DNA of 64,000 nt from Syntrophobacteraceae bacterium (GTDB lineage Bacteria; Desulfobacterota; Syntrophobacteria; Syntrophobacterales; Syntrophobacteraceae), in NCBI GenBank assembly GCA_025453975.1, contig JALOPI010000036.1:1-64000 (forward strand). The letters are read 5' to 3'. The notes under the pieces were generated by a model. The model did not search any database and had not been told where the DNA came from. It was given only the letters and a program-made list of their open reading frames with translations. This document shows positions 1 to 64,000 of this stretch, one piece after another. The translations under genes were made by a program, and so were the position numbers. Each line of letters begins with the position of its first letter. Within the stretch, counting starts at the first letter, position 1.

Positions 1-1095
1 CCTGTCCCCGAGGTGGCCACGGTGACCATCGAGCCGCGGCGGATCGAGCTGACCACCGAGCTGCCGGGCCGCACCTCCCCTTATCTGGTCTCGGAAATTC
101 GGCCCCAGGTGAACGGCATCGTTCAGAAGCGGATGTTCCGCGAAGGCTCCGATGTCAAGGCGGGGCAGCTCCTCTACCAGATCGACCCCGCTCCCTTCCA
201 GGTGGCCCATGACTCCGCGAAGGCGTCCCTTGGCAAGGCCCAGGCCAATCTGCCGTCGATCCAGTCCCGCGCCCAGCGCTACAAGGAACTGCTTGTGGAC
301 AAGGCGGTCAGCCGACAGGATTACGATGATGCCGCCGCCGCCGTGGAGCAGGCCAAGGCCGAGATCGAGCTCTGGAAAGCGCAGGTGGAGGCGGCCCGCA
401 TCAACCTGGGCTACACGCGGGTGGCTGCGCCCATCTCCGGGCGCATCGGCCGGTCCAGCGTGACGGACGGCGCCCTGGTCACCGCCTACCAGCCGGCTTC
501 CCTGGCCACCATTCAACAGCTGGACCCCATCTACGTGGATGTGACCCAATCGTCCGCGGAGCTGCTGCGACTCAAGCGCAGCCTGGAATCCGGGCATCTC
601 GCCGCCGACCGAAAGAACGGAAAAGCCGTCCGGATCCTGCTGGAAGACGGATCCCCGTATCCCCAGGAGGGCACACTGCAATTTCGCGACGTCACCGTGG
701 ACCCTGCCACGGGGTCTTACACCGTTCGGATCGTGGTCCCCAATCCCGACCAGCTGCTCCTGCCCGGGATGTTTGTGAGGGCCGTCGTCCAGGAGGGGAT
801 TGCCGAGCAGGCCATCCTGGCTCCTCAGCAGGGGGTGAGCCGCACCCCCAGAGGGGAGCCCGTCGCTCTGCTGGTGGGGGAGGACGGCGCGGTCCAGCAG
901 CGGATCCTCAAGCTCAACCGAGCCATCGGGGACCAGTGGCTCGTCGCCGATGGGCTATCCGTGGGGGATCGCGTGATTGTGGAAGGCATGCTGAACGTGC
1001 GCCCCGGGGCCGTCGTGAAGGCGGTCCCCGTGACCGGCCCAAAGGCCGATGCCCAGTCCCCGACGGCGGGGCTTCAGCCAGCGAAATCCAACTGA
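1..1095 (+). CDS. RND efflux periplasmic adaptor (MexA/AcrA type), 5' end outside window
   Basis: Membrane-fusion subunit bridging an RND pump and an outer-membrane channel in the periplasm. The frame is open from base 1, so the lipoprotein signal and true start lie upstream. Visible order: barrel-sandwich/lipoyl strand (RPQVNGIVQKRMFREG), an alpha-helical hairpin rich in Ala, Lys and Gln (about residues 65-125 of the visible part), the returning lipoyl half (APISGRIGRSSVTDGALV), a beta-barrel (PDQLLLPGMFVRA) and a membrane-proximal C-terminus. It stops 13 bases before the pump gene, so the two are co-transcribed. The family is certain; the substrate cannot be told from sequence. Confidence 0.95.
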   Translation, partial: PVPEVATVTIEPRRIELTTELPGRTSPYLVSEIRPQVNGIVQKRMFREGSDVKAGQLLYQIDPAPFQVAHDSAKASLGKAQANLPSIQSRAQRYKELLVDKAVSRQDYDDAAAAVEQAKAEIELWKAQVEAARINLGYTRVAAPISGRIGRSSVTDGALVTAYQPASLATIQQLDPIYVDVTQSSAELLRLKRSLESGHLAADRKNGKAVRILLEDGSPYPQEGTLQFRDVTVDPATGSYTVRIVVPNPDQLLLPGMFVRAVVQEGIAEQAILAPQQGVSRTPRGEPVALLVGEDGAVQQRILKLNRAIGDQWLVADGLSVGDRVIVEGMLNVRPGAVVKAVPVTGPKADAQSPTAGLQPAKSN

Positions 1096-1108
1096 GGGAG
1101 GACCTTCG

Positions 1109-4100
1109 ATGCTTTCGAACTTTTTCCTGGACCGCCCGGTCTTCGCCTGGGTGATCGCCATCATCATGATGCTGGCGGGCGGTCTGGCCATTCACCACCT
1201 GCCCATCTCCCAGTATCCACCCATCGCCCCTCCCTCCATTGCCATCGACGCCTTCTATCCCGGAGCTTCGGCCGAGACGGTCGAGAACAGCGTGGTCCAG
1301 ATCATCGAGCAGAAGATGACCGGGTTCGACAAGCTGCTCTACATGACAGCCACCAGCGATGCCTCGGGCGCCGGGCGGGTCGAGCTCACCTTTGCTCCCG
1401 GCACGGACCCGGACCTCGCCTGGGCCCAGGTCCAGAACAAGCTGCAGCTCGCCATGGCCAGTCTCCCCGACGTCGTCCAGAGCCAGGGGGTCAAGGTCAG
1501 CAAATCCACCCGCAACTGGCTCATCATCGTGGGGCTGACCTCGCAGGACGGCAGCATGGACGACTACGACCTGTCGGACTACGCCCAGTCCAGCGTCCAG
1601 CAGGTGCTGGCGAGGGTTCCGGGCGTGGGCGAGGTGGAGGTGTTCGGCTCCCAGTACGCCATGCGGGTCTGGCTGAGCCCGGACAAGCTGGCCGACTACC
1701 GGCTCACGGTGCAGGACGTCATCCAGAAGCTTCGGGCCTACAACGTGGAGATTTCCGCCGGGCAGTTCGGCGGAGCCCCGGCGGTGGAAGGCCAGCGGCT
1801 GAACGCCTCCATCATCGTCCAGAACCTGCTCAAGACTCCGGAGGAATTCGCCGCCATCCCGCTGCGCACGAACCCGGACGGCTCCGTGGTGCGCGTGGGT
1901 GACGTGGGTCGCACCGAGCTGGGCACCGAGCGGTACGGTAGCCACACGCTCTTCAACGGCAAGCCCGCGGCGGCCCTGGCGGTCCGGCAGGCCCCGGGAG
2001 CCAATGCGCTGGATACGGCCGACGCCATCAAGGCGAAGATGAACGAGCTGTCCAAGTACTTTCCACCGGGAATGAAGGTCATCTACCCGTACGACACGAC
2101 TCCATTCGTCAAGGTGGCCATCGACGAGGTGGTCAAGACCCTCTTCGAGGCCATTCTCCTCGTCTTTCTGGTCATGTACGTATTCCTCGGGAACATCCGT
2201 GCCACCCTGATCCCGACCCTGGCGGTGCCGGTGGTGATCCTGGGAACCTTCGGCGTGCTGGGCGCCTTCGGTTTTTCCATCAACATGCTGACCATGTTCG
2301 CCATGGTGCTGGCCATCGGCCTCCTGGTGGATGACGCCATCGTGGTGGTGGAGAACGTGGAGCGCGTCATGGCCGAGGAGGGGCTTCAGCCCCGGGAGGC
2401 CACCCGCAAGTCCATGGGAGAGATCACCAGCGCGCTCATCGGCATCGGGCTGGTGCTTTCCGCGGTCTTCGGCCCCATGGCGTTCTTCGGGGGATCCACC
2501 GGCGTGATTTACCGTCAGTTCTCGGTGACCGTCATCGCCGCCATGCTGCTCTCGGTGGTGGTGGCCCTGATTTTGACCCCGGTCCTCTGTGCGTCGCTCC
2601 TCAGACCGGTGCCGGCGGGGCATGAATCCGCCGCGACGGGCTTCTTTCTCTTCCGCCCCTTCTTCCGATGGTTCAACCGGTCGTTCCACAAAGCCAGGGA
2701 CCGTTACCAGTCCATGGTGGGCCACATCCTCGCCAGACGGCTGCGCTACCTTGTCGTCTATGTTCTCCTGGTGGCCGCCCTGGGCTTCCTCTTCCAGCGC
2801 ATGCCCACCGCATACCTCCCCAGCGAGGATCAGGGGATCATGTTCGTGCAGGCTTCGCTGCCGGCGGGATCGACGCTGGAGCAGACCGAGGCGGTCATGG
2901 GGGAAGTCCGCAATCATTTCCTGGTGGGTGAAAAGCAGGCCGTGGAGTCCTGCTTCACCCTGGCCGGAAGGAGCTTCTCGGGGGCAGGTCAGAACGTGGG
3001 GCTGGCCTTCGTCAAGCTCAAGGACTGGGATCTGAGGCGCAGCGAGGATCTCAAGATCGGAGCCCTCGTGAAGCGGGCCATGGGGAAATTCATGACGATT
3101 CGAAACGCCCGGGTTTTCGCTTTCCCTCCGCCGGCGGTCCTCGAGCTCGGCCAGGCGGGCGGCTTCGACTTTCAGCTGCAGGACCGGGGCGGAGTTGGCC
3201 ATGAGGCCCTCATGGCGGCCCGAAACCAGCTCCTCGGCATGGCGTCCAAGGACCCAAGACTGGTGCGGGTCCGTCCCAACGGCCTCGAAGACGTCTCCCA
3301 ATACCGGATCGACGTGGACTGGGAGAAGGCCGGAGCCCTGGGCGTCCCCATCGATTCCATCCACGCCACCATTGCGGCGGCCTTCGGCGGAGCCTATGTG
3401 AACGACTTCATCCAGGGCGGCCGCGTCAAGCGCGTCTACGTCCAGGCCGACACCCCTTACCGCATGCTCCCCAAGGACCTGGAGCGGCTCTACGTGCGGA
3501 ACATGTCCGGGACCATGTCGCCTTTCGCCTCCTTCGCCACGGGCCACTGGTTCCAGGGGTCGCCCCGGCTGGAGCGCTTCAACAGCTTTCCCTCCCTGAA
3601 CATCTGGGGTGAGCCGCCTCCGGGGAAGAGCTCCGGCGAGGCCATGAACGCCATGGAGGAGATCGCCGCCAAGCTGCCGAGGGGCATTGGGTTCGACTGG
3701 ACCGGCCTCTCCTACCAGGAGCGCATGGCCAAGTCCCAGGCGCCGGTCCTCTATGCGTTTTCCATGATCGTCATTTTTCTGTGCCTGGCGGCCCTGTATG
3801 AAAGCTGGACCGTCCCGATCTCCGTCCTGCTGACGCTGCCCCTTGGCGTCATCGGAGGCGTGGTGGCCTCGTCCCTTCGGGGCTTCCCCAACGACGTCTA
3901 CTTCCAGATCGGGCTCCTCACCGTTCTGGGGCTCACCACCAAGAACGCCATCCTCATCGTCCAGTTCGCCCAGGACAAGGTCAAGGAGGGAATGGAACTG
4001 GTCGAGGCCACCCTCGAAGGCGCCAAGCTCAGGCTGCGTCCCATCATCATGACCTCCCTGGCCTTCGGCTTCGGCGTCCTTCCGCTGGCTCTGGCCCGCG

Positions 4101-4285
4101 GCGCCGGAGCGGGAGCGCAGACGGCCATCGGCACCGGCGTGCTGGGGGGCATGATCGCCGCCACCTTCCTGGCCACCCCCTTCATTCCCCTGTTCTACGT
4201 GGTGGTGGTGCAATGGTTTGGAAAGCGAAGCAGTCCACGGGCCCAAGAGCCAGGCCCTGAGGCCGCGATCCCTTCGGAGGCTTGA
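1109..4285 (+). CDS. RND multidrug efflux transporter, inner-membrane pump (AcrB/MexB type)
   Basis: Proton-driven trimeric exporter of the hydrophobe/amphiphile efflux family, 1058 residues (the family is usually about 1030-1050). The ATG at 1109 follows a GGGAGGA site by 6 bases and gives the classic N-terminus with FFLDRPVFAWVI as the first membrane helix. Proton-relay residues are visible as the paired Asp408-Asp409 in VDDAIVVVENV (helix 4) and Lys945 in TTKNAILIVQF (helix 10). Two large periplasmic loops follow helices 1 and 7. It lies between adaptor and outer-membrane factor genes, a complete tripartite operon. No regulator gene is visible downstream; any upstream one lies outside the window. 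Confidence 0.97.
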   Translation: MLSNFFLDRPVFAWVIAIIMMLAGGLAIHHLPISQYPPIAPPSIAIDAFYPGASAETVENSVVQIIEQKMTGFDKLLYMTATSDASGAGRVELTFAPGTDPDLAWAQVQNKLQLAMASLPDVVQSQGVKVSKSTRNWLIIVGLTSQDGSMDDYDLSDYAQSSVQQVLARVPGVGEVEVFGSQYAMRVWLSPDKLADYRLTVQDVIQKLRAYNVEISAGQFGGAPAVEGQRLNASIIVQNLLKTPEEFAAIPLRTNPDGSVVRVGDVGRTELGTERYGSHTLFNGKPAAALAVRQAPGANALDTADAIKAKMNELSKYFPPGMKVIYPYDTTPFVKVAIDEVVKTLFEAILLVFLVMYVFLGNIRATLIPTLAVPVVILGTFGVLGAFGFSINMLTMFAMVLAIGLLVDDAIVVVENVERVMAEEGLQPREATRKSMGEITSALIGIGLVLSAVFGPMAFFGGSTGVIYRQFSVTVIAAMLLSVVVALILTPVLCASLLRPVPAGHESAATGFFLFRPFFRWFNRSFHKARDRYQSMVGHILARRLRYLVVYVLLVAALGFLFQRMPTAYLPSEDQGIMFVQASLPAGSTLEQTEAVMGEVRNHFLVGEKQAVESCFTLAGRSFSGAGQNVGLAFVKLKDWDLRRSEDLKIGALVKRAMGKFMTIRNARVFAFPPPAVLELGQAGGFDFQLQDRGGVGHEALMAARNQLLGMASKDPRLVRVRPNGLEDVSQYRIDVDWEKAGALGVPIDSIHATIAAAFGGAYVNDFIQGGRVKRVYVQADTPYRMLPKDLERLYVRNMSGTMSPFASFATGHWFQGSPRLERFNSFPSLNIWGEPPPGKSSGEAMNAMEEIAAKLPRGIGFDWTGLSYQERMAKSQAPVLYAFSMIVIFLCLAALYESWTVPISVLLTLPLGVIGGVVASSLRGFPNDVYFQIGLLTVLGLTTKNAILIVQFAQDKVKEGMELVEATLEGAKLRLRPIIMTSLAFGFGVLPLALARGAGAGAQTAIGTGVLGGMIAATFLATPFIPLFYVVVVQWFGKRSSPRAQEPGPEAAIPSEA

Positions 4286-4289
4286 CACG

Positions 4290-5816
4290 ATGAGGTACTG
4301 GATGCTGGATGGCGAATGCTGGATACGGCATGCTGGAGGGTCGGTCCCCGGCACGCGATGGCGTGGCCAGGGAGTGGCTTTTTCCCAATGGAGGCTTCGC
4401 GGGCGCTTGGCTGGAGTGCTGGGGGCGCTTGTTCTGCTGTTCCCGGGGTGCACCATGATCCCCAATTATACGCGGCCCGAGGCGCCTGTTCCCGCCGGGT
4501 GGCCCAGTGGTCCCGCCTACCCGAGGTCGGCAGCCCCGGAGACGTCGCCCCTCGCCGCCGACTTGAAATGGCGCGAGCTCTTCACCGATGAGCATCTCCA
4601 GGCCGTCATGGACATGGCCCTGGAGAACAACCGGGATCTCCGCGTGGCCACCCTGAATGTGGAGCGGGCGCGGGCATTTTACCGCATCCAGCGCGCTGAG
4701 CTGCTTCCGACCGTCGATGCGGTGGGCAGCGGCATCCGACAAAGGATCCCCGCGGATCTCGCCGGCGGCGATCCCCCCCACGCCCGGACGGCGGACCAGT
4801 ACAGCGCCAGCGTGGGCATAACCTCGTGGGAGCTGGATTTCTTCGGCCGTGTTCGGAGCCTCAGCCAGCGAGCACTGGAGGAATACTTCGCCACGGAGGA
4901 GGCCCGGCGCAGTGCCCAGATCCTGCTGATCTCCGAGGTGGCCAGTGCTTACCTCACCCTGGCCGCGGACCTGGAAAACCTGGAGCTGGCCCGATCCACC
5001 CTCGATGCGCAGAAGGCGTCCTACCATCTGATCCAGCGACGCTTCGAAGTCGGGCTGGCCCCCGAGCTGGATCTGCGCCAGGTTCAAACCAGAGTGGATG
5101 CGGCCCGGAGAGACGTCGCCCGCTTCACGGAGCAGGTGGCCCAGGATAGAAACGCCGTCGATCTGCTGGTGGGAGCGCAGGTACCCGAGGACCTCCTGCC
5201 CACGGGGTTGAGCGCCATGGCCTCGCTGCCGGAAGTTTCGCCGGGCATCTCATCGGAGGTCCTTTTGCATCGACCGGATATTCTTCAGGCCGAGAATCTG
5301 CTCAAGGCAGCCAACGCCAACATCGGCGCCGCCAGGGCGGCACTCTTCCCCCGCATCTCCCTCACCTCCGCCCTGGGAACCGCCAGCGGCGATCTGTCGG
5401 GCCTCTTCAAGTCCGGCTCCTTCGTCTGGAGCTATGCACCCCAGGTCGTCATGCCGATTTTCGATCCCCGCGCGTGGTCGGCCCTGACCGTCACCAAGGT
5501 GGACCGCGAGATCGCCGTGGCCCGGTACGAAGGTGCCATCCAGGCGGCATTCCGCGATGTTGCCGATGCCCTCGCGCGTAAGGGAACCATCCAGGATCAG
5601 ATGGAGGCCCAGCAGTCCCTCGTGGACGCCTCCGCGCAAGCCTACCGCCTTTCCAACGCCCGCTATGAGAAAGGGACGGACATTTACCTCAACGTCCTGG
5701 ACGCTCAGCGCTCCCTCTATGTTGCTCAGCAGGGACTCATCGCCACCCGCCTGGTCGAGCTCACGAACCGGGTACGACTGTACGCCGTCCTCGGGGGCGG
5801 AGCGGACCCCGGCTAG
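4290..5816 (+). CDS. RND efflux outer-membrane factor lipoprotein (OprM/NodT family)
   Basis: TolC-like trimeric outer-membrane channel that completes the pump. A lipobox ends at Cys54 (LLFPGC) of the 508-residue reading from ATG 4290, then NYTRPEAPVPAGW and two outer-membrane-efflux repeats with long helices. The start is uncertain. ATG 4290 is 4 bases after the pump stop but gives an unusually long region before the signal peptide. The in-frame GTG at 4374 would place the lipid-anchored Cys at residue 26, which is normal for a lipoprotein. Bases 4296-4340 between the two contain a repeated CTGGAT motif and may be untranslated. NodT-family identity is firm; the start is not. Confidence 0.93.
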   Translation: MRYWMLDGECWIRHAGGSVPGTRWRGQGVAFSQWRLRGRLAGVLGALVLLFPGCTMIPNYTRPEAPVPAGWPSGPAYPRSAAPETSPLAADLKWRELFTDEHLQAVMDMALENNRDLRVATLNVERARAFYRIQRAELLPTVDAVGSGIRQRIPADLAGGDPPHARTADQYSASVGITSWELDFFGRVRSLSQRALEEYFATEEARRSAQILLISEVASAYLTLAADLENLELARSTLDAQKASYHLIQRRFEVGLAPELDLRQVQTRVDAARRDVARFTEQVAQDRNAVDLLVGAQVPEDLLPTGLSAMASLPEVSPGISSEVLLHRPDILQAENLLKAANANIGAARAALFPRISLTSALGTASGDLSGLFKSGSFVWSYAPQVVMPIFDPRAWSALTVTKVDREIAVARYEGAIQAAFRDVADALARKGTIQDQMEAQQSLVDASAQAYRLSNARYEKGTDIYLNVLDAQRSLYVAQQGLIATRLVELTNRVRLYAVLGGGADPG

Positions 5817-5834
5817 GAAGCTTCCCGAGAATAT

Positions 5835-5932
5835 CCTGTGTCATTTCGAACGGAGCGCAGCGAAGAGTGAAATCTACAGGAATCCGGTGATCACGAAAGA
5901 AGAGCTTTCTCGCTGTCGCTCGTGATGACAGT
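5835..5932. repeat. Intergenic imperfect inverted repeat, copy A
   Basis: About 98 bases with ends that pair imperfectly. The left arm reads GTCATTTCGAACGGAGCG, and the right arm, read on the other strand, begins CTGTCATCACGAGCGACAGC. The same sequence family recurs at 12064-12141 and 16934-16999. It lies in the 302-base gap between the efflux operon and the RSH gene. No gene is seen in the rest of that gap. Confidence 0.6.
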
Positions 5933-6118
5933 TCCCGGGCAGCCTCCTGGACGCGCGGACCCCAGTCAGGTGGGCATGGAGGGGAAGGGCTCCCCGCGAC
6001 CTCCGGCAGAGGTGAAGAGCTTCCTATGCGTTGCCTCCCTCCCCGATTTCGTGATAGGCTCATAAAGTATTCCCGATGGATTTCCAAGAATCAAACAGAC
6101 CTGGAAGGAGCCGCGTGC

Positions 6119-8353
6119 GTGCAAAGATCGGAGCCCCAAGTGACCAACCCCATGCCCGTGGTCTCCGCCGACCCGCACGCCTTCGACCTGCGGCATTATC
6201 AGTCCCGGATGGAAAGGTATCTCAGGAACAACCCTGACAATCACATCTTCTTCGATGCGCTGAGCTTCGCCCACGAGCTCCATGCGGGTCAGCGCCGGAA
6301 ATCCGGGGCGCCCTACATCAGCCACCCCTGCGCCGTGGCCGAGATCCTGGCCAGGGAGCTGGAGTTCAACGACCCCGTGCTGCTGGCGGCCTCGCTGCTC
6401 CATGACGTGGTGGAGGACATTCCGTCCATCAGTCTCGTGGACATTGAAGAGCGCTTCGGACCGACGGTGGCCGAGCTTGTGGACGGCTGCACCAAGCTGA
6501 CCCGGCGGCACCTGGACCGCTCGCTCCTCAGGGACATGACCCACAGCAAGATTTTCCTGAGCGCCAGCCGGCGGCTCGGGGTCCTGGTCATCAAGCTCGC
6601 CGATCGACTGCACAACCTTCGAACGCTGCACTACCTCGCCCAGTCCAAGCGGCAGCGCATCGCCCAGGAAACGGTGGAGGTTTACGCCCCCATCGCGGCC
6701 CGGTTCAACATTTTTCCCTTGAAGCGGGAGCTTTATCACCTGGCCCTGTCCTTCCTGTACCCCCGGAAGAGCAAAAAGATCCTCCAGTTCATTCGCGAAG
6801 TCCGCAATTCAGACCCGGTCATGGAGATGGAGCGGAAGCTGAATCGTATCTTCTCCGAAGCCGGCATGGATGTTCTCATCCGTCCCCGGGCCAAGGGCCT
6901 GGGGAGTTACTACGACCACCTCAAGCGGACCCTCGACATCGCCAATGGCGAGAACCACATCGACTTCGCCATCCTCATGGCGTCCGAGCGGGTGCTGGAC
7001 TGTTATACCGCCCTGGGGATCGTCAACACCCATTTCACGCCCATCCCTCGATCGCTGAGGGATTTCATCGCCAATGTCAAAAGCAACGGTTATCAGAGCC
7101 TCCACGTCAGGGTGCACGACGCGGGTCAGAACTACCTCGTCAAGATCCGGACCCCCGAGATGGATCGATGGGCCATGTATGGCATCTTGAGGGAGTGGGA
7201 TGCGCAGAAGGCTCTGAGCGACGAGCACTGGCAGGAAGTGAGCGAGCTCCTGAGATCCATCGGGGAGTATGGCGGCGCCGGCTCCCAGAGAAAGGCCCTC
7301 ATCCGGCTCTCCGAAAGCGAGGAGATTTTTGTGTACTCTCCCATGGGCGATCTTTACCATCTGCCCAAGGAGAGCGTCGTCCTGGATTTCGCCTACCGCA
7401 TTCACTCGGAGCTGGGGGATTTTTGCAGCGGCGCCTGGATCAACGGTGAGTGGGCTTCACCCATCGACCTCCTGAAAGACGGGGACGTGGTGGAGATCGC
7501 GACGACGGCGGAGCCCATCGACGCTGCCCCGGATCTCGAGGCTTTCTGCAAGACGCCCAAGGCGCGCACGGCCATCAACCGGCATGTGCAGCAGAAAAGG
7601 AGGGCCTATGCCCAGAAGATCGGCCAGGAGATCGTGGAGCAGGAGTTCTCGCGGCACGGGCTGGAGGTGGAGGACCTGCGGAGCGAGCGCATGCGGCTGG
7701 TCCTCGAGTTTTCGAACCTCAAGGATCTGAACGATCTCTATGCCAGGGTGGGGCAGGACCTCCTTTCGCCGCACATGGTGCTCTATTATTTTGAAGCACC
7801 GCACCTGGAGCGCGAGCCGGCCCATGGGCACCGTGAAGCCCCGGCTCTTCCCTTCGAGCGGAACACGCTGCGCATCAGGGATCTGGACAAGACGCTGCAC
7901 AAGTTCGCCCGCTGCTGCAACCCTTATCCCGGGCAGAAAGGAGTCGTGGCCACCCTCAGCGAACGGGGGGTCACGTACCACCATCGGGATTGCGCGGATC
8001 TCCGGCATCGCCATCAGCTCCAGCCGCAGCAGCTGGTAGCCATCGAGTGGGATGAGGAGGACCATTGGGCCACCCCCCTGGCCTTTGCGCTGCACCTGGC
8101 CGATGAGACCCCCGTCAGCCTCCTGCCGCATCTTTCGGGATTGCCCCCCACCGTGGCGATCCAGACCATCGAAGCCTCCCTGGACAAGCACGGTCAGTCC
8201 GCGGTGCGGATGGTCATTGAATTCTCGGGCTTTGAGGATGCCCGCAGGGTTTTTGAAAGCCTGCTTCCCGAGCGGGTCACCATTGAGGACTACCGCAAGG
8301 CGATGTCGTGTCAGAAGCTCCCCGGTCCGGGAAGTGAGCGAACGACTCCCTGA
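6119..8353 (+). CDS. RelA/SpoT-family (p)ppGpp protein with intact HD hydrolase motifs and a divergent synthetase domain
   Basis: Stringent-response enzyme of the long RSH class, 744 residues from GTG 6119, which sits 8 bases after AAGGAG; an upstream ATG at 6026 lacks such a site. Domain order: HD hydrolase (YISHPCAVA, LLHDVVED, IKLADRLHNLRTL), RelA/SpoT synthetase region (about 220-350, GYQSLHVRV), TGS (EEIFVYSPMGDLYHLP), helical region, zinc-finger-like CCNPYPGQ near 599 and a C-terminal ACT-like region. Where active synthetases have a Glu-x-Gln-Ile-Arg-Thr motif and an AAHW-type motif, this protein has LVKIRT and YGILREWD. I infer a SpoT-like, mainly hydrolytic or regulatory role. Confidence 0.88.
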   Translation: MQRSEPQVTNPMPVVSADPHAFDLRHYQSRMERYLRNNPDNHIFFDALSFAHELHAGQRRKSGAPYISHPCAVAEILARELEFNDPVLLAASLLHDVVEDIPSISLVDIEERFGPTVAELVDGCTKLTRRHLDRSLLRDMTHSKIFLSASRRLGVLVIKLADRLHNLRTLHYLAQSKRQRIAQETVEVYAPIAARFNIFPLKRELYHLALSFLYPRKSKKILQFIREVRNSDPVMEMERKLNRIFSEAGMDVLIRPRAKGLGSYYDHLKRTLDIANGENHIDFAILMASERVLDCYTALGIVNTHFTPIPRSLRDFIANVKSNGYQSLHVRVHDAGQNYLVKIRTPEMDRWAMYGILREWDAQKALSDEHWQEVSELLRSIGEYGGAGSQRKALIRLSESEEIFVYSPMGDLYHLPKESVVLDFAYRIHSELGDFCSGAWINGEWASPIDLLKDGDVVEIATTAEPIDAAPDLEAFCKTPKARTAINRHVQQKRRAYAQKIGQEIVEQEFSRHGLEVEDLRSERMRLVLEFSNLKDLNDLYARVGQDLLSPHMVLYYFEAPHLEREPAHGHREAPALPFERNTLRIRDLDKTLHKFARCCNPYPGQKGVVATLSERGVTYHHRDCADLRHRHQLQPQQLVAIEWDEEDHWATPLAFALHLADETPVSLLPHLSGLPPTVAIQTIEASLDKHGQSAVRMVIEFSGFEDARRVFESLLPERVTIEDYRKAMSCQKLPGPGSERTTP

Positions 8354-8378
8354 GCTCCCATGGGGATGGGGTCCTCCA

Positions 8379-8738
8379 TCAGTGGAGACGGCGGTCCTCC
8401 TGGATCTCCGAGATCATCCCCTGAAACAAAGCCCTCAGGCTCTCTTTCTTCAGGCCGGCCACCTCCATCAGCAGATACTGAATCCAGATCCCGCACATGA
8501 AGCTGAACATATGGTCGCTGGAAACCAGGACTTCTTCCAAAATCGCCGGATCCTCCAGAGCCTCGACCGCCGCATTGAGCATGAGACTGCGCAGGGTCCC
8601 TTCATCCATGGTGCGCAGGGCCTTTCGGTACAGGGTGGAGATCTCGTCAATGCGCAGCACAACGGACAACGCGCGATCGCAGGCCGATATGAGGTTGGGC
8701 TGAGGCGGGATCAAGGGTGAAGCTCCTTCCATGTCCAT
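8379..8738 (-). CDS. Small alpha-helical protein of unknown function
   Basis: 119 residues, predicted mostly helical, with no recognised motif. It carries a Cys-Gly pair in MFSFMCGIWIQY. On the minus strand a GGGGAT site lies just before the ATG, and a perfect TATAAT box at 8751-8756 lies about 12 bases upstream of the start, giving a very short leader; no good -35 was found. It is tail-to-tail with the RSH gene and divergent from the protease gene, so the 184-base space between holds promoters for both directions. It is taken as real because of the ribosome site, the -10 box and the lack of any competing frame. Confidence 0.6.
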   Translation of the reverse strand: MDMEGASPLIPPQPNLISACDRALSVVLRIDEISTLYRKALRTMDEGTLRSLMLNAAVEALEDPAILEEVLVSSDHMFSFMCGIWIQYLLMEVAGLKKESLRALFQGMISEIQEDRRLH

Positions 8739-8922
8739 TGTATCCCCTGCATTATATTGCTTTTCGTGGAGATTGGTTTATTCTCTTCACAGTGTCCGTC
8801 AGCACGCGAGCCCGCCACGAGGATCCAGTTCCCGGCAACACCGGCTGAGGATGACTATTAAAGCAGATCTCAAACCAAAGGAAAAGTGGCTGTGGTAGCC
8901 GCAGCCGAGAGAAAGGACTTGC

Positions 8923-10374
8923 ATGAAGCTCAGTTCAAGGCGAATCGATACTCGACCATTCCAAGGGATAGCGGCATTCGTTTCACTGCTCCTCTGCACC
9001 TTGACCCTGGCCCCCGGGACCCTTGGGGCCGCCTTTGCCAAGGAAGGTCCACCCTCCTTTGCCGACCTGTCGGAGCAGGTGAAGCACGCCGTCGTGAATA
9101 TCTCGACCACACAGGTGCTGAAGGAGAACCCCATGCAGCCGTTCGCGGCTCCCAATTCCCCCTTTCGGGAGTTTTTCGGGGACGAGTTCTTCAAGCGCTT
9201 CTTCGGGGACAATCCTCCCGGCAGCATGAAGACGAGCGCCCTGGGCTCGGGGATGATCATCGACACGGAGGGGCTCATTCTCACCAACAACCACGTGGTG
9301 GAGAAGGCCGACGAGATCAAGATCAAGACCGACCTGCAGAAGGAGTACGACGCCAAGGTGGTGGGGCGGGATCCCAAGACGGACCTGGCCCTCATTCGAG
9401 TCACTCCCGACAAGGACTTCCCCAAGCCTGTCCGGTTGGGCAACTCGGATGCCATCCGCGTGGGCGACTGGGTGATGGCCGTTGGCAATCCCTTCGGACT
9501 GGGCCACACGGTGACGGCTGGCATCATCAGCGCCAAGGGACGAGTCATCGGGGCGGGCCCCTACGACGACTTTCTCCAGACGGACGCGGCCATCAATCCC
9601 GGCAACAGCGGGGGGCCGCTTTTCGACATGAACGGTGAAGTGGTGGGCGTCAACAGCGCCATCGTCGCCCAGGGGCAGGGGATCGGCTTCGCCATCCCCA
9701 TCAACCTGGCCAAGGAGATCCTGACTCAGCTGAAGACGGGAAAGGTCACGCGGGGATGGCTTGGCATCATGATTCAGGACATCACCCCCGATCTGGCCAA
9801 ATCCTTCGAGATTCAGGAGACCAAGGGTGTCATCGTGGCGGACCTGGTGACGGATGGCCCGGCGGAAAAATCCGGTCTCAAGCGGGGTGACGTCATCACC
9901 CGCGTGAATGGAAAGGACGTGGACAATGCCCACGCGCTGTCACGCATGGTGGCCTCCATCGCTCCGGAGACCAGCGTGACCCTCCAGGTGATCCGCGAGG
10001 GCAAGAGCCGGGAGATCAAGGCCACCATCGGAACCATGCCCGCCGACGGATCCGAAGCCGCACCCTCCAAAAAGGAGAGCACCTGGGGGCTCACGGTTCA
10101 GAACCTGACGCCGGAGCTGGCTCAGCGCTTCGAATGGGACCAGACCGAGCAGGGAGTGGTGATATCGAATGTCCAGCCGGGGAGCCCCGCCGCCGATGTC
10201 AAGCTCCGCCCGGGTGACCTGATCAAGGAGATCAACCGCCAGAAGATCCAGAACCTGAAAGATTACAACCAGGCACTCCAGAAGGCGAAGAAGGGCGAGA
10301 GCCTGCTGCTCCTGATCAAGCGGGGGGAAAGGACATTCTACGTGGCTCTCAAGGCCCCGGCGGATCAGCAGTAG
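8923..10374 (+). CDS. degP: Do-family periplasmic serine endoprotease/chaperone (DegP/HtrA)
   Basis: Envelope quality-control protease, 483 residues. The signal peptide spans roughly residues 1-39 (hydrophobic FVSLLLCTLTLA, cleavage near AAFA-K). The trypsin-like domain shows the triad His124 (TNNHVVE), Asp154 (KTDLALI) and Ser229 (NPGNSGGPL). Two PDZ domains follow, one near 260-360 (GWLGIMIQDITPDLA) and one near 390-475 (WGLTVQNLTPELAQRF). The F-rich segment before the protease core (FREFFGDEFFKRFF) is the usual LA-loop region. An AAAGGA site precedes the ATG. It is followed closely by the HNH gene, possibly read through. Confidence 0.97.
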   Translation: MKLSSRRIDTRPFQGIAAFVSLLLCTLTLAPGTLGAAFAKEGPPSFADLSEQVKHAVVNISTTQVLKENPMQPFAAPNSPFREFFGDEFFKRFFGDNPPGSMKTSALGSGMIIDTEGLILTNNHVVEKADEIKIKTDLQKEYDAKVVGRDPKTDLALIRVTPDKDFPKPVRLGNSDAIRVGDWVMAVGNPFGLGHTVTAGIISAKGRVIGAGPYDDFLQTDAAINPGNSGGPLFDMNGEVVGVNSAIVAQGQGIGFAIPINLAKEILTQLKTGKVTRGWLGIMIQDITPDLAKSFEIQETKGVIVADLVTDGPAEKSGLKRGDVITRVNGKDVDNAHALSRMVASIAPETSVTLQVIREGKSREIKATIGTMPADGSEAAPSKKESTWGLTVQNLTPELAQRFEWDQTEQGVVISNVQPGSPAADVKLRPGDLIKEINRQKIQNLKDYNQALQKAKKGESLLLLIKRGERTFYVALKAPADQQ

Positions 10375-10398
10375 GGCGCGGGAGACGGACGGAGGGGC

Positions 10399-10779
10399 AT
10401 GACGCGCATGGGAGACGAGCTGCCCTTTCTGGTCACTGTTTCACCCGGGGACTTGAAAAGGGAGAAGGAAAAAGCCCGGGATCTTCGCCGGACCCAATGG
10501 TGGCATCGCCAGGTTGCCCGCGGGCGATGCCACTACTGCGGAGGCGCCTTCGGGCTCGGGGAGCTGACCATGGATCACCTGGTTCCCCTCATCCGCGGCG
10601 GGCGATCCACCCGTGGGAATGTCGTGCCCGCATGCAAGGAGTGCAACAACCGCAAGAAATACCTGCTCCCGGTGGAATGGGAGGAGTATATGAGCACATT
10701 GAAAGGACCCGGTCCCTCCGATGAGGAGAGAAACCCGCCGGTGTCCGAAGGGCAAGGGAAAGACGATGGAAGAGTGTAA
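10399..10779 (+). CDS. HNH endonuclease-fold protein
   Basis: 126 residues with a compact HNH/zinc module: CHYCGG, then MDHLVPLIRGG (the catalytic-type Asp-His), then GNVVPACKECNNRK supplying the second Cys pair and the Asn. Families with this layout bind zinc through the two CxxC pairs and cut or nick nucleic acid; the target is unknown here. A basic stretch (LKREKEKARDLRR) precedes the module and an acidic, Pro-rich tail follows it. GGAGG is 3 bases before ATG 10399 and 12 before a second ATG at 10408, so the first three residues are uncertain. Its 3' end overlaps the next gene by 14 bases. Confidence 0.85.
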   Translation: MTRMGDELPFLVTVSPGDLKREKEKARDLRRTQWWHRQVARGRCHYCGGAFGLGELTMDHLVPLIRGGRSTRGNVVPACKECNNRKKYLLPVEWEEYMSTLKGPGPSDEERNPPVSEGQGKDDGRV

Positions 10780-10942
10780 GACCTGCGAGCTGGCGATTTA
10801 CTGCTACTCCGACTCCACCACCTGGATCTTCCGAACCAAGCAGGAAATGGAAGAGAAGCGGGAGACCATGGAGAATTGTCCGCACCAGCGGAAACTGCGG
10901 GAGCACCGATCGGTCGAGGAACAGTCCCCCATCGATCGGTGA
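10766..10942 (+). CDS. Small Cys-rich protein, 58 residues, unknown function
   Basis: Starts inside the last codons of the HNH gene (14-base overlap) in another frame, with AAGGGAAA upstream of the ATG. It begins MEECKTCELAIYCYS, so a CxxC pair, a third Cys and a later NCPHQ Cys suggest a metal-binding knuckle. The remainder is charged and helical (TKQEMEEKRETM). The overlap suggests translational coupling. I think I recall similar short proteins from Desulfobacterota genomes but cannot confirm this. No function is assigned. Confidence 0.65.
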   Translation: MEECKTCELAIYCYSDSTTWIFRTKQEMEEKRETMENCPHQRKLREHRSVEEQSPIDR

Positions 10943-11023
10943 TGGTTCTGGAAGGGCCTGGGGGGCGCGCCGGCCTTTTTCTCCGTCGCCGCCCCCCTAA
11001 ACCTCGATTTCCACAACCTGAAA

Positions 11024-11509
11024 TCAGGTGAACATGTTGATCTTGCAGTTCCGGGCGTGCTTGAGATAGTCCTCGGCCGTCTGGATCTCCACGCCCTCGA
11101 TGAAGTCCTCGGCCTTGAGCCCCATCATATCCATGGTCATTTTGCACGCCACGAAATTCACGCCCTCCAGCTGGGCGATCTCCATGAGCTCCTCCAGGGT
11201 GGGGATTCCGGCCTGATCGATCTGCTTTTTCATCATCCAGGTGGCCACCGACGACATCCCCGGAATGGCGCCCAGCGTCCCGGGAGGGATGAAGTGGAGC
11301 TTGCTCACCCCGCCCTTCCGTATGACGTCGATTCCCATGAACGTGTAGAAAACGGTGGCTTCCATGCCTAGACGCCGGGCGTTGATGGCCAGGATGAGGG
11401 CCGGGTAGGCGCCATCCAGGCTGCCCCGGCTGCAGATGAAAGTGCACATTTCCTTTTGTGGTGAAGCCTCCTCAAACTGGCCCGGATCCAGGGCGGTGAC
11501 TGTAGACAT
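11024..11509 (-). CDS. DsrE/DsrF/DrsH-like family protein (DsrE2 type)
   Basis: 161-residue sulfur-relay-like protein. ATG 11509 is chosen because GGAGGA stands about 8 bases upstream; a longer frame extends to 11668 without a site. Conserved Cys22 and Cys26 (MCTFICSRGSLDG) and Cys122 (VACKMTMDMMG) are typical of this family, in which such cysteines carry persulfide sulfur or interact with membranes and redox partners. The Met-rich stretch GMSSVATWMMKKQ fits the family. It lies 92 bases downstream of an ArsR gene on the same strand, a common pairing, implying repression by that ArsR. The exact sulfur substrate is unknown. Confidence 0.88.
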   Translation of the reverse strand: MSTVTALDPGQFEEASPQKEMCTFICSRGSLDGAYPALILAINARRLGMEATVFYTFMGIDVIRKGGVSKLHFIPPGTLGAIPGMSSVATWMMKKQIDQAGIPTLEELMEIAQLEGVNFVACKMTMDMMGLKAEDFIEGVEIQTAEDYLKHARNCKINMFT

Positions 11510-11601
11510 GGTGCTGTCCTCCATTGTGTGATGCAGTCCATTGGGTGCCGCATCGCCTGACGGCGCGTCTCGCCAGGGAGCCCGTGAGCCCGGGTAAGGA
11601 T

Positions 11602-11946
11602 TCACATTCCCGCGTCGGCCGCGGGCTGCGCCTCGACCTCTTCCAGCCCCGCCTGCTGGCGGACGCATTGGATGATCTTGAGAACCCCGGCGTGGGTGAT
11701 GCTGTAGAGCACCTGGTTGCCGCTTCGGCGGGCGCCCAGGATGCCCTTGGCTTTCAACAGTGCGAGCTGCTGGGAGGTATAGGGCTGTTGGGCTCCCAGG
11801 TGTTCGCAGATTTCCGTGACCGTTCTTTCACCCTCCTCGAGAAAGTCGATGATCTGGAGGCGCACCGGGTGGGCGACAGTTCTGAGAACATCCGCGGCCT
11901 TCTCGAGGAAGTCGGCTTCCAGGGATGTGAGATGATTTCGTGCCAC
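11602..11946 (-). CDS. ArsR-family winged-helix repressor
   Basis: 114 residues. The winged helix-turn-helix is plain: ADVLRTVAHPVRLQIIDFL, then TVTEICEHLGAQQPYTSQQL as recognition helix, then the wing GARRSGNQVLYSI. Only two cysteines, Cys47 (EICEHLG) and Cys94 (IIQCVRQQ), so a classical ArsR CxC metal site is absent. A thiol or persulfide switch, or a different ligand, is possible. A ribosome site AGGAGGG lies upstream. Its promoter carries a perfect 7-bp-arm palindrome over the -35 box, consistent with autorepression and control of the DsrE2 gene. Confidence 0.93.
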   Translation of the reverse strand: MARNHLTSLEADFLEKAADVLRTVAHPVRLQIIDFLEEGERTVTEICEHLGAQQPYTSQQLALLKAKGILGARRSGNQVLYSITHAGVLKIIQCVRQQAGLEEVEAQPAADAGM

Positions 11947-11990
11947 CTTAGCCCTCCTGCTCCATGGTTTCCCAACTCCATTTTAAGAAA

Positions 11991-12024
11991 AACATATATC
12001 TATATTCGCATATTGTCAATATGC
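11991..12024 (-). promoter_or_regulatory. Promoter and operator of the arsR-dsrE2 unit
   Basis: On the minus strand, TTGACA (12014-12019), a 17-base spacer and TATGTT (11991-11996) make a strong sigma-70-type promoter. The -35 box sits inside a perfect palindrome at 12008-12024 (GCATATT-GTC-AATATGC), the size and AT-rich type bound by ArsR-family dimers. Further ATAT steps fill the spacer. Repressor occupancy would block polymerase directly. Confidence 0.75.
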
Positions 12025-12063
12025 TGGCTGCCTCTTCCCCTCCCTCCTTCCGGGTGGCCCCAA

Positions 12064-12141
12064 TGTTGTTTCGAGCGAAGCGAGAAATCTCTCTGAATCC
12101 CCGCCACTCCAGGATTTCTCCCTCCGGTCGAAATGACAGGA
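12064..12141. repeat. Intergenic imperfect inverted repeat, copy B
   Basis: Left arm TGTTTCGAGCGAAGCGAGAA; right arm on the other strand begins CCTGTCATTTCGACCGGAGG. It is the same family as 5835-5932 and 16934-16999. It lies between the arsR promoter and the superoxide dismutase gene. The other bases of that gap (12142-12370) hold only a poly-C stretch and the sod leader, with no convincing promoter. Confidence 0.6.
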
Positions 12142-12370
12142 ACGGTGGCTGGGTGTTTAAGTCAACAGCATTGCCGGGTGGCCCCCTCCCTCCATTCCTA
12201 ATGCCATCCCCCCCCCGAAGAGCGCCGAAGGCCCATCAATGTCCGCGCGGTCTGGGAATCCATCCGGGACGACACCCTTGAAAAAGGGGAGGTACAGTGA
12301 CTAGTTTATTGAAGTATGCCATCAGGCGTCCCGTCCGACACTGACCGAAACACACACAGAAGGAGGTTTT

Positions 12371-12964
12371 ATGGCCATCACTCTCCCCGATCTGCCTTAT
12401 CCCAAGAATGCCCTGGCACCTTACATCAGCGAGCAAACCCTCGAATTTCACCACGGAAAGCATCACAAGGCTTACGTGGACAACGGCAACAAGCTCATCG
12501 CGGGGACCGACCTCGAGAATCTGGACCTCGAGACCATCGTCAGGAAATCCGCCGGCGACCCGTCCAAGGCTGGGGTCTTCAACAACGCCGCTCAGGTCTG
12601 GAATCATACTTTTTACTGGCAATGCATGAAGCCCGGCGGCGGGGGACCTCCCACCGGGGCCATTGCCCAGAAGATTGCCGCGGATTTTGGGGGCTACGAG
12701 AAATTCGTGGAAGAGCTGAAGAACGCCGGCGTCACCCAGTTCGGAAGCGGCTGGGCCTGGCTGGTGCTCAATGGCGGGAAGCTGCAGATCGTGAAGACCG
12801 CCAACGCGGGAAATCCCATCACCGACGGCATGAAGCCCCTTCTCGTCGTCGATGTGTGGGAGCATGCCTACTATCTGGACTACCAGAACCGCAGACCCGA
12901 CTACCTCGCCACTTTCGTCGACAAGCTCATCAACTGGGACTTTGTCAATTCCTGCCTCGCCTGA
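12371..12964 (+). CDS. sodB: Superoxide dismutase, iron type
   Basis: Cytoplasmic Fe/Mn-family dismutase, 197 residues, the usual length. Metal ligands are His27 (LEFHHGKHHKAY), His79 (AAQVWNHTFYW), Asp161 and His165 (DVWEHAYYLDY). The Gln in NNAAQVWNHTFYW and the GSGWAWLV motif favour the iron subtype over manganese. A strong GAAGGAGG site precedes the ATG. It is monocistronic: a repeat lies upstream and a convergent gene with a terminator lies downstream. In an apparently anaerobic organism it would serve during oxygen exposure. Confidence 0.97.
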   Translation: MAITLPDLPYPKNALAPYISEQTLEFHHGKHHKAYVDNGNKLIAGTDLENLDLETIVRKSAGDPSKAGVFNNAAQVWNHTFYWQCMKPGGGGPPTGAIAQKIAADFGGYEKFVEELKNAGVTQFGSGWAWLVLNGGKLQIVKTANAGNPITDGMKPLLVVDVWEHAYYLDYQNRRPDYLATFVDKLINWDFVNSCLA

Positions 12965-12966
12965 CC

Positions 12967-13003
12967 AAAAACCCCCTCTTCCGCGCCCGGCGGAGGAGGG
13001 GGT
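12967..13003 (-). terminator. Intrinsic terminator of the 13061-13795 gene
   Basis: A 13-bp stem (12971-12983 with 12991-13003, one G-T pair) and a 7-base loop. Read on the minus strand it is followed by TTTTT, so it ends the leftward gene. It may also slow rightward transcription leaving sodB, but the T-run is on the leftward side only. Confidence 0.8.
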
Positions 13004-13060
13004 CTCGGGTCATGCATCTTTCAGGCGGCGCACCCCGTGGAGGTCGGGCCGGCCCCGGAC

Positions 13061-13795
13061 TCAGGAGGGGTAAACGTTCCCGGTCTCCAGGATGCTCCAG
13101 CCGTTCCGCGTCTTCCCCAGGAGCAGATTCACCTGCCAGCCCACCCGGCAATGATCCGTGATATCCTTGGGAACCCGCACCTCCAGCTCGTCGGCGCTGG
13201 TCATGGCGGACAGATGGAGGAGCCCGGGCTCCACCTTGTCCACCGTGAAGTAGTCATCGATCTCGGCGGTCCAGTAGCGAGGGGCGTACTGCTGTGCATA
13301 TTCGTAGAGGAGCCGGGCCAGCCGTTCGGCCGCCGGAAGCTCCCGAGCCGCTTCGGCCGCGATGGCACTGGCCTTGTCCGCTGCCTCCTTCTCGACCCAG
13401 CCCTGTTCCTCCAGCCACTTGATGAGCCTCTTGGTCACCGTGCCCGCCGCCTGCAGAAGGGCTTCCGAGGCCATGACCTTACGGATCATGAAGTAGTTCA
13501 AAAACTGGGACACCGAGGGCAGGATCTTCTCGGGACCGAAAATGGCGCAGAAGTCGATATTCTTGTGATAGGAGAGCCGGTCATAGAGGGCGATATCCGA
13601 AGAGCTCTCCAGATCGTTGGCCCCGTAGGCGTTCAAACAGTGCTTCATCAGATCGATGACTTCCCGGTAGCGCCGATAGGTACGCACCTTCAGTCGTTTC
13701 TGCTCACTCTTCAGAAACCGGCTCAGGACGGTATCGATGCTCGGCTCTGCCAGCGTGGGAAACGGCAGCACTTTTCTTTCAGTCGTCATGTCCAT
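13061..13795 (-). CDS. Conserved-looking hypothetical protein, 244 residues
   Basis: No catalytic motif recognised. The N-terminal segment (DTVLSRFLKSEQKRLKVRTYRRY, about residues 20-45) resembles the helical core-binding region of tyrosine recombinases but no recombinase catalytic domain follows. The middle has GPEKILPSVSQFLNYFMIRK and a helical Ala/Glu-rich linker. The C-terminus is beta-rich (WQVNLLLGKTRNGWSILETG) and could be a small ligand- or nucleic-acid-binding barrel. It has its own terminator and is separated from the trp genes by a zinc-ribbon gene. I recall similar proteins from other Deltaproteobacteria but no established role. Confidence 0.75.
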   Translation of the reverse strand: MDMTTERKVLPFPTLAEPSIDTVLSRFLKSEQKRLKVRTYRRYREVIDLMKHCLNAYGANDLESSSDIALYDRLSYHKNIDFCAIFGPEKILPSVSQFLNYFMIRKVMASEALLQAAGTVTKRLIKWLEEQGWVEKEAADKASAIAAEAARELPAAERLARLLYEYAQQYAPRYWTAEIDDYFTVDKVEPGLLHLSAMTSADELEVRVPKDITDHCRVGWQVNLLLGKTRNGWSILETGNVYPS

Positions 13796-13832
13796 TCACT
13801 CAAATCCTCAGAAATCCAAGGCAGCATCATGC

Positions 13833-14153
13833 TCAAGTGGGAGCGCCGCACTGGGGGCAAAAGCGAAACTCAGCCTCCAGCGGAGCCCCGCATCGAGCAC
13901 AACGGTCCCGCCCGCTCCCTCCCGCCAGGGGATGCCTCCCCATGGGCTGATCAGGAGCTGAAACCATCTCACAACGATCACAGATCAAAACGGGCTCTCC
14001 CCGCCTGACGGGGAACAGAGGGATGAAAAACAGGCTAAGGTAGTGATCGACTCTCTTGAGGCGTGCTTGAGCCAGGCCACAGTAGGGGCACAGACGCGGC
14101 GTATCGTCCACCGTCGTCGTTCTGGGCTGAATCCCCCCAATCAAAAAGAACAT
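13833..14153 (-). CDS. Double zinc-ribbon protein, 106 residues
   Basis: Three CxxC pairs: LCPYCGL, LICDRCEM and CARCGAP, then a fourth, FCPQCGAP, at the C-terminus. This gives two four-Cys zinc ribbons separated by a hydrophobic patch (LSLFFIPLFPVRRGE). Small zinc-ribbon proteins like this often act in protein or nucleic-acid binding; the role here is unknown. ATG 14153 is preferred because GAGGG lies 5 bases upstream; a frame start at 14174 lacks a site. It follows trpF on the same strand after 79 bases that include a TATAAA box (near 14196). Confidence 0.72.
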   Translation of the reverse strand: MFFLIGGIQPRTTTVDDTPRLCPYCGLAQARLKRVDHYLSLFFIPLFPVRRGEPVLICDRCEMVSAPDQPMGRHPLAGGSGRDRCARCGAPLEAEFRFCPQCGAPT

Positions 14154-14232
14154 CTGGACCCTCGCCGGTTTCATTCAATGCGTGCACGCGATTTATACCA
14201 TAATCCCGACGAAGTAAATATAAAGACTCCCG

Positions 14233-14937
14233 TCAAAAAAACACGGGCCTCAGTGGACGTCCGCTCCGGGCCCCCTGCCTGGTCCGGAGAATGAACCGCT
14301 CGACTTTGGCCAGGTCTTTGAAACCGGGGCTGACCTCCACGCCGGAGCTCACATCCACCGCATCGGGACGGGCCGCATCGATGGCATCCGTCACATTGCC
14401 GGCATGCAGCCCCCCCGCCAGAACGGTTTTCCTGCGGGCCGCCAGGTCGCGGGCCGCCGCCCAGTTCCAGCTCAGGGCATTCCCTCCGGGAAGAGGCCCC
14501 CCCGTGGATTCGACGAGACACGCCGCCCTCGGGTAGCGATCCGCCACGTCCAGGGATGGACGGCCGTTCACAAAGAAGGTCTTGAGGACCACGAGGCCCT
14601 CGGCGCCCAGGCTGGCCACCAGCTCGGGAGGCTCCTCCCCGTGGAGCTGCACCCCCCGGAGCCCGCAGAGCTCCACCTTAAGCAGGATCGATGCCAACGG
14701 TTCATTGACAAAAACCCCAACGGTGCACACCCCGGAAGGAAGCTCCCGGCAAATGTCCCGGGCCTTCTCGTCACTCACGTGGCGCGGACTTCGAGGAAAA
14801 AAGACGAGACCGATGGCATCGGCCCCCAGCCGTGCACAGCCGCACGCCTGCTCCACGTCCGTCAGGCCACAGATCTTCACCTGAACCGAGTCCGGCAAAG
14901 GGCCGTTTCGGCCCTTTGCTTCGCCATCATCCGTCAT
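14233..14937 (-). CDS. trpF: Phosphoribosylanthranilate isomerase
   Basis: Third step of tryptophan synthesis from anthranilate, a (beta/alpha)8 barrel of 234 residues. The catalytic base Cys23 sits in VQVKICGLT; VQLHGEE, VLAGGLHAGN and PDAVDVSSGVE are barrel phosphate-site motifs. The usual catalytic Asp of the LLD motif (Asp126 in the Thermotoga enzyme) appears here as Glu143 in CLVESTGG. The start overlaps the trpC stop (ATGA), so translation is coupled. It is the last gene of the aroF-trpEGDCF unit; trpB and trpA are not in the window. Confidence 0.95.
   Translation of the reverse strand: MTDDGEAKGRNGPLPDSVQVKICGLTDVEQACGCARLGADAIGLVFFPRSPRHVSDEKARDICRELPSGVCTVGVFVNEPLASILLKVELCGLRGVQLHGEEPPELVASLGAEGLVVLKTFFVNGRPSLDVADRYPRAACLVESTGGPLPGGNALSWNWAAARDLAARRKTVLAGGLHAGNVTDAIDAARPDAVDVSSGVEVSPGFKDLAKVERFILRTRQGARSGRPLRPVFF
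14235..14273 (-). terminator. Possible terminator at the 3' end of trpF
   Basis: On the minus strand a GGGCC/GGCCC stem (14269-14273 with 14245-14249), enclosing the palindrome GGACGTCC, is followed by seven T residues (14241-14235) overlapping the last trpF codons. The stem is short and the loop long, so the call is tentative. Confidence 0.35.
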
Positions 14938-15782
14938 GCTCTCACCTCGCCTCCCTTGGGCATCGTCATTCCCAGGAGGCTCGCCAGGAAGGCTTCGGTA
15001 TTTTCCGCCCGGACCAGGCTCTCCCCGATGAGGAAGTTGTGAATGCCGGCATGGAGCAGCCTCTCGATCTGGTCCCGAGAATGAATGCCGCTCTCGGCCA
15101 CCAGCACCTGCCCCGGGCTTCGATGCCTCGCCAGATCCACCGACGTCTGGATGTCGGTCCTGAAGGTCCGAAGGTCCCGGTTGTTGATGCCAATGAGCCT
15201 GGCCCCCGCCGTCGTCGCGGTCTCCAGCTCCGGCAGCGCGTGGACCTCCACCAGGACATCGATCTTCAGCTCCCGTGCGAGATCGAGAGCATCCTTGAGA
15301 AACTCACGCGTCAGCACCCGGACGATGAGGAGGATGGCATCGGCCCCCATCACCGCCGACTCATAGATCTGGTAGGTGCTGACGATGAAATCCTTGCGGA
15401 GCACCGGCAGTGCCACGGCCGCCCGTGCAGCACGGAGGTCCTCGGGACCGCCGAGGAAGAAGGATCGGTCCGTGAGCACCGAAAGGGCCGCCGCCCCTCC
15501 CCGCTCATAGGCGCGAGCCGTCGCCTCGGCATCGAGATCTTCGCGCAGGATGCCCTTGGAAGGCGACCCCCGCTTGATTTCCGAGATGATGTTGACCCCG
15601 TGAGGTCCTGGCTGGGACAACCGACCGAAGAAGTCCCGGCGCGGCCCGGGCATTTCTGCTTCCCTGCGGAGATGGGCCTCGGAAGCCCTTCCGCACGCCT
15701 CCTCCACCTCGAGTCGCTTGTGCGCCACGATGCGCTCCAGGATGTCTGGTCTTCCCGTCTCCCGCGCTCCCCGCCGGCTCAT
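14934..15782 (-). CDS. trpC: Indole-3-glycerol-phosphate synthase
   Basis: Ring-closing step of tryptophan synthesis, 282 residues. Motifs: EIKRGSPSKG (substrate-binding Lys and phosphate site), VLTDRSFFLGG, LPVLRKDFIVSTYQIYES, GINNRDLRTF and VAESGIHSRDQI. The ATG at 15782 overlaps the trpD stop (ATGA) and its own stop overlaps the trpF start the same way. The same frame stays open upstream through the trpD region, which is a shadow and not a fusion. A single-function trpC with separate trpF is the common bacterial arrangement outside enterics. Confidence 0.97.
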   Translation of the reverse strand: MSRRGARETGRPDILERIVAHKRLEVEEACGRASEAHLRREAEMPGPRRDFFGRLSQPGPHGVNIISEIKRGSPSKGILREDLDAEATARAYERGGAAALSVLTDRSFFLGGPEDLRAARAAVALPVLRKDFIVSTYQIYESAVMGADAILLIVRVLTREFLKDALDLARELKIDVLVEVHALPELETATTAGARLIGINNRDLRTFRTDIQTSVDLARHRSPGQVLVAESGIHSRDQIERLLHAGIHNFLIGESLVRAENTEAFLASLLGMTMPKGGEVRA

Positions 15783-16801
15783 CCCCCGTTCTCCTGGGTG
15801 AAGCGCACCAGCAGCTCCAGCTTCCGCAGGGCCTCCCCCCTGTCGATGGAATCCTCGGCCCTGGCGATCCCGTCGGCGAAGTCCCGGGCCACGCCGGCCG
15901 CCACCAGGGCGGCTCCGGCATTCACGACGACCACGTCCCTTCCGGGACCCTTTTCCCCCTCGAAGATCCGGCGTGCGATGGCCGCATTGACCGCGGGGTC
16001 GCCACCCTGAAGCTCCCCCGGCTCGGCGCTCCGCCCCAGCAGCTGCTCGGGGGTCACGTCGTAGGTTCGGATCATGCCGTCCCTGAGCTCCGAAACCCGC
16101 GTGGGGGCGCAAATGGAAATCTCGTCCAGACCGTCGTGGCCGTGCACCACGAAGGCCCTCCGGGTCCCCAGGAGCTTCAGGGCCTGGGCGAACATCTCCG
16201 TGAGCCCGGGGGCGAAGACCCCCAGAAGCTGGCAGTTGGCACCAGCGGGATTGGTGAGGGGACCCAGCATGTTGAAGATGGACCTGATGCCGACCTCCTT
16301 TCTGGCCCTGGCGGCGTGCTTCATGGCCCCGTGGAAGACCGGGGCGAAGAGGAACCCGATGCCGATGGACTGCACCGCTTCCTCCACCAGCTCCGGGACG
16401 ATGTCCAGCCTGACCCCCAGAGCCTCGAGAACATCCGCGCTGCCGCACCGGCTCGATACCGACCGGTTGCCGTGCTTGGCCACCGTGACCCCGCAGCCGG
16501 CCACCACGAAGGCCGCGGTGGTCGAAATGTTGAATGTGCTGGAGCCATCGCCTCCCGTGCCGCAGGTGTCCACCACCGGGTCGGCCGCCACCTGGATACG
16601 CACGGCCTTGCGCCGCATGGCCCGGGCAGCCCCGGCCAGCTCGGCGAAAGTCTCCCCCTTGGTGGCCAGTGCCCCCATGAAAGCCCCGATCTGGGCATCC
16701 GTGGCGCTGCCCGACATGATCTCCGTCATGACGTCGGCCATCTCGGCCTCCTGGAGATCTTCCTTCTGGATGATCTTTTTCAAACAATCCTGGACCGTCA
16801 T
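15779..16801 (-). CDS. trpD: Anthranilate phosphoribosyltransferase
   Basis: Transfers phosphoribose from PRPP to anthranilate, 340 residues. Diagnostic motifs: VDTCGTGGDGSSTFNIST (PRPP loop), KHGNRSVSSRCGSADVLEALG (anthranilate site) and NMLGPLTNPAGA. Length and order match stand-alone TrpD, not fused to the amidotransferase TrpG. Stop and trpC start overlap. It is preceded by 332 bases without a gene that carry copy C of the inverted-repeat family, splitting the trp unit after trpG. Confidence 0.97.
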   Translation of the reverse strand: MTVQDCLKKIIQKEDLQEAEMADVMTEIMSGSATDAQIGAFMGALATKGETFAELAGAARAMRRKAVRIQVAADPVVDTCGTGGDGSSTFNISTTAAFVVAGCGVTVAKHGNRSVSSRCGSADVLEALGVRLDIVPELVEEAVQSIGIGFLFAPVFHGAMKHAARARKEVGIRSIFNMLGPLTNPAGANCQLLGVFAPGLTEMFAQALKLLGTRRAFVVHGHDGLDEISICAPTRVSELRDGMIRTYDVTPEQLLGRSAEPGELQGGDPAVNAAIARRIFEGEKGPGRDVVVVNAGAALVAAGVARDFADGIARAEDSIDRGEALRKLELLVRFTQENGG

Positions 16802-16933
16802 CGCCTGTTCCTTATGGTTTGAGCTTCAGGTTTCCGAGCCTTTCCGGGAATGGCTCACCCCGCCCCGTCGCGGGTGAGGGTGGGCCCCGCCAGCACCGGC
16901 CTGGATGTATGCCGCGAACGGCTGGGAACTGAG

Positions 16934-16999
16934 CTTTCCGTCAGTTCGACCGAAGCGAGAAGTCCTGAGATCCCTCACATTCGTTCGGGATGACGGAGG
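16934..16999. repeat. Intergenic imperfect inverted repeat, copy C, inside the trp operon
   Basis: Left arm CCGTCAGTTCGACCGAAGCG; right arm on the other strand begins CTCCGTCATCCCGAACGAA. It is the same family as 5835-5932 and 12064-12141. It lies in the 332-base space between trpG and trpD (16802-17133). Nothing else recognisable is present in that space. Confidence 0.6.
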
Positions 17000-17133
17000 C
17001 AAAAATCCGAGCCGTTGGCAGCATGACGACATCATGCCACCTTGCGGGAAGGACCGGCTGGAGTCCCGGCCCAAAGGGGATCCACTGGGCCTCGACGAGG
17101 AGGGTCACCCCCGCGGCGTCATCCGGCCTGTGA

Positions 17134-17727
17134 TCAGGCCGTCAGCTTCAGGTCGGCCCCCTGGGTGATTTCAAGAAAGTTCCGGAGCAGCCGTTTGCCC
17201 ACCTGGGTCATGATGGACTCGGGGTGGAACTGGATGCCCTCGGTGGGATGCTCGAGGTGTCGAACACCCATGATTTCGCCGTCCTCGGCCTCGGCCGTGA
17301 TCTCCAGGCATCCCGGAAACCCTTCCCGGGACACCGCCAGGGAATGGTACCGCATGGCCTGAAAGGGGCTTCGAATCCCACGGTAGATCCCTTTCCCGTC
17401 GGCGGATACGCTCGAAGTTTTACCGTGCATCAACTGCCTGGCCGACACCACCTTTCCCCCGAAAGCGGCCCCGATGGCCTGATGTCCAAGACAGACTCCC
17501 AGGATGGGAACGATGCCCGACAGGCGCCGGATCAGATCGATGGAGATCCCTGCCTTGTCAGGGCTGCGGGGGCCTGGGGAAATGACGATGCCCTGGGGAT
17601 TCCAGCTCGTCACCTCCTCCACCGTGGCGGCGTCGTTGCGAACCACTCGAACTTCCGCCCCCAGCATTTGAAGGTACTGGACCAGGTTGTAGGTGAAAGA
17701 ATCGTAATTGTCGATCATGGCGATCAT
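17134..17727 (-). CDS. trpG: Anthranilate synthase glutamine amidotransferase component
   Basis: Supplies ammonia from glutamine to TrpE, 197 residues. Class I amidotransferase triad: Cys79 (LGVCLGHQAIG), His168 and Glu170 (QFHPES). It starts IDNYDSFTYNLVQY, the standard TrpG/PabA beginning. The ATG at 17727 overlaps the trpE stop. It could also serve para-aminobenzoate synthesis, as PabA/TrpG proteins sometimes do, but the operon points to tryptophan. Confidence 0.96.
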   Translation of the reverse strand: MIAMIDNYDSFTYNLVQYLQMLGAEVRVVRNDAATVEEVTSWNPQGIVISPGPRSPDKAGISIDLIRRLSGIVPILGVCLGHQAIGAAFGGKVVSARQLMHGKTSSVSADGKGIYRGIRSPFQAMRYHSLAVSREGFPGCLEITAEAEDGEIMGVRHLEHPTEGIQFHPESIMTQVGKRLLRNFLEITQGADLKLTA

Positions 17728-19205
17728 GACGCGCCTCCCTGCCGGATGAGCTGAAGAGCCCTCTGAATGGCCATGGCCTTGCTCACCGTTTCCACCCGCT
17801 CGCGCTCGGGGTCCGAATCCGCCACGATTCCGGCCCCTGCCCGTACCGTCAGACAGCCGTCCTGGATACAGGCGGTGCGAATGGTGATGGCCAGATCCAT
17901 ATTGCCCGTGAACGAAATGTAACCGATGGCCCCCCCATAGGGTCCCCGGGGGGCCTGCTCCAGCTCGGCGATGATTTCCATGGCCCGGATCTTGGGCGCC
18001 CCGCTCAGGGTTCCGGCCGGGAAGGTGGCCCGGATGAGGTCCCAGGCATCGCACCCGGTCTTCAGATCGCATGTGATGTTGGAGACCAGGTGCATCACGT
18101 GGGAGTACCGCTCCACCACCATGAGGTCCGTCACCTGCACGGACCCGATCTCGGCGACGCGCCCGAGATCGTTACGCCCCAGGTCCACCAGCATCAGGTG
18201 CTCGGCCCGCTCCTTGGGATCCTGGAGCAGCTCGTCGGCAAGGTGCCGGTCCTCCTGCTCCGTCCCGCCCCGAGGTCGGGTTCCCGCGATGGGCCGGAGG
18301 GTGGCCACGCGATTCTCCAAACGCACCATGGTCTCGGGAGACGAGCCCACCAGAACCACATCATCCAGGTGCATGAAAAAGAGATAAGGCGACGGGTTGA
18401 TGTAGCGCTGGGCACGGTAGAGCCACCAGGGATGGATGGATTCCCGGCACACGAAGGGCTGGGAGAGGACGGCCTGGATGACGTCGCCGGCGCCGATATA
18501 CTCCTTGACGCGTCGCACCTGGGATCGAAACCCTTCGGCATCGACGGGGGCTTCCAGCTGGCACGCTCCCTCCAGCTTGCCGGGAGGCTCCGCCAGGCAT
18601 TGACTCAGCTCACCCTGCATGGAATCGATGGAGGCCAAAGCCGCTTCGTAGGATTCCTCCGGGGCCGCGCCGTTGAGGAATGCGTAGGAGACCAGGGCCA
18701 GAGTGTGCCGCACGTTGTCGAAAATGAAGAGACGGTCCGGAAGAATGAATCGAGCCAGGGGAGCCCGGCCATCGTGGTGCACGGGGATGGATTCGAAAAA
18801 GGACACCGACTCGTAGGTCAGGTAGCCCACCAGTCCCCCCCAGAAGCGCGGCAGCTCGGGGAGAGTCACGGGCTTGAACTGGCCCATGAACGAGCGCAGC
18901 ACCGCCAGGGGATCGCCGCCGTGCTCGATGGCTGTCGTCTCATCGCCACTCTGGATCTCCACGCGGTCCCGGAAGACCCGAAGGATGGCCCGGGCCGAAG
19001 CCCCCAGAAAGCTGTAACGGCCCCACCGCTCCCCCCCTTCGACGCTTTCCAGGAGAAAGACCGGCCCCTCCTCGCGGTACACCTTGGCCAGCACCGAAAG
19101 AGGCGTCTCCGTGTCCGCCAGGATCTCGCGGCAGACCGGGATGACGTTCCCACGCCGGGCCAGGCTCATGAATTGATCCCTTTCGGGAAACGATCGCAAT
19201 CTCAT
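17724..19205 (-). CDS. trpE: Anthranilate synthase component I
   Basis: Chorismate-binding subunit, 493 residues. The C-terminal catalytic domain shows YINPSPYLFFMHL, GSSPETMVRL, IAGTRPRGGTEQED, LMLVDLGRNDLGRVA and GTLSGAPKIRAMEII. The N-terminal domain has FLLESVEGGERWGRYSFLG, which carries the LLES-type tryptophan feedback site. ATG 19205 follows a GAGGGGGGG ribosome site; the frame remains open upstream as an antisense shadow of aroF. It is 17 bases downstream of aroF and overlaps trpG. Confidence 0.97.
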   Translation of the reverse strand: MRLRSFPERDQFMSLARRGNVIPVCREILADTETPLSVLAKVYREEGPVFLLESVEGGERWGRYSFLGASARAILRVFRDRVEIQSGDETTAIEHGGDPLAVLRSFMGQFKPVTLPELPRFWGGLVGYLTYESVSFFESIPVHHDGRAPLARFILPDRLFIFDNVRHTLALVSYAFLNGAAPEESYEAALASIDSMQGELSQCLAEPPGKLEGACQLEAPVDAEGFRSQVRRVKEYIGAGDVIQAVLSQPFVCRESIHPWWLYRAQRYINPSPYLFFMHLDDVVLVGSSPETMVRLENRVATLRPIAGTRPRGGTEQEDRHLADELLQDPKERAEHLMLVDLGRNDLGRVAEIGSVQVTDLMVVERYSHVMHLVSNITCDLKTGCDAWDLIRATFPAGTLSGAPKIRAMEIIAELEQAPRGPYGGAIGYISFTGNMDLAITIRTACIQDGCLTVRAGAGIVADSDPERERVETVSKAMAIQRALQLIRQGGAS

Positions 19206-19222
19206 GGCATCCCCCCCTCGTC

Positions 19223-20266
19223 TCAGGCGCTGCGCTGGATGTCCGCCGCATGGTCCCGGTACGGACTGAACATGCCGTGGATGGCATGAGCCTGCCGGCA
19301 TAGCTCGTGGAACTGATCGGGATAGAGCGACTGGGCCCCGTCGCTGAGAGCCGTTTCCGGGGCGTGGTGCACCTCCACCATGAGCCCTTGGGCACCCACC
19401 GCCACAGCTGCGCGGCTCAGGGGGATCACCTGGCTCCGGCGGCCCGCGGCATGACTCGGGTCGGCGATGATCGGCAGATGGCTCTCCTTCTGCACCACGG
19501 GGATGGCGGAAAGATCGAGGGTGTTGCGGCTGTGGTGGGCGAAGGTGCGCACCCCGCGCTCGCAGAGGATGACCTGCGTGTTGCCGCCCTCCATGATGTA
19601 CTCTGCCGCCATGAGCCACTCCTCGATGGTGGCCGAAAGTCCGCGCTTGAGGAGAATGGGCTTTCCGGCACGGCCGGCCCGCCGCAGCAGGCTGAAGTTC
19701 TGCATGTTCCGGGCTCCGATCTGGATCACGTCGGCATAAGCCTCCACAAGGTCGAACACCTCATGGTCCATGGCTTCGGTCACCACCGGCATGCCCGTCT
19801 CCTCGCGGACATGGGCCAGGATCCGCAGGCCCTCCTCTCCCATACCCTGGAAGGCATAGGGTGACGTCCTGGGCTTGAAGGCGCCCCCGCGGAACAGCTG
19901 AGCCCCGGCCTTCTGAACGTGTCTGGCGATGGTCAGGGCCTGCTCGTCGCTCTCGATGGCGCATGGACCGGCGATGATGGTGAGATGCCCGTTCCCGATC
20001 TCCGCGTCGCCCACCCGGACCACCGTGTCCTCCACCTGGAATTCGCGGCTCACCAGCTTGAACGGGCGAGTGACGGGGATGACCTCCTTGACTCCCTCAA
20101 GCCCCAGAAACATGGATGCGTCCACGGCCCCGTGATTGTGGAGCACTCCAATGGCCACCCTCTGCCCGCCAGGAATGGGCCGGGCCGTGTACCCCCTGGC
20201 CTCGATGGCCCCCACCACGGCGTCGATCTCCGCTGCCGTCGCCAGCTGATCCATCACGATGAGCAT
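19223..20266 (-). CDS. aroF: 3-deoxy-7-phosphoheptulonate (DAHP) synthase, type I-beta with regulatory domain
   Basis: First shikimate-pathway enzyme (PEP plus erythrose 4-phosphate), 347 residues from ATG 20266, 6 bases after AGGAGGAG. An N-terminal ferredoxin-like domain (residues 1-75, [14 protein letters not shown]) is followed by the barrel with [41 protein letters not shown] and [15 protein letters not shown]. This resembles the Thermotoga-type enzyme whose N-terminal domain binds aromatic amino acids. Being first in the trp unit and behind trpL, its expression should follow tryptophan supply. Confidence 0.96.
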
Positions 20267-20340
20267 TTCGATCTCCTCCTCGATCCTGTTCCGTTTCGAT
20301 TCATCCGCCTTTTCCGCTTCGGTGTATCCCCGCAAAATGA

Positions 20341-20379
20341 AAGGGGGGGCGCGGGATGACCCCCACGACCCCCCAGTGG
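20341..20379 (-). terminator. G/C-run hairpin with T-rich tail between trp attenuator and aroF
   Basis: On the minus strand a run of G residues can pair with CCCCCCC (20342-20348), followed by TTTTCATTTT. It lies after the 14-bp trp hairpin and may be the actual RNA-release point or a second terminator. Several pairings are possible, so the exact structure is uncertain. Confidence 0.4.
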
Positions 20380-20386
20380 AAATGGA

Positions 20387-20418
20387 AAGGACCGTGGGCC
20401 AGGTGGCCCACGGTCCTT
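20387..20418 (-). terminator. trp attenuator hairpin
   Basis: A perfect 14-bp stem (20387-20400 with 20405-20418) and 4-base loop, followed on the minus strand by TTTCCATTTCC. It lies 34 bases beyond the trpL stop and about 120 bases before aroF. The GGTGGC over the leader's Trp codons is complementary to GCCACC at the hairpin's loop side, giving a possible competing structure. Confidence 0.75.
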
Positions 20419-20452
20419 GATCTTCACACTCAGACTGACGATTCAGCTGCAG

Positions 20453-20533
20453 CTAGAGCCCGTCGGCACACCTCTTGCCCGTTCCACGCCACCAGCGCCA
20501 GAAGAGGTTGGTATTGCCGAAGTGCTCAAACAT
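20453..20533 (-). CDS. trpL: trp operon leader peptide
   Basis: A 26-codon frame on the minus strand, ATG 20533 to TAG 20453, too short for ordinary gene finding. Codons 12, 14 and 15 are Trp (LFWRWWRG at residues 10-17), three Trp among 26 residues when Trp is normally about 1 %. An AAGGTGAG ribosome site lies about 9 bases before the ATG. A TTGACA promoter lies upstream and a 14-bp terminator-like hairpin downstream, followed by aroF and trpEGDCF. By analogy with E. coli trpL, ribosome stalling at Trp codons would favour antitermination. Confidence 0.85.
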   Translation of the reverse strand: MFEHFGNTNLFWRWWRGTGKRCADGL

Positions 20534-20587
20534 GCCGTCACTCACCTTCCGTCAGAAAAACTCAATGCCTTCACCATCTCGCCTGCC

Positions 20588-20616
20588 CAATAAACCCAGG
20601 CCGATGAACATGTCAA
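20588..20616 (-). promoter_or_regulatory. Promoter of the trpL-aroF-trp operon
   Basis: Perfect TTGACA on the minus strand (20611-20616), 17-base spacer, TTATTG (20588-20593). It lies 17 bases beyond the stop of the upstream binding-protein gene and about 55 bases before the trpL start, the right place for an attenuator transcript. Confidence 0.65.
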
Positions 20617-20632
20617 GCTTTTTATTCAAAGC

Positions 20633-21823
20633 TCAGGGCTTCAACATGACCCATTTGCCCTTCTCCACCTTCACCATGACCATGGAGTCCGTCCCCAGTC
20701 CATTGTGGTCCTCGGGCGAGAGGTTGTAGATGCCGCTGACCCCGACGTAGCCATGGGTCTTCTCGATGGCGGCCCTCAGGGGCTCGGCTTGGGAGCCCAC
20801 CTCGCGCAGGGCGTTGGACAGAAGAAAGATGGCATCCCAGGCGTAGCCCGAATGGGTGTTGATGGGGTACTGCTTGTCGTAGTCGTATTCCTCGCTGTAA
20901 AGCTTGATGAACTCCTGGATGACCGCTTTCTGGGGATCGGAATCCGGGAGCTGATCCACTACCATGAGCTTGGTGGACGGCATGATGCTGCCTTCGGCCG
21001 CCTCGCCCGCCAGCTCGATGTACTTCGGATCGGGCTGTCCGTGGCACTGAGCCAGGGGGATGGTCAGCCCCAGCTGCTTCACATTCCTGGCGACGCGAGC
21101 CCCGGCAGGCCCGATGGTCCAGCAGATGAGGGCCTGTGCACCCGTCTCCCGTGTCTTGATGATCTGAGGCGTCATGTCTGTATCCGACACGGCGAACACT
21201 TCCCGCGAGACAATCTCGATGCCGAATTCGGGGGCCAGTTGCTCGAGCCATGCCAGACCGTCTTTCCCAAAGCCGTCCGATGCCGTCAGCAGAGCCACCC
21301 TGGTCATGTTCCGGGACTTCAGGTAGTCATAAATCGTTTTCACCGCCACCGAAGTGCGCTGGGGGGTCTTGAACGTCCAGTGGAAAGGCCCGAACTTGCC
21401 TCCGGCGATGACCGGATCCCCGCCAATGGTCATGATGACGGGCACGTGGGCCGTGTCCTCGAAATAGGGCTTCACCGCCAGCCCCTCGTCTGTGCGGGTG
21501 GGCCCGATGACCGCCACGACCTTCTCCTTCTCGACAAGCCTTTTGGCCTCCATCAAGGCCTTGGTGGGCTCGCTCTCGGTGTCGCCCACCACGAGGTCGA
21601 GCTTTCTCCCGTTGATGCCGCCGGTCTTGTTGATCCGATCCACCACCATCTGTGCCACCAGCTTCGTCGGGGTGCCGATGGTCGCGGCGGGTCCGGACAG
21701 CGCGAAAAAGGCCCCCACCCGGATCGGTTGATCCTCAGCGCCCGCCGCCGGCATGACACCGGAAAACAGAAGCGTGACCCCCACCAGACACGCCGTCAGC
21801 CCTGTCCATTTTCCAGACTGCAT
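20633..21823 (-). CDS. Liv-type ABC transporter periplasmic substrate-binding protein
   Basis: 396 residues with a Sec signal peptide (LTACLVGVTLLFSGVMPAAGA, cleavage near residue 29), then the type I periplasmic-binding fold: IRVGAFFALSGPAATIGTP, VVDRINKTGGINGRKLDLV, VVAVIGPTRTDEGLAV and NTHSGYAWDAIFLLSNAL. The family binds branched-chain amino acids, aromatic acids or related carboxylates. AGGAGGATGG precedes the ATG. It is downstream of a PaaK-type CoA ligase in the same direction, suggesting uptake and activation of an aryl or acyl acid. No permease genes adjoin it. Confidence 0.92.
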   Translation of the reverse strand: MQSGKWTGLTACLVGVTLLFSGVMPAAGAEDQPIRVGAFFALSGPAATIGTPTKLVAQMVVDRINKTGGINGRKLDLVVGDTESEPTKALMEAKRLVEKEKVVAVIGPTRTDEGLAVKPYFEDTAHVPVIMTIGGDPVIAGGKFGPFHWTFKTPQRTSVAVKTIYDYLKSRNMTRVALLTASDGFGKDGLAWLEQLAPEFGIEIVSREVFAVSDTDMTPQIIKTRETGAQALICWTIGPAGARVARNVKQLGLTIPLAQCHGQPDPKYIELAGEAAEGSIMPSTKLMVVDQLPDSDPQKAVIQEFIKLYSEEYDYDKQYPINTHSGYAWDAIFLLSNALREVGSQAEPLRAAIEKTHGYVGVSGIYNLSPEDHNGLGTDSMVMVKVEKGKWVMLKP

Positions 21824-21914
21824 GGTCCATCCTCCTGTTGACGTTTAGAATTTCGGGTTATGGATTACGAGCTTCGAATGGCATGCATGGAGCCGCTGGC
21901 TTCATCTCGGCGGC

Positions 21915-23213
21915 TCAAGCTTCCGCCCCGCGATGGTCAAAAACCCGTCGGCTCTTCCTTTCGGTCCGGGGAAGCGTCCCATAGTCCAGGAGCTCGACCT
22001 GCGCTCGAACCAGGATCTGCTTGCGGATCTCCGCCCCTATGGCCTCGGCCAGGTCACGATCCGTGTCGGGAGAATCCGACTCCATCCGCTCGACCTTGAT
22101 GAGCATGTTGTCCCGGCCGTCCTCGCGCCGGAAGAGATGCACCTGGTATTCGCTGCCGACCCCGGGCATCCCCGAAAGGACGTGGTCGATCTGTCCCGGG
22201 TAGATGTTGACGGCTCGGTAAATGAACATGTCGTCGCTCCGCCCCAGCAGGTGGTCATGCCTTGGCAGAGGGTTGCCGCAGCGGCAGGGCTCCGGAATCA
22301 GCCGCGTCAGGTCCCGGGTACGGTACCGGATGAGGGGCGAGGCCTCCTTGCGAAGAGTCGTCACCACCATCTCCCCCACCTCCCCCGGAGCCACGGGCTC
22401 CAGCGTCTCGGGATCGACCACTTCCAAAATGTAGTAATCGGCCCAGTAGTGGATCCCTTCGTGGGCGACACACTCGAGGCCCGTGCCCGGTCCGTAGAGC
22501 TCGGTCAGGCCGGGAATGTCGAAGTGATCCTCGACTCCCGTGATCTCGGCGATGCGGCGTCGCATGCGGCGACTGTGCCGCTCGGCCCCGAAAATGAACT
22601 TCTTGAGGGCCAGCTGGGACCGCAGATCCCGCTTCTCGATCTCCTCGGCGATGAGAAGCGCCATGGACGCCGTGGCGCAGAACACCGTGCTCTGCATGTC
22701 CACCAGCATCTGACAATGGATTTCGGTATTGGCGGGACCCACGGGAATGGCCATGGCGCCGAAGCGCTCGCAGCCCAGCTGAAAGCCGACTCCCGCCGTC
22801 CAGAGGCCATAGCCCACGGCGATCTGTACCCGGTCTTCCGAGGTCAGCCCGGCCATCTCATAGCACCGGGCAAACATATGGGCCCAGTCATCCAGGTCCT
22901 TGCGGGTGTAGGCCAGGACCTTGCGCTTTCCCGTCGTGCCCGAGGACGCGTGGACCCTGACGATGCGGTCGTGCGGAACCGCGCGGAGCGGGAAGGGGTA
23001 ACCTTCCTGGAGGTCCTGGGCCGTCGTGAAGGGCAGGCGCCGCAGGTCGTCCAGGGAACGGATCCGGTCTGGGGTAACCCCCGCCGCATCCAGCCTGCTC
23101 CGGTAGAATGGGCTATGGGTATGAGCATGGGCCACCGTCCACTGGAGTCCTTCCAGCTGGATCCGCTCCAGATGTGATCGATCGGCCCGCTCGGGCATGA
23201 ACGATTGAGGCAT
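21915..23213 (-). CDS. PaaK-family (phenylacetate-CoA ligase-like) AMP-forming CoA ligase
   Basis: 432 residues from ATG 23213, with AGGAGA 7 bases upstream. ATP-binding loop HASSGTTGKRKVLAYT (from residue 88), adenylation motifs FGAERHSRRMRRRI, GLTELYGPGTGLEC, YRTRDLTRLIPEPCRCG and GRSDDMFIYRAVNIYPGQI, and a PaaK-type C-terminal domain. It forms an acyl- or aryl-CoA thioester via an adenylate. Phenylacetate, indoleacetate or another aryl acid is possible; the substrate is not readable by eye. It is coupled with a Liv-type binding protein downstream. Confidence 0.92.
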   Translation of the reverse strand: MPQSFMPERADRSHLERIQLEGLQWTVAHAHTHSPFYRSRLDAAGVTPDRIRSLDDLRRLPFTTAQDLQEGYPFPLRAVPHDRIVRVHASSGTTGKRKVLAYTRKDLDDWAHMFARCYEMAGLTSEDRVQIAVGYGLWTAGVGFQLGCERFGAMAIPVGPANTEIHCQMLVDMQSTVFCATASMALLIAEEIEKRDLRSQLALKKFIFGAERHSRRMRRRIAEITGVEDHFDIPGLTELYGPGTGLECVAHEGIHYWADYYILEVVDPETLEPVAPGEVGEMVVTTLRKEASPLIRYRTRDLTRLIPEPCRCGNPLPRHDHLLGRSDDMFIYRAVNIYPGQIDHVLSGMPGVGSEYQVHLFRREDGRDNMLIKVERMESDSPDTDRDLAEAIGAEIRKQILVRAQVELLDYGTLPRTERKSRRVFDHRGAEA

Positions 23214-23761
23214 CCCTGTTCTCCTGATTTCAGCATGGTCCAGGTGGGCTCGAGGGCGCAGCTCCGGGGCGGAGCCGACCACGGGCGTTCAAGTCCAGCT
23301 CCGCGTGCATGATCGACACTCTTTAACCGGTGTGCCAGGCCTGGAGCGCACGTTTCACCCTTATCACAAATCCGTCTCATTTCAAAAAATTTGAATGCGA
23401 TCGCCGCCCCCGCCGAGGGCTGAGTCAAGCACGCCGGGGGGGCCACCCAACGATTTCAAAGGCTTGATGATCAATAGCGCTCCGCCAGCCTTGTTCTAGA
23501 GGGCGAGGAGAGGGCTCGGCTCATCGACCATGCCCGTTCCAGCCCCGAGAAATCATGCTGACAGAGCCCTGGGAGATCCATACTGATCATTGAGAGAACC
23601 TCTTCTTCAGAGTTTCCCGCACGCTGCTCCATGCGGCGGCAACCATTCTTGCATGGGCGGGAGATTTTTCGCCCCTGCAAACGGCGGAAATGAAAGCCTT
23701 GACGACTCCGTCACAATGATACAAAGAGCATGGGTGACTCCGTCAGAATGGGAGGGACCGC
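23214..23761. other. 548-base intergenic region upstream of panE
   Basis: No supportable gene. It is the divergent space between the CoA-ligase unit and panE, with an AT-richer stretch near 23370-23400 and, at its right end, a TTGACG box and two near-identical 15-base repeats described separately. Short open frames here lack ribosome sites and coding character. Confidence 0.6.
23704..23750 (+). promoter_or_regulatory. Two direct repeats just upstream of panE
   Basis: GACTCCGTCACAATG (23704-23718) and GACTCCGTCAGAATG (23736-23750) differ at one base in 15 and are spaced 32 bases apart, about three helical turns. The second is preceded by T, making the small palindrome TGAC-TCC-GTCA. A TTGACG (23699-23704) precedes the first. 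They look like a tandem operator just before the panE ribosome site. Confidence 0.4.
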
Positions 23762-24754
23762 ATGGAAGGACATCATCGGAAGGATGAAGGCAGGGCTGAG
23801 GCCAGCATACTCGTCGTCGGCACGGGTGCCATCGGAGGCTTCTACGGTGCCAGGCTGGCTCAGGCCGGCGCTCGCGTGTCCGTCGTGGCCCGCTCGGACC
23901 ATGATCGGATTCGGGCCGGGGGGATCCATGTCCAGAGCGAGGGTGGAGACGTCCATTTCGAGCCCCGACAGGTCCTGCGCAGCGCCCGGGAATGCGACGG
24001 CCCCCCGGACATCGTGCTCGTGGCAACGAAGGTCATTCCGGGGGCGGACACAGCCGACCTGGTCCAGGGGGCGGTGGGCCCCGGGACTTCCATCCTGCTC
24101 ATCCAGAACGGCATCGACATCGAAGAGCCGGTGAGCCGGGCGTTTCCGGAAACGGAGATCCTGAGCGGTCTGGCCTTCATCGCGGCCAACCGCGTGGGTC
24201 CCGGGCGAATCCTGCACCTCGATTACGGCCGCCTCACACTGGGCCGTTACCCATCGGGCCCTTCACGGAAAGCCGAAATGATCTGTTCCCTGCTGGAATC
24301 GGTCGGGGTTCCGTGCCTCGTGACCGAAGACGTGGTGACGGCCCGATGGCAGAAGCTGGTCTGGAACGCACCCTTCAACCCCATCTCGGTCCTGGCCGGC
24401 GGGGTCGACACCCAGGCCATCCTGGGCTCCGAAGAGCTCACGAGAGTCGCCCGCGCCGTGATGGAGGAGGTCTGTCGGCTGGCCGCCGCCGTCCAACATC
24501 CCCTCTCCTCCGACGTCATCGATCAGAACATCGACGGCACGCGGGCCATGAAGCCTTACAAGACGAGCATGCTGCTGGACTATGAGAACGGCAGGCCCAT
24601 GGAGGTGGAGGCCATCCTCGGCAACGCCGTCCGACTGGCGCGATCCAACGGCGTGCCTGCTCCACACCTGGAAACCCTGTACGCACTTCTCCACCTCGTG
24701 AACCTCAAGGGGGACATCGAGAGGCACCATCGATCGATGGGCCGGCAGGATTGA
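23762..24754 (+). CDS. panE: 2-dehydropantoate 2-reductase-family protein (PanE/ApbA)
   Basis: NADPH-dependent ketopantoate reductase of the pantothenate/CoA pathway, 330 residues. Rossmann motif ILVVGTGAIGGFYGARLAQAG (start near residue 16), then VLVATKVIPG, LIQNGIDIEEP, and the catalytic Lys in ARWQKLVWNAPFNPIS; substrate residues lie in YKTSMLLDYENGRPMEVEAI. GGGAGGGACCGC precedes the ATG. Paralogues of this family act on other 2-oxo acids, so the pantothenate role is likely but not proven. It stands alone in its transcript. Confidence 0.9.
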   Translation: MEGHHRKDEGRAEASILVVGTGAIGGFYGARLAQAGARVSVVARSDHDRIRAGGIHVQSEGGDVHFEPRQVLRSARECDGPPDIVLVATKVIPGADTADLVQGAVGPGTSILLIQNGIDIEEPVSRAFPETEILSGLAFIAANRVGPGRILHLDYGRLTLGRYPSGPSRKAEMICSLLESVGVPCLVTEDVVTARWQKLVWNAPFNPISVLAGGVDTQAILGSEELTRVARAVMEEVCRLAAAVQHPLSSDVIDQNIDGTRAMKPYKTSMLLDYENGRPMEVEAILGNAVRLARSNGVPAPHLETLYALLHLVNLKGDIERHHRSMGRQD

Positions 24755-24896
24755 TCCGTGCGAATCTTGAATGGGGAGCTGAGTGCATTCCCGCGGGGGC
24801 GGTTCAGCGAGCTCGGATGTCAACCCTGGCGAACCTTGACGATCACCAGGGTCACATCCCGTGGCCGGAATCAGAAGGGTGACGCAACCACCCTCA

Positions 24897-25088
24897 TTAG
24901 ATCCCACCCATGTTTTGAGCGCGATACTTCTTGACCGTGTCCTCGTCAACGAGCTCGCGAACCTTCAAAAGACACTGGTCATCCAGGCAGGCCTTGGACC
25001 AGATGGTTGGTATGACCTCCGTGATCAACCGCTTCTGGTCCTCCACACTCAGCCCCATCACCGCTGCCTTCAATTCTTGAAATGTCAT
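24897..25088 (-). CDS. Small conserved-looking protein, 63 residues, unknown function
   Basis: A very strong ribosome site (AAAAGGAGGGAG) lies about 5 bases before the ATG, which makes this short frame credible. The sequence is helical, with VEDQKRLITEVIPTIW and a CLDDQC Cys pair near residues 34-39. No membrane segment or signal. It converges on panE. I cannot assign a function; the two cysteines could bind metal or form a disulfide. Confidence 0.7.
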   Translation of the reverse strand: MTFQELKAAVMGLSVEDQKRLITEVIPTIWSKACLDDQCLLKVRELVDEDTVKKYRAQNMGGI

Positions 25089-25525
25089 CGATCTCCCTCC
25101 TTTTAAAGGTTCTCCAAAGCTCGATCCCCATGCCCCTCACTGCCACGGCCGATCACACCGGCGGCATTTCGGCATGGCCGGCCCGGTGACGGCCGCCTCA
25201 CCGTCAGCATACCACCCCACCAGTACCAAATCTCCACAAGGTTCAAATTAAGGCGACCCACGGTCAAAGGCAACCGTACCGCCGGCAGCGCCGGCAAGCT
25301 CATGGGGACCTGACGTCAGCTCATCCGCCCGGATCAGAGCCGACCGTCCCGTCCTGCCTGCCCGCCGGCAAGCGTGCTCGCGTGTAAAACCGCTGGCATT
25401 TCGCCCGGGAATGAAGGATATATTCCCTCGCACTGGGGTGAATGCCCTCCGGGCCTTCTCTCGATCCGTGCTCACATGGAATCGCATCCACGGTTCGTCG
25501 ACTCAAAGGGCGGCTAGGTCTCGTG
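25089..25525. other. 437-base intergenic region upstream of the inositol-phosphate synthase gene
   Basis: Divergent space between the 63-residue gene and ino1. A small inverted repeat (GGGAAT...ATATTCCC, 25407-25427) is visible; no strong promoter, riboswitch or gene was recognised. Confidence 0.5.
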
Positions 25526-26758
25526 ATGAAAAGGAGAAAGACAGGGGTTTGGCTCATCGGCGCATTGGGCTCCATCTCGACCACAGTGATCACGGGAGCC
25601 CTCGCTCTCCGGAGCAGAATCATCGAGCCCGTGGGAATGGTTACCGCCGGAGGCCTTTTCGAGGGCATTCCACTGGCTCGGATGGAAGATCTGGACTTCG
25701 GGGGATGCGACATCCGCAGGGGCAGCCTCCTGGATTCCGCTGCCCATCTCCTGCGGGAGACGGGCACTCTGTCAGGAGGGATCCCGTCTGAAATCCGAGC
25801 GGATCTCGAGGAGATCGACTCCCGCATCGTCCTGGGAACCGCCATCAATTGCGGAGAAGCCATCCAGCAGCTGGCCACCTCCCAGCCAGGCCGCATCCAG
25901 AGCCTTCGAGACCGAATCGACCTCATTCGCGGCCAGCTCTCCAGCTTCAGGACGACCCGATCCCTGGACACGGTGGTCGTCATCAACCTGGCCTCGACGG
26001 AGCCGCCTTTGGCCCCGTTCCCCCATCACGACGATCTCTCGCTGCTGGAGCGCTGTCTGGACGTATCCGACGAAAGCTCCATCCGTGCCAGCACCCTTTA
26101 TGCGTATGCCGCCATTCGAGAGGGGTGCCCCTTCATCAATTTCACACCTTCCCAGGGGGCCCTCCTGCCCGCATTGATTGAGCTGGCGAGTCAATCCCAT
26201 GCTCCCGTCATGGGGAACGACGGAAAGACCGGCGAGACTCTGGTCAAATCGGCCCTGGCTCCCATGTTCTCCTATCGCAGCCTGAAGGTGCTCAGCTGGG
26301 AAGGCTTCAACATCCTCGGCAACATGGACGGGCGCGTTCTGGACAACCCCCTCAACAAGGCGGCCAAGATCCAGACCAAGGACCAGGTGCTTTCGAAAAT
26401 CCTCGGGTACTCCCCTCACAGTCGCGTCCACATCGACTACGTGCCTTCACTGGACGATCAGAAAACGGCATGGGATTTCATCCATTTTCAGGGATTTCTC
26501 GGAGCCAGGATGTCCCTGCAGTTCACGTGGCAGGGGTACGATTCCATCCTGGCCGCCCCCCTGGTTCTGGATCTCGCCCGGTTGGCCGAGCTAGCCGTCA
26601 GGCGCGGAGAGTCCGGACTGATGCCCCATCTGGCATCCTACTTCAAGGCGCCTCTGGGTGTTGATGCCTTCGGCCTGCACGAGCAGTACGGCATGCTGGC
26701 TGAATACGCCGAGGGGGCTCGACTGGCCCCGCGGTCAGGCCGTCCCGTCGAGCCCTGA
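25526..26758 (+). CDS. ino1: Inositol-3-phosphate synthase-family protein
   Basis: Converts glucose 6-phosphate to 1L-myo-inositol 1-phosphate with tightly bound NAD; 410 residues, between the mycobacterial (about 367) and yeast (533) enzymes. The NAD loop is VWLIGALGSISTTVITG near residue 10; the family signatures PVMGNDGKTGETLVKSALAP and NMDGRVLDNPLNKAAK plus LGYSPHSRVHIDYVP are clear. ATG 25526 is chosen because the Rossmann strand then starts near residue 8. It is followed by two TIM-barrel paralogues on the same strand. Such loci often make inositol-containing lipids or solutes, but no CDP-alcohol transferase is present here. Confidence 0.9.
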   Translation: MKRRKTGVWLIGALGSISTTVITGALALRSRIIEPVGMVTAGGLFEGIPLARMEDLDFGGCDIRRGSLLDSAAHLLRETGTLSGGIPSEIRADLEEIDSRIVLGTAINCGEAIQQLATSQPGRIQSLRDRIDLIRGQLSSFRTTRSLDTVVVINLASTEPPLAPFPHHDDLSLLERCLDVSDESSIRASTLYAYAAIREGCPFINFTPSQGALLPALIELASQSHAPVMGNDGKTGETLVKSALAPMFSYRSLKVLSWEGFNILGNMDGRVLDNPLNKAAKIQTKDQVLSKILGYSPHSRVHIDYVPSLDDQKTAWDFIHFQGFLGARMSLQFTWQGYDSILAAPLVLDLARLAELAVRRGESGLMPHLASYFKAPLGVDAFGLHEQYGMLAEYAEGARLAPRSGRPVEP

Positions 26759-26853
26759 GCCCGTGATGGGATCCCCGACGGCGAGGCTGCTCAGCTTCCC
26801 ACGCCCACGCTCGCAGGGAATTCCCCTCGGACTTCGGAAGATCAGAAGCCACC

Positions 26854-27717
26854 ATGAAGCTCTCATTCAGCACCAACGCCTACACCCGCTTTCCCCTCGC
26901 GGAGGCGGTGCGCAGGATCGCCGCCGCGGGCTACGCCGGGGTGGAGATCCTCGCCGACGCTCCGCATCTCTTCCCGCCGGCCTTCAGCGACTCCGAGGTG
27001 GAGCGGCTGGCGGCCCTCCTCGGGGATACCGGCCTGAAGCCGGCCAACATCAACGCCAACACCGCCGTGGGGTACTACGGGCGTGACTTCTGGGAGCCGC
27101 TTTTCGAGCCGTCCCTGGCGAACCCGGTGGATGGGGAGCGCAGGTGGCGCATGGAGTACACGCGCCGCTGCATTGAGGTGGCGGGAAGGCTCCGGTGCCC
27201 ATCGGTGAGCGTCACGTCGGGCCGGACGGTGCCTGGAGCTTCCCCCCGAAGGTCCATGGACCTTCTGAGGGAGTCCCTGCGGGAGCTGCTTCCCTTTGCC
27301 GAAGCGCACTCCGTAAGTCTGGGGATCGAGTATGAGCCGGGGCTGCTCATCGAGAACGCCCGGGAGCTGGCGACCCTGTTGCAAGAGATCGATTCGCCCA
27401 TCCTTGGGGCCAACCTCGACCTGGGCCACAGCCGGGTCCTGGGGGAAAGCCCCGAAGAAGTGCTGCGGATTCTGGGCGGGCGGATCTTTCACATTCACCT
27501 GGAGGACATTGCCGGGAACAAGCACTATCACCTGGTTCCCGGTGAAGGAGACATGGACTTCGAGAGCCTCGTCAGCCTGTTGGAGCGGCACCGCTATGCA
27601 GGCTTCGTCACCGTGGAGCTCTATACCTATCCCCACTGCCCGGATGACGCCGCGCGCCGATCGATGGATCGCCTGGGGCCCCTCATGAGGCGCGCCGGAC
27701 GCCCTGGGGCCGCATGA
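26854..27717 (+). CDS. Sugar-phosphate isomerase/epimerase-like TIM barrel (first of tandem pair)
   Basis: 287 residues of the xylose-isomerase-like/AP-endonuclease-2 superfamily. Putative divalent-metal ligands are Glu159 (GIEYEPGLLIEN), Asp189 and His192 (NLDLGHS), His215 (FHIHLEDIAG) and Glu255 (VTVELYTY). It shares FSTNAY, AGYAGVEILAD, EPGLLIEN and FVTVELYTY with the next gene, so the two are duplicates. It is 95 bases downstream of ino1; a role on inositol or a keto-inositol is an inference from context only. Substrates of this superfamily are varied. Confidence 0.85.
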   Translation: MKLSFSTNAYTRFPLAEAVRRIAAAGYAGVEILADAPHLFPPAFSDSEVERLAALLGDTGLKPANINANTAVGYYGRDFWEPLFEPSLANPVDGERRWRMEYTRRCIEVAGRLRCPSVSVTSGRTVPGASPRRSMDLLRESLRELLPFAEAHSVSLGIEYEPGLLIENARELATLLQEIDSPILGANLDLGHSRVLGESPEEVLRILGGRIFHIHLEDIAGNKHYHLVPGEGDMDFESLVSLLERHRYAGFVTVELYTYPHCPDDAARRSMDRLGPLMRRAGRPGAA

Positions 27718-27844
27718 TGCATCGCTTCGACGGGAAAACGGCCCATCCGCTCTCCCCGACCCGGCGCTGCCGCCTCCGTCGGGGCCGCCGACAGGACCCG
27801 GCTCCATGCTCCAGCTGCATGGCTCACAGAAGGAGACGCTTTTC

Positions 27845-28675
27845 ATGAGATTTGCCTTCAGCACCAACGCATTCCGTCAGTACAGCCTCTCCGATGCGAT
27901 GCGCATCGTGGCCGATGCGGGCTACCACGGCGTCGAGATCATGGCCGACGTCCCCCACGCCTACCCGCTCCACCTCGGCTCATCGGACATCCATGCCATT
28001 CGACGCACCCTGGACGATTGTGGCCTGGAGATCTCCAACATCAACGCGTTCATGCACCACGCCGACGGAGACACGTACCATCCCTCCTGGATCGAAAAGG
28101 AGCCGGAGCTTCGAGCCAAACGCGTCGACTACACTCTGCGATGCATCGACCTGGCCGCCGAGCTGGGGGCGCGCCACCTCTCCACGGAGCCCGGAGGTCC
28201 GCTCCAGGACATGACCCGGGAGGAAGGGCTGGAGCTGTTTCGCGAGGGGCTGCGGCAGGTGGAGGAAAGGGCCTGGGTCCGGAACGTCCGCATCCTCATC
28301 GAGCCCGAGCCGGGGCTGCTCATCGAGAATTCCGAGCAGTTCCTGGAGCTTTTTCAGAATCTGGATCCGGCGGTCTTCGGCCTGAACTTCGACATTGGAC
28401 ATTTCTTCTGCGTGGGGGAAGATCCGGCGGCCCGGGTGAGGGACCTTCAGGCTGTCGCTCACCACTATCACCTGGAGGATATTGCCCCATCGAGGGAGCA
28501 TCACCACCTGATGCTGGGGCATGGAGCGGTGGACATACCGGGGGTTCTAGACACCATTGACGGCACCGGGTACGATGGTTTTGTCACCGTGGAGCTCTAC
28601 ACCTACGAGGATCGCCCCATCGAAGCCGTTCGGAACGCCATGGAATACCTGATGGCCTGGAAGGGACGCCCATAA
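27845..28675 (+). CDS. Sugar-phosphate isomerase/epimerase-like TIM barrel (second of tandem pair)
   Basis: 276 residues; ATG 27845 with AAGGAG 9 bases upstream, since the longer frame from 27806 adds unconserved residues. Metal-site equivalents of its neighbour are Glu153 (LIEPEPGLLIEN), Asp183 and His186 (NFDIGHF), His209 (HYHLEDIAP) and Glu250 (VTVELYTY). Full retention of the site in both copies suggests two active enzymes with different substrates, not a decaying duplicate. The next gene is convergent, so this ends the ino1 unit. The following 198 bases hold nothing recognisable. Confidence 0.85.
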   Translation: MRFAFSTNAFRQYSLSDAMRIVADAGYHGVEIMADVPHAYPLHLGSSDIHAIRRTLDDCGLEISNINAFMHHADGDTYHPSWIEKEPELRAKRVDYTLRCIDLAAELGARHLSTEPGGPLQDMTREEGLELFREGLRQVEERAWVRNVRILIEPEPGLLIENSEQFLELFQNLDPAVFGLNFDIGHFFCVGEDPAARVRDLQAVAHHYHLEDIAPSREHHHLMLGHGAVDIPGVLDTIDGTGYDGFVTVELYTYEDRPIEAVRNAMEYLMAWKGRP

Positions 28676-28873
28676 CCCGAGAAGGGTACCCGGGTCGGCG
28701 CCATCGTGTCCCTCGCATGGGGATTGAAAGCCTGGTCCGGGCAGCATCCGGCGACATCAGCCCCCGCCGCCAAATGTCCCGCGGGCTCGCGGGCAGCCGT
28801 CGGGGAGCCTGCAGCCTCCCACCGCGACGGGCGACGGGGAATCTCGGAAGCTCATTGTCGCATCCTGCGATGA

Positions 28874-29248
28874 TCAGACGAGCCAGCTCAGAATGGCCGC
28901 TCCCAGAAGGAATGCCACAAGCCCCGTCAGCCTGACCACGATATCACCCGCCTCATCGAGCCACCAGTCCCGCACTCGCTCGATCTGCGCCAGTGGTCCG
29001 AAGGCGAGGTATACACCCTTGGCCAGACCCAGGATCCCCAGGATGAGGGCCAGTCCGAACACCTCCCTTACGGAAAAGGCACCCACGATGAGGATCACGC
29101 CGAAGGCGGCGGGCACCGCGGCCAGGGTGCGGAGGCTGAACCGGTTGAGCAGGCTCCGAACGTGAGCCCTGGTCTGGTCCGAATACAGGACCATCATCGT
29201 TCCGAGGGAGATGTAGGCCAGGGACAAAGCGAAGAAGAAAGCACGCAT
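28874..29248 (-). CDS. Small integral membrane protein, unknown function
   Basis: 124 residues from ATG 29248, just after GGAGGATCCC; upstream in-frame Mets lack a site. Four hydrophobic helices at about 1-20, 38-55, 58-80 and 101-123 are joined by basic loops (SDQTRAHVRSLLNR), with a charged turn QIERVRDWWLDEAGD before the last helix. It is the distal gene of the bzaF-cobT-adenosyltransferase direction, 169 bases after the adenosyltransferase, so it may or may not be in that transcript. No transporter family was recognised. Confidence 0.65.
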   Translation of the reverse strand: MRAFFFALSLAYISLGTMMVLYSDQTRAHVRSLLNRFSLRTLAAVPAAFGVILIVGAFSVREVFGLALILGILGLAKGVYLAFGPLAQIERVRDWWLDEAGDIVVRLTGLVAFLLGAAILSWLV

Positions 29249-29417
29249 GGGATCCTCCGGGCTGAAGGTTTCTGTATTGTATTCTCTCCTCTTCATGAGC
29301 TTATGCCTCGCCCCACTCGCCGTCAAGGCTCCCGCTTCGAGGAAACGCTCGGCAATGGGCCCCCCGGGCTTCCAGGCGTCATCCCCTCGCCCTCCACCAT
29401 CGCGCCATCACCGGTCA

Positions 29418-30032
29418 TCAGGGAAACCTGTCCGCGTAGCGAGCCATGATGAACATCAGAAACCCCAGGCGGTTGACGTAGCTCAGAAGCTCGGGACGCT
29501 GCACGCCCCCGGCCTCATGGAGTGCCACGATGCTCCGCTCGGCCCGTCGGACCACCGTGCGCGCCATATCCAGGGAAGCGCTCACCGGGTTGGTCCCTGG
29601 ATCCACGAAGCTTCGTGACAGGGGAGCCTCCACCTGCAGTTCGGAGACCCAGACTTCGAGCGCGGAGATCTCGCCCTCCTCGACCCGCTGGAGATCCCTC
29701 CCCGGATCGGTGTTGGAGAGCTCGGAACCCAGGAGGAGCAGATCCCGCTGTATGGCCGTCAGGATCTCCCGGATCCTGGGATTGGAGGAGAGCGCCTTGG
29801 CCAGCCCCATGACGGCGCTGGATTCGTCGAGATTGCCGCAGGCCTCGACGCGGAGATTGGTCTTGGAAACCCTTTCGCCGGACAAAAGACTGGTCTCGCC
29901 CTGGTCGCCTCGCTTGGTGGACGTGATGATTCTTGATTTGCCGCCTTCCTCCGATGCCACCTCCTGGATCCTCTCTTCCCTGGCGGCCGTGCCGGCTCCG
30001 CCCTTGGCATCATGTGTGACTCCACCGGTCAT
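29418..30032 (-). CDS. pduO: Corrinoid (cob(I)alamin) adenosyltransferase, PduO type
   Basis: Transfers adenosyl from ATP to reduced cobalamin, making coenzyme B12. The family core is TSTKRGDQGETSLLSGERVS, then VEACGNLDESSAVMG and the C-terminal RRAERSIVALHEAG and NRLGFLMFIMARYAD. 204 residues from ATG 30032, including about 33 extra N-terminal residues; the start is uncertain because no good ribosome site is visible and in-frame codons exist upstream. It is downstream of cobT and the ThiC/BzaF-type gene on the same strand, consistent with a cobamide-completion unit. Confidence 0.9.
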   Translation of the reverse strand: MTGGVTHDAKGGAGTAAREERIQEVASEEGGKSRIITSTKRGDQGETSLLSGERVSKTNLRVEACGNLDESSAVMGLAKALSSNPRIREILTAIQRDLLLLGSELSNTDPGRDLQRVEEGEISALEVWVSELQVEAPLSRSFVDPGTNPVSASLDMARTVVRRAERSIVALHEAGGVQRPELLSYVNRLGFLMFIMARYADRFP

Positions 30033-30290
30033 CTCCACGCCGCCGGTCGGGGGAGATGACGAGCACCGGTTCGCTGGACTCATTGCTCGAAAGTAGCGCT
30101 TTTCAGCTCCTGAAACAATGGTTTTGCGACCGCCTGCCGGAGGCGGGGTCTGGAGGCTCTCCCCCGCGGGCGGAATCCCTGAAAAGGCTCGAGGTCCCGG
30201 AGAAAACCCTTCCATCGCCTCGGCGCCGTGACCATCCCTCGGAGCCCGTTCAGGAACGGCAGGCCGACACACACGAGCGGGGTCGGTCCC

Positions 30291-31364
30291 TCAGGGGTTG
30301 GGCCCACTGCTCACCCCCGCCTCGTCGAAGGTGAGGACCTCACGGAAGACCCGCGTGGCGGCCTCCATGGTGCCCATGGCCAGGGCGGCTCCCGTGCCTT
30401 CACCCAGCCGCAGCCCCAGGTCGAGGATGGGCTCCAGCCCCAGGTGGCTTAGCATGGCCCGATGCCCCGATTCCTCCGAGCGGTGGCCGGCAAACACGTA
30501 ATCCAGAACCGCGGGACAGAGGGCATGGGCGATGAGGGCTCCCGCGGTGGAGATGAAGCCGTCGATGACCACGGGCCGCCGATGGTGGGCCGCGGCCAGG
30601 ATGCACCCCGCGATACCCCCGATCTCGAATCCCCCCACTTTGGCCAGCACATCCAGTCCGTCCGAGCCGTCGGGCTGGTTGACGGCCAGTGCCCGCTCGA
30701 TGACGCTGCGCTTGCGTAACAATCCTTCGTCGTCTACCCCCGTTCCCCTCCCGACCATCGACTGGACTGGGATCCCCGTGATGGCCACACCAATGGCCGC
30801 GGACGGCGTGGTGTTGGCGATGCCCATGTCACCGGTGCCGATGAGCTGGATCCCTCGCTCGAACCGTTCCGCAGCCAGTCTGAAGCCGTGCAGGATTGTC
30901 TCCTCGGCCTGGTCCCTGCTCATGGCGGGGCCCCGGGCCATGTTGGCCGTCCCGCGCCCCACCTTGCACACCCGCAGCTGATCGCTTCCGGGAAGCGAGG
31001 CGATGTCCAGGTCCGGGATGATTCCCATGTCCACCACGACGACCTCGGCACCGACCCATCGGGCCAGGGCATTGATCCCCGCTCCGCCCCGCAGGAAGTT
31101 CTTGACCATCTCCCCCGTCACCTCCTGGGGGAAAGCACTGACTCCCTCGGCGGCCACCCCGTGATCGCCGGCCATCACCAGCACGGCCCTCCGACTGACA
31201 TCGGGCTCGAGACTCCGAAAGATACCGCAGAGCCTTTCCGAAATGTCGTGAAGCCGTCCCAGGGCACGGGGCGGCAGGGCCAGCCGCGCCGTCCGCTCCC
31301 GCGCCTTATTCACCCAGGCGCCATCCAGGGGTCCAATCCCCTCCACGATATCCCTGATCCTCAT
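30291..31364 (-). CDS. cobT: Nicotinate-nucleotide:5,6-dimethylbenzimidazole phosphoribosyltransferase
   Basis: Activates a benzimidazole base to its alpha-ribotide for the lower ligand of cobamides; 357 residues, the normal length. Signatures: MAGDHGVAAEGVSAFPQEVT, GTGDMGIANTTPSAA, GLDVLAKVGGFEIGGIAG, VFAGHRSEESGH and GLRLGEGTGAALAM, where Glu322 matches the catalytic Glu of the Salmonella enzyme. AGGAAAGGATGG precedes the ATG. It is 112 bases after a benzimidazole-synthase candidate, so that product is its likely substrate. Confidence 0.97.
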   Translation of the reverse strand: MRIRDIVEGIGPLDGAWVNKARERTARLALPPRALGRLHDISERLCGIFRSLEPDVSRRAVLVMAGDHGVAAEGVSAFPQEVTGEMVKNFLRGGAGINALARWVGAEVVVVDMGIIPDLDIASLPGSDQLRVCKVGRGTANMARGPAMSRDQAEETILHGFRLAAERFERGIQLIGTGDMGIANTTPSAAIGVAITGIPVQSMVGRGTGVDDEGLLRKRSVIERALAVNQPDGSDGLDVLAKVGGFEIGGIAGCILAAAHHRRPVVIDGFISTAGALIAHALCPAVLDYVFAGHRSEESGHRAMLSHLGLEPILDLGLRLGEGTGAALAMGTMEAATRVFREVLTFDEAGVSSGPNP

Positions 31365-31476
31365 TGTCCATCCTTTCCTTGCATTCACGCAGCAGCTTCG
31401 GCTGCCTGGTCCACGCCACCCCAAATAACCAGAAGCCGGAAACCGGAACCCGTGCCATCACAACATGCGCGGGGTC

Positions 31477-32787
31477 TCACGACTTCTCCCCTCCTGCCAG
31501 GAGATGCCCGAAGAGGTCGGATGAGCCCTTATTGGCGCAGAAATCGCCACACATGGTACACACATGACCATCCCGGGGGGAGCGGCTGTCTCGAATAGCG
31601 CGGGCTTCGTCGGGGAAGAGCGCGTGACGGAATTGCCCTTCCCAATCCAGATCGCGCCGCGCCTTGCTCATGGCCTTGTCCCGGGCCCGGGTCCTTTCGG
31701 GGTGTTTCGCCATGTCCCCGATGTACGCCCCGACCCGGGCCGCCCTCACCCCTGCCACCACGTCCTCCTCGTTGGGCAGGGCCAGGTGCTCGGCCGGCGT
31801 GATGTAGCAGATGAGGTCCGCGCCGTAGCGGGCGCTGCTGGCCGCGCCGATGGCCGCCGCCACATGGTCGAGCCCTGCCGCGACGTCCGTGGGGATGGGG
31901 CCCAGCATGTAGTAGGGAGCATCGTGGCTCATCCGCTTCTGGAGAATGATGTTGGCCTCGATCTCGTCCACCGGCACATGACCGGGCCCCTCCACCATCA
32001 TCTGGCAGCCCATCCCGCGTCCCAGCTCAGCCAGCTCGCAGTTGATGAGCAGCTCCTGGACCATGGCGCGGTCGAAGGAGTCCCATATGGCGCCGGACCG
32101 CAGCCCGTTGCCCAGGGAAAGCACCGTGTCGTACCTCCGGAGGATGGAGACCACCCGGTCGAAGTGCTCGTAGAGGGGGTTCTCGCGGTTGTTGTGCTTC
32201 ATCCAGGCCACCATGGAGGTCCCCCCCTTGCTCACCAGCCCGCCGTACCGGTATCCCTGCCGCTCCAGCCGCTCGATGGTGTAGAGGTTGATGCCGCAAT
32301 GGACGGCCATGAAGGAGATCCCGTCGGCACACTGACGCTCGATGAGGTCGAAGAGCAGCTCCTCGTCCAGCCTGTTGGGGTCTCCATAGCGCCGCGCGGC
32401 CTCGCCGAAGGCCTGATAAAGGGGAACGTTTCCCACCGGGAGATCGACGGCGGCCAGGACTTCACGGCGCACCCGGTCGAGGTCTCCGCCCACCGAAAGC
32501 TCCATGAGGGTGTCCGCGCCGGCGGCCTGGGCCGCCCGGGCCTTGCGCACCTCGGCTTCGATGTCCACGATGTCCGTGGACGTTCCGATGCTCGCGTTGA
32601 CCTTGGACCGAAGACCCCGGCCAATGCCGACGAGCCGGCCCGACCTGTTGGCATTGAGTGGAACCACGATCTGACCGTCGGCCATTCGCTGGCGAACCGT
32701 TTCCGGCTCCAGCCCCTCCTGGCGCGCGATCTCCTGCATGACGGGGGTGATGTTTCCCTGAACGGCGAGCTGGACCTGTGTGGACAT
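31477..32787 (-). CDS. bzaF: ThiC-family radical SAM enzyme, probably 5-hydroxybenzimidazole synthase (BzaF)
   Basis: Rearranges aminoimidazole ribotide; ThiC gives the thiamin pyrimidine, its paralogue BzaF gives 5-hydroxybenzimidazole for cobamides. 436 residues with the ThiC core: NRSGRLVGIGRGLRSKVNAS, GADTLMELSVGGD, VEGPGHVPVDEI, YYMLGPIPTDVAAGLDH and CYITPAEHL. The C-terminal cluster motif is Cys410-x2-Cys413-x3-Cys417 (CTMCGDFC), one residue shorter than the CX2CX4C of ThiC. BzaF is preferred because a cobalamin riboswitch precedes it, not a TPP one, and cobT and an adenosyltransferase follow. A thiamin role cannot be excluded by eye. Confidence 0.85.
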   Translation of the reverse strand: MSTQVQLAVQGNITPVMQEIARQEGLEPETVRQRMADGQIVVPLNANRSGRLVGIGRGLRSKVNASIGTSTDIVDIEAEVRKARAAQAAGADTLMELSVGGDLDRVRREVLAAVDLPVGNVPLYQAFGEAARRYGDPNRLDEELLFDLIERQCADGISFMAVHCGINLYTIERLERQGYRYGGLVSKGGTSMVAWMKHNNRENPLYEHFDRVVSILRRYDTVLSLGNGLRSGAIWDSFDRAMVQELLINCELAELGRGMGCQMMVEGPGHVPVDEIEANIILQKRMSHDAPYYMLGPIPTDVAAGLDHVAAAIGAASSARYGADLICYITPAEHLALPNEEDVVAGVRAARVGAYIGDMAKHPERTRARDKAMSKARRDLDWEGQFRHALFPDEARAIRDSRSPRDGHVCTMCGDFCANKGSSDLFGHLLAGGEKS

Positions 32788-32863
32788 GGACTGCCTCCCG
32801 ACGCACGGCTCGGGCGTCCCCTCCCTGGGGAGCGCCTCGAGAACGGGTTGACCCGCGCCGGAA

Positions 32864-32904
32864 ACAAAAAAATCCCCAAGCGCGGAAAAAGCGCCTGGGG
32901 ATTT
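32864..32904 (-). terminator. Riboswitch-controlled intrinsic terminator
   Basis: On the minus strand AATCCCCAGGCGC pairs with GCGCTTGGGGATT (32871-32903, one G-T pair) around a TTTTTCC loop, followed by seven T. It lies directly between the cobalamin aptamer and bzaF, the usual place for a transcription-terminating expression platform. Confidence 0.9.
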
Positions 32905-32925
32905 GCCATCTCCCCTTGAGCATCC

Positions 32926-33095
32926 CGGATGCCAGGTCTTCTGACTCTCGGATCGTCCTACTTCCCGCGCCTTCCCATTCCATTTGGGAGTGGAACAGTG
33001 GCATCGTGCGGGATTCGTCCCCGATCACAGCGGCGGGCCCGTGCCGGATTCACACCGGCTTCCCTCTTCATGGCCCCCCAGGGGGCCAGCATCCG
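32926..33095 (-). promoter_or_regulatory. Cobalamin (B12) riboswitch
   Basis: About 170 bases on the minus strand. Closing helix CGGATGC/GCATCCG (33089-33095 with 32926-32932). The B12-box core appears as GAAGCCGGTGTGAATCCGGC, then GCCGCTGTGAT, GATGCCACTG and AGTCAGAAGACCTGGC, all in the order of the Rfam cobalamin family. It is followed by a terminator and then bzaF, so high cobalamin should stop transcription of the lower-ligand genes. Confidence 0.95.
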
Positions 33096-33122
33096 AATAT
33101 CATTCCTCGATCAAGCGACTGT

Positions 33123-33151
33123 CAAATAAGCGAGAATGCAGCGAGTGTCAA
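33123..33151 (-). promoter_or_regulatory. Promoter of the riboswitch-bzaF operon
   Basis: TTGACA (33146-33151), 17-base spacer, TATTTG (33123-33128) on the minus strand, placing the start about 20 bases before the riboswitch. A second TTGACA 17 bases from TGATAT lies just downstream, but its start point would fall inside the aptamer, so it is less likely. Confidence 0.65.
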
Positions 33152-33402
33152 CCCCTTTCCCAAGATGGGTCACATGGGCGGCCCGAGGAGCCTGAAGGCT
33201 CCCCCTGGATCCTTCCGGTTCCACCGTCGTCGTCGCTCAAACGGCGGCGGACTCATGGATTAACACTTTTCAGAGCCGCGGCAGCCATTATATTAACAGA
33301 GCGTCAGCGAGATCGTCATGAATGGCCCAAATGTCTGCCGCCTCCACAGGCCATGGGGTCTCAACTCCCGGCATCATCACACCAAGAGAGAGGAAAGCGT
33401 TC

Positions 33403-35355
33403 ATGAGCGAGTACCGAGTGGTCTTCCAGCCTCACAACAAATCCGTCATCGTCGCCGAGGGCGAGAACCTGCTTCGAGCGGCCATGGAAGCCGGCGTTCA
33501 CGTCAATGCCTCGTGCGGCGGCGCGGGTGTCTGCGGCAAGTGCCGGGTGATCGTCGAGGCTGGATCCATCGAGGGAGGCGTCACGGACAAACTGAGCCCA
33601 GGGGACGTGGGTAAAGGCTACAGGCTGGCTTGCCAGAGCGCCGTTCACAGCGACCTCACGGTGCGCATTCCCGTGGAATCCGAGGTGGATGCCAGCGTTC
33701 TCAACAAGCTGGCCACTCCGCGCAAGACGGCTCGCATCCATGACGTGGATTTCGAATCCCTCAAGGACCAGGGACTCTTCATCCCACCCGTTGAGAAGCG
33801 CTACCTCGAGCTTCCGCCGCCAAGCGACAGCGACCGGCTGCCGGATGTGACGCGGCTCATCAGCTACCTCAAGGCCCAGCACAACGAGCATCGACTGGTG
33901 GCCCGTCTGCCCGTGATCCGCAAGATTCCGGACCTCCTTCGGTCGAGCGGCTTCAAGGTGACGGCGACCCTGGCCCGCCCCGTTCTGCCCGGCCGCAAAA
34001 GCCACATCATCAACGTCGAGGCCGGGGACACCACCGGCCGCAACTTCGCCATTGCCGTCGACATCGGGACCACCACGGTCTACGGGCAGCTCATCGACGT
34101 CATCAGCGGGGAAGTGGCGGCACAGCACGGGGAGTTCAACGCCCAGATCAGCTACGGCGAGGACGTGCTCAGCCGCATCGTCTACGCCGAAAAGCCCGGC
34201 GGGCTGGAGAAGCTCCACCAGGTGGTCGTGGGGACCATCAACACCATCATCCGGAAAATCGTTCGCGACTCCGGAGTCAGTCTCGATGAAATATCGAGCA
34301 TCACCCTGGCCGGCAACACCACCATGACCCAGCTGTTCCTGAAGATCAACCCGCGCTACATCCGCTACGCCCCCTACGTGCCCGCCGCCACCCTCTACCC
34401 GCCCATCACCGCTTCCAATATCGGCCTGGAGCTGGGTGACCACGTGTCCGCCCTGGTCTACCCGGCCATCTCGAGCTACGTGGGTGGCGACATCGTGGCC
34501 GGCGTCATGGGCGCCGGCCTTTATCGGACCGAGGATGTCACGCTCTACCTCGACATCGGAACCAACGCCGAAATCGTGGTGGGCAACAAGGACTGGTTCG
34601 CCTGCGCCGCCTGCTCGGCCGGTCCCGCCTTCGAGGGCGGAGGGCTGCAGTTTGGCATGCGTGCAGCCAAGGGAGCCATAGAAGACTTCTCCATCGACCC
34701 CGTCACCCTGGAGCCGATGCTCATCACCGTTGGCAATGCACGCCCCAAGGGCATCTGCGGCTCGGGGCTCATCACCATCGTGGCGACATTCCTGGAGCTT
34801 GGGATCATCGACAACCGCGGCAAGTATCACACGGATCTTGCCAGTAAGCGCATCCGTCAGAACGATGGTGTGTGGGAGTACGTTCTGGCCTGGGCCGAGG
34901 AAACCCAGATCGACCGGGACATCACCCTCAACGAGAACGACATCGACAACCTCATTCGAGCCAAGGGCGCCATCTTCAGCGGTTACCAGACCCTGCTGGA
35001 GGAAGTGGGGCTGACCCTCGACAACATCGACAAAATCGTTCTGGCCGGCGGTTTTGGAAGCTTCGTGGACCTGGAGAAGGCCATGGTCATCGGGCTCCTG
35101 CCCGAGACAGACCCCGAAAAGATCACCTTCATCGGGAACGGGTCCCTCCTGGGCTGTCGCATGAGCGCCCTCACCAATCGGCTGCGGCGGGATGTCGTCG
35201 AAGTGACCAGAAAGATGACCAGCTTCGAGCTGTCGGACACCCCGTCCTACATGGACCACTATGTGGCTTCGCTCTTCCTTCCCCACACGGACATCGATCT
35301 CTTCCCCAGACTCAAGGGCAGAATGGACGCGAGAAGGGGATCATCACAGGTGTAG
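33403..35355 (+). CDS. RACo-type corrinoid activation protein (2Fe-2S ferredoxin plus ASKHA ATPase)
   Basis: 650 residues from ATG 33403 (GAGGAAAG upstream; an earlier in-frame start at 33322 adds unrelated residues). The N-terminal plant-type [2Fe-2S] domain has Cys38, Cys44, Cys47 (ASCGGAGVCGKC) and Cys77 (RLACQSA). A linker with the PPVEKRYLELPPPSDSD segment is followed by the ASKHA domain (AVDIGTTTVYGQLID, LAGNTTMTQLFL, DIGTNAEIVVG, LAGGFGSFV). RACo proteins use ATP to re-reduce cob(II)alamin in corrinoid proteins of the methyltransferase and Wood-Ljungdahl systems. It is divergent from the bzaF operon; its corrinoid partner is not in the window. Confidence 0.93.
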   Translation: MSEYRVVFQPHNKSVIVAEGENLLRAAMEAGVHVNASCGGAGVCGKCRVIVEAGSIEGGVTDKLSPGDVGKGYRLACQSAVHSDLTVRIPVESEVDASVLNKLATPRKTARIHDVDFESLKDQGLFIPPVEKRYLELPPPSDSDRLPDVTRLISYLKAQHNEHRLVARLPVIRKIPDLLRSSGFKVTATLARPVLPGRKSHIINVEAGDTTGRNFAIAVDIGTTTVYGQLIDVISGEVAAQHGEFNAQISYGEDVLSRIVYAEKPGGLEKLHQVVVGTINTIIRKIVRDSGVSLDEISSITLAGNTTMTQLFLKINPRYIRYAPYVPAATLYPPITASNIGLELGDHVSALVYPAISSYVGGDIVAGVMGAGLYRTEDVTLYLDIGTNAEIVVGNKDWFACAACSAGPAFEGGGLQFGMRAAKGAIEDFSIDPVTLEPMLITVGNARPKGICGSGLITIVATFLELGIIDNRGKYHTDLASKRIRQNDGVWEYVLAWAEETQIDRDITLNENDIDNLIRAKGAIFSGYQTLLEEVGLTLDNIDKIVLAGGFGSFVDLEKAMVIGLLPETDPEKITFIGNGSLLGCRMSALTNRLRRDVVEVTRKMTSFELSDTPSYMDHYVASLFLPHTDIDLFPRLKGRMDARRGSSQV

Positions 35356-35647
35356 TGCTCTTCCGGACAGCCTTGCGCGGAGCTACTCCGTTTCCGGGGT
35401 GGGCGAGAAGGTCCCGCAGGGGTTGAGGCGGCAAGAGAGGAGAAGCAGGCGTCCGCGGCATTCCATGCCGGGCACCCTGAGCCAGGCATACAGGATGCCG
35501 ATATCCACATACGAGCAGGCTTCTCTCCTGCCAAGTCAAGAAGAGCGCCAGCCATGGCCAGAGAAGACAAGCCTTACCCACGAGCCTCATGTCCATGATG
35601 GCGCGCACGGCTCTCACGTAAGGCGAACAGCCCTTATCGGTCTTCCC
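35356..35647. other. 292-base gap with nested inverted repeats, no gene recognised
   Basis: Between the convergent RACo and zinc-ribbon genes. A possible fold: GGCA/TGCC (35430-35433 with 35529-35532) and GAGAAGC/GCTTCTC (35440-35446 with 35519-35525) enclose two hairpins, CGGCAT/ATGCCG (35456-35470) and GGCAT/ATGCC (35485-35499). It does not match RNase P, SRP, tmRNA or 6S RNA as I know them. It may be an unrecognised RNA or a double terminator region. Confidence 0.35.
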
Positions 35648-36397
35648 TCACGCCGAGATTCCCAGGTCCTCGTCCATCACCGCATAGGCTTCATTGCCGG
35701 TCCAGAATAAAAACCGGTGGCAGTGAGGGCACTGCAGGATGGCCTCGTCCCGCTGAAGCTCTATGAACTTTTGAGGGGGGATGTTCAAGTGGCAGACCCG
35801 GCAGCTTCCGGCCTCCACGGGAGCAACAGCGATGCCGGACTGGCGCTCCAGAAGGGAATCACAGCGCTTGAGGAGGACCGGGTCGATCTTCATCCGGATT
35901 TCCGCGGCCAAGGCATCGAGCTGGTCCAGCCGGGCCTTCAGTTGATCGGCTTCCTCCTGAAGAACCTTTCGATCGGCATCCAGGCGTACCTTGTGAGCCT
36001 CGAACTCGCTTTCCAGGGTCTTGAGCTCCCTGACGATCTTTTCGATCTGCTCCATCATCTCCAGGGCCTCATCCTCCTTGCGCCGGATCTCGACCTTGAA
36101 GTCATCGATCTCCCTCAGGATGGCCTGGTATTCCTTGTTGGTCTTGACCTCATTCATGCGCAGTTTGCTGCGGGCGATCCGGTTTTCCAGATCGGCGATG
36201 GACTGCTCCAGGGAACGGTGCACCTTTCGCGCATGCTCACCCTCCGCCTGCCTCGTGAGGAGCGCCTGCTCGAAGCGGGTGTACTCCTGCTCGATTTCCG
36301 CCATGCGCCTGGGTGTGTCGTTGCAGCCGCGAATCAGCCCGCTTTTTTTGTCCTCCAAAGCCTGGAGCTCGACAAGGTACCTGAGTTGCTGGAGCAA
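35648..36397 (-). CDS. Coiled-coil protein with C-terminal C4 zinc ribbon (CT398/YbgI-neighbour type)
   Basis: 249 residues. A long antiparallel coiled coil (about 1-170, heptads in IADLENRIARSKLRMNEVK and EEADQLKARLDQLDAL) is followed by a zinc ribbon with two Cys pairs (SCRVCHLNIPPQKF and LQCPHCHRFLFW). This architecture, next to a Nif3-family gene, is found widely in bacteria; the Chlamydia homologue CT398 interacts with sigma-54 and the type III system. The molecular role here is unknown. It starts 17 bases after the Nif3-like stop, so the two are co-transcribed. Confidence 0.88.
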   Translation of the reverse strand: MLQQLRYLVELQALEDKKSGLIRGCNDTPRRMAEIEQEYTRFEQALLTRQAEGEHARKVHRSLEQSIADLENRIARSKLRMNEVKTNKEYQAILREIDDFKVEIRRKEDEALEMMEQIEKIVRELKTLESEFEAHKVRLDADRKVLQEEADQLKARLDQLDALAAEIRMKIDPVLLKRCDSLLERQSGIAVAPVEAGSCRVCHLNIPPQKFIELQRDEAILQCPHCHRFLFWTGNEAYAVMDEDLGISA

Positions 36398-36414
36398 GGT
36401 ATTTCTCCTCTATT

Positions 36415-37227
36415 CTAGAGTATCCAGAATGGGTCCTCCTCGCGACGGGCGATGAGGACCTCCAGCTCGACATGCTCGCTGACGGCTCTCGAGCGCAGGT
36501 ATTCGGCCACGGGGGCGACGATGATCCTCTCCGAGGCGAAATGTCCCATGTCGATGAGGGCAATCCCCTCCTCCACGGCCCGCTGAGCCTCGTGATATTT
36601 GATGTCTCCCGTGATGTACACGTCGACCCCTTCCCGGGCCGCCAGCTCAACGAGGCTCCCGCCACTTCCCGTGCAAAGGCCGACGCGCTGCACAGGGCGG
36701 AACGGATCCCCCACCACGCGGATCCGCACCCCCCTCGAAACTCGCCGCACCTCCTCGGCAAGATCCCTCAAGGGGACGGAGCGCGGCAGGAGGCCGATGC
36801 AGCCCAGGCCCGAGTACTGAGCATTCTGACGCAGCAAGGGATCTGCCTCCAGGGGCTGCGGGGACCCCAGGGAAAGCATCTCGGCCAGGGTATCGTTGGT
36901 TCCCCCCCTCGCCACATCCAGGCTCGTGTGAACCGCGATCAGGTGGATGCCGGAGCGGACGGCCCGCGCGATGGATGCCCCCGGAAAGCGATCGATGCGC
37001 AGGTCGTCCAGGGGCTTGAGGAACAGAGGATGATGAGTCACCAGACACTGGCAATCGAGCTGCTCGGCCTCCCTCAGAGTCTCCAGGACGGGATCCAATG
37101 CCACCAGGACGCGCTCGACCACGGACATGGGATCGCCCACCTGGAGTCCACAGCGGTCCCAGCCGGCGGCAAAACGAAAAGGAGCGTATTCATCCAGCCA
37201 GCTCAGAATGTTCTTGACTCGAACCAT
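36415..37227 (-). CDS. Nif3-like dinuclear metal-centre protein
   Basis: 270 residues of the NIF3/YbgI (DUF34) family from ATG 37227, with GGAGGTGAG upstream. Metal ligands are visible in VTHHPLFLKPL, VHTSLDVARGGTND and, C-terminally, DMGHFASERI. GLCTGSGGSLVELAAREGVDVYITGDIKYHEA is the second family signature. A GTP cyclohydrolase I type 2 label is common for it but the physiological role is unsettled. The short length means the middle PII-like insert of longer members is missing. Co-directional with the zinc-ribbon gene. Confidence 0.92.
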   Translation of the reverse strand: MVRVKNILSWLDEYAPFRFAAGWDRCGLQVGDPMSVVERVLVALDPVLETLREAEQLDCQCLVTHHPLFLKPLDDLRIDRFPGASIARAVRSGIHLIAVHTSLDVARGGTNDTLAEMLSLGSPQPLEADPLLRQNAQYSGLGCIGLLPRSVPLRDLAEEVRRVSRGVRIRVVGDPFRPVQRVGLCTGSGGSLVELAAREGVDVYITGDIKYHEAQRAVEEGIALIDMGHFASERIIVAPVAEYLRSRAVSEHVELEVLIARREEDPFWIL

Positions 37228-37244
37228 CTCACCTCCAGCTCCCC

Positions 37245-37285
37245 AAAACGAGTGAAGGGGTGCTCCCGTCTGGAACACCCCTTCA
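37245..37285 (-). terminator. Hairpin between tRNA and the Nif3-like gene
   Basis: A perfect 10-bp stem TGAAGGGGTG/CACCCCTTCA (37253-37262 with 37276-37285), 13-base loop, and on the minus strand CTCG then TTTT. It most likely ends transcripts from the tRNA side, or attenuates before the Nif3-like gene 18 bases further on. Confidence 0.55.
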
Positions 37286-37418
37286 TCTTTCCTGCAACTC
37301 AAGGGTGGCATGAACCGTCCTGATCGGTTCCTGCTCCCTGAGCATTTTGGTGTCGGCACCTTTTGGTGGAATCAGCCTCAAAACCATCCCAATGCCTGTC
37401 AAGGTCACACATGATGAC

Positions 37419-37494
37419 TGGTGGGCCCACCTGGCCTCGAACCAGGGACCGACCGGTTATGAGCCGGTGGCTCTACCAACTGAGCTATGGGCCC
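37419..37494 (-). tRNA. tRNA with CAT anticodon (tRNA-Met, elongator type most likely)
   Basis: 76 bases on the minus strand including an encoded CCA end. Acceptor GGGCCCA pairs fully with TGGGCCC; D-arm GCTCAGTTGGTAGAGC; anticodon stem ACCGG/CCGGT around CTCATAA; T-arm CCTGG-TTCGAGG-CCAGG. The CAT anticodon could also be a lysidine-modified tRNA-Ile2, which cannot be excluded by eye, but the CTCATAA loop and stem look like elongator Met. Confidence 0.93.
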
Positions 37495-37898
37495 CACACC
37501 CGTTGAAAACCAGCTCTTCATTAAACCAGCTATTCATTAAAGAAAAGGGCTCGAGCCTTGTCAAGTCATTTTGCCTCATCTCAAATCGCTGGCATTCAGC
37601 TCATTTCAGAGCGATCTTATGGTGTCGAGCTTGCCCATGTGGCTGACTGCAAGGCCGCTGCCTGGAGCACACGGGCCACCATCCACAGGGAAGGCGCCAG
37701 CCAGCCTAACCTTCCCTCTCCATGACCGGAGAAACTCCCCATAAGCTGCGTCGCCTGGCCCTGGGCCCTTCCCGGAAGCCCATGCCCATCCGCATCGCAA
37801 CGGATCCACGAAGGCGAGCCTGGGATGACGGAGATCGGCCAGGGCTTCTCCATCCCCGGGACCTCCAGCACTCACATTCCCCGGGCATGGAGATGAGC
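37495..37898. other. 404-base intergenic region between tRNA and secG
   Basis: No supportable gene on either strand; frames here lack ribosome sites. It presumably contains the tRNA promoter and the end of the secG transcript, but no clear -10/-35 pair or T-tailed hairpin was found. Confidence 0.5.
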
Positions 37899-38447
37899 TC
37901 AAGGCTTGGGAGAGACCGGAGCCTTTCCCTGGGAGGAAGGGACCGGGACTTTCTCCTGGGCAGCCGGGACCGGAGGCTTGTCCGGAGTCGGCGAAGCGGG
38001 CGCCTTCTCCTGGCCTGCGGGAGATCCGGGCTGAGCCTCCCTGGCAGACTCCGGAAGCTTCTGCGGCTCCGCCTGGGTGGCCGCGCCTTCCTGAGGCTTG
38101 ACCGGCTCCCCAGCGGGCGGTGTCTGGCCGCCGGCCGCGGGATCGACGGGCTTGGCTTCGGGAAGAGCCGGGCCTTCGGGCTTCGAAGCCGGAACGTTTT
38201 CCATGATGGACTTCGTCTGGGGGCCCGCCGCAAAATAGCTCAGCCCCAGGCAGGTCAGCATGAACACAACGGCCGCCGCCGTCGTCAATTTGCCCAGGAA
38301 GGTTGCGCCACCGCCGCCTCCGAACAGAGTTTGGGAGGCTCCTCCAAACGCAGCCCCCATTTCCGCTCCGCGCCCGGTCTGCAGCAGCACGATCAGAATC
38401 AGAGCCAGGCAGGCCATGATGTGTATGATGATGACCAAAGTATGCAT
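37899..38447 (-). CDS. secG: Preprotein translocase subunit SecG with extended C-terminal tail
   Basis: Non-essential third component of the SecYEG channel. Two membrane helices (about 4-24 and 52-73) flank the conserved loop VLLQTGRGAEMGAAFGGASQTLFGG. The protein is 182 residues; E. coli SecG is 110. The extra about 100 residues are Pro/Ala/Lys/Glu-rich (KPVDPAAGGQTPPAGE, PVPAAQEKVPVPSSQGK) and look disordered. It follows tpiA by 18 bases, a gene order common in bacteria. Confidence 0.96.
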   Translation of the reverse strand: MHTLVIIIHIMACLALILIVLLQTGRGAEMGAAFGGASQTLFGGGGGATFLGKLTTAAAVVFMLTCLGLSYFAAGPQTKSIMENVPASKPEGPALPEAKPVDPAAGGQTPPAGEPVKPQEGAATQAEPQKLPESAREAQPGSPAGQEKAPASPTPDKPPVPAAQEKVPVPSSQGKAPVSPKP

Positions 38448-38465
38448 TCCATCCGTCCCGTTCAG

Positions 38466-39230
38466 TTACAGCTTCACGAACTGCACGATGCGCCGAAAAG
38501 AGGCCAGCTCCAGGCTGGCGCCTCCCACCAGAAGACCGTCGATATCCGGCTGGGCCATCAGCGCATCCACATTGTCAGGCTTAACCGAACCTCCATACAC
38601 AATCCGCACCCGGTTTGCAATGTCTTTGTCAAACACGGCCGCGCATCGCTCCCGAATGGACGCGTGCACCTCCTGGGCCTGCTCGGGTGATGCCGTTCTC
38701 CCCGTGCCGATGGCCCAGACGGGCTCATAGGCGATGACCAGCTCGCCCACGTCCGAGGGGCCAAGCCCGGCGAGGGCGCTCGAAAGCTGCCGTTCCACAA
38801 CGGCGGCGGTTCGGCCATCCTCTCGCTCTTCCAGCTTCTCCCCCACGCAAAGCACGGGAGGAATCCGATGGCGGATGGCCGCAGCCACCTTCCGGGCCAC
38901 GTCCCCGTCGGTCTCCCCAAACACATGCCGCCGCTCCGAATGCCCCAGGATCACGAAGTCGCACCCGACATCGCGGAGCATGGGAAGGCTCACCTCGCCG
39001 GTGAAAGCCCCCTTCTCCTCCCAGTGGCAATTCTGGGCGGCCAGCCTGTACCCCTCTGCCCTCATGAGCCCTCGCACGGCAGCCAGGGCCGTGAACGGGG
39101 GGGCCAGAATGACCTCCCGGTCGACCAGGGGCCCCACTTCCTTCTGAATCGCCTCGGTGAACGCCACAGCCTCGCCAACGGTCTTGAACATCTTCCAGTT
39201 GGCCGCGATGAATGGCTTTCTCTCGCTCAT
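38466..39230 (-). CDS. tpiA: Triosephosphate isomerase
   Basis: Interconverts DHAP and glyceraldehyde 3-phosphate; 254 residues from ATG 39230, with GGAGGGG upstream (the in-frame codon at 39236 is TTG). Catalytic residues: Lys13 (FIAANWKMFK), His95 (VILGHSERRH) and Glu167 (AYEPVWAIGTG); the phosphate loop VYGGSVKP is present. It sits between pgk and secG in a gapA-pgk-tpiA-secG string, so it serves lower glycolysis or gluconeogenesis. Confidence 0.98.
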   Translation of the reverse strand: MSERKPFIAANWKMFKTVGEAVAFTEAIQKEVGPLVDREVILAPPFTALAAVRGLMRAEGYRLAAQNCHWEEKGAFTGEVSLPMLRDVGCDFVILGHSERRHVFGETDGDVARKVAAAIRHRIPPVLCVGEKLEEREDGRTAAVVERQLSSALAGLGPSDVGELVIAYEPVWAIGTGRTASPEQAQEVHASIRERCAAVFDKDIANRVRIVYGGSVKPDNVDALMAQPDIDGLLVGGASLELASFRRIVQFVKL

Positions 39231-39269
39231 ATGCAACCCCTCCGTCCGGCCTCTCGCCCTCTCCCCATC

Positions 39270-40424
39270 TCACCCGCAGGATTCCAGGGCTTCGATCCCC
39301 GGCAGCTTCTTGCCCTCGAGCATCTCCAGGAAGGCACCCCCGCCCGTCGATACGTAGCTCACCTTGCCGGCCGCCCCGGCCTGCCTCACCGCCGCCGCCG
39401 AATCCCCCCCACCGATGACGGTCAGCGCGTCCAGGCCCCCCAGGAGCTCCGCCAGCCCGAAGGTCCCCCTGTGGAAAGGCGGCCGCTCAAACACTCCAAG
39501 TGGACCGTTCCAAACCACGGTGCGGCAGGTACGCAAAACGGCCTCGAAAGCCTGGAGCGTTCGCGGTCCAACATCAAGGATCCGGCCATCCGGGGGGACG
39601 GCATCCACCGACACTTCACGGGCCTCACCGCCCGCATCGAGGCTCGGTGCCACCACGGCATCCACCGGTAGGATCACGGTGACGCCCTTCTGGGCGGCCT
39701 TTTCGAGGAGGTCCACCGCCGTACGCAGGAAATCGTCCTCGACCATGGACTGGCCGACGGACTTGCCCTGAGCTTTCAAGAACGTACAGGCCATGGCCCC
39801 CCCGATGAGAAGATGATCCGCCTTGTCGAGGAGGTTCTCCAGGAGCTCGATCTTCGTCGACACCTTGGCGCCGCCGATGACCATGGCCAGGGGCCGACGT
39901 GGCTCCTCCATGGATTTGCGGAAATACTCCACCTCCTTTTCCAGCTTGATGCCGTGGACCGAGGCGTGAGCCCGGTGGGACACGGCGAAGGCGTCATTGA
40001 CATAGACGTCGGCCAGCTCCGCCAGCTGCCGCGAGAATGCCTCGTCGTTCTTCTCCTCACCCGGGTGAAAGCGCAGATTCTCGAGCATCAGGACATCTCC
40101 GGGGCTCATCCCGGCCACCATATCCTTGACGGCCTCGCCGACGCAGTCCGGAGCCAGAGCCACGGGCCGCTCCAAAAGTCCCGCCAGGTATTCCGCCACG
40201 GGCTTCAGGGAAAACTCCGGGGCCACCTTGCCCTTGGGGCGTCCCAGGTGGGAGGCCAGAATCACCTTGCCCCCCAGGTCGACGACCCTTCGAATGGTGG
40301 GCAGGACCGCCCGAATGCGCAGATCGTCCGTGACTCTCCGCTCCCCGTCCAGGGGAACGTTGAAGTCCACCCGGACGAACACCCGCTTTCCGCCAAGATC
40401 CAATGTATCCAGGCGACGTATCAT
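39270..40424 (-). CDS. pgk: Phosphoglycerate kinase
   Basis: 384 residues, slightly shorter than the usual 390-400. N-terminal VFVRVDFNVPLDG and the substrate basic patch (LASHLGRPKG), middle FRKSMEEPRRPLAMVIGGAKVSTK, C-terminal nucleotide loop VIGGGDSAAAVRQAG and STGGGAFLEMLEG. GAAGGAGGGG precedes the ATG. It follows gapA by 63 bases and precedes tpiA by 39. Confidence 0.98.
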   Translation of the reverse strand: MIRRLDTLDLGGKRVFVRVDFNVPLDGERRVTDDLRIRAVLPTIRRVVDLGGKVILASHLGRPKGKVAPEFSLKPVAEYLAGLLERPVALAPDCVGEAVKDMVAGMSPGDVLMLENLRFHPGEEKNDEAFSRQLAELADVYVNDAFAVSHRAHASVHGIKLEKEVEYFRKSMEEPRRPLAMVIGGAKVSTKIELLENLLDKADHLLIGGAMACTFLKAQGKSVGQSMVEDDFLRTAVDLLEKAAQKGVTVILPVDAVVAPSLDAGGEAREVSVDAVPPDGRILDVGPRTLQAFEAVLRTCRTVVWNGPLGVFERPPFHRGTFGLAELLGGLDALTVIGGGDSAAAVRQAGAAGKVSYVSTGGGAFLEMLEGKKLPGIEALESCG

Positions 40425-40487
40425 CGATCCCCTCCTTCAGGCTTCATTCCCGCTCCAGCCCGCTCGCTCGCCACCAGCCTCGTCGGC

Positions 40488-41498
40488 TCATTCCAGCGAC
40501 TGGCCCATCAGGGTAGCCAGGTCCACCACGCGGCTGGAATAACCGAATTCGTTGTCATACCAGCTGAAGAGCTTGACCATGCGTCCTCCGATGACGTTGG
40601 TCAGGGACGCATCCACGCTGGAGGAATAGTAGCTGTGGTTGAAGTCCACCGAAACCAGCTCCTCCTTGACGAAGTTGAGAATCCCCTTCAGAGGTCCGTT
40701 GGCCGCATCCTCCAGGACCTGGTTCACTTCCTCCCTGGTGACCTCCCGGCCCAGTCGGCACACCAGGTCCACCAGGGACACATTGGGCGTGGGCACTCGA
40801 ATGGCCACGCCGTCCATCCTCCCCTTGAGCTCGGGGATGACCTCGGCCACGGCCTTGGCGGCCCCGGTGGTCGTCGGGATCATGGAGAGCGCCGCGGCCC
40901 TCATGCGGCGCCGATCCTTGTGCAGGGCATCCAGCAGCCGCTGATCCATGGTGTAGGAATGGATCGTCGTCATGAGCCCATGCTCGATGACGAATCGATC
41001 ATGCAGGAGCGAGGCGATGGGAGCCAGGCAGTTGGTGGTGCACGAAGCGTTGGAGACGATGTGGTGCCTGGACGGATCATAGCTCCCCTCGTTCACTCCC
41101 AGCACGAAGGTCGCGTCCATGCCCTTGCCCGGAGCCGTCACGATGACCTTGCGGGCCCCGGCGTTGATGTGCTTCTGGCAGCCATCACGGTCCACGAACC
41201 GGCCGCTGCTCTCCAGCACGATATCCACCTTGAGATCATGCCATGGGGACTGGGCCGGATCCGAAACCTTGAGGCAGCGGTATTCCTTCCCATCGACCAC
41301 CACCGCGTCTTCGGTGGCCGAGACCTCACGAGGCCAGACCCCGTGCACTGAATCGTATTTCAGGAGATGAGCCAGATCCGTCGGTGATGACAGATCATTG
41401 AATGCCACCACCTCGAGGGGGGCGTTCCGGTCCGTGAGGACCTTGAAGAGGGTGCGCCCGATGCGTCCGAATCCGTTGATGGCTAGCCGAATGGCCAT
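40488..41498 (-). CDS. gapA: Glyceraldehyde-3-phosphate dehydrogenase
   Basis: Canonical 336-residue phosphorylating GAPDH. NAD loop INGFGRIGRTLF; Asp35 in AFNDLSS favours NAD over NADP. Catalytic Cys153 (SNASCTTNCLAP) and His180 (TTIHSYTMDQ); C-terminal SWYDNEFGYSSRV. AGGAGG lies before the ATG. A second, divergent GAPDH-family gene is immediately upstream in the same direction, so this copy is probably the main glycolytic enzyme. Confidence 0.98.
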   Translation of the reverse strand: MAIRLAINGFGRIGRTLFKVLTDRNAPLEVVAFNDLSSPTDLAHLLKYDSVHGVWPREVSATEDAVVVDGKEYRCLKVSDPAQSPWHDLKVDIVLESSGRFVDRDGCQKHINAGARKVIVTAPGKGMDATFVLGVNEGSYDPSRHHIVSNASCTTNCLAPIASLLHDRFVIEHGLMTTIHSYTMDQRLLDALHKDRRRMRAAALSMIPTTTGAAKAVAEVIPELKGRMDGVAIRVPTPNVSLVDLVCRLGREVTREEVNQVLEDAANGPLKGILNFVKEELVSVDFNHSYYSSSVDASLTNVIGGRMVKLFSWYDNEFGYSSRVVDLATLMGQSLE

Positions 41499-41687
41499 AT
41501 TTGCCTCCTGTTCGAAAGGGTTTCAGGTTACGGGCTTCAGCTTCCTGTCGACGAGCCGCGCGACGGCCGGCCCCTTTTCATCGGTCACCCGATCCTCCTC
41601 AAACCATGACACGGGTCGAGGAAGCTCCGGGCCCCGAGGCCCGGGCTTGGCGGTGTCCGGCGAGACGGCTGCCGGCCCAGCCACCCC

Positions 41688-43025
41688 TCAGAGCTGCATC
41701 AGCTCGGCGATGCTCACGGTCCGGTCCCCGAGCATGTTGGTGTAGCTCCCCAGCTCGTTGTCGTACCACCCGTAGACCACGGCCTGGGTCACCGGGACTT
41801 CGAGGATCCTGGACTGCTGGATCCCCAGCTGAGTCTCCGCCGCGGCCTTCATCTGGGTCACATCGAAGGAGGCCGGCGCACCGGCCTCGCCCAGGGAGCT
41901 CAGATAGGCGCAGGCCGTCAGCACGCGATCCATGTCGATGCGCACCGCCGCCGTGCGGGTGTGGTTCTCGTTGCCCTCGATCACGGCCGCCGCCCTCGGA
42001 AGACCGACGATGTCGGTGGAGACGTTCTGCTCCTCCGAAAACACCAGGTAACCCTCGGGGTAATGATGGACCGCCTGCCGGTAAATGTCGTTGATCTTCT
42101 CGCGGCTGATGGGATTGCGCATGCTCTCGTCCTGGACCATCATGACCAGGATGATGAGGGATCCCGTCGTCACGGGAACACGCACCGATTCGGCGATGAA
42201 CCCGATCTGCTTCATTTCGGGGATGACCAGGCCCAGGGCCTTGGCCGCGCCCGTGGTGGTCAGGATGATGTTATTGAAGATCGACCGGTTCTTGCGCAGG
42301 TCCGTCGCCTTGCTCTTGGGTGCCCGATCCAGGACCTGCTGGGAGCTGGTGGCCGCGTGGACCGTCGTCATGGAGGCGGAAAGGATCCGCTGGGCCCCGA
42401 AATAATCCAGGAGCGGCTTCACCATGTAGGCGAGGCAGGTCGTGGTGCAGGAAGCGTTGGAAACGAGCACGTGCCTGGCCGGATCGTAGTCGGCGTCGTT
42501 GATCCCCATGACCGTCGTCACCGCATCAGGGGGCATCTCCTTGCTGAGATCCTTGATCTTGAATGGCGCCGACGCGATGACCTTCTTGACTCCCCCCGCC
42601 ATGTGGCCGCGGAGGGACCCCTTGGGCTCATCGGCGGGCACCGTGGGATCCAGAAAAGCCCCCGTGGCATCCATCACCAGCTCCACGCCGTGATCCCGCC
42701 ACTCGATGGCGGCGGGATTGCGCTGCTTTCTGAGGAAGGTCGTCCTGATGCCGTTGATGCGCATGGACCCTTCACTTTCGTTCAGCTCCTCGATGGCGCG
42801 CGAAGCCCGGCAGCCGTGCAGGTAGGTGTGCAGCCGCCCGTAAGTCGAGTCGTTCTCGATGAAGTGGGCGATGTCCGCCAGGCGCGATCCCACTTCACGC
42901 CCGATGTTGACGACAAGCTCCGAGAAGTACCGCCGCTCCACGTGATGCCAGATGCTGAGCTTGGCGATTCTTCCCAGACCGTTGATTCCCAGCTTCATGG
43001 GCACCATGACGTCTCGAGTGCTCAT
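41688..43025 (-). CDS. Divergent long GAPDH-family protein
   Basis: 445 residues, about 110 longer than GapA. It keeps the catalytic Cys193 in SNASCTTTCLAY and His223 (TVHAATSSQQ), and WYDNELGSYTNM near the C-terminus, but the NAD loop is INGLGRIAKLS, the CTTNC motif is CTTTC, and the substrate loop is VPVTTGSLIILVM where GapA has PTPNVSLVDL. Insertions lie around 60-100 and 120-170. GGAGGA precedes ATG 43025. It is 39 bases after the PPDK-like gene, so the two form a unit. Substrate and cofactor preference probably differ from GapA. Confidence 0.88.
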   Translation of the reverse strand: MSTRDVMVPMKLGINGLGRIAKLSIWHHVERRYFSELVVNIGREVGSRLADIAHFIENDSTYGRLHTYLHGCRASRAIEELNESEGSMRINGIRTTFLRKQRNPAAIEWRDHGVELVMDATGAFLDPTVPADEPKGSLRGHMAGGVKKVIASAPFKIKDLSKEMPPDAVTTVMGINDADYDPARHVLVSNASCTTTCLAYMVKPLLDYFGAQRILSASMTTVHAATSSQQVLDRAPKSKATDLRKNRSIFNNIILTTTGAAKALGLVIPEMKQIGFIAESVRVPVTTGSLIILVMMVQDESMRNPISREKINDIYRQAVHHYPEGYLVFSEEQNVSTDIVGLPRAAAVIEGNENHTRTAAVRIDMDRVLTACAYLSSLGEAGAPASFDVTQMKAAAETQLGIQQSRILEVPVTQAVVYGWYDNELGSYTNMLGDRTVSIAELMQL

Positions 43026-43064
43026 ATGTGTCCTCCGTTTCTTGAACGCTGCCAGCTTCTGGCC

Positions 43065-46000
43065 TCAGTTCGTGAGATCCACCTGCTCCGTTTCGTGCAG
43101 GCCTTTGTAAATGGCCCCGCTCCGCCCGTCGATGGCGATGCCGTCGCCTGTGCGGATGGTGTGTCCGTCCACAACGCATTCGGCTTTTCGCTCCCACACC
43201 CTCATCTTGTTGAAGCCCACCACGCAGGTCTTGCCCAGCCGGTGAGCCACAATGGCCGCATGGGAGGTCGCCCCTCCCTTGCCCGTGAGAATGCCGTCGG
43301 CAATGGAGATCTCGTGAATGTCCTCGGGAACCGTGTCGGAGCGGATCAGGACAATGGTCCTCCCGGGATGCTCGCGGCGCAGGTGCTCGATGTTCTCCAT
43401 GTTGAACGCCGCAAGCCCGGCCAGGGCCCCTCCGCTGACGCCGATCCCGCTGCCGAGGTAGCACGAGTGCAGGCCGTCGGAGATTCTGAACACGGGGAGG
43501 TGACGCCTGATGCGGGGTGCCATGTTTCGGGACTGAAGGACATAAACCCCCTCCTCATCGTCCCCCTGGAAAGTGAATTCGATCTCCTGGGGCGCCCAGC
43601 TGTGCTCGATGACCAGGTTCCTGGCGATCTGGACCAGACGCCGGTAAACCCTTGGGAAAAGCGTCTCCAGCGAGAACTCCTGGGTTTCACGGGCGGCCAG
43701 GCGCTGCTTCTCGGAGAGGGGCAAGGTCTGCACCAGCCCACCGACCACATCCTCGCCCTGGTTCCCCCAGGTGAAGTCGCCCACGGGGTCGATCTCGTCT
43801 TCGGAGGTGCGGGGATTGTGGGTGAACATGACCCCCGCCCCCGACCGGGTGTCCAGGTTGCCGAAGACCATGGCCTGAATGGTGACGGCCGTTCCCCAGT
43901 TCTCGGACAATCCCATGATCTCCCGATAGGTTTTGGCCTTGGGGTAGTACCAGGAGGCCATCACCTGGCGGATCGCCGTGAAGAGCTGCTCCTTGGGGTC
44001 GTCGGAAAAGGCGATGTTGTGGTCCATGAGCGCCCGCTTATACGCCAGAGCCATTTCGCGAATTTCGACGGGCATGAACTCCCTTTTGACGTCACGATTG
44101 TGGAGCTGCTTGAAGCTCCGCATGATGGCGTCGAATTCGCCACGCTGCATCCCGAACGACATACCCCACGACTGGATGAATCGCCGGTAGTTGTCCCAGG
44201 CGAACCACTCCTCCCCCATCTGGGTGATGAGCCCCTCCACGATCTCCTCGTTGATCCCCACGTTCAGGAACGTCGTCATCATTCCCGGCATGGAGACGGC
44301 CGCCCCGGAGCGCACGGAGATGAGCATGGCATTGGTTCTGGACGCGTACTCCCGCCCCGTCAGGTCCTCCAGCTTGTGGATGTGGGCCATGACCCGGTCT
44401 TCGAAATCCTGGCTGGACTGGGAGAAGCTCTCGATGACGCTGCGGCAGCGGAAATACTCGGTGGTGATGACGAAAGCCGGGGGCACCTGGATTCCGATGC
44501 AGTGCAGGTTGGCCAGGTTGTAGCCCTTGTTTCCCATGTGGATGAGGTCGTACACCATCTTCTTGGGCCGGTACACCGTCGTGACCGTCTTGTCCGGATC
44601 GTAGCTCAACAGCAGATCCAGCATGTCCGAGCTGAGCTCCTCCTTCTGGGTCGCCAGGGTGGTCAGGATGCTGCTGATGAAGTGGTCGAAGTACTGGAGC
44701 CCGAAGGTGCGGGCGATGATATCCCTCAGAAAGCTCTCGGAGACCCTCTGGACCCGCTCCATCTGGGTCTCGGACTCGGACTCCCGCTGATAGCGGGCCA
44801 GCAGGGAGTCGGGTCCCAGCTGCCGGATGATCGTATCCAGGTTCTCCTCGTGCACCGCATGGTAGTTCGTCTGGATGATCTGCTGGATGGCCTCGGAGAA
44901 GCCCCGGAAAATGTCGATGTACTGGGAATGGGAGAACCGACGCACCTCAAGGGACTTGTAAAACAGCTCCGCCTGAAGCTCCAGCCGGTTGGAGGTGATG
45001 CCGTCGATGGCCAGGGCCTTGATGAAAAGCGGCAGGAAATTACCGATGCGAAAGAAGCTGGCCCGGGTGATGAAACTCAGATCAAAAGCATAGATGATCT
45101 CCTCGAAAAGCACATTGGCCAGGTTCTCCAGGCGGAAGGTCAGGCCCAGGGCATCGAACTTCCTCTCGTTGTAAGAGCCGTACATGGACGGAATGTCCAC
45201 GGCGATGTGACGCTTGTAGTATATGTTCTCGATGATGTTCATCTCACCCGGAGTGAGAATCACCTCCTTGAGCTCCCCGAGATAGTCCAGGATGGCATCG
45301 AGCTTCTCGAAGGAGTCGCTGCTGTCCAGAACGCTCAGGAGCCTTCCGGGATCCGGGAGGCCCAGGTTGGACGCGCGCATCAGATGCTGCCGCATGTCCT
45401 TGAAGCTGAGGGCGTACTTCTCGTGGAGCAGCTGGTAGAGCTGAATGGTCAGAAAGGCCCGCCGCCGCTCCCGCTCCGAGACCTCGGGCGCGGCACTGAC
45501 GAGCTCCATTGCCTCGGCCTCGGTCAGCTCCAGGAGGTCCTTCACATGGTGGATCGTGTTGGACTGGAAGATGGACACCATGATGCGATGAACCTCATCC
45601 ACCAGCGGCCCCGATGTGGCGATCTCCGGATAGATCTCCGGGGGAACCCGGTCCTGGAGGCCCGATTTGTCGAGGGTCCTCCAGAACTGGATGATAGCCT
45701 CCATGAAACGTACGATGACGTTGTTGCTCTCCACATGGCTCTGCTTGCGGAGGAAGTGGACCAGCCGGTCGCTGCGCCCCGTCATCTCGTCCACGTCGGT
45801 GGACACGGCCCTCAGAGCCCCCTCGGCACCGATCTGGTTGAAATAGACGGGAAAAAGCTTGGCGAGCTGCTTCACCAGGTTGTAGACGGAACGGATCGGC
45901 GCATGCAGGAGCTGGCTCACGTCCTTCTGGAACAGGTCCGTGTCCCTGACATAGATCCCTCCCAGGGAGAGATTCAGGATGAGAGCCGAAAGGAGCGCCC

Positions 46001-47339
46001 GGGTGCGCGTCGGACTTTTCTTGATGATCTCCAGCCAGATGCGGATGTTGGGCAGATGAGCCGGGTTGGTCTCCATCTGCCAGTACTGGCTGACCCTCCC
46101 CAGCTTGGGCAGCTGAAACCCCATGCCGACGATCCGCGTCAGGAAAAAATCCGTCGTGACCCGGTCGCCGCTGTCGATGACCTCCATGCCGATGGTGCGT
46201 ACGATCTGGAGAGCCGCCTCCGGATAATTCTTGAGGCATACCGCCAGGACATCCAGCACCTTCTCGAGAAACTTCAGCAGGTTCTCATCCTGTTTTTGCC
46301 GAACCCAATGGGCAACCTCGAAGTTGATCTCCCGCAGCGTTTCCTCATGGATGTTCTCGAGCCCCCGGATTTCCATGATCTTGAGCCGGATGAGCATGCT
46401 GAGGGGCGACGCCTGCTCCGGATCCTCGTAGGGCTTCAATGTCTCGGGAAGCTTGAAGTACGTCCGCACGATCTCGTGAAAATCCGGAAGATGGATCAGG
46501 CGCGAGACCGCCGCGCGATGATCGGCCTCGGGCTCGATCTCGTCATCAATCTGCCTCAGGTAGGTGTTGTACTCGTCATGACCCAGGATCGTGCACAGCC
46601 CAAACCAGGGGGGCACTTCGCTCTGAGTCTGGCTGGCCTGCTGAAGGAGCCATTCGCAAGGGTCTTCCTTCCGCAGCCAGAAATGGTAGGTCTCACGGTA
46701 AAGCCGGGTGAGGAGGCCTCGAAATTCCTCCAGGGACGACGACTCCGGCCACAGTCCGACGAGCTTACCTCCGAGCTTTTTCAGCTGGTAGTAGCTCCGC
46801 ATGATGTCGTCGAGCCCCCCCTCGGGGAGGTCCCGAAGCCTCTGAAAATAGTGACGCAGGATCCCTTCATGACATGCGGCGTGGGCTTCGAGGGACGCTT
46901 CGACGGCGTCCACCGCCACCCCCTGGGGGAGGGGCCGGTTCAGGGCCCCGGGCATTTCATCCACCAGCTTCAGCCAGAAAGCGATGAGATTGTTGGCCGC
47001 CAGGCCGCGGATCTCGGAGCGCTCGGAGCCCGTCAGGGCATCCACGAAGATCCTCGAGAGGAGGAAGACCACCACCCCGTTTCGCGGATGGCTCGAGATC
47101 AGGCGCAGGTTGGAGACGGCGTATCGCCAGGTCTCCGAAATCACGAAGCGCCAGTTCCGATATTTGTGGTGGTATTCGATGAGCAGCTCGCGGGCCTGCT
47201 GCTCCTTTCCGGCATAGCCCTGGACCGCTTCGTAAAGCACCTCGAAAACCGGCTCTATGGCCACTTCCACATTCGTCAGATCCAGGTTCTTGATCAAAGC
47301 GTCCGAATGGATCTGGCCTGCCGCCGTGGTCACTTTCAT
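43065..47339 (-). CDS. Giant PPDK/PEP-synthase-like protein lacking the PEP-binding barrel
   Basis: 1424 residues. The first about 930 are a predominantly helical region with no recognised domain. Then comes a PPDK-type ATP-grasp half: GNKGYNLANLHCIGI from residue 936, VRSGAAVSMPGMMTTFLN near 1012, and NPRTSEDEIDPVGDF and QEIEFTFQGDD later. The swivelling phosphohistidine domain has GGATSHAAIVAHRLG with His1360, and the protein ends 64 residues on. The about 350-residue PEP/pyruvate barrel of PPDK is absent, so it should phosphorylate its His from ATP and hand phosphate to another protein or small molecule. It overlaps rimI by 4 bases and precedes the divergent GAPDH. Confidence 0.85.
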   Translation of the reverse strand: MKVTTAAGQIHSDALIKNLDLTNVEVAIEPVFEVLYEAVQGYAGKEQQARELLIEYHHKYRNWRFVISETWRYAVSNLRLISSHPRNGVVVFLLSRIFVDALTGSERSEIRGLAANNLIAFWLKLVDEMPGALNRPLPQGVAVDAVEASLEAHAACHEGILRHYFQRLRDLPEGGLDDIMRSYYQLKKLGGKLVGLWPESSSLEEFRGLLTRLYRETYHFWLRKEDPCEWLLQQASQTQSEVPPWFGLCTILGHDEYNTYLRQIDDEIEPEADHRAAVSRLIHLPDFHEIVRTYFKLPETLKPYEDPEQASPLSMLIRLKIMEIRGLENIHEETLREINFEVAHWVRQKQDENLLKFLEKVLDVLAVCLKNYPEAALQIVRTIGMEVIDSGDRVTTDFFLTRIVGMGFQLPKLGRVSQYWQMETNPAHLPNIRIWLEIIKKSPTRTRALLSALILNLSLGGIYVRDTDLFQKDVSQLLHAPIRSVYNLVKQLAKLFPVYFNQIGAEGALRAVSTDVDEMTGRSDRLVHFLRKQSHVESNNVIVRFMEAIIQFWRTLDKSGLQDRVPPEIYPEIATSGPLVDEVHRIMVSIFQSNTIHHVKDLLELTEAEAMELVSAAPEVSERERRRAFLTIQLYQLLHEKYALSFKDMRQHLMRASNLGLPDPGRLLSVLDSSDSFEKLDAILDYLGELKEVILTPGEMNIIENIYYKRHIAVDIPSMYGSYNERKFDALGLTFRLENLANVLFEEIIYAFDLSFITRASFFRIGNFLPLFIKALAIDGITSNRLELQAELFYKSLEVRRFSHSQYIDIFRGFSEAIQQIIQTNYHAVHEENLDTIIRQLGPDSLLARYQRESESETQMERVQRVSESFLRDIIARTFGLQYFDHFISSILTTLATQKEELSSDMLDLLLSYDPDKTVTTVYRPKKMVYDLIHMGNKGYNLANLHCIGIQVPPAFVITTEYFRCRSVIESFSQSSQDFEDRVMAHIHKLEDLTGREYASRTNAMLISVRSGAAVSMPGMMTTFLNVGINEEIVEGLITQMGEEWFAWDNYRRFIQSWGMSFGMQRGEFDAIMRSFKQLHNRDVKREFMPVEIREMALAYKRALMDHNIAFSDDPKEQLFTAIRQVMASWYYPKAKTYREIMGLSENWGTAVTIQAMVFGNLDTRSGAGVMFTHNPRTSEDEIDPVGDFTWGNQGEDVVGGLVQTLPLSEKQRLAARETQEFSLETLFPRVYRRLVQIARNLVIEHSWAPQEIEFTFQGDDEEGVYVLQSRNMAPRIRRHLPVFRISDGLHSCYLGSGIGVSGGALAGLAAFNMENIEHLRREHPGRTIVLIRSDTVPEDIHEISIADGILTGKGGATSHAAIVAHRLGKTCVVGFNKMRVWERKAECVVDGHTIRTGDGIAIDGRSGAIYKGLHETEQVDLTN

Positions 47340-47863
47340 AAAGGCTTCCCGCTTGTCTTGAGATCCAAATCCATGACGATGGCCGCTTCCTTGTCGCTGG
47401 TGTAGAAGCCGGGCCGCTCACCCACTCGCCGAAACCCCAGGGAACCGTAAAGTCCGAGAGCTTCCGCGTTGGAGGGTCGCACCTCCAGAGTGGCCCGCGT
47501 CGCCCCTCTGATCCGCCCCTCGTCGAGGACCCGCCCGAGCAACGCCCGACCTATGCCACGTCTCCAGAAAACCCGGTCCACGGTTACATTGAGCACCTGG
47601 ATCTCGTCCAGAACGATCCATGCACAGGCATAGCCGAGAACGAACCCCGCCCCATGAGCCATCCCCCGCACGCCCCTTTCGCAGCCTCCATTCGACGGCC
47701 GGGCCACCCGACAGAGCGCATGGGGCTTCGCCAGCTCCTCCCCAAAGGCCGCCTCGGACCAGGGCTCGCGCTGATGCATCCGCTCGATCTCGGCCACCCT
47801 GGGCAAGTCCCGCACCTTCATGGAAGAAATGGTGAACTCGAAAGACGGGGTGCTGGGCGTCAT
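47336..47863 (-). CDS. rimI: GNAT N-acetyltransferase, RimI-like
   Basis: 175 residues from ATG 47863, just after GGGAGGGG; a longer frame to 47920 overlaps the EIIA gene and has no site. GNAT motifs: DLPRVAEIERMHQREPWS at the start, LNVTVDRVFWRRGIGRALLGRVLDE (acetyl-CoA loop RRGIGRA), LEVRPSNAEALGLYGSLGF and RPGFYTSDKEAAIVMDLDL. This is the pattern of the ribosomal protein S18 acetylase; other GNAT substrates are possible. Its stop overlaps the next start (ATGA). Confidence 0.85.
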   Translation of the reverse strand: MTPSTPSFEFTISSMKVRDLPRVAEIERMHQREPWSEAAFGEELAKPHALCRVARPSNGGCERGVRGMAHGAGFVLGYACAWIVLDEIQVLNVTVDRVFWRRGIGRALLGRVLDEGRIRGATRATLEVRPSNAEALGLYGSLGFRRVGERPGFYTSDKEAAIVMDLDLKTSGKPL

Positions 47864-47903
47864 TGCCCCTCCCGGGAAAGCCACGCTTCCGATCCTGCCG
47901 GCA

Positions 47904-48338
47904 TCAACCGGCGGCGGCATTTCGGGACAGAATCTCGCTGGCCAGGGAGATGTGCCGCTGCCCGTACTCCTTCACCACCGCCGCCACATCCCGCAGCGGG
48001 AGATCCGTCCGGCAGCCCGCCAGCTTGATGAGCATGGGGAGGTTCATCCCGCATACCACCTCGACCTTGGGACTCAGGAAAGACAGACTGATGTTGGCCG
48101 GAGTACCCCCGAAGAGATCGGTGAGAATAAGGACGCCGCGGCCCCGATCCACCTCGCGGATGGCATCCTTGAGCTCGGCCGTCATCTCCTCCACCGTCTG
48201 CCGCGAGCCAAAACAAATGGCCCTGCAGCCACTCAGCTCACCCACGATGAGCTCGGCCACGCGAACCATCTCCTCGGCCAGACCGCAATGCGACACCGCG
48301 ACGATCCCGATGGGCTCCTTCTCAAGGTCTCCGGACAT
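47904..48338 (-). CDS. PTS EIIA component, mannose family (regulatory-type)
   Basis: 144 residues from ATG 48338 (GAGTGAGGGG upstream). EIIA-Man fold: IGIVAVSHCGLAEEM with phosphorylatable His17, where the family usually reads THG, then VLILTDLFGGTPANISLSFL and VEVVCGMNLPMLIKL. It is normally phosphorylated by HPr and passes phosphate to EIIB. No EIIB, EIIC/D, HPr or EI gene is in the window. It overlaps the rapZ stop and precedes rimI, so it seems part of a regulatory PTS branch with PtsN. Confidence 0.92.
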   Translation of the reverse strand: MSGDLEKEPIGIVAVSHCGLAEEMVRVAELIVGELSGCRAICFGSRQTVEEMTAELKDAIREVDRGRGVLILTDLFGGTPANISLSFLSPKVEVVCGMNLPMLIKLAGCRTDLPLRDVAAVVKEYGQRHISLASEILSRNAAAG

Positions 48339-48346
48339 CCAACCCC

Positions 48347-49219
48347 TCACTCCATATGAATATCGCGATGAAATACATTAACAAAATAAGAGCTTTCCTC
48401 GAGAATTCCAGCCAGCCGCGTCGCGAGGACAACCGAGCGATGCTTGCCCCCGGTGCATCCTATGGCAATGGTGAGATACCTTTTCCCTTCCGCAATATAA
48501 GCAGGGAGTATCCCAAGAAGCAGTCGGCTGTAGTCCCGCAGAAAATCCCTCGCTGCCGCCCATTGGAGGACCCATTCCCTCACCTCGGCATCGGATCCAT
48601 CCTTTTCCTTGAGCTGCTCCACGAAATACGGATTCGGCAGGAAGCGGACATCCATGACCAGATCGGCCTCGAACGGCAGCCCATGCTTGAACCCGAAGGA
48701 GAGCACCTGGACGCTGAGCCGCTCTATCTCCCTGATCCCCGAGTAAGTCCGCGTGACGAGAGCCTTGAGCTGGTGCACCGAATACGCACCCGTGTCGATG
48801 ACTTTGGTGGCGCGGGCCCGCAAGGCTTTGAGCTTGTCCTTCTCGTCCTCGATGGCATGGAGCAGAAGGGGCTCGGAGGAAGCGATGGGATGGAGGCGCC
48901 TCGTCTGGCTGTACCTCCGCTGCAGCACGTCCGTCGGCGCTTCCAGGAACAGGATCTCGAAGCGATAGCCATGGTCCTCCAGCGACTCAAAGATCTTGTC
49001 GTAATCCTTCAGGAAAGAGCGCTCCCGGATGTCGATCCCCAGGGCAATCTTCTGAATGTCCGGCATATCCTTCTCGCACAGAAGAAGCAGGTGAGGCAGC
49101 AGGGGCACGGGCAGGTTGTCGATGCAGAAATAGCCAATATCTTCAAAGGCTTTGATGGCGGTGCTCTTTCCGGAGCCCGAAAGGCCGCTCACCACGATGA
49201 TATGCACACTTCTTTCCAT
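48347..49219 (-). CDS. rapZ: RapZ/YvcJ-family nucleotide-binding protein
   Basis: 290 residues. Walker A at GLSGSGKS (residues 12-19), CIDNLPVPLLP, GIDIRERSFL, then the C-terminal domain with VLSFGFKHGLPFEADLVMDVRFLPNPY and IAIGCTGGKHRSVVLA, both family hallmarks. In E. coli RapZ controls GlmS through small RNAs; elsewhere the homologue links cell-wall precursors to signalling. It lies between ptsN (201-base gap) and the EIIA-Man gene, the usual rpoN-hpf-ptsN-rapZ neighbourhood. Confidence 0.96.
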   Translation of the reverse strand: MERSVHIIVVSGLSGSGKSTAIKAFEDIGYFCIDNLPVPLLPHLLLLCEKDMPDIQKIALGIDIRERSFLKDYDKIFESLEDHGYRFEILFLEAPTDVLQRRYSQTRRLHPIASSEPLLLHAIEDEKDKLKALRARATKVIDTGAYSVHQLKALVTRTYSGIREIERLSVQVLSFGFKHGLPFEADLVMDVRFLPNPYFVEQLKEKDGSDAEVREWVLQWAAARDFLRDYSRLLLGILPAYIAEGKRYLTIAIGCTGGKHRSVVLATRLAGILEESSYFVNVFHRDIHME

Positions 49220-49420
49220 GGCTTTCTCTTCGGATCTGTCAACGGCAAGAGGGAACAGAGCATCTCTTTCCGATTCAGCGGAAGCGGATCATCGCCAGGA
49301 AAGGGACAGTCCGATCAGATGGAAAAACTGGGGGCTGGCGGTCATGATGGGGCAGCCTCGGAAGCGAGCATCCGCGGTTAGGAATCGCCAGGGACCGTTG
49401 GAAGGCCCTCGACAATAAGA

Positions 49421-49882
49421 TCAGAAATCCTCGTCTTCCTGCTGGATCACGGAATAGACCTCGTCGCTCGTGGCAACCGCCCCCAGCCGCTTCCTCACCA
49501 TCCCGTTTTTGAGCAGCCTCGCGATCTTGGCCAGAGCCCGCAGATGGATCCCGGCACAGCTCTCGGGGGCGACGAGGAGGAAGAACAGATGGACGGGCTT
49601 GCCATCCATGGACTCGAAGTCGACCCCCCGCGTGGACTTACCGAAAGAAAGGGCCAGCTGATCGAGGTCCTTGAGCTTGCCATGGGGAATGGCGATGCCA
49701 TCCCCGATGCCCGTGCTCCCTAAACGCTCGCGCTCCAGGAGCACCCGCATGAGGTTCTCGCGATCCAGGTGTGGCCGCTTCTCGAGCAGGGCTTCGATCA
49801 ACTCCTCCAGAACCTGCTTCTTGGAAACACCCTTGAGCTCGGTGATGATCGATTCCTTATCCAAGATATCCAGGATCTTCAT
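49421..49882 (-). CDS. ptsN: PTS nitrogen-regulatory EIIA protein (EIIA-Ntr)
   Basis: 153 residues from ATG 49882, with GAGGATATC upstream (an in-frame GTG at 49900 is less likely). Phosphorylation site His67 in GDGIAIPHGKL; VHLFFLLVAPESCAGIHLRALAKIARLL is the family C-terminal signature. It acts as a phosphorylation-dependent regulator of nitrogen, potassium and envelope functions. Genes rpoN and hpf precede it, as in many Proteobacteria. Its phosphodonors (EI-Ntr, NPr) are not in the window. Confidence 0.96.
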   Translation of the reverse strand: MKILDILDKESIITELKGVSKKQVLEELIEALLEKRPHLDRENLMRVLLERERLGSTGIGDGIAIPHGKLKDLDQLALSFGKSTRGVDFESMDGKPVHLFFLLVAPESCAGIHLRALAKIARLLKNGMVRKRLGAVATSDEVYSVIQQEDEDF

Positions 49883-49985
49883 TGATATCCTCTTCAACAC
49901 CCATGACAGAGCCCGGCCCGACTGGCCTGGCCGTGGAAGGCAGGGCAGGGGCGAGGCTCACGCAACATTGGCTCAGGACTGGCGA

Positions 49986-50525
49986 TTATTCGGTCTCAAT
50001 GAGGCCGTAGTGGCCATCCTTGCGGCGATACAGCACATTGATACGGTGGGTGAGCCGATTGGTGAAGACCAGGAACTCACCGCTGGACACGCTGAGCTGC
50101 ATCGCAGCCTCATCCACATCCATCGGCTTGGCATGGACCTGCTCCGTCCGGATCACGCGCCGCTCATGGTCTTCCTCGGGGACGGCGGTGCCCCCCAGGT
50201 CGACGGCGCCGTGAAGCTCGCGCGCCCCACCGGTGGCTTTCCTCTTTCGGAACTTGTCCTTGTTGCGGCGAACCTGGCCCTCGATGGTGTCCGCCACCAG
50301 ATCGATGGCGGAATACATGTCGTCGGTCTCCTCGGTCCCGTTGATCCTCAGGCCGTTGGCATCGATGGACACCTCGGCGATGTGCCGAAACTTTTCGACC
50401 TTCAGGACGACGTGAGCCTCAATGGGCTCCTCAACGTATTTCTTGATCCGGGATATCTTCTCTTCGGCGTATTCTCTCAGGGGAGGCGAAGGCTCAATAT
50501 GCCGAAAGGTGACATTGATCTGCAT
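49986..50525 (-). CDS. hpf: Ribosome hibernation promoting factor, long form
   Basis: 179 residues. The N-terminal HPF/RaiA domain (MQINVTFRHIEPSPPLREYAEEK) binds the 30S subunit; a linker is followed by the C-terminal dimerisation domain (KPMDVDEAAMQLSVS, INVLYRRKDGHYGLIE) that drives 100S formation in long-HPF bacteria. AAGGAGG precedes the ATG. It is 75 bases downstream of rpoN in the same direction, so probably co-expressed. Confidence 0.97.
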   Translation of the reverse strand: MQINVTFRHIEPSPPLREYAEEKISRIKKYVEEPIEAHVVLKVEKFRHIAEVSIDANGLRINGTEETDDMYSAIDLVADTIEGQVRRNKDKFRKRKATGGARELHGAVDLGGTAVPEEDHERRVIRTEQVHAKPMDVDEAAMQLSVSSGEFLVFTNRLTHRINVLYRRKDGHYGLIETE

Positions 50526-50600
50526 GGAATTAGGACCTCCTTCACATGGTCAGCTCGTACGGTTCGCTCGATGCCCCTCAATCCGGCTCCCTCGACTCCA

Positions 50601-52073
50601 TCAGCCCCAAGAAGCCTTTCTGCGCTTGCTCGATGGCAGGATACCCAGGACCTCCCTGTACTTGGCCACGGTCCTGCGGGCTATGGAGATGTTCTCCTTT
50701 TCGAGGATGCCCACGATATCCTGATCGCTGAACGGCTTGGATGGGTTCTCTTCTTTTATGAGCTGGCGGATGCGCTCCTTAACGCTCTCCGAGGCCACCG
50801 CATCGCCAAGGACGCTATTTATGGAGCTGTTGAAGAAATATTTCAACTCAAAAATCCCGTGCGTCGTGTGCATGTACTTGTTGGCCGTGACCCGGCTGAT
50901 GGTGGATTCGTGCATGCCCACATCCTCGGCGACGTCGCGCAGCACCATGGGCTTGAGATGAGCCACGCCGTTGTCGAAAAAATCCTGCTGCAGCTTCACG
51001 ATGCTGTGGGCCACCCGGTAGAGGGTCCTCTGACGCTGGTGGATGCTCTTGATGAGCCACGCGGCGGCCTTCAGCTTGCCATGGATATAATCCTTGGCGT
51101 CGGTGGGCAGCACCTGGTCCCCGCTCAGGGCCTCCTTGTAGTAGGAGCTGACCCTGAGCTTGGGCATGCCGTCCTCGTTGAGGAGGATCACGTACTCCCC
51201 ATCGACCTTGATGACGTAGAGGTCCGGGCTGACGTATTCGACGGAATCGTCGCTGAAAGCACGCCCCGGCCGTGGATCCAGCTTGAGAATCAGCTCAACC
51301 GCCGCCTTCACCTCCGGTGACGACCGCTTGAGGGCCCGCACCAGCGCCGCGTAATTCTTGCTCTCCAGAAACTGCAGATGATTCCGCAGAATCTCAACCA
51401 CCAGCTCATTGGGCGGGTTGAGATTCCTCGCCTGGATGAGCAGGCACTCCTGCAAATCCCTGGCTGCCACTCCCATGGGCTCGAAAACCTGAATCCGCTC
51501 CAGAACCGCCACAACATCCTCGACCCGTGCCTTGACGGCTTCGGCGATCTCCTCCACCGTCGCGTCCAGGTACCCGTCTCGATTCAGATTTCCGATGATG
51601 TGGACACCAATCTGCTTTTCGAAGTCCGTCATGTGGGACATCCTGAGCTGCCAGGTCAGATGGTCCTCCAGGGAGGCGGGCAGGCTCAGCTTGCTGTCGA
51701 AGGAAGGCCACTCCTTGTTGGGATCCGTCTCCACCACCACCGGGCTCCCGCTGCTGTACTCATCCAGGTAGCCCTCCCAGTCAAAATCCTCACGGACCTT
51801 TTCGATGACTTCCACTTCCTGGAACGCTTCCTGGGCTGGAACCTCACCGTCGGCGGCCAGCGCATCCGCCCCCTCGCCGTCGGTCAAGTCCCCCGCCTCG
51901 GCCATTTCCTCCTGAACCTCCTCGAGAAGCGGGTTGGCCTCCAGCTCCTGGCTGATGGTCTCGAGGAGCTCCAAACGGGAAAGCTGGAGCAGTTTGATCG
52001 CCTGCTGCAGCTGCGGGGTCATGATGAGCTGCTGGCTCAGTCTAAGCTGCTGTTTCAGTTCAAGGGCCGCCAT
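50601..52073 (-). CDS. rpoN: RNA polymerase sigma-54 factor
   Basis: 490 residues. The Gln/Leu-rich activator-binding region I (LKQQLRLSQQLIMTPQLQQ), an acidic region II (EEVQEEMAEAGDLTDGEGAD), core-binding region, helix-turn-helix and the RpoN box ARRTVAKYRE (465-474) are all present. ATG 52073 has AGGA 7 bases upstream; the in-frame GTG at 52079 overlaps that site. It follows lptB by 13 bases. It needs bacterial enhancer-binding proteins, none of which are in this window. Confidence 0.98.
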   Translation of the reverse strand: MAALELKQQLRLSQQLIMTPQLQQAIKLLQLSRLELLETISQELEANPLLEEVQEEMAEAGDLTDGEGADALAADGEVPAQEAFQEVEVIEKVREDFDWEGYLDEYSSGSPVVVETDPNKEWPSFDSKLSLPASLEDHLTWQLRMSHMTDFEKQIGVHIIGNLNRDGYLDATVEEIAEAVKARVEDVVAVLERIQVFEPMGVAARDLQECLLIQARNLNPPNELVVEILRNHLQFLESKNYAALVRALKRSSPEVKAAVELILKLDPRPGRAFSDDSVEYVSPDLYVIKVDGEYVILLNEDGMPKLRVSSYYKEALSGDQVLPTDAKDYIHGKLKAAAWLIKSIHQRQRTLYRVAHSIVKLQQDFFDNGVAHLKPMVLRDVAEDVGMHESTISRVTANKYMHTTHGIFELKYFFNSSINSVLGDAVASESVKERIRQLIKEENPSKPFSDQDIVGILEKENISIARRTVAKYREVLGILPSSKRRKASWG

Positions 52074-52086
52074 GATCACATCCTGA

Positions 52087-52830
52087 TTACGTCAAGCTGA
52101 ATTCATCTCCGAGATAGGTCCTCCGAGCCAGATCGCTTTGAGCGACCGCCACGGGCTCGCCCGCCTCGAGTATCTTTCCTTCATGCATGATATAAGCCCA
52201 ATCGCAGACTTTCAGGGTCTCGCGGACGTTGTGATCGGAAATGAGCACCCCGATTCCCTTGGCCTTGAGGGATCGCACCAGCCCCTGGATCTCGAGGACC
52301 GCCAGCGGATCGATCCCCGCGAAAGGCTCGTCCAGAAGGATGAAGGAAGGCTGCGTCACCAGAGCCCGGGTGATCTCCACCCGGCGCCGCTCGCCCCCAG
52401 ACAGACGATCCGCCCGGTTCCTGGCCAAATGAGCGATGTTCAGCTCCGACAACAGCTCCTCCAGCCGGGACCGTCGCTCTTCCTTCCCCATGTCGAGTGT
52501 TTCCAGGATGGCCATGATGTTTTCTTCGACGGTCAGCCTTCGGAAAACGGACGGCTCCTGGGGCAAATACGTGATCCCCTTCCTCGCCCGAAGGTACATG
52601 GGCATCCCGTTCAAGCTCTCCCCATCCAGCAGGATCGCTCCACCGTCGGGGATGATGATGCCCACGATGCTGTAGAAGGTGGTGGACTTCCCCGCTCCGT
52701 TGGGCCCCAGGAGCCCGACGATCTGCCCCTCCCGCACATCCAGCGTCACATGGTCCACCACGGCACGCCCGTCATACACCTTGAGCAGGTCCCTCACCAC
52801 CAGACTTTTTCCGCCGACCTCCGCCCCCAA
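52087..52830 (-). CDS. lptB: LPS export ABC transporter ATPase
   Basis: Cytoplasmic ATPase of LptB2FG, 247 residues. Walker A GPNGAGKST (42-50), Q-loop LPQEPSVFRRLT, signature LSGGERRR (143-150), Walker B ILLDEPFAGID with Asp167-Glu168, H-loop His200. The start appears to be TTG 52830, preceded by AAAGGAAT and 3 bases after the lptA stop. A GTG about 30 bases further in is an alternative. Genes lptF and lptG are not in the window. Confidence 0.97.
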   Translation of the reverse strand: MGAEVGGKSLVVRDLLKVYDGRAVVDHVTLDVREGQIVGLLGPNGAGKSTTFYSIVGIIIPDGGAILLDGESLNGMPMYLRARKGITYLPQEPSVFRRLTVEENIMAILETLDMGKEERRSRLEELLSELNIAHLARNRADRLSGGERRRVEITRALVTQPSFILLDEPFAGIDPLAVLEIQGLVRSLKAKGIGVLISDHNVRETLKVCDWAYIMHEGKILEAGEPVAVAQSDLARRTYLGDEFSLT

Positions 52831-52833
52831 CAG

Positions 52834-53406
52834 CTATTCCTTTCGAGGATGAAGCACCGCCTGCACCGGCGACGACTCGCCTCCCTCCACCACACTGCGA
52901 CCGTCCGCCAGATAAAGCGTGATGAGCCGCCCCTGCACCTTGTCATCGCCCTGGGACACGACGGGATTTCCAATGAGCACGATCTTCTGCTCGCGGTGAT
53001 AGTATACCGATTTCTCGGAAGTAGCCACCTTCTCGCGCTGAGCGATCCTCACGTCACCTTCAATCTCGATGCGGTCGATCTTCTCCATCATGGAGGAATC
53101 CCCTCCGTCACCCTTGCCGCCCCCAGCGGCATGGACCACCATCCTCCGACCCGTAATGGTGAGATCCTCCTGCTGGATGACGACATGCCCTTCGAAGAGG
53201 ATCGTTCGCTCCTTCTGACTCACTTCCATCCTGTCGCTGGCAATGTTCAGGGGAGCGTCGCTTTTGAGCGGACCCGTCTTCGAGGCAGCCGGCCTGGAAG
53301 CCTTCTTCTCGGCTGCATGCCCCCAAACCGGAATGGAGACCAGGGCCAGGACCATCAGCCCCGCCAGCCATACTCGCATCACACGCCTATCCACAGTGGA
53401 TACCAT
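52834..53406 (-). CDS. lptA: Periplasmic LPS-bridge protein LptA (OstA-like)
   Basis: 190 residues from ATG 53406, after GGAGGAGG. Signal peptide (RVMRVWLAGLMVLALVSIP, cleavage near 31-32), a low-complexity KASRPAASKTGPLK linker, then the beta-jellyroll: LNIASDRMEVSQKERTILFEG, the DLTITGRRMVVH strand, IEIEGDVRIAQREKVATSEK and VQGRLITLYLADGRSVV. It carries LPS across the periplasm between LptC and LptD. It lies in the standard order lptC-lptA-lptB-rpoN. Confidence 0.95.
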   Translation of the reverse strand: MVSTVDRRVMRVWLAGLMVLALVSIPVWGHAAEKKASRPAASKTGPLKSDAPLNIASDRMEVSQKERTILFEGHVVIQQEDLTITGRRMVVHAAGGGKGDGGDSSMMEKIDRIEIEGDVRIAQREKVATSEKSVYYHREQKIVLIGNPVVSQGDDKVQGRLITLYLADGRSVVEGGESSPVQAVLHPRKE

Positions 53407-53437
53407 GGGACCTCCTCCGCATGGGCTCCCGGGCCCA

Positions 53438-54019
53438 TCATCTCCCCTCAACCGACAGAGCATTGACTCGCGCGCGAACCTCACCTTCCACCAGCCCCCT
53501 GCGCTCGGGTATCCGATACTCCCATCGACGACCCGTCAGATTGAGATCGGGCCCCCTCACCTCGATGGGCTCCACGGAACGGATCAGCCTTCCTTGATGC
53601 TCGTAATACGCCCTCTGGCTCAGAAGCTCATACCCTCGAGGGACGGTCGCCCGCACGTCATTCCACAGCTCGATGTCCTTGGAGCCGGCGTATAGCGCCC
53701 CTTCCCCACTCTCCAGATAGACCTCGCCACCATCATCCAGAAAAAACGTCAAATGAACGGACCTCAGGAGCGTCTTCTGCTCCGCCTGATAGTAGGTCGC
53801 CTCCGTAGCCCTGAGGGCCCAAAGGCGCCTGCCTTCCTGCATCTCGATATATTCCATGTCCGACAGCTTCATGTCGGCTTCAACGGATTCGCTCACCTGC
53901 TCCATGCGCTGATCCTTCTGAACCACGCCTTTCCAGACGGCAAGGACCAGCAGCCCACTCGTCGCCAGGGCGATGACAAGCAGCAGAAAACGGAAGAGCT
54001 TCCCGGAGCTTGAACCCAT
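53438..54019 (-). CDS. lptC: LPS export protein LptC
   Basis: 193 residues. One N-terminal membrane helix (about 9-29, FRFLLLVIALATSGLLVLAV), then the periplasmic jellyroll with YIEMQEGRRLWALRATEATYYQ, SVHLTFFLDDGGEVYLESGEG and SQRAYYEHQGRLIRSVEPIEV. It passes LPS from LptBFG to LptA. The ribosome site is weak. A 346-base gap to kdsC suggests its own promoter. It is 31 bases before lptA. Confidence 0.93.
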   Translation of the reverse strand: MGSSSGKLFRFLLLVIALATSGLLVLAVWKGVVQKDQRMEQVSESVEADMKLSDMEYIEMQEGRRLWALRATEATYYQAEQKTLLRSVHLTFFLDDGGEVYLESGEGALYAGSKDIELWNDVRATVPRGYELLSQRAYYEHQGRLIRSVEPIEVRGPDLNLTGRRWEYRIPERRGLVEGEVRARVNALSVEGR

Positions 54020-54365
54020 ATGGGAATACCACGCTCAACGCCCTTGGCACTCACCTCGACGGGGCGAATGGAGGGCTATGGAGATTTTTACAGACATATC
54101 CATATCTTACAATTCAAAGACAGTTTAACATGCAACAGGTATGCCTGTAAAGGGTTATTCGCCGCCGAAAACAGATGGGACTGAAGGGAAGCTGGACTCG
54201 ATGAGGCTGAAACACTTCAATTTCAAGGCTCTTACACACTGTCCCATTCCGCGGAAACCGCTTGCGCCAGCGAACGACCTTTCGCCCCATCGATCCGCGG
54301 AAGCGAGGATTTTGACCTTCAACGCACATGAGCGCGGCGCGGAATGACAAGGGGCGTCACCACAC
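54020..54365. other. 346-base gap upstream of lptC, probable promoter region
   Basis: AT-richer than its surroundings. On the minus strand TTTACA and, 17 bases on, TTAAAC form a weak promoter candidate (about 54126-54154) reading toward lptC. Short open frames here have no ribosome sites. No hairpin with a T-run follows kdsC. Confidence 0.45.
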
Positions 54366-54902
54366 TCAATCCCGAAAGTAGCGATCGGTCACCCGAGACC
54401 ACAGCCCCTGAGCCTGAAGGATCATCTCACACACTTCCCGGCACGCACCGCGCCCCCCGCCCAACCGCGTCACGTGATGGGCGTGGGGCCACACATGAGG
54501 CGATGCGTTGGGAACGGAGACCGCGAAGCCCACCCGCCGCATGACGGGAATATCGATGAGATCATCCCCCATGTAGCCGATCTCGTGATCGCCCAGCCCC
54601 GTCTCGGCGCGAATCCCATCATAGGCTTCCATCTTCACGATGGCCCCCTGGTGGACCCGCCGGATGCCGAGCCCCGCGGCTCTCTGGTCCACCGCCCGGC
54701 AGGATCGCCCCGTGATGAGCGCCACTTCCAACCCCGCACGCTGCAAAAGCTTGATGCCGTGTCCGTCCTGAACATCGAACACCTTGAGCTCCGAGCCGTC
54801 GTCGTGGTAGACGATGCGACCGTCGGTCAGCACGCCGTCGACATCGAAAATCATCAATCGCAGGGGAAGGATACGGGACCGAAGGGCTTCATCCAGATCC
54901 AT
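54366..54902 (-). CDS. kdsC: 3-deoxy-D-manno-octulosonate 8-phosphate phosphatase
   Basis: HAD-superfamily phosphatase of Kdo synthesis, 178 residues. Asp20 and Asp22 in MIFDVDGVLTDG are the catalytic pair; LITGRSCRAVDQRAAGLGI, then YMGDDLIDIPVMRRVGFAVSV complete the HAD motifs. ATG 54902 is preceded by AAAGG; the same frame runs on through the kdsA region as a shadow, not a fusion. It is 47 bases after kdsA and supplies Kdo for LPS together with the lpt genes that follow. Confidence 0.96.
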   Translation of the reverse strand: MDLDEALRSRILPLRLMIFDVDGVLTDGRIVYHDDGSELKVFDVQDGHGIKLLQRAGLEVALITGRSCRAVDQRAAGLGIRRVHQGAIVKMEAYDGIRAETGLGDHEIGYMGDDLIDIPVMRRVGFAVSVPNASPHVWPHAHHVTRLGGGRGACREVCEMILQAQGLWSRVTDRYFRD

Positions 54903-54949
54903 TTCATTCAACCTTTCTCCAGAAGCTCCGGCAGCCCGGCCCTCGCCCG

Positions 54950-55786
54950 TCACGGCATGCCATCCCGCGGCCCGGAGCGGACCTGACGGTAGATGGCCGC
55001 CAGCATGGCCAGCAGCGGAGGAACGTCGCTCAGGCGCAGTGAATTGGGTCCGTCGCACAGGGCGTGATCGGGATCCTCGTGGACCTCGAGGAACACGCCG
55101 TGGGCTCCCGCCGCCACGGCCGCTCGAGCCAGAGGCGCCACAAACTGCCGCTGGCCGCCGGAAGCCGCACCCCGGCCACCCGGAAGCTGCACGCTGTGGG
55201 TGGCATCGAACACCACCGGAAAGCCCCACTCCCCCATGATGGACAGCGAGCGCATGTCGACGACCAAGTTGTTGTAGCCGAAAAACGTCCCCCGTTCGGT
55301 CAGCAGAATCTGGTCGTTCCCGGTTTGCCGAACCTTGGAAATGACCTGAGCCATGTCCCACGGGGCCAGGAACTGGCCCTTTTTGATGTTGACCGGCTTT
55401 CCCGTCCGCCCCGCCGCCAGCAGCAGGTCCGTCTGGCGTGCCAGGAACGCGGGAATCTGCAGGATGTCGACCACCTCCGCGGCTCGAGCCGCCTCGAGGG
55501 CACCGTGCACATCCGTCAGGACAGGCACTCCGATCTCCCGGCGCACCCGGCCCAGGATCTCCAGGCCGCGTTCGATTCCCGGCCCCCGGAAGGATTCGAT
55601 GGACGTTCGGTTTGCCTTGTCGTACGAGCTTTTGAAGACATACGGTATGCCGAGGGCGCCGCATGCCTCCGCCATGAAGCGAGCCGCCCCCAGGGCGGAC
55701 TCCTCGCCTTCGATGACACATGGACCCGCGATCACGAAGAAACAGTCCCTCGATATGCGCTGCCCTGCAAGGTCAATGTCCGTCAT
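54950..55786 (-). CDS. kdsA: 3-deoxy-8-phosphooctulonate synthase
   Basis: Condenses PEP with arabinose 5-phosphate, 278 residues. Motifs: [78 protein letters not shown] and [13 protein letters not shown]. Cys23 in GPCVIE suggests the metal-dependent subclass may apply, but the second metal ligands were not checked. It is 23 bases after pyrG and before kdsC, so CTP synthesis and Kdo synthesis, both needed for CMP-Kdo, share a transcript. Confidence 0.97.
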
Positions 55787-55809
55787 GGTCCAATTCCCCG
55801 CCGATCATC

Positions 55810-57477
55810 TCACCCGCACTCCTTGGAGCGCTCCGGGCTCTTGCGCCGCGCCTCTTCCAGAGCCGCCCCCACGAAGGCCTTGAAGAGCGGGTGGGGCTCC
55901 ATGGGGCGCGATTTGAACTCCGGGTGGAACTGACAGCCGAGAAACCAGGGATGATCGGACAGCTCCACGATCTCCACCAGGTTTCGATCGGGGGAAAGCC
56001 CCGTGAATCGCAGGCCCTTCTCGGCCAGCAGCTCCCGGTACTCGTTGTTGAACTCATAGCGATGGCGATGCCGCTCCGAGATCTCCGCGCGGCCGTAGGC
56101 TCGAGCCGCCTGGCTGTCGGACTCGAGGTGGCACGGATAGGCCCCGAGGCGCATGGTCCCCCCGAAGTCCGACGACTCATCGCGACGGATCACCCGGTTG
56201 TTCTTGTAGTCGAACCACTCCCGCATGAGGAAAATGACCGGGTGGGGCGTGTGCTTGTCGAACTCCATGCTATGAGCTTTTTCGAGGCCGGCGATGTGGC
56301 GGGAAAGCTCCACCGTGGCCAGCTGCATGCCGAGGCAGATGCCGAAAAACGGGATCCTGCTCTCCCGCGCATACTGGATCGCCTTGATCTTTCCCTCGAT
56401 CCCCCTTTGCCCGAAACCGCCCGGAACGAGGATGCCGTCAGCCCCCTCGATGAGGGCTTCGCCACCCTCTTTCTCGACGTTTTCGGAATCGACGAAATCC
56501 AGGACAACCCTCGCTCCGTGAGCCACACCCCCGTGCACCAGCGCTTCGTTGAGGCTCTTATAGGACTCGGTGAGATCGATATATTTTCCCACGATGGCGA
56601 TTCGTGCCTCGTGCACCGGCTCCTTGAAACGCCGGACCAGCTCCTCCCACTGGCTCAGCAGCGGGGCGCGCGTCCAGATGTTGAGCAGCCGCACGATTTT
56701 TTCGTCCAGCCCTTCCTGGTGAAACAGGAGCGGCACCTCGTAGATGCAGTCCACATCCTGGGCCGTGATGACGGCGTCGGGCTCCACGTTGCAGAAATGG
56801 GCGATCTTGGCCTTGATCTCCGGGGGCAGGACCTTCTCGGTCCGGCACAGCAGAATATCCGGCTGGATGCCGATTCCCAGCAATTCCTTGACGCTGTGCT
56901 GGGTCGGCTTGGTTTTGACCTCGCCCGAAACCTTCAGGTAAGGCACCAGGGTCACATGGATGTAGATGGCGTTCTCACGGCCCACGTCATTCCGAAACTG
57001 GCGGATGGCCTCAAGGAAGGGAAGGCTTTCGATATCCCCGACGGTCCCGCCGATCTCCACGATGAGGATGTCCACATCGTCCACGGCCCCGCGAATGCAG
57101 GCCTTGATCTCGTCCGTGACGTGCGGAATCACCTGGACGGTCCCCCCCAGGTAGTCGCCGCGGCGCTCCTTGGTGATCACGGAATAATAAATGCTGCCGG
57201 AAGTGTAGTTGTTCTTCTTGGACATCCTCGCGTGGGTGAAGCGCTCGTAGTGGCCCAGGTCGAGATCCGTTTCGGCCCCGTCATCCGTGACGAAAACTTC
57301 CCCGTGCTGGAAGGGGTTCATGGTGCCGGGATCGACGTTGATGTAAGGGTCCAGCTTCTGAATGGAAACGCGCAGTCCGCGGCTTTCCATGAGGGATCCG
57401 ATGGACGCGGCGGCCAGCCCTTTCCCGAGGGACGAAAGTACCCCGCCTGTGATGAAAATGAATTTCGGCTGTCGCAA
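55810..57477 (-). CDS. pyrG: CTP synthase
   Basis: Aminates UTP to CTP, 555 residues. N-terminal amidoligase: [43 protein letters not shown] and [12 protein letters not shown]. The C-terminal amidotransferase has nucleophile Cys381 ([11 protein letters not shown]) and [10 protein letters not shown] with the His-Glu pair. The initiation codon is TTG 57477 with GGAGAAGG upstream. It is first of pyrG-kdsA-kdsC behind a strong promoter. Confidence 0.98.
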
Positions 57478-57540
57478 GGCACCTTCTCCGTTCCATGGGC
57501 AATATCACGACTTTCCGCCTCGAATGCCTACCCCTCCTGA

Positions 57541-57580
57541 CCTTGGGGGGCGAGTATAGCAGAAGGCCCCCCAAAGTCAA
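57541..57580 (-). promoter_or_regulatory. Promoter of pyrG embedded in a palindrome
   Basis: On the minus strand TTGACT (57575-57580), 16-base spacer and TATACT (57553-57558) with an extended TGC before it. The spacer start and the initial transcribed region are complementary (CTTTGGGGGGC with GCCCCCCAAGG, 57541-57551 and 57566-57576), so the start region begins CGCCCCCCAAGG. It reads toward pyrG, whose start is about 65 bases on. Confidence 0.75.
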
Positions 57581-57884
57581 ACGAGGCCCGACGTGGGATG
57601 GCCGTATGCGACGAGGCGGCAGGAGGGGGGTGATCCGCGGCGTCACCCTCCCATTCACCCCGCGTCTCCCGGCCACCTCCTCACCACGCCATGCCAACCC
57701 GGCATCTCCCCCCATGATTTTGCAATGTCAAACAGGGTGCGGGTTTGTGGAACTTTCCTCTTGCATTCCGTTTCGTTCTCGCATAGGTTGCGAGAGGAGT
57801 TATGGGAAACCTTTGCGAGCTCCAAGATCGAGCTCCGCACCCGAATTCTCGCTACCATATATCAGCTGCGCAGGGGAGCTTTCG

Positions 57885-58493
57885 GTGATAGTCCGCCATT
57901 GGATGACAACCAGCATTGTGACCATCCACAAGGAAGCGTCCATACAAGAAGCGCTGGGCATCATGAAGCAGGGGTCCATTCGGCACCTGCCGGTCGTGGA
58001 TGCCGAGCAGCAGCTTGTGGGCTGGGTGACAGACGCGGATCTGCGGGGCGTTCTCATCGCCTCGATGCTGGAGGAGCTCTCCCTCGAAGACGTCATGGTC
58101 CGGAAACCCCACAAGGCGACACCGGATATGCCCCTGGAAGAGGCTGCTCGGCTCATCCTCTCGAAAAAAATCGGCGGGCTCCCCGTGGTCGAAAACGGCA
58201 AGCTGGTAGGTGTCATCACGGTAGTGGACATTCTGTCGGCATTCATCACGGTGCTGGGCATGCTGGACAGCTCCTCCCGTGTGGATGTCAAGGTTTCCTC
58301 GTCTGCCGGTCCCCTGGACGAGATCACGCGCCTGGTCCGGAAGGGACAGGGCGAGGTGATCAGCATTTGTCATTTGTCGGCGGTAGAAGGTCCAGATCGA
58401 GTTTATTCGCTCAGACTGAAGAAATGCGATCTGAAGCCCATTGTGGACGAACTCAAGAAGCACGGGTTTGAAGTGGTGGCTTCAAGCCCTTAG
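57885..58493 (+). CDS. CBS-pair protein with C-terminal ACT-like domain
   Basis: 202 residues from GTG 57885, 5-6 bases after AGGGGAG; this gives the family N-terminus IVRHWMTTSIVTIHK. Two CBS motifs (SIRHLPVVDAEQQLVGWVTDADL, near 30-55, and KIGGLPVVENGKLVGVITVVDIL, near 95-120) form an adenosyl-ligand-binding pair. The C-terminal about 65 residues (SRVDVKVSSSAGPLDEITRLV) look ACT-like. Such stand-alone proteins are usually energy- or nucleotide-sensing regulators; the partner is unknown. Divergent from pyrG across a 407-base space. Confidence 0.87.
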   Translation: MIVRHWMTTSIVTIHKEASIQEALGIMKQGSIRHLPVVDAEQQLVGWVTDADLRGVLIASMLEELSLEDVMVRKPHKATPDMPLEEAARLILSKKIGGLPVVENGKLVGVITVVDILSAFITVLGMLDSSSRVDVKVSSSAGPLDEITRLVRKGQGEVISICHLSAVEGPDRVYSLRLKKCDLKPIVDELKKHGFEVVASSP

Positions 58494-58884
58494 TTCTTGC
58501 GGACCTTCCATGTGAAGCAAAGCAGAGCAGTGGAGTCCGGAGACTCTCGCCCAGACGCGCTTCGAGCGGGCGCTGTCGAGCGCCGCGCCTCACCGGACTT
58601 GCTGGCTCCCCATGCGCGCCGTCCAACCCCGAGCTCTCATTCACGTGGCATCTGGTACGACCTTGAAACAGGATCATCGAGAAAGTGCGACCGTCTTCCC
58701 TGAAGGACCTTGCCGGATTTTCAGCCGTCGCGATCCATCCGGCGGTCTGGAGGACATGCGAAAGGAGGTGGCCCAGAGACAGTCAAGGCTTTTGAAGGTC
58801 CCTTGCCATCGGGTCGCACGACCAAGTTGTCTGCTGCAGCGGTCACCATTGGCTCACATCAAGAACACATAGGAGGGATTCAGG
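58494..58884. other. 391-base gap upstream of the benzoate-CoA-ligase-family gene
   Basis: No gene seen. The frames are short and without ribosome sites except the AGGAGGG belonging to the ligase gene. It presumably holds that operon's promoter, but no clear -35/-10 pair was found. Confidence 0.5.
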
Positions 58885-60522
58885 ATGGGTAAGATACCGG
58901 AGAATTACATTCCACCGAGAGACACCTGGCCGGAGTACATTGTTCCCCAAGAGTTCGCCAATCTTCCCGCCGAGCTCAATATTGCGGAGTTCCTGCTCGA
59001 CCGGCACGTTCGGGAAGGCAGGGGCGACAACGCCGCCATCAAGTTCATGGACAAGACGATCTCCTATGCTCAGCTCCAGCAGATGGTCAACAAGTTCGGC
59101 AACGCCCTCAAGGACTCGGGTGTCGAGTCCCAGGACCGGGTCGGGATCCGGCTCGTCAACTCGCCCCAGGCCATCGTGGCTGTTTTCGCCATCGAAAAGA
59201 TCGGAGCCATTCCCGTCCCCACGTCGCCTCTCTGGTCCGGTGAGGAAGTGGCCTTCGTGGCCAACAACGCCGAGATGAGATATTTCATCGTCAACGCCCC
59301 TCTCATGGACGCCGTGACCAAGGCAAAGCCGGATTTCAAGCACGGCACGAAGGTGATCGTCATCGGCGGCAAGCCCGACGAGGTGAAGGCCGGCGGCGAC
59401 CAGGTGTTCGAAGAGATGATGGAGAAGGGGTCCCCGAATCTCGAGCCCACCATGCTCAAGGCCGATGATGTGGGAATCATCCTCTACACTTCGGGGACGA
59501 CCGGAATGCCCAAAGGGTGCATCCACTTCGTGCGTCCCGTCATCATCGAGGCGCAGATCGTCAACAAATACGTCTACAAGCTGGCGCCCGGCGACACCCT
59601 GGGCGGCGCCGCGCCCGTTTCCTTCGCGGCCGGCTTCGGCACCTTCACGCTCCTGCCCTTCGAGGGGGGAGCGGCCATCTCCCTGATTCCCAAGTTCACG
59701 CCGCAGGAGATGATGGATCTCATTTCCAAGCACAAGATCACCATCATGACGGGGCTTCCCACGGCCTATCGCGGTCTCATGAAGTTCCCGGATTTCAAGA
59801 AATACGACATCAGCTCGGTCCGGATGTACACCTCGGGCGGCGACGCCCTGGGCGCCGAAACTCTCGAGGCCTGGAGAGCCCTCACCGGCAAGCCCATCTG
59901 GGAAGGTCTGGGAGGGACCGAAATGCTCCACCTCGTCACCTCCAACACCATGAACCCCGAGCCCGTTCCCAATTCCATTGGCAAGGCCCTCCCGGGTGTC
60001 GTGGTCAGGGTCGTGGATGCCGAGGGCAAGGATTGCAAGCCGGGCGAGATCGGAAGCATGCAGCTCAAGGGAGCCTCGGGAAGCCTTTACTGGAAGCCCT
60101 ATGAGGACAACGAGAAGCTGCTCAAGTCCCAGAAGAAGGGTGTCGTCAACGGCTGGAACCAGATGGGCGATGCGGTCTTCATGAATGAGGATGGCAACAT
60201 CTTCTTCGTTTCCCGTGAAGACGACATGATCAAGAGCTCCGGCTATCGAATCGGCCCCGCGGAAGTCGAGGAAGCCATCGCCAAGCATCCGGCCGTTGCC
60301 GATGTCGGCGTCGTGGGCGTTCCCGACCCCGACAAGGGACAGATCACCAAGGCCGTGCTGGTTCTGAAGCCAGGCTTCGAGGGAGGCGACAAGCTGACCG
60401 ATGAGCTGAAGGAGTTCTTGAAGGAGCACATCGCCATCTACAAGCTCCCGCGGGTGTTCGAGTTTGTGAGCGAATTGCCGCGTACGCCCACCGGCAAGCT
60501 CTTACGGCGCAAGCTGCGCTAG
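58885..60522 (+). CDS. Benzoate/2-aminobenzoate-CoA-ligase-family AMP-forming acyl-CoA synthetase
   Basis: 545 residues. ATP loop ILYTSGTTGMPKGCIH near residues 198-213, GTFTLLPFEGGAAI, RMYTSGGDALGAE, WEGLGGTEMLHL, GRVV-type motif as VVVRVVDAEGKD, hinge SREDDMIKSSGYRIGPAEVEEAI and catalytic Lys538 in TPTGKLLRRKLR. The HFVRPV and GCIH region and the N-terminal PPRDTWPEYIVP resemble benzoate-CoA-ligase relatives. Upstream AGGAGGG. A metallo-beta-lactamase-like gene and Liv transporter genes follow, fitting uptake and activation of an aryl or acyl acid. The substrate is unproven. Confidence 0.9.
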   Translation: MGKIPENYIPPRDTWPEYIVPQEFANLPAELNIAEFLLDRHVREGRGDNAAIKFMDKTISYAQLQQMVNKFGNALKDSGVESQDRVGIRLVNSPQAIVAVFAIEKIGAIPVPTSPLWSGEEVAFVANNAEMRYFIVNAPLMDAVTKAKPDFKHGTKVIVIGGKPDEVKAGGDQVFEEMMEKGSPNLEPTMLKADDVGIILYTSGTTGMPKGCIHFVRPVIIEAQIVNKYVYKLAPGDTLGGAAPVSFAAGFGTFTLLPFEGGAAISLIPKFTPQEMMDLISKHKITIMTGLPTAYRGLMKFPDFKKYDISSVRMYTSGGDALGAETLEAWRALTGKPIWEGLGGTEMLHLVTSNTMNPEPVPNSIGKALPGVVVRVVDAEGKDCKPGEIGSMQLKGASGSLYWKPYEDNEKLLKSQKKGVVNGWNQMGDAVFMNEDGNIFFVSREDDMIKSSGYRIGPAEVEEAIAKHPAVADVGVVGVPDPDKGQITKAVLVLKPGFEGGDKLTDELKEFLKEHIAIYKLPRVFEFVSELPRTPTGKLLRRKLR

Positions 60523-60553
60523 GAGCGCGTCGGCAGGAAGATCGTTGTGAGAC

Positions 60554-60580
60554 CATACCCCCGCCCCGAGCGGGGGTATG
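60554..60580 (+). terminator. 11-bp perfect hairpin after the CoA ligase gene
   Basis: CATACCCCCGC pairs exactly with GCGGGGGTATG (60554-60564 with 60570-60580) around a 5-base loop. Only a weak T-tract (CATTTCG) follows, and the next ribosome site is 9 bases on, so it could be a partial terminator, an mRNA 3' stabiliser or a translation-shaping element. Confidence 0.45.
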
Positions 60581-60598
60581 CATTTCGTGGAGGTGGAC

Positions 60599-61444
60599 AT
60601 GGAGCTCAAGATCACGGTCCTTTGTGAGAATACGGTTCCAACCCCGGGACTTCTGGGAGAGCATGGGTTCGCGGCTTTCGTGGAGACTCCGGGCGGCAAC
60701 GTCCTCTTCGATACCGGCCAGGGCTTCGGTCTGGTGCAGAATTCCCTGCGACTTCAGAAAGATCTCAAGTCGGTTTCCCACCTGGTCCTCAGCCACGGGC
60801 ACTTCGACCACACAGGAGGAATGCTGGCCTTCCTGGGAGTCCACGGCCCGTGCGAGGTGGTGGCCCACCCGGATGTGCTCGGAGAGCGCTTCCGCTGGAT
60901 GCCCGTTGGACCCGAGGAGAAGCCCGTATCCATCGGCATTCCCTGGCGCGAAGCCTATCTGACGACCCGGGGGGCACGGTTCAGATGGCAAACCGAGTTT
61001 ACCGAGATTCTGGAGAATGTTTTTGTCAGTGGCGAGGTACCGAGAGACACGCCCTTCGAGCTGGGGGACCCCAAGTTTGTGGTGAAGCAGAATGGCCAAT
61101 GGGCGGCCGATCCCTTTCTCGACGACTATTCCCTGGTCCTCAAGACGTCGAAGGGCCTGGTGATCCTTCTCGGCTGCGCTCACGCCGGGCTCATCAACAT
61201 CTTGAACCACGTCATCGCCAAGACGGGTGTCGACAGGATCCGCGCCATTCTCGGGGGCACCCACCTGGGCTTCTCGCCCCAGTCCCAGCTGGATGAAACC
61301 ATACCGGTCCTGAAGAAATACCAACTGGAGACACTGGCTACGAGCCATTGCACCGGACAAGGCCCCATTGCCCGGCTCGCCGCCGAATTCGGAAGCGGGT
61401 TCGCCTTCGGTCATGTGGGGTACACGCTGACCGTGCCCCAATGA
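60599..61444 (+). CDS. Metallo-beta-lactamase-fold hydrolase
   Basis: 281 residues from ATG 60599, 5 bases after GGAGG. Dinuclear zinc motif His66-x-His68-x-Asp70-His71 (LSHGHFDHTGG), a further metal Asp/His region in GCAHAGLIN and the C-terminal ATSHCTGQGP. This pattern resembles the MptB/dihydropterin-phosphate-synthase-like COG1237 group, but the physiological substrate is not clear. It overlaps the next gene by 4 bases (ATGA), so it is coupled to the LivK-like binding protein. Confidence 0.85.
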   Translation: MELKITVLCENTVPTPGLLGEHGFAAFVETPGGNVLFDTGQGFGLVQNSLRLQKDLKSVSHLVLSHGHFDHTGGMLAFLGVHGPCEVVAHPDVLGERFRWMPVGPEEKPVSIGIPWREAYLTTRGARFRWQTEFTEILENVFVSGEVPRDTPFELGDPKFVVKQNGQWAADPFLDDYSLVLKTSKGLVILLGCAHAGLINILNHVIAKTGVDRIRAILGGTHLGFSPQSQLDETIPVLKKYQLETLATSHCTGQGPIARLAAEFGSGFAFGHVGYTLTVPQ

Positions 61445-62667
61445 TCGGCATCGTCGACAGACGGGCATGGGGTGCCGGAGTCCTGGTTTTCCTGGCCTCC
61501 CTGGCGCTCCTTCTGCACCCTGCCCACGCCATGACCTCAGCCAGCAGCGCCCCTCCCGTCATCCGCATCGGGGAGATCAACCCCCTCACCGGGAAGCTGG
61601 CACGGCACGGCATCGAGATCCACGAAGGCATCCTCTGGGCCGTGGAGGTGGTGAACGCCAGAGGGGGCATCCTGGGAAGGAAGATCGAGCTGGTCAGTCG
61701 CGATGACCAGAGTCTCCCTGAAGTCGCCATCAACCAGGCCGAGGATCTGCTTTATCGAAACCGGGTGATTGGCCTGGTGGGCGGATACGTGGATTCCCTG
61801 GTCGGCCCGGTGAGTGAGCTGGCCGCCCGATACGGCGTACCCTACGTGGCCTCGGCCAGCCTCCAGCGCTCCCTCACCCTGGGTCGGAAGAATCCGTTCT
61901 TCTTTCGAGTGGCGCACCTGGATGGTATCGTCGTGCCCCTCTGCGACTTCATCCGTGATGTGGTCCGCCCGACTTCGGTGGCCATCCTGTACACCTCCAC
62001 ACCGGGATCCACGGAGCTCGGGCAGGAAGTCGAGTCTCGTCTCAAGGAATCTGGCGTTCCTCTGGGGCTCGTCGAGAAGTTCAGGCCCGGGAGCCCGGAT
62101 TTTTCGGCATTTCTCCTGAAGCTTCGCGCAGCCCGCGTCGACACGCTGATTTGCGGCGGATTTTTTCCGGACCACCTCGTCCTCGTTCGTCAGATTCGCG
62201 AGCAGAAGATTTCCTTGAAAGCTTACGTGGGGCCCTGGGGTGTGGCCTATCCCAGCTTCATTGAGGAGATGGGAGCCGCGGCCGAGGGCCTTTTCGGCAT
62301 GTGCGCATGGAGCGGAGGGATCACCCCTCCGGGAACGGAGGACGCTTCCCGGGCTTTCATGGAAGGTTTCGAGGGCAGGTTCGGTAAGGCCCCCAACACG
62401 ACGACCATGCACGGCTATGCATCCGCGGCGGCATTGCTTGCGGCCGTTGAGCAGGACCTCCAGTCTGGTGGAAGCCTCAAGGGCCAGGATACAGGCCGGC
62501 GACTGCGAGAGCTGGATCTTCTGACACCCATGGGACGCGTGGCCTTTGATGAAAGAGGGGATCCGAGACATTATCGGCAGGTGGTGGTTCAGATTCAGGG
62601 GGGGAACCTCGTGGCGGTCTTCCCCAAGGATCGAGCCGGCTGGGGAATCCGGTGGCCCTCGCCCTGA
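61441..62667 (+). CDS. livK: Liv-type ABC transporter substrate-binding protein
   Basis: 408 residues with a Sec signal peptide (GAGVLVFLASLALLLHPAHA, cleavage near residue 30) and the type I periplasmic-binding fold: IRIGEINPLTGKLARHGIEI, VEVVNARGGILGRKIELVSRDD, VIGLVGGYVDSLVGPV and TMHGYASAAALLAA. Its ATG overlaps the previous stop. livH and livM follow, so it belongs to a branched-chain-amino-acid or aromatic-acid importer. The ligand is not readable. Confidence 0.93.
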   Translation: MIGIVDRRAWGAGVLVFLASLALLLHPAHAMTSASSAPPVIRIGEINPLTGKLARHGIEIHEGILWAVEVVNARGGILGRKIELVSRDDQSLPEVAINQAEDLLYRNRVIGLVGGYVDSLVGPVSELAARYGVPYVASASLQRSLTLGRKNPFFFRVAHLDGIVVPLCDFIRDVVRPTSVAILYTSTPGSTELGQEVESRLKESGVPLGLVEKFRPGSPDFSAFLLKLRAARVDTLICGGFFPDHLVLVRQIREQKISLKAYVGPWGVAYPSFIEEMGAAAEGLFGMCAWSGGITPPGTEDASRAFMEGFEGRFGKAPNTTTMHGYASAAALLAAVEQDLQSGGSLKGQDTGRRLRELDLLTPMGRVAFDERGDPRHYRQVVVQIQGGNLVAVFPKDRAGWGIRWPSP

Positions 62668-62818
62668 CCTGTTTGATCCATTGACACTGCAAATGACTGG
62701 GACTTGCCCTTCCACCATCTCGAGTGCATGAGAGGGATCTCGCGAGCCCTCCTTTCGATCGAATGACAGAAAGTCCGGGTCTTAGCCATTTGCAGCAGAG
62801 ATCCTCGCGGTTATTTTC

Positions 62819-63688
62819 ATGTGGATGCAACTGCTGGTCAATTCCCTCGCCCTCGGCTCCTTTTATGCCCTGATCGCCTTCGGCTTCGCACTCATTTTCG
62901 GTGTCACAAGGGCGTTCAACCTGGCCCATGGAGAGCTGGTTCTTCTGGGAGGCTACATCGCCTGTCTCCTCGCCAAGGGCTACGGGATCCACACCTTGTG
63001 GACCCTGCCCTTCAGCATCATGGCCCTCCTGGGGGCAGCCCTTCTGCTCCATGCCATCCTGCGGCGACTTCGCGAGCCTTTCGAGCTGAACACGCTGGTG
63101 GTCACCTTCGGTCTGGCCCTGGTGCTCCAGAATGCCATGGTGTTTTTTTTCACGGCCGACTATCGGCTGATCGACCCCGGCAGTCTCCGTCACCTCGACC
63201 TCCTCGGTATCCAGGTCTCAGACGCTCAGCTCTCGGTTTTCGCTCTTTCGATCACCGTCACCGTGGCTTTGCATCTTCTCATGAGGAAAACTTTCCTGGG
63301 AAAAGCTCTTCGAGCAACCATCCAGGATCGTGAAGCGGCCAGGCTGGCCGGGATTCATGTGGACCACATGACACTGGTCGCCTTTGGACTCGGTGGCATG
63401 CTGCTGGGTCTGGCCGGGCCTTTTTATGCTCAGAAAGCCTACCTGCACCCTTTTGGCGGCTCGGAGCCGACCCTCCTGGCCATCATCATTTCCATTTTCG
63501 CGGGCGTGGGTCGGACCCGTGGCATTCTTCTCGGCGGGTGGCTCCTGGGAGCCATGGAGTCGGCATCGGTCTTCCTTCTGGGTGGGAGCTGGCGTGAACT
63601 GGTCAGCGCGGTCCTGCTCATCGCCCTCCTCCTCCTGAGGCCCCAGGGCTTATGGGCGGGTCGGGGCGGCGCGGGAGGAGCGGTGTGA
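62819..63688 (+). CDS. livH: Branched-chain-type ABC transporter permease LivH
   Basis: 289 residues, about eight membrane helices. Family signatures: FYALIAFGFALIFGVTRAFNLAHGEL near the start and the ATPase-contact loop REAARLAGIHVDHM near residue 175; GVGRTRGILLGGWLLGAMES at the end. The ribosome site is weak, and ATG 62825 is an alternative. The 151 bases between livK and this gene hold nothing recognisable. It overlaps livM by 4 bases. Confidence 0.95.
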   Translation: MWMQLLVNSLALGSFYALIAFGFALIFGVTRAFNLAHGELVLLGGYIACLLAKGYGIHTLWTLPFSIMALLGAALLLHAILRRLREPFELNTLVVTFGLALVLQNAMVFFFTADYRLIDPGSLRHLDLLGIQVSDAQLSVFALSITVTVALHLLMRKTFLGKALRATIQDREAARLAGIHVDHMTLVAFGLGGMLLGLAGPFYAQKAYLHPFGGSEPTLLAIIISIFAGVGRTRGILLGGWLLGAMESASVFLLGGSWRELVSAVLLIALLLLRPQGLWAGRGGAGGAV

Positions 63689-64000
63689 AGCCCATCTCTC
63701 CACCCGTCCTGCTCATTGGGGGAGCGGCGAGCCTCCTGCTATTATGGCCCTCCATCCTCCAGGGCGGAGAATTCTATTGCCGCGTTCTGGGCCTGTCATT
63801 CTTCTACGCAGCCCTGGCCATGGCCTGGAACATCCTGGCCCTGACCGGCTCCGTTTCCATCGGCCATACGGCCTTCTTTGGTCTGGGGGCCTATACTTCG
63901 GCTCTCATGAGCCATTACACCGCTGTTTCTCCGCTGCTCTGCGTGCTTCTGGGCGGAGCTTCGGCCATGGTCTACGGTGTGGCCTGGCATCTGGCCCTCA
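63685..64000 (+). CDS. livM: Branched-chain-type ABC transporter permease LivM, 3' end outside window
   Basis: Starts at GTG 63685 inside the livH stop (GTGA), 5 bases after GGGAGGAGCG. The visible 105 residues begin KPISPPVLLIGG and contain LALTGSVSIGHTAFFGLGAYTSAL, the LivM signature, with hydrophobic helices. The frame is open at the window end. The ATPase genes livG and livF are expected downstream. Confidence 0.92.
   Translation, partial: MKPISPPVLLIGGAASLLLLWPSILQGGEFYCRVLGLSFFYAALAMAWNILALTGSVSIGHTAFFGLGAYTSALMSHYTAVSPLLCVLLGGASAMVYGVAWHLAL

Follow-up and report, generated by a model that had tools for sequence, protein, structure and literature searches.

A cobalamin-riboswitch operon with bzaF, cobT and an adenosyltransferase gene in a Syntrophobacteraceae bacterium, predicted to supply a 5-hydroxybenzimidazolyl cobamide

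The window, i.e. the whole stretch of 64,000 nucleotides analyzed here (contig JALOPI010000036.1, positions 1 to 64,000, of Syntrophobacteraceae assembly GCA_025453975.1), carries on its minus strand an operon in which a cobalamin aptamer and a terminator are followed, in this order, by bzaF, cobT and the gene for a PduO-type adenosyltransferase.

33147..33152, minus strand: candidate -35 hexamer TTGACA with a weak -10 downstream, by direct reading
32914..33108, minus strand: complete cobalamin riboswitch aptamer (RF00174, 115.9 bits, model positions 1-189 of 189)
32870..32904, minus strand: intrinsic terminator, a 14-pair stem followed by a U run
31477..32787, minus strand: bzaF, predicted 5-hydroxybenzimidazole synthase, a ThiC-family radical SAM protein of 436 aa (PF01964, 580 bits; clade support 100/100; S66 and N227 in place of ThiC Asn and Asp)
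30291..31364, minus strand: cobT, nicotinate-nucleotide:benzimidazole phosphoribosyltransferase (TIGR03160, 432 bits)
29418..30032, minus strand: PduO-type corrinoid adenosyltransferase (TIGR00636, 141.7 bits)

The three gene products had been named as a ThiC-family protein, CobT and a PduO-type adenosyltransferase in an earlier note on this DNA, and the model searches agree, with CobT scoring 432 bits against a cut-off of 319 and the adenosyltransferase 141.7 bits against 108.45. The interval given there for the operon (30032-33151) does contain bzaF and cobT but ends at the start codon of the adenosyltransferase, whose coding body (30032-29418) lies outside it. The host is represented by a MAG whose 118 contigs total 4.01 Mb, with a completeness of 88.1% and a contamination of 5.9%. 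Its genus mate (G001, 97% complete) also has an adenosyltransferase orthologue behind cobT, giving the operon bzaF-cobT-pduO, and the gap between bzaF and cobT is about 110 bp in both genomes of the genus.

The match of the aptamer to RF00174 is full-length (33108-32914) and lies well above the gathering score of 31.5 bits, as expected of the full cobalamin aptamer that the earlier note had described. The terminator of that note is likewise found, with the stem running from 32904 to 32870 and the 81-nt terminator segment having a folding energy of -37.4 kcal/mol (z -2.85). A strong stem and U run occupy the same position in 9 of the 10 leaders compared, that of the window being counted among the 10, and in most of them a GGGGAGATGGYAAATCCYC-like segment precedes the terminator. 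The GGGGA segment upstream of the terminator could pair with UCCCC and thereby form a competing antiterminator hairpin. Judged from this leader, regulation is likely to proceed by cobamide-induced transcription termination. Rfam searches of 12 other loci placed the aptamer immediately ahead of bzaF in nine (L012, L041, L048, L049, L050, L052, L053, L054 and L127) and several genes upstream of it in three, all of them from Geobacteraceae/Desulfuromonadales.

The TTGACA promoter proposed for the operon fared less well. The TTGACA at 33152-33147 is perfect. Its candidate -10 partners 17-18 nt further on (TTATTT or TATTTG) are poor, however, and the site went unreported by the promoter scan, whose top site was a TTGACA at 33125 with a -10 box that would fall inside the aptamer. 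A strong sigma-70 promoter was consequently rejected, only the -35 hexamer being good, and we place the putative operon promoter at 33152-33147 tentatively.

Two general ThiC models, TIGR00190 and NF009895, score above their cut-offs on the product of the first gene, which raises the question of whether cobalamin here unusually controls an ordinary ThiC. A pass on these models has no discriminating value, however, because BzaA- and BzaB-type proteins score above the cut-offs too. The genome holds exactly two ThiC-family genes, bzaF of the window and one on contig C87, and the latter has a TPP riboswitch immediately upstream, which on sequence grounds identifies it as the thiamin thiC that the earlier note had suggested looking for. 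BzaF of the window shares 82-88% identity with its orthologues in the genus and family and 72-85% with a large set from Geobacteraceae, Desulfuromonadales and other former Deltaproteobacteria, whereas identity to everything outside this clade, the genome's own ThiC included, is at most 48%, and to the ThiC proteins of the same family, again with its own among them, 42-46%.

The maximum-likelihood tree, built from 40 proteins including the solved ThiC of Arabidopsis and Caulobacter (AtThiC 4S25 and CcThiC 3EPM), places the protein in a clade of 19 rows with support of 100/100, together with proteins of Geobacter, Geomonas, Geomobilimonas, Malonomonas and Desulfuromonas and apart from all ThiC; the clade is represented by Geobacteraceae/Desulfuromonadales relatives of the characterized GSU3005 rather than by an experimentally characterized BzaF itself. 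The phylogenetic placement thus falls on the BzaF side, and with the diagnostic residues described below and the second thiC it leads us to reject the ordinary ThiC, a reading to which we assign a very low probability. The assignment as 5-hydroxybenzimidazole synthase, which the earlier note had preferred, is supported by the same three lines of evidence.

Closest to this clade in the tree (98/94) is a group of tandem BzaA/BzaB proteins from three same-family genomes, and the occurrence of such tandem pairs in the family invites the idea that the protein is one half of a two-protein synthase of the BzaA/BzaB type. The genome has no second Bza-type gene, the other ThiC-family gene being ThiC, and the half-enzyme was rejected for want of a partner gene. 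The BzaB model TIGR04386 gives the BzaF of the window 515.8 bits, below the curated cut-off of 700, while it gives the BzaB of two same-family genomes 742-750 bits. The residues also speak against this possibility, as the equivalent of E422 is kept in the window protein and replaced by Lys in the three BzaA rows, and the N228 site holds Ser where BzaB has Leu; we regard a half-enzyme as highly improbable.

To read the active site, the AtThiC numbering was carried onto the alignment via PDB chain 4S25, with the offset fixed on D383 and checked on E422. BzaF of the window shares with AtThiC and CcThiC the Pfam family, the equivalent of E422, the catalytic Cys (Cc-C474) and, in its C-terminal region, a CTMCGDFC segment that aligns to the ThiC cluster motif of the radical-SAM, CX2CX4C type. 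It differs in its separate clade, in standing under cobalamin rather than TPP control and in two positions: every one of the 89 clade members has Ser at the At-N228 site (S66 in the window protein) and Asn at the At-D383 site (N227), where all 21 ThiC have Asn and Asp, respectively. The substrate AIR (aminoimidazole ribotide) is an intermediate of the purine and thiamin pathways. In ThiC, N228 contacts the 3'-OH of AIR and its change to Asp abolishes HMP-P formation, while D383 is hydrogen-bonded to the imidazole N3 of AIR and D383N restores activity only partly (PMC11117688). The replacement of both AIR-contacting residues fits with the AIR radical taking another course in the predicted synthase.

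The earlier note saw none of bzaC, bzaD or bzaE nearby, and this now extends to the whole genome and to the genus mate. With queries taken from the same family, the best BzaD match in the window genome reached 71 bits, far short of the cut-off of 450, and the best BzaE and BzaC matches were at about 29% identity, in neither case an orthologue; the search of G001 likewise returned no orthologue of the three. The matches at about 29% are generic O-methyltransferases and B12-radical SAM proteins. As the MAG is 88% complete with 5.9% contamination, the absence of bzaCDE from the window species is not absolute, though the genus mate agrees. No BluB over the cut-off was found in the window genome.

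This bears on the possibility that BzaF makes 5-hydroxybenzimidazole that is then converted to 5-methoxybenzimidazole or 5,6-dimethylbenzimidazole by unlinked methyltransferases or by genes missing from the MAG. The incompleteness of the assembly, the presence of bzaC-bzaD-bzaE right after bzaF in the sister genus and the generic enzymes just mentioned all leave room for such a conversion. We nevertheless consider it unlikely, given that cobT follows bzaF closely in both genomes of the window genus and that the BzaD, BzaE and BzaC searches stay far under orthologue scores in both.

Corrin-ring genes (those for CbiL, CbiD, CbiE/T, CbiF, CbiG and CbiH, and CbiK-like genes) lie at the other cobalamin-riboswitch regions of the genome, and one such region also holds a BtuC-like permease gene. 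CobS was not found in the MAG, which is likely an assembly gap because it is present in G001 as well as in each of the 24 further relatives checked. Two TIM-barrel genes at 26854-28675 were considered as CbiR remodelling enzymes and rejected, as the cut-off is 105 bits and the better of the two scores 44.5.

The dominant cobamide could also carry another base, if CobT prefers imported or other endogenous bases or if imported cobamides are used. CobT specificity differs between clades (PMC8123684), environmental bases can be salvaged (PMC6461909), and the permease gene would fit with uptake. Set against this, the only CobT of the genome (a single PF02277 match) is encoded behind bzaF in the same operon, so that co-adaptation is expected, and no CbiR over the cut-off was found in the window genome; another base therefore seems improbable, even more so than a later modification.

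The combination of bzaF and cobT without bzaCDE predicts [5-OHBza]Cba under published rules (PMC8123684, PMC7726332) and within an established framework (PMC6461909). Geobacter sulfurreducens, which has bzaF (GSU3005) and cobT, makes this cobamide (Hazra et al. 2015, as related in PMC7726332 and PMC8123684), and it resembles the window in its single-gene 5-hydroxybenzimidazole synthase, in having cobT and in that no bzaCDE are reported. A 5-hydroxybenzimidazolyl cobamide rather than B12, as the earlier note had proposed, is thus supported as a prediction.

We infer from the sequence, at a probability of roughly 0.85, a cobamide-repressed BzaF/CobT/adenosyltransferase operon for the anaerobic synthesis and attachment of a lower ligand, with 5-hydroxybenzimidazolyl cobamide (Factor III) as product. 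The sequence itself shows what the genes encode, the riboswitch and the terminator, the clade to which BzaF belongs, the changed residues and the absence of the later genes, whereas enzyme activity, the direction of regulation and the final cobamide are inferred. Under cobamide scarcity the leader would let transcription through, and cobamide bound to the aptamer would stop it at the terminator (32904-32870). BzaF, as a radical-SAM paralogue of ThiC, would alone rearrange AIR to 5-hydroxybenzimidazole, CobT would phosphoribosylate the resulting base for use in the nucleotide loop, and adenosylation of the corrinoid would fall to the PduO-type enzyme. With BzaC, BzaD, BzaE and BluB all lacking, the base would remain unmethylated and the expected product is therefore Factor III.

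The logic of bzaF with cobT is already known from Geobacter; here it occurs in a family outside the Geobacteraceae, the home of the described precedent. In the Geobacteraceae/Desulfuromonadales loci examined, cobT mostly precedes bzaF, and in several of them a few genes lie in between and the riboswitch is located still further upstream, whereas in the window bzaF comes first, directly behind the riboswitch, and is followed by cobT and the adenosyltransferase gene. The bzaABCDE pathway is similar in being an anaerobic benzimidazole route from AIR with a ThiC-type enzyme beside cobT, but the window has one synthase instead of two and lacks the three modifying enzymes.

What the analysis adds is the comparison with the sister genus, whose operons (L041-L045, L125-L129) read bzaF-bzaC-bzaD-bzaE/CbiR-cobT, with bzaE fused to a CbiR domain. 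Riboswitch and terminator are arranged as in the window, and the identities are 82-85% for bzaF and about 70% for cobT, both genes of the window genus being nearest to their counterparts in the sister genus (other CobT at most 57%). The window genus, in contrast, lacks bzaC/D/E and the CbiR domain and has an adenosyltransferase gene after cobT. Some other relatives also have bzaC, bzaD and bzaE behind bzaF, and cobT then comes after those genes or after bzaF. L048, which does not group with the family in the bzaF tree, is likewise bzaF-C-D-E, and its C/D/E are about 50-60% identical to those of the sister genus, against about 35-45% for the C/D/E of a bzaAB-type operon. Because the L048 genes are the closer ones, loss in the window genus appears the simpler history and is favored over gain in the sister genus. 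We give even odds to the proposal that bzaC-bzaD-bzaE/cbiR were removed from the operon while bzaF and cobT stayed, and that the two genera for this reason differ in predicted cobamide, cobalamin having given way to the 5-hydroxybenzimidazolyl form.

Since the BzaF of the window passes the general ThiC models, automatic annotation would label it ThiC, and bzaF is for this reason easily missed; the two residues (At-N228 to Ser and At-D383 to Asn) separate BzaF from ThiC without exception in the set examined. Which microbes are able to use a shared cobamide depends on the identity of its lower ligand. The window bacterium, a member of the Syntrophobacteraceae, is predicted to make Factor III, and members of the sister genus, having the operon with the three additional genes, cobalamin. 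If this is true, the sister genera would form a natural pair for the adaptation of CobT and of cobamide-dependent enzymes to the ligand.

The first step, 5-hydroxybenzimidazole synthase, is swappable inside a single genus: genome G014 (locus L123) carries bzaA-bzaB followed by cobS-cobT-bzaC-D-E-cbiR, whereas other members, e.g. G007 (L127), have bzaF in place of bzaA-bzaB. In both operons BzaC ends in a C-terminal DUF2284 (110-133 bits), a predicted metal-binding domain; the short BzaC of genome G016 (L121:4961-6025) is too small to hold it.

L127:5893-7536, minus strand, bzaC with DUF2284 (PF10050)
L123:4120-5673, minus strand, bzaC with DUF2284 (PF10050)

Two further features lie in the window.

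33322-35355, plus strand, corrinoid activation protein, AcsV/RACo type (NF040756)
25442-28675, plus strand, inositol-phosphate-synthase-like gene, then two TIM-barrel genes (AP endonuclease 2 family)

The AcsV/RACo-type gene is oriented divergently from bzaF, and its protein, which at 669 bits falls under the model's cut-off of 800, is a partner of cobamides on the consumer side. A gene similar to the second TIM-barrel gene lies close to the operon in the genus mate G001; the TIM-barrel genes were ruled out as CbiR by score.

The window's own genome holds two similar cbi clusters, on contigs C29 (L147) and C83 (L149), each with cobalamin riboswitches; the pair is either a genuine duplication or belongs to the 5.9% contamination of this MAG.

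CbiR is a cobamide-remodelling phosphodiesterase. At five loci of the sister genus it is joined to the C-terminus of BzaE in a single open frame of 773-826 aa, the CbiR part scoring 229-256 bits (NF041277; cut-off 105 bits).

L127:2136-4583, minus strand, bzaE-CbiR fusion (NF041277)
L041:10308-12626, bzaE-CbiR fusion (NF041277)
L042:10251-12722, bzaE-CbiR fusion (NF041277)
L044:10425-12902, bzaE-CbiR fusion (NF041277)
L129:1747-4128, minus strand, bzaE-CbiR fusion (NF041277)

In G014 CbiR is a gene of its own (L123:481-1299), directly after bzaE. Such linkage of BzaE and CbiR would couple ligand synthesis to the salvage of foreign cobamides.
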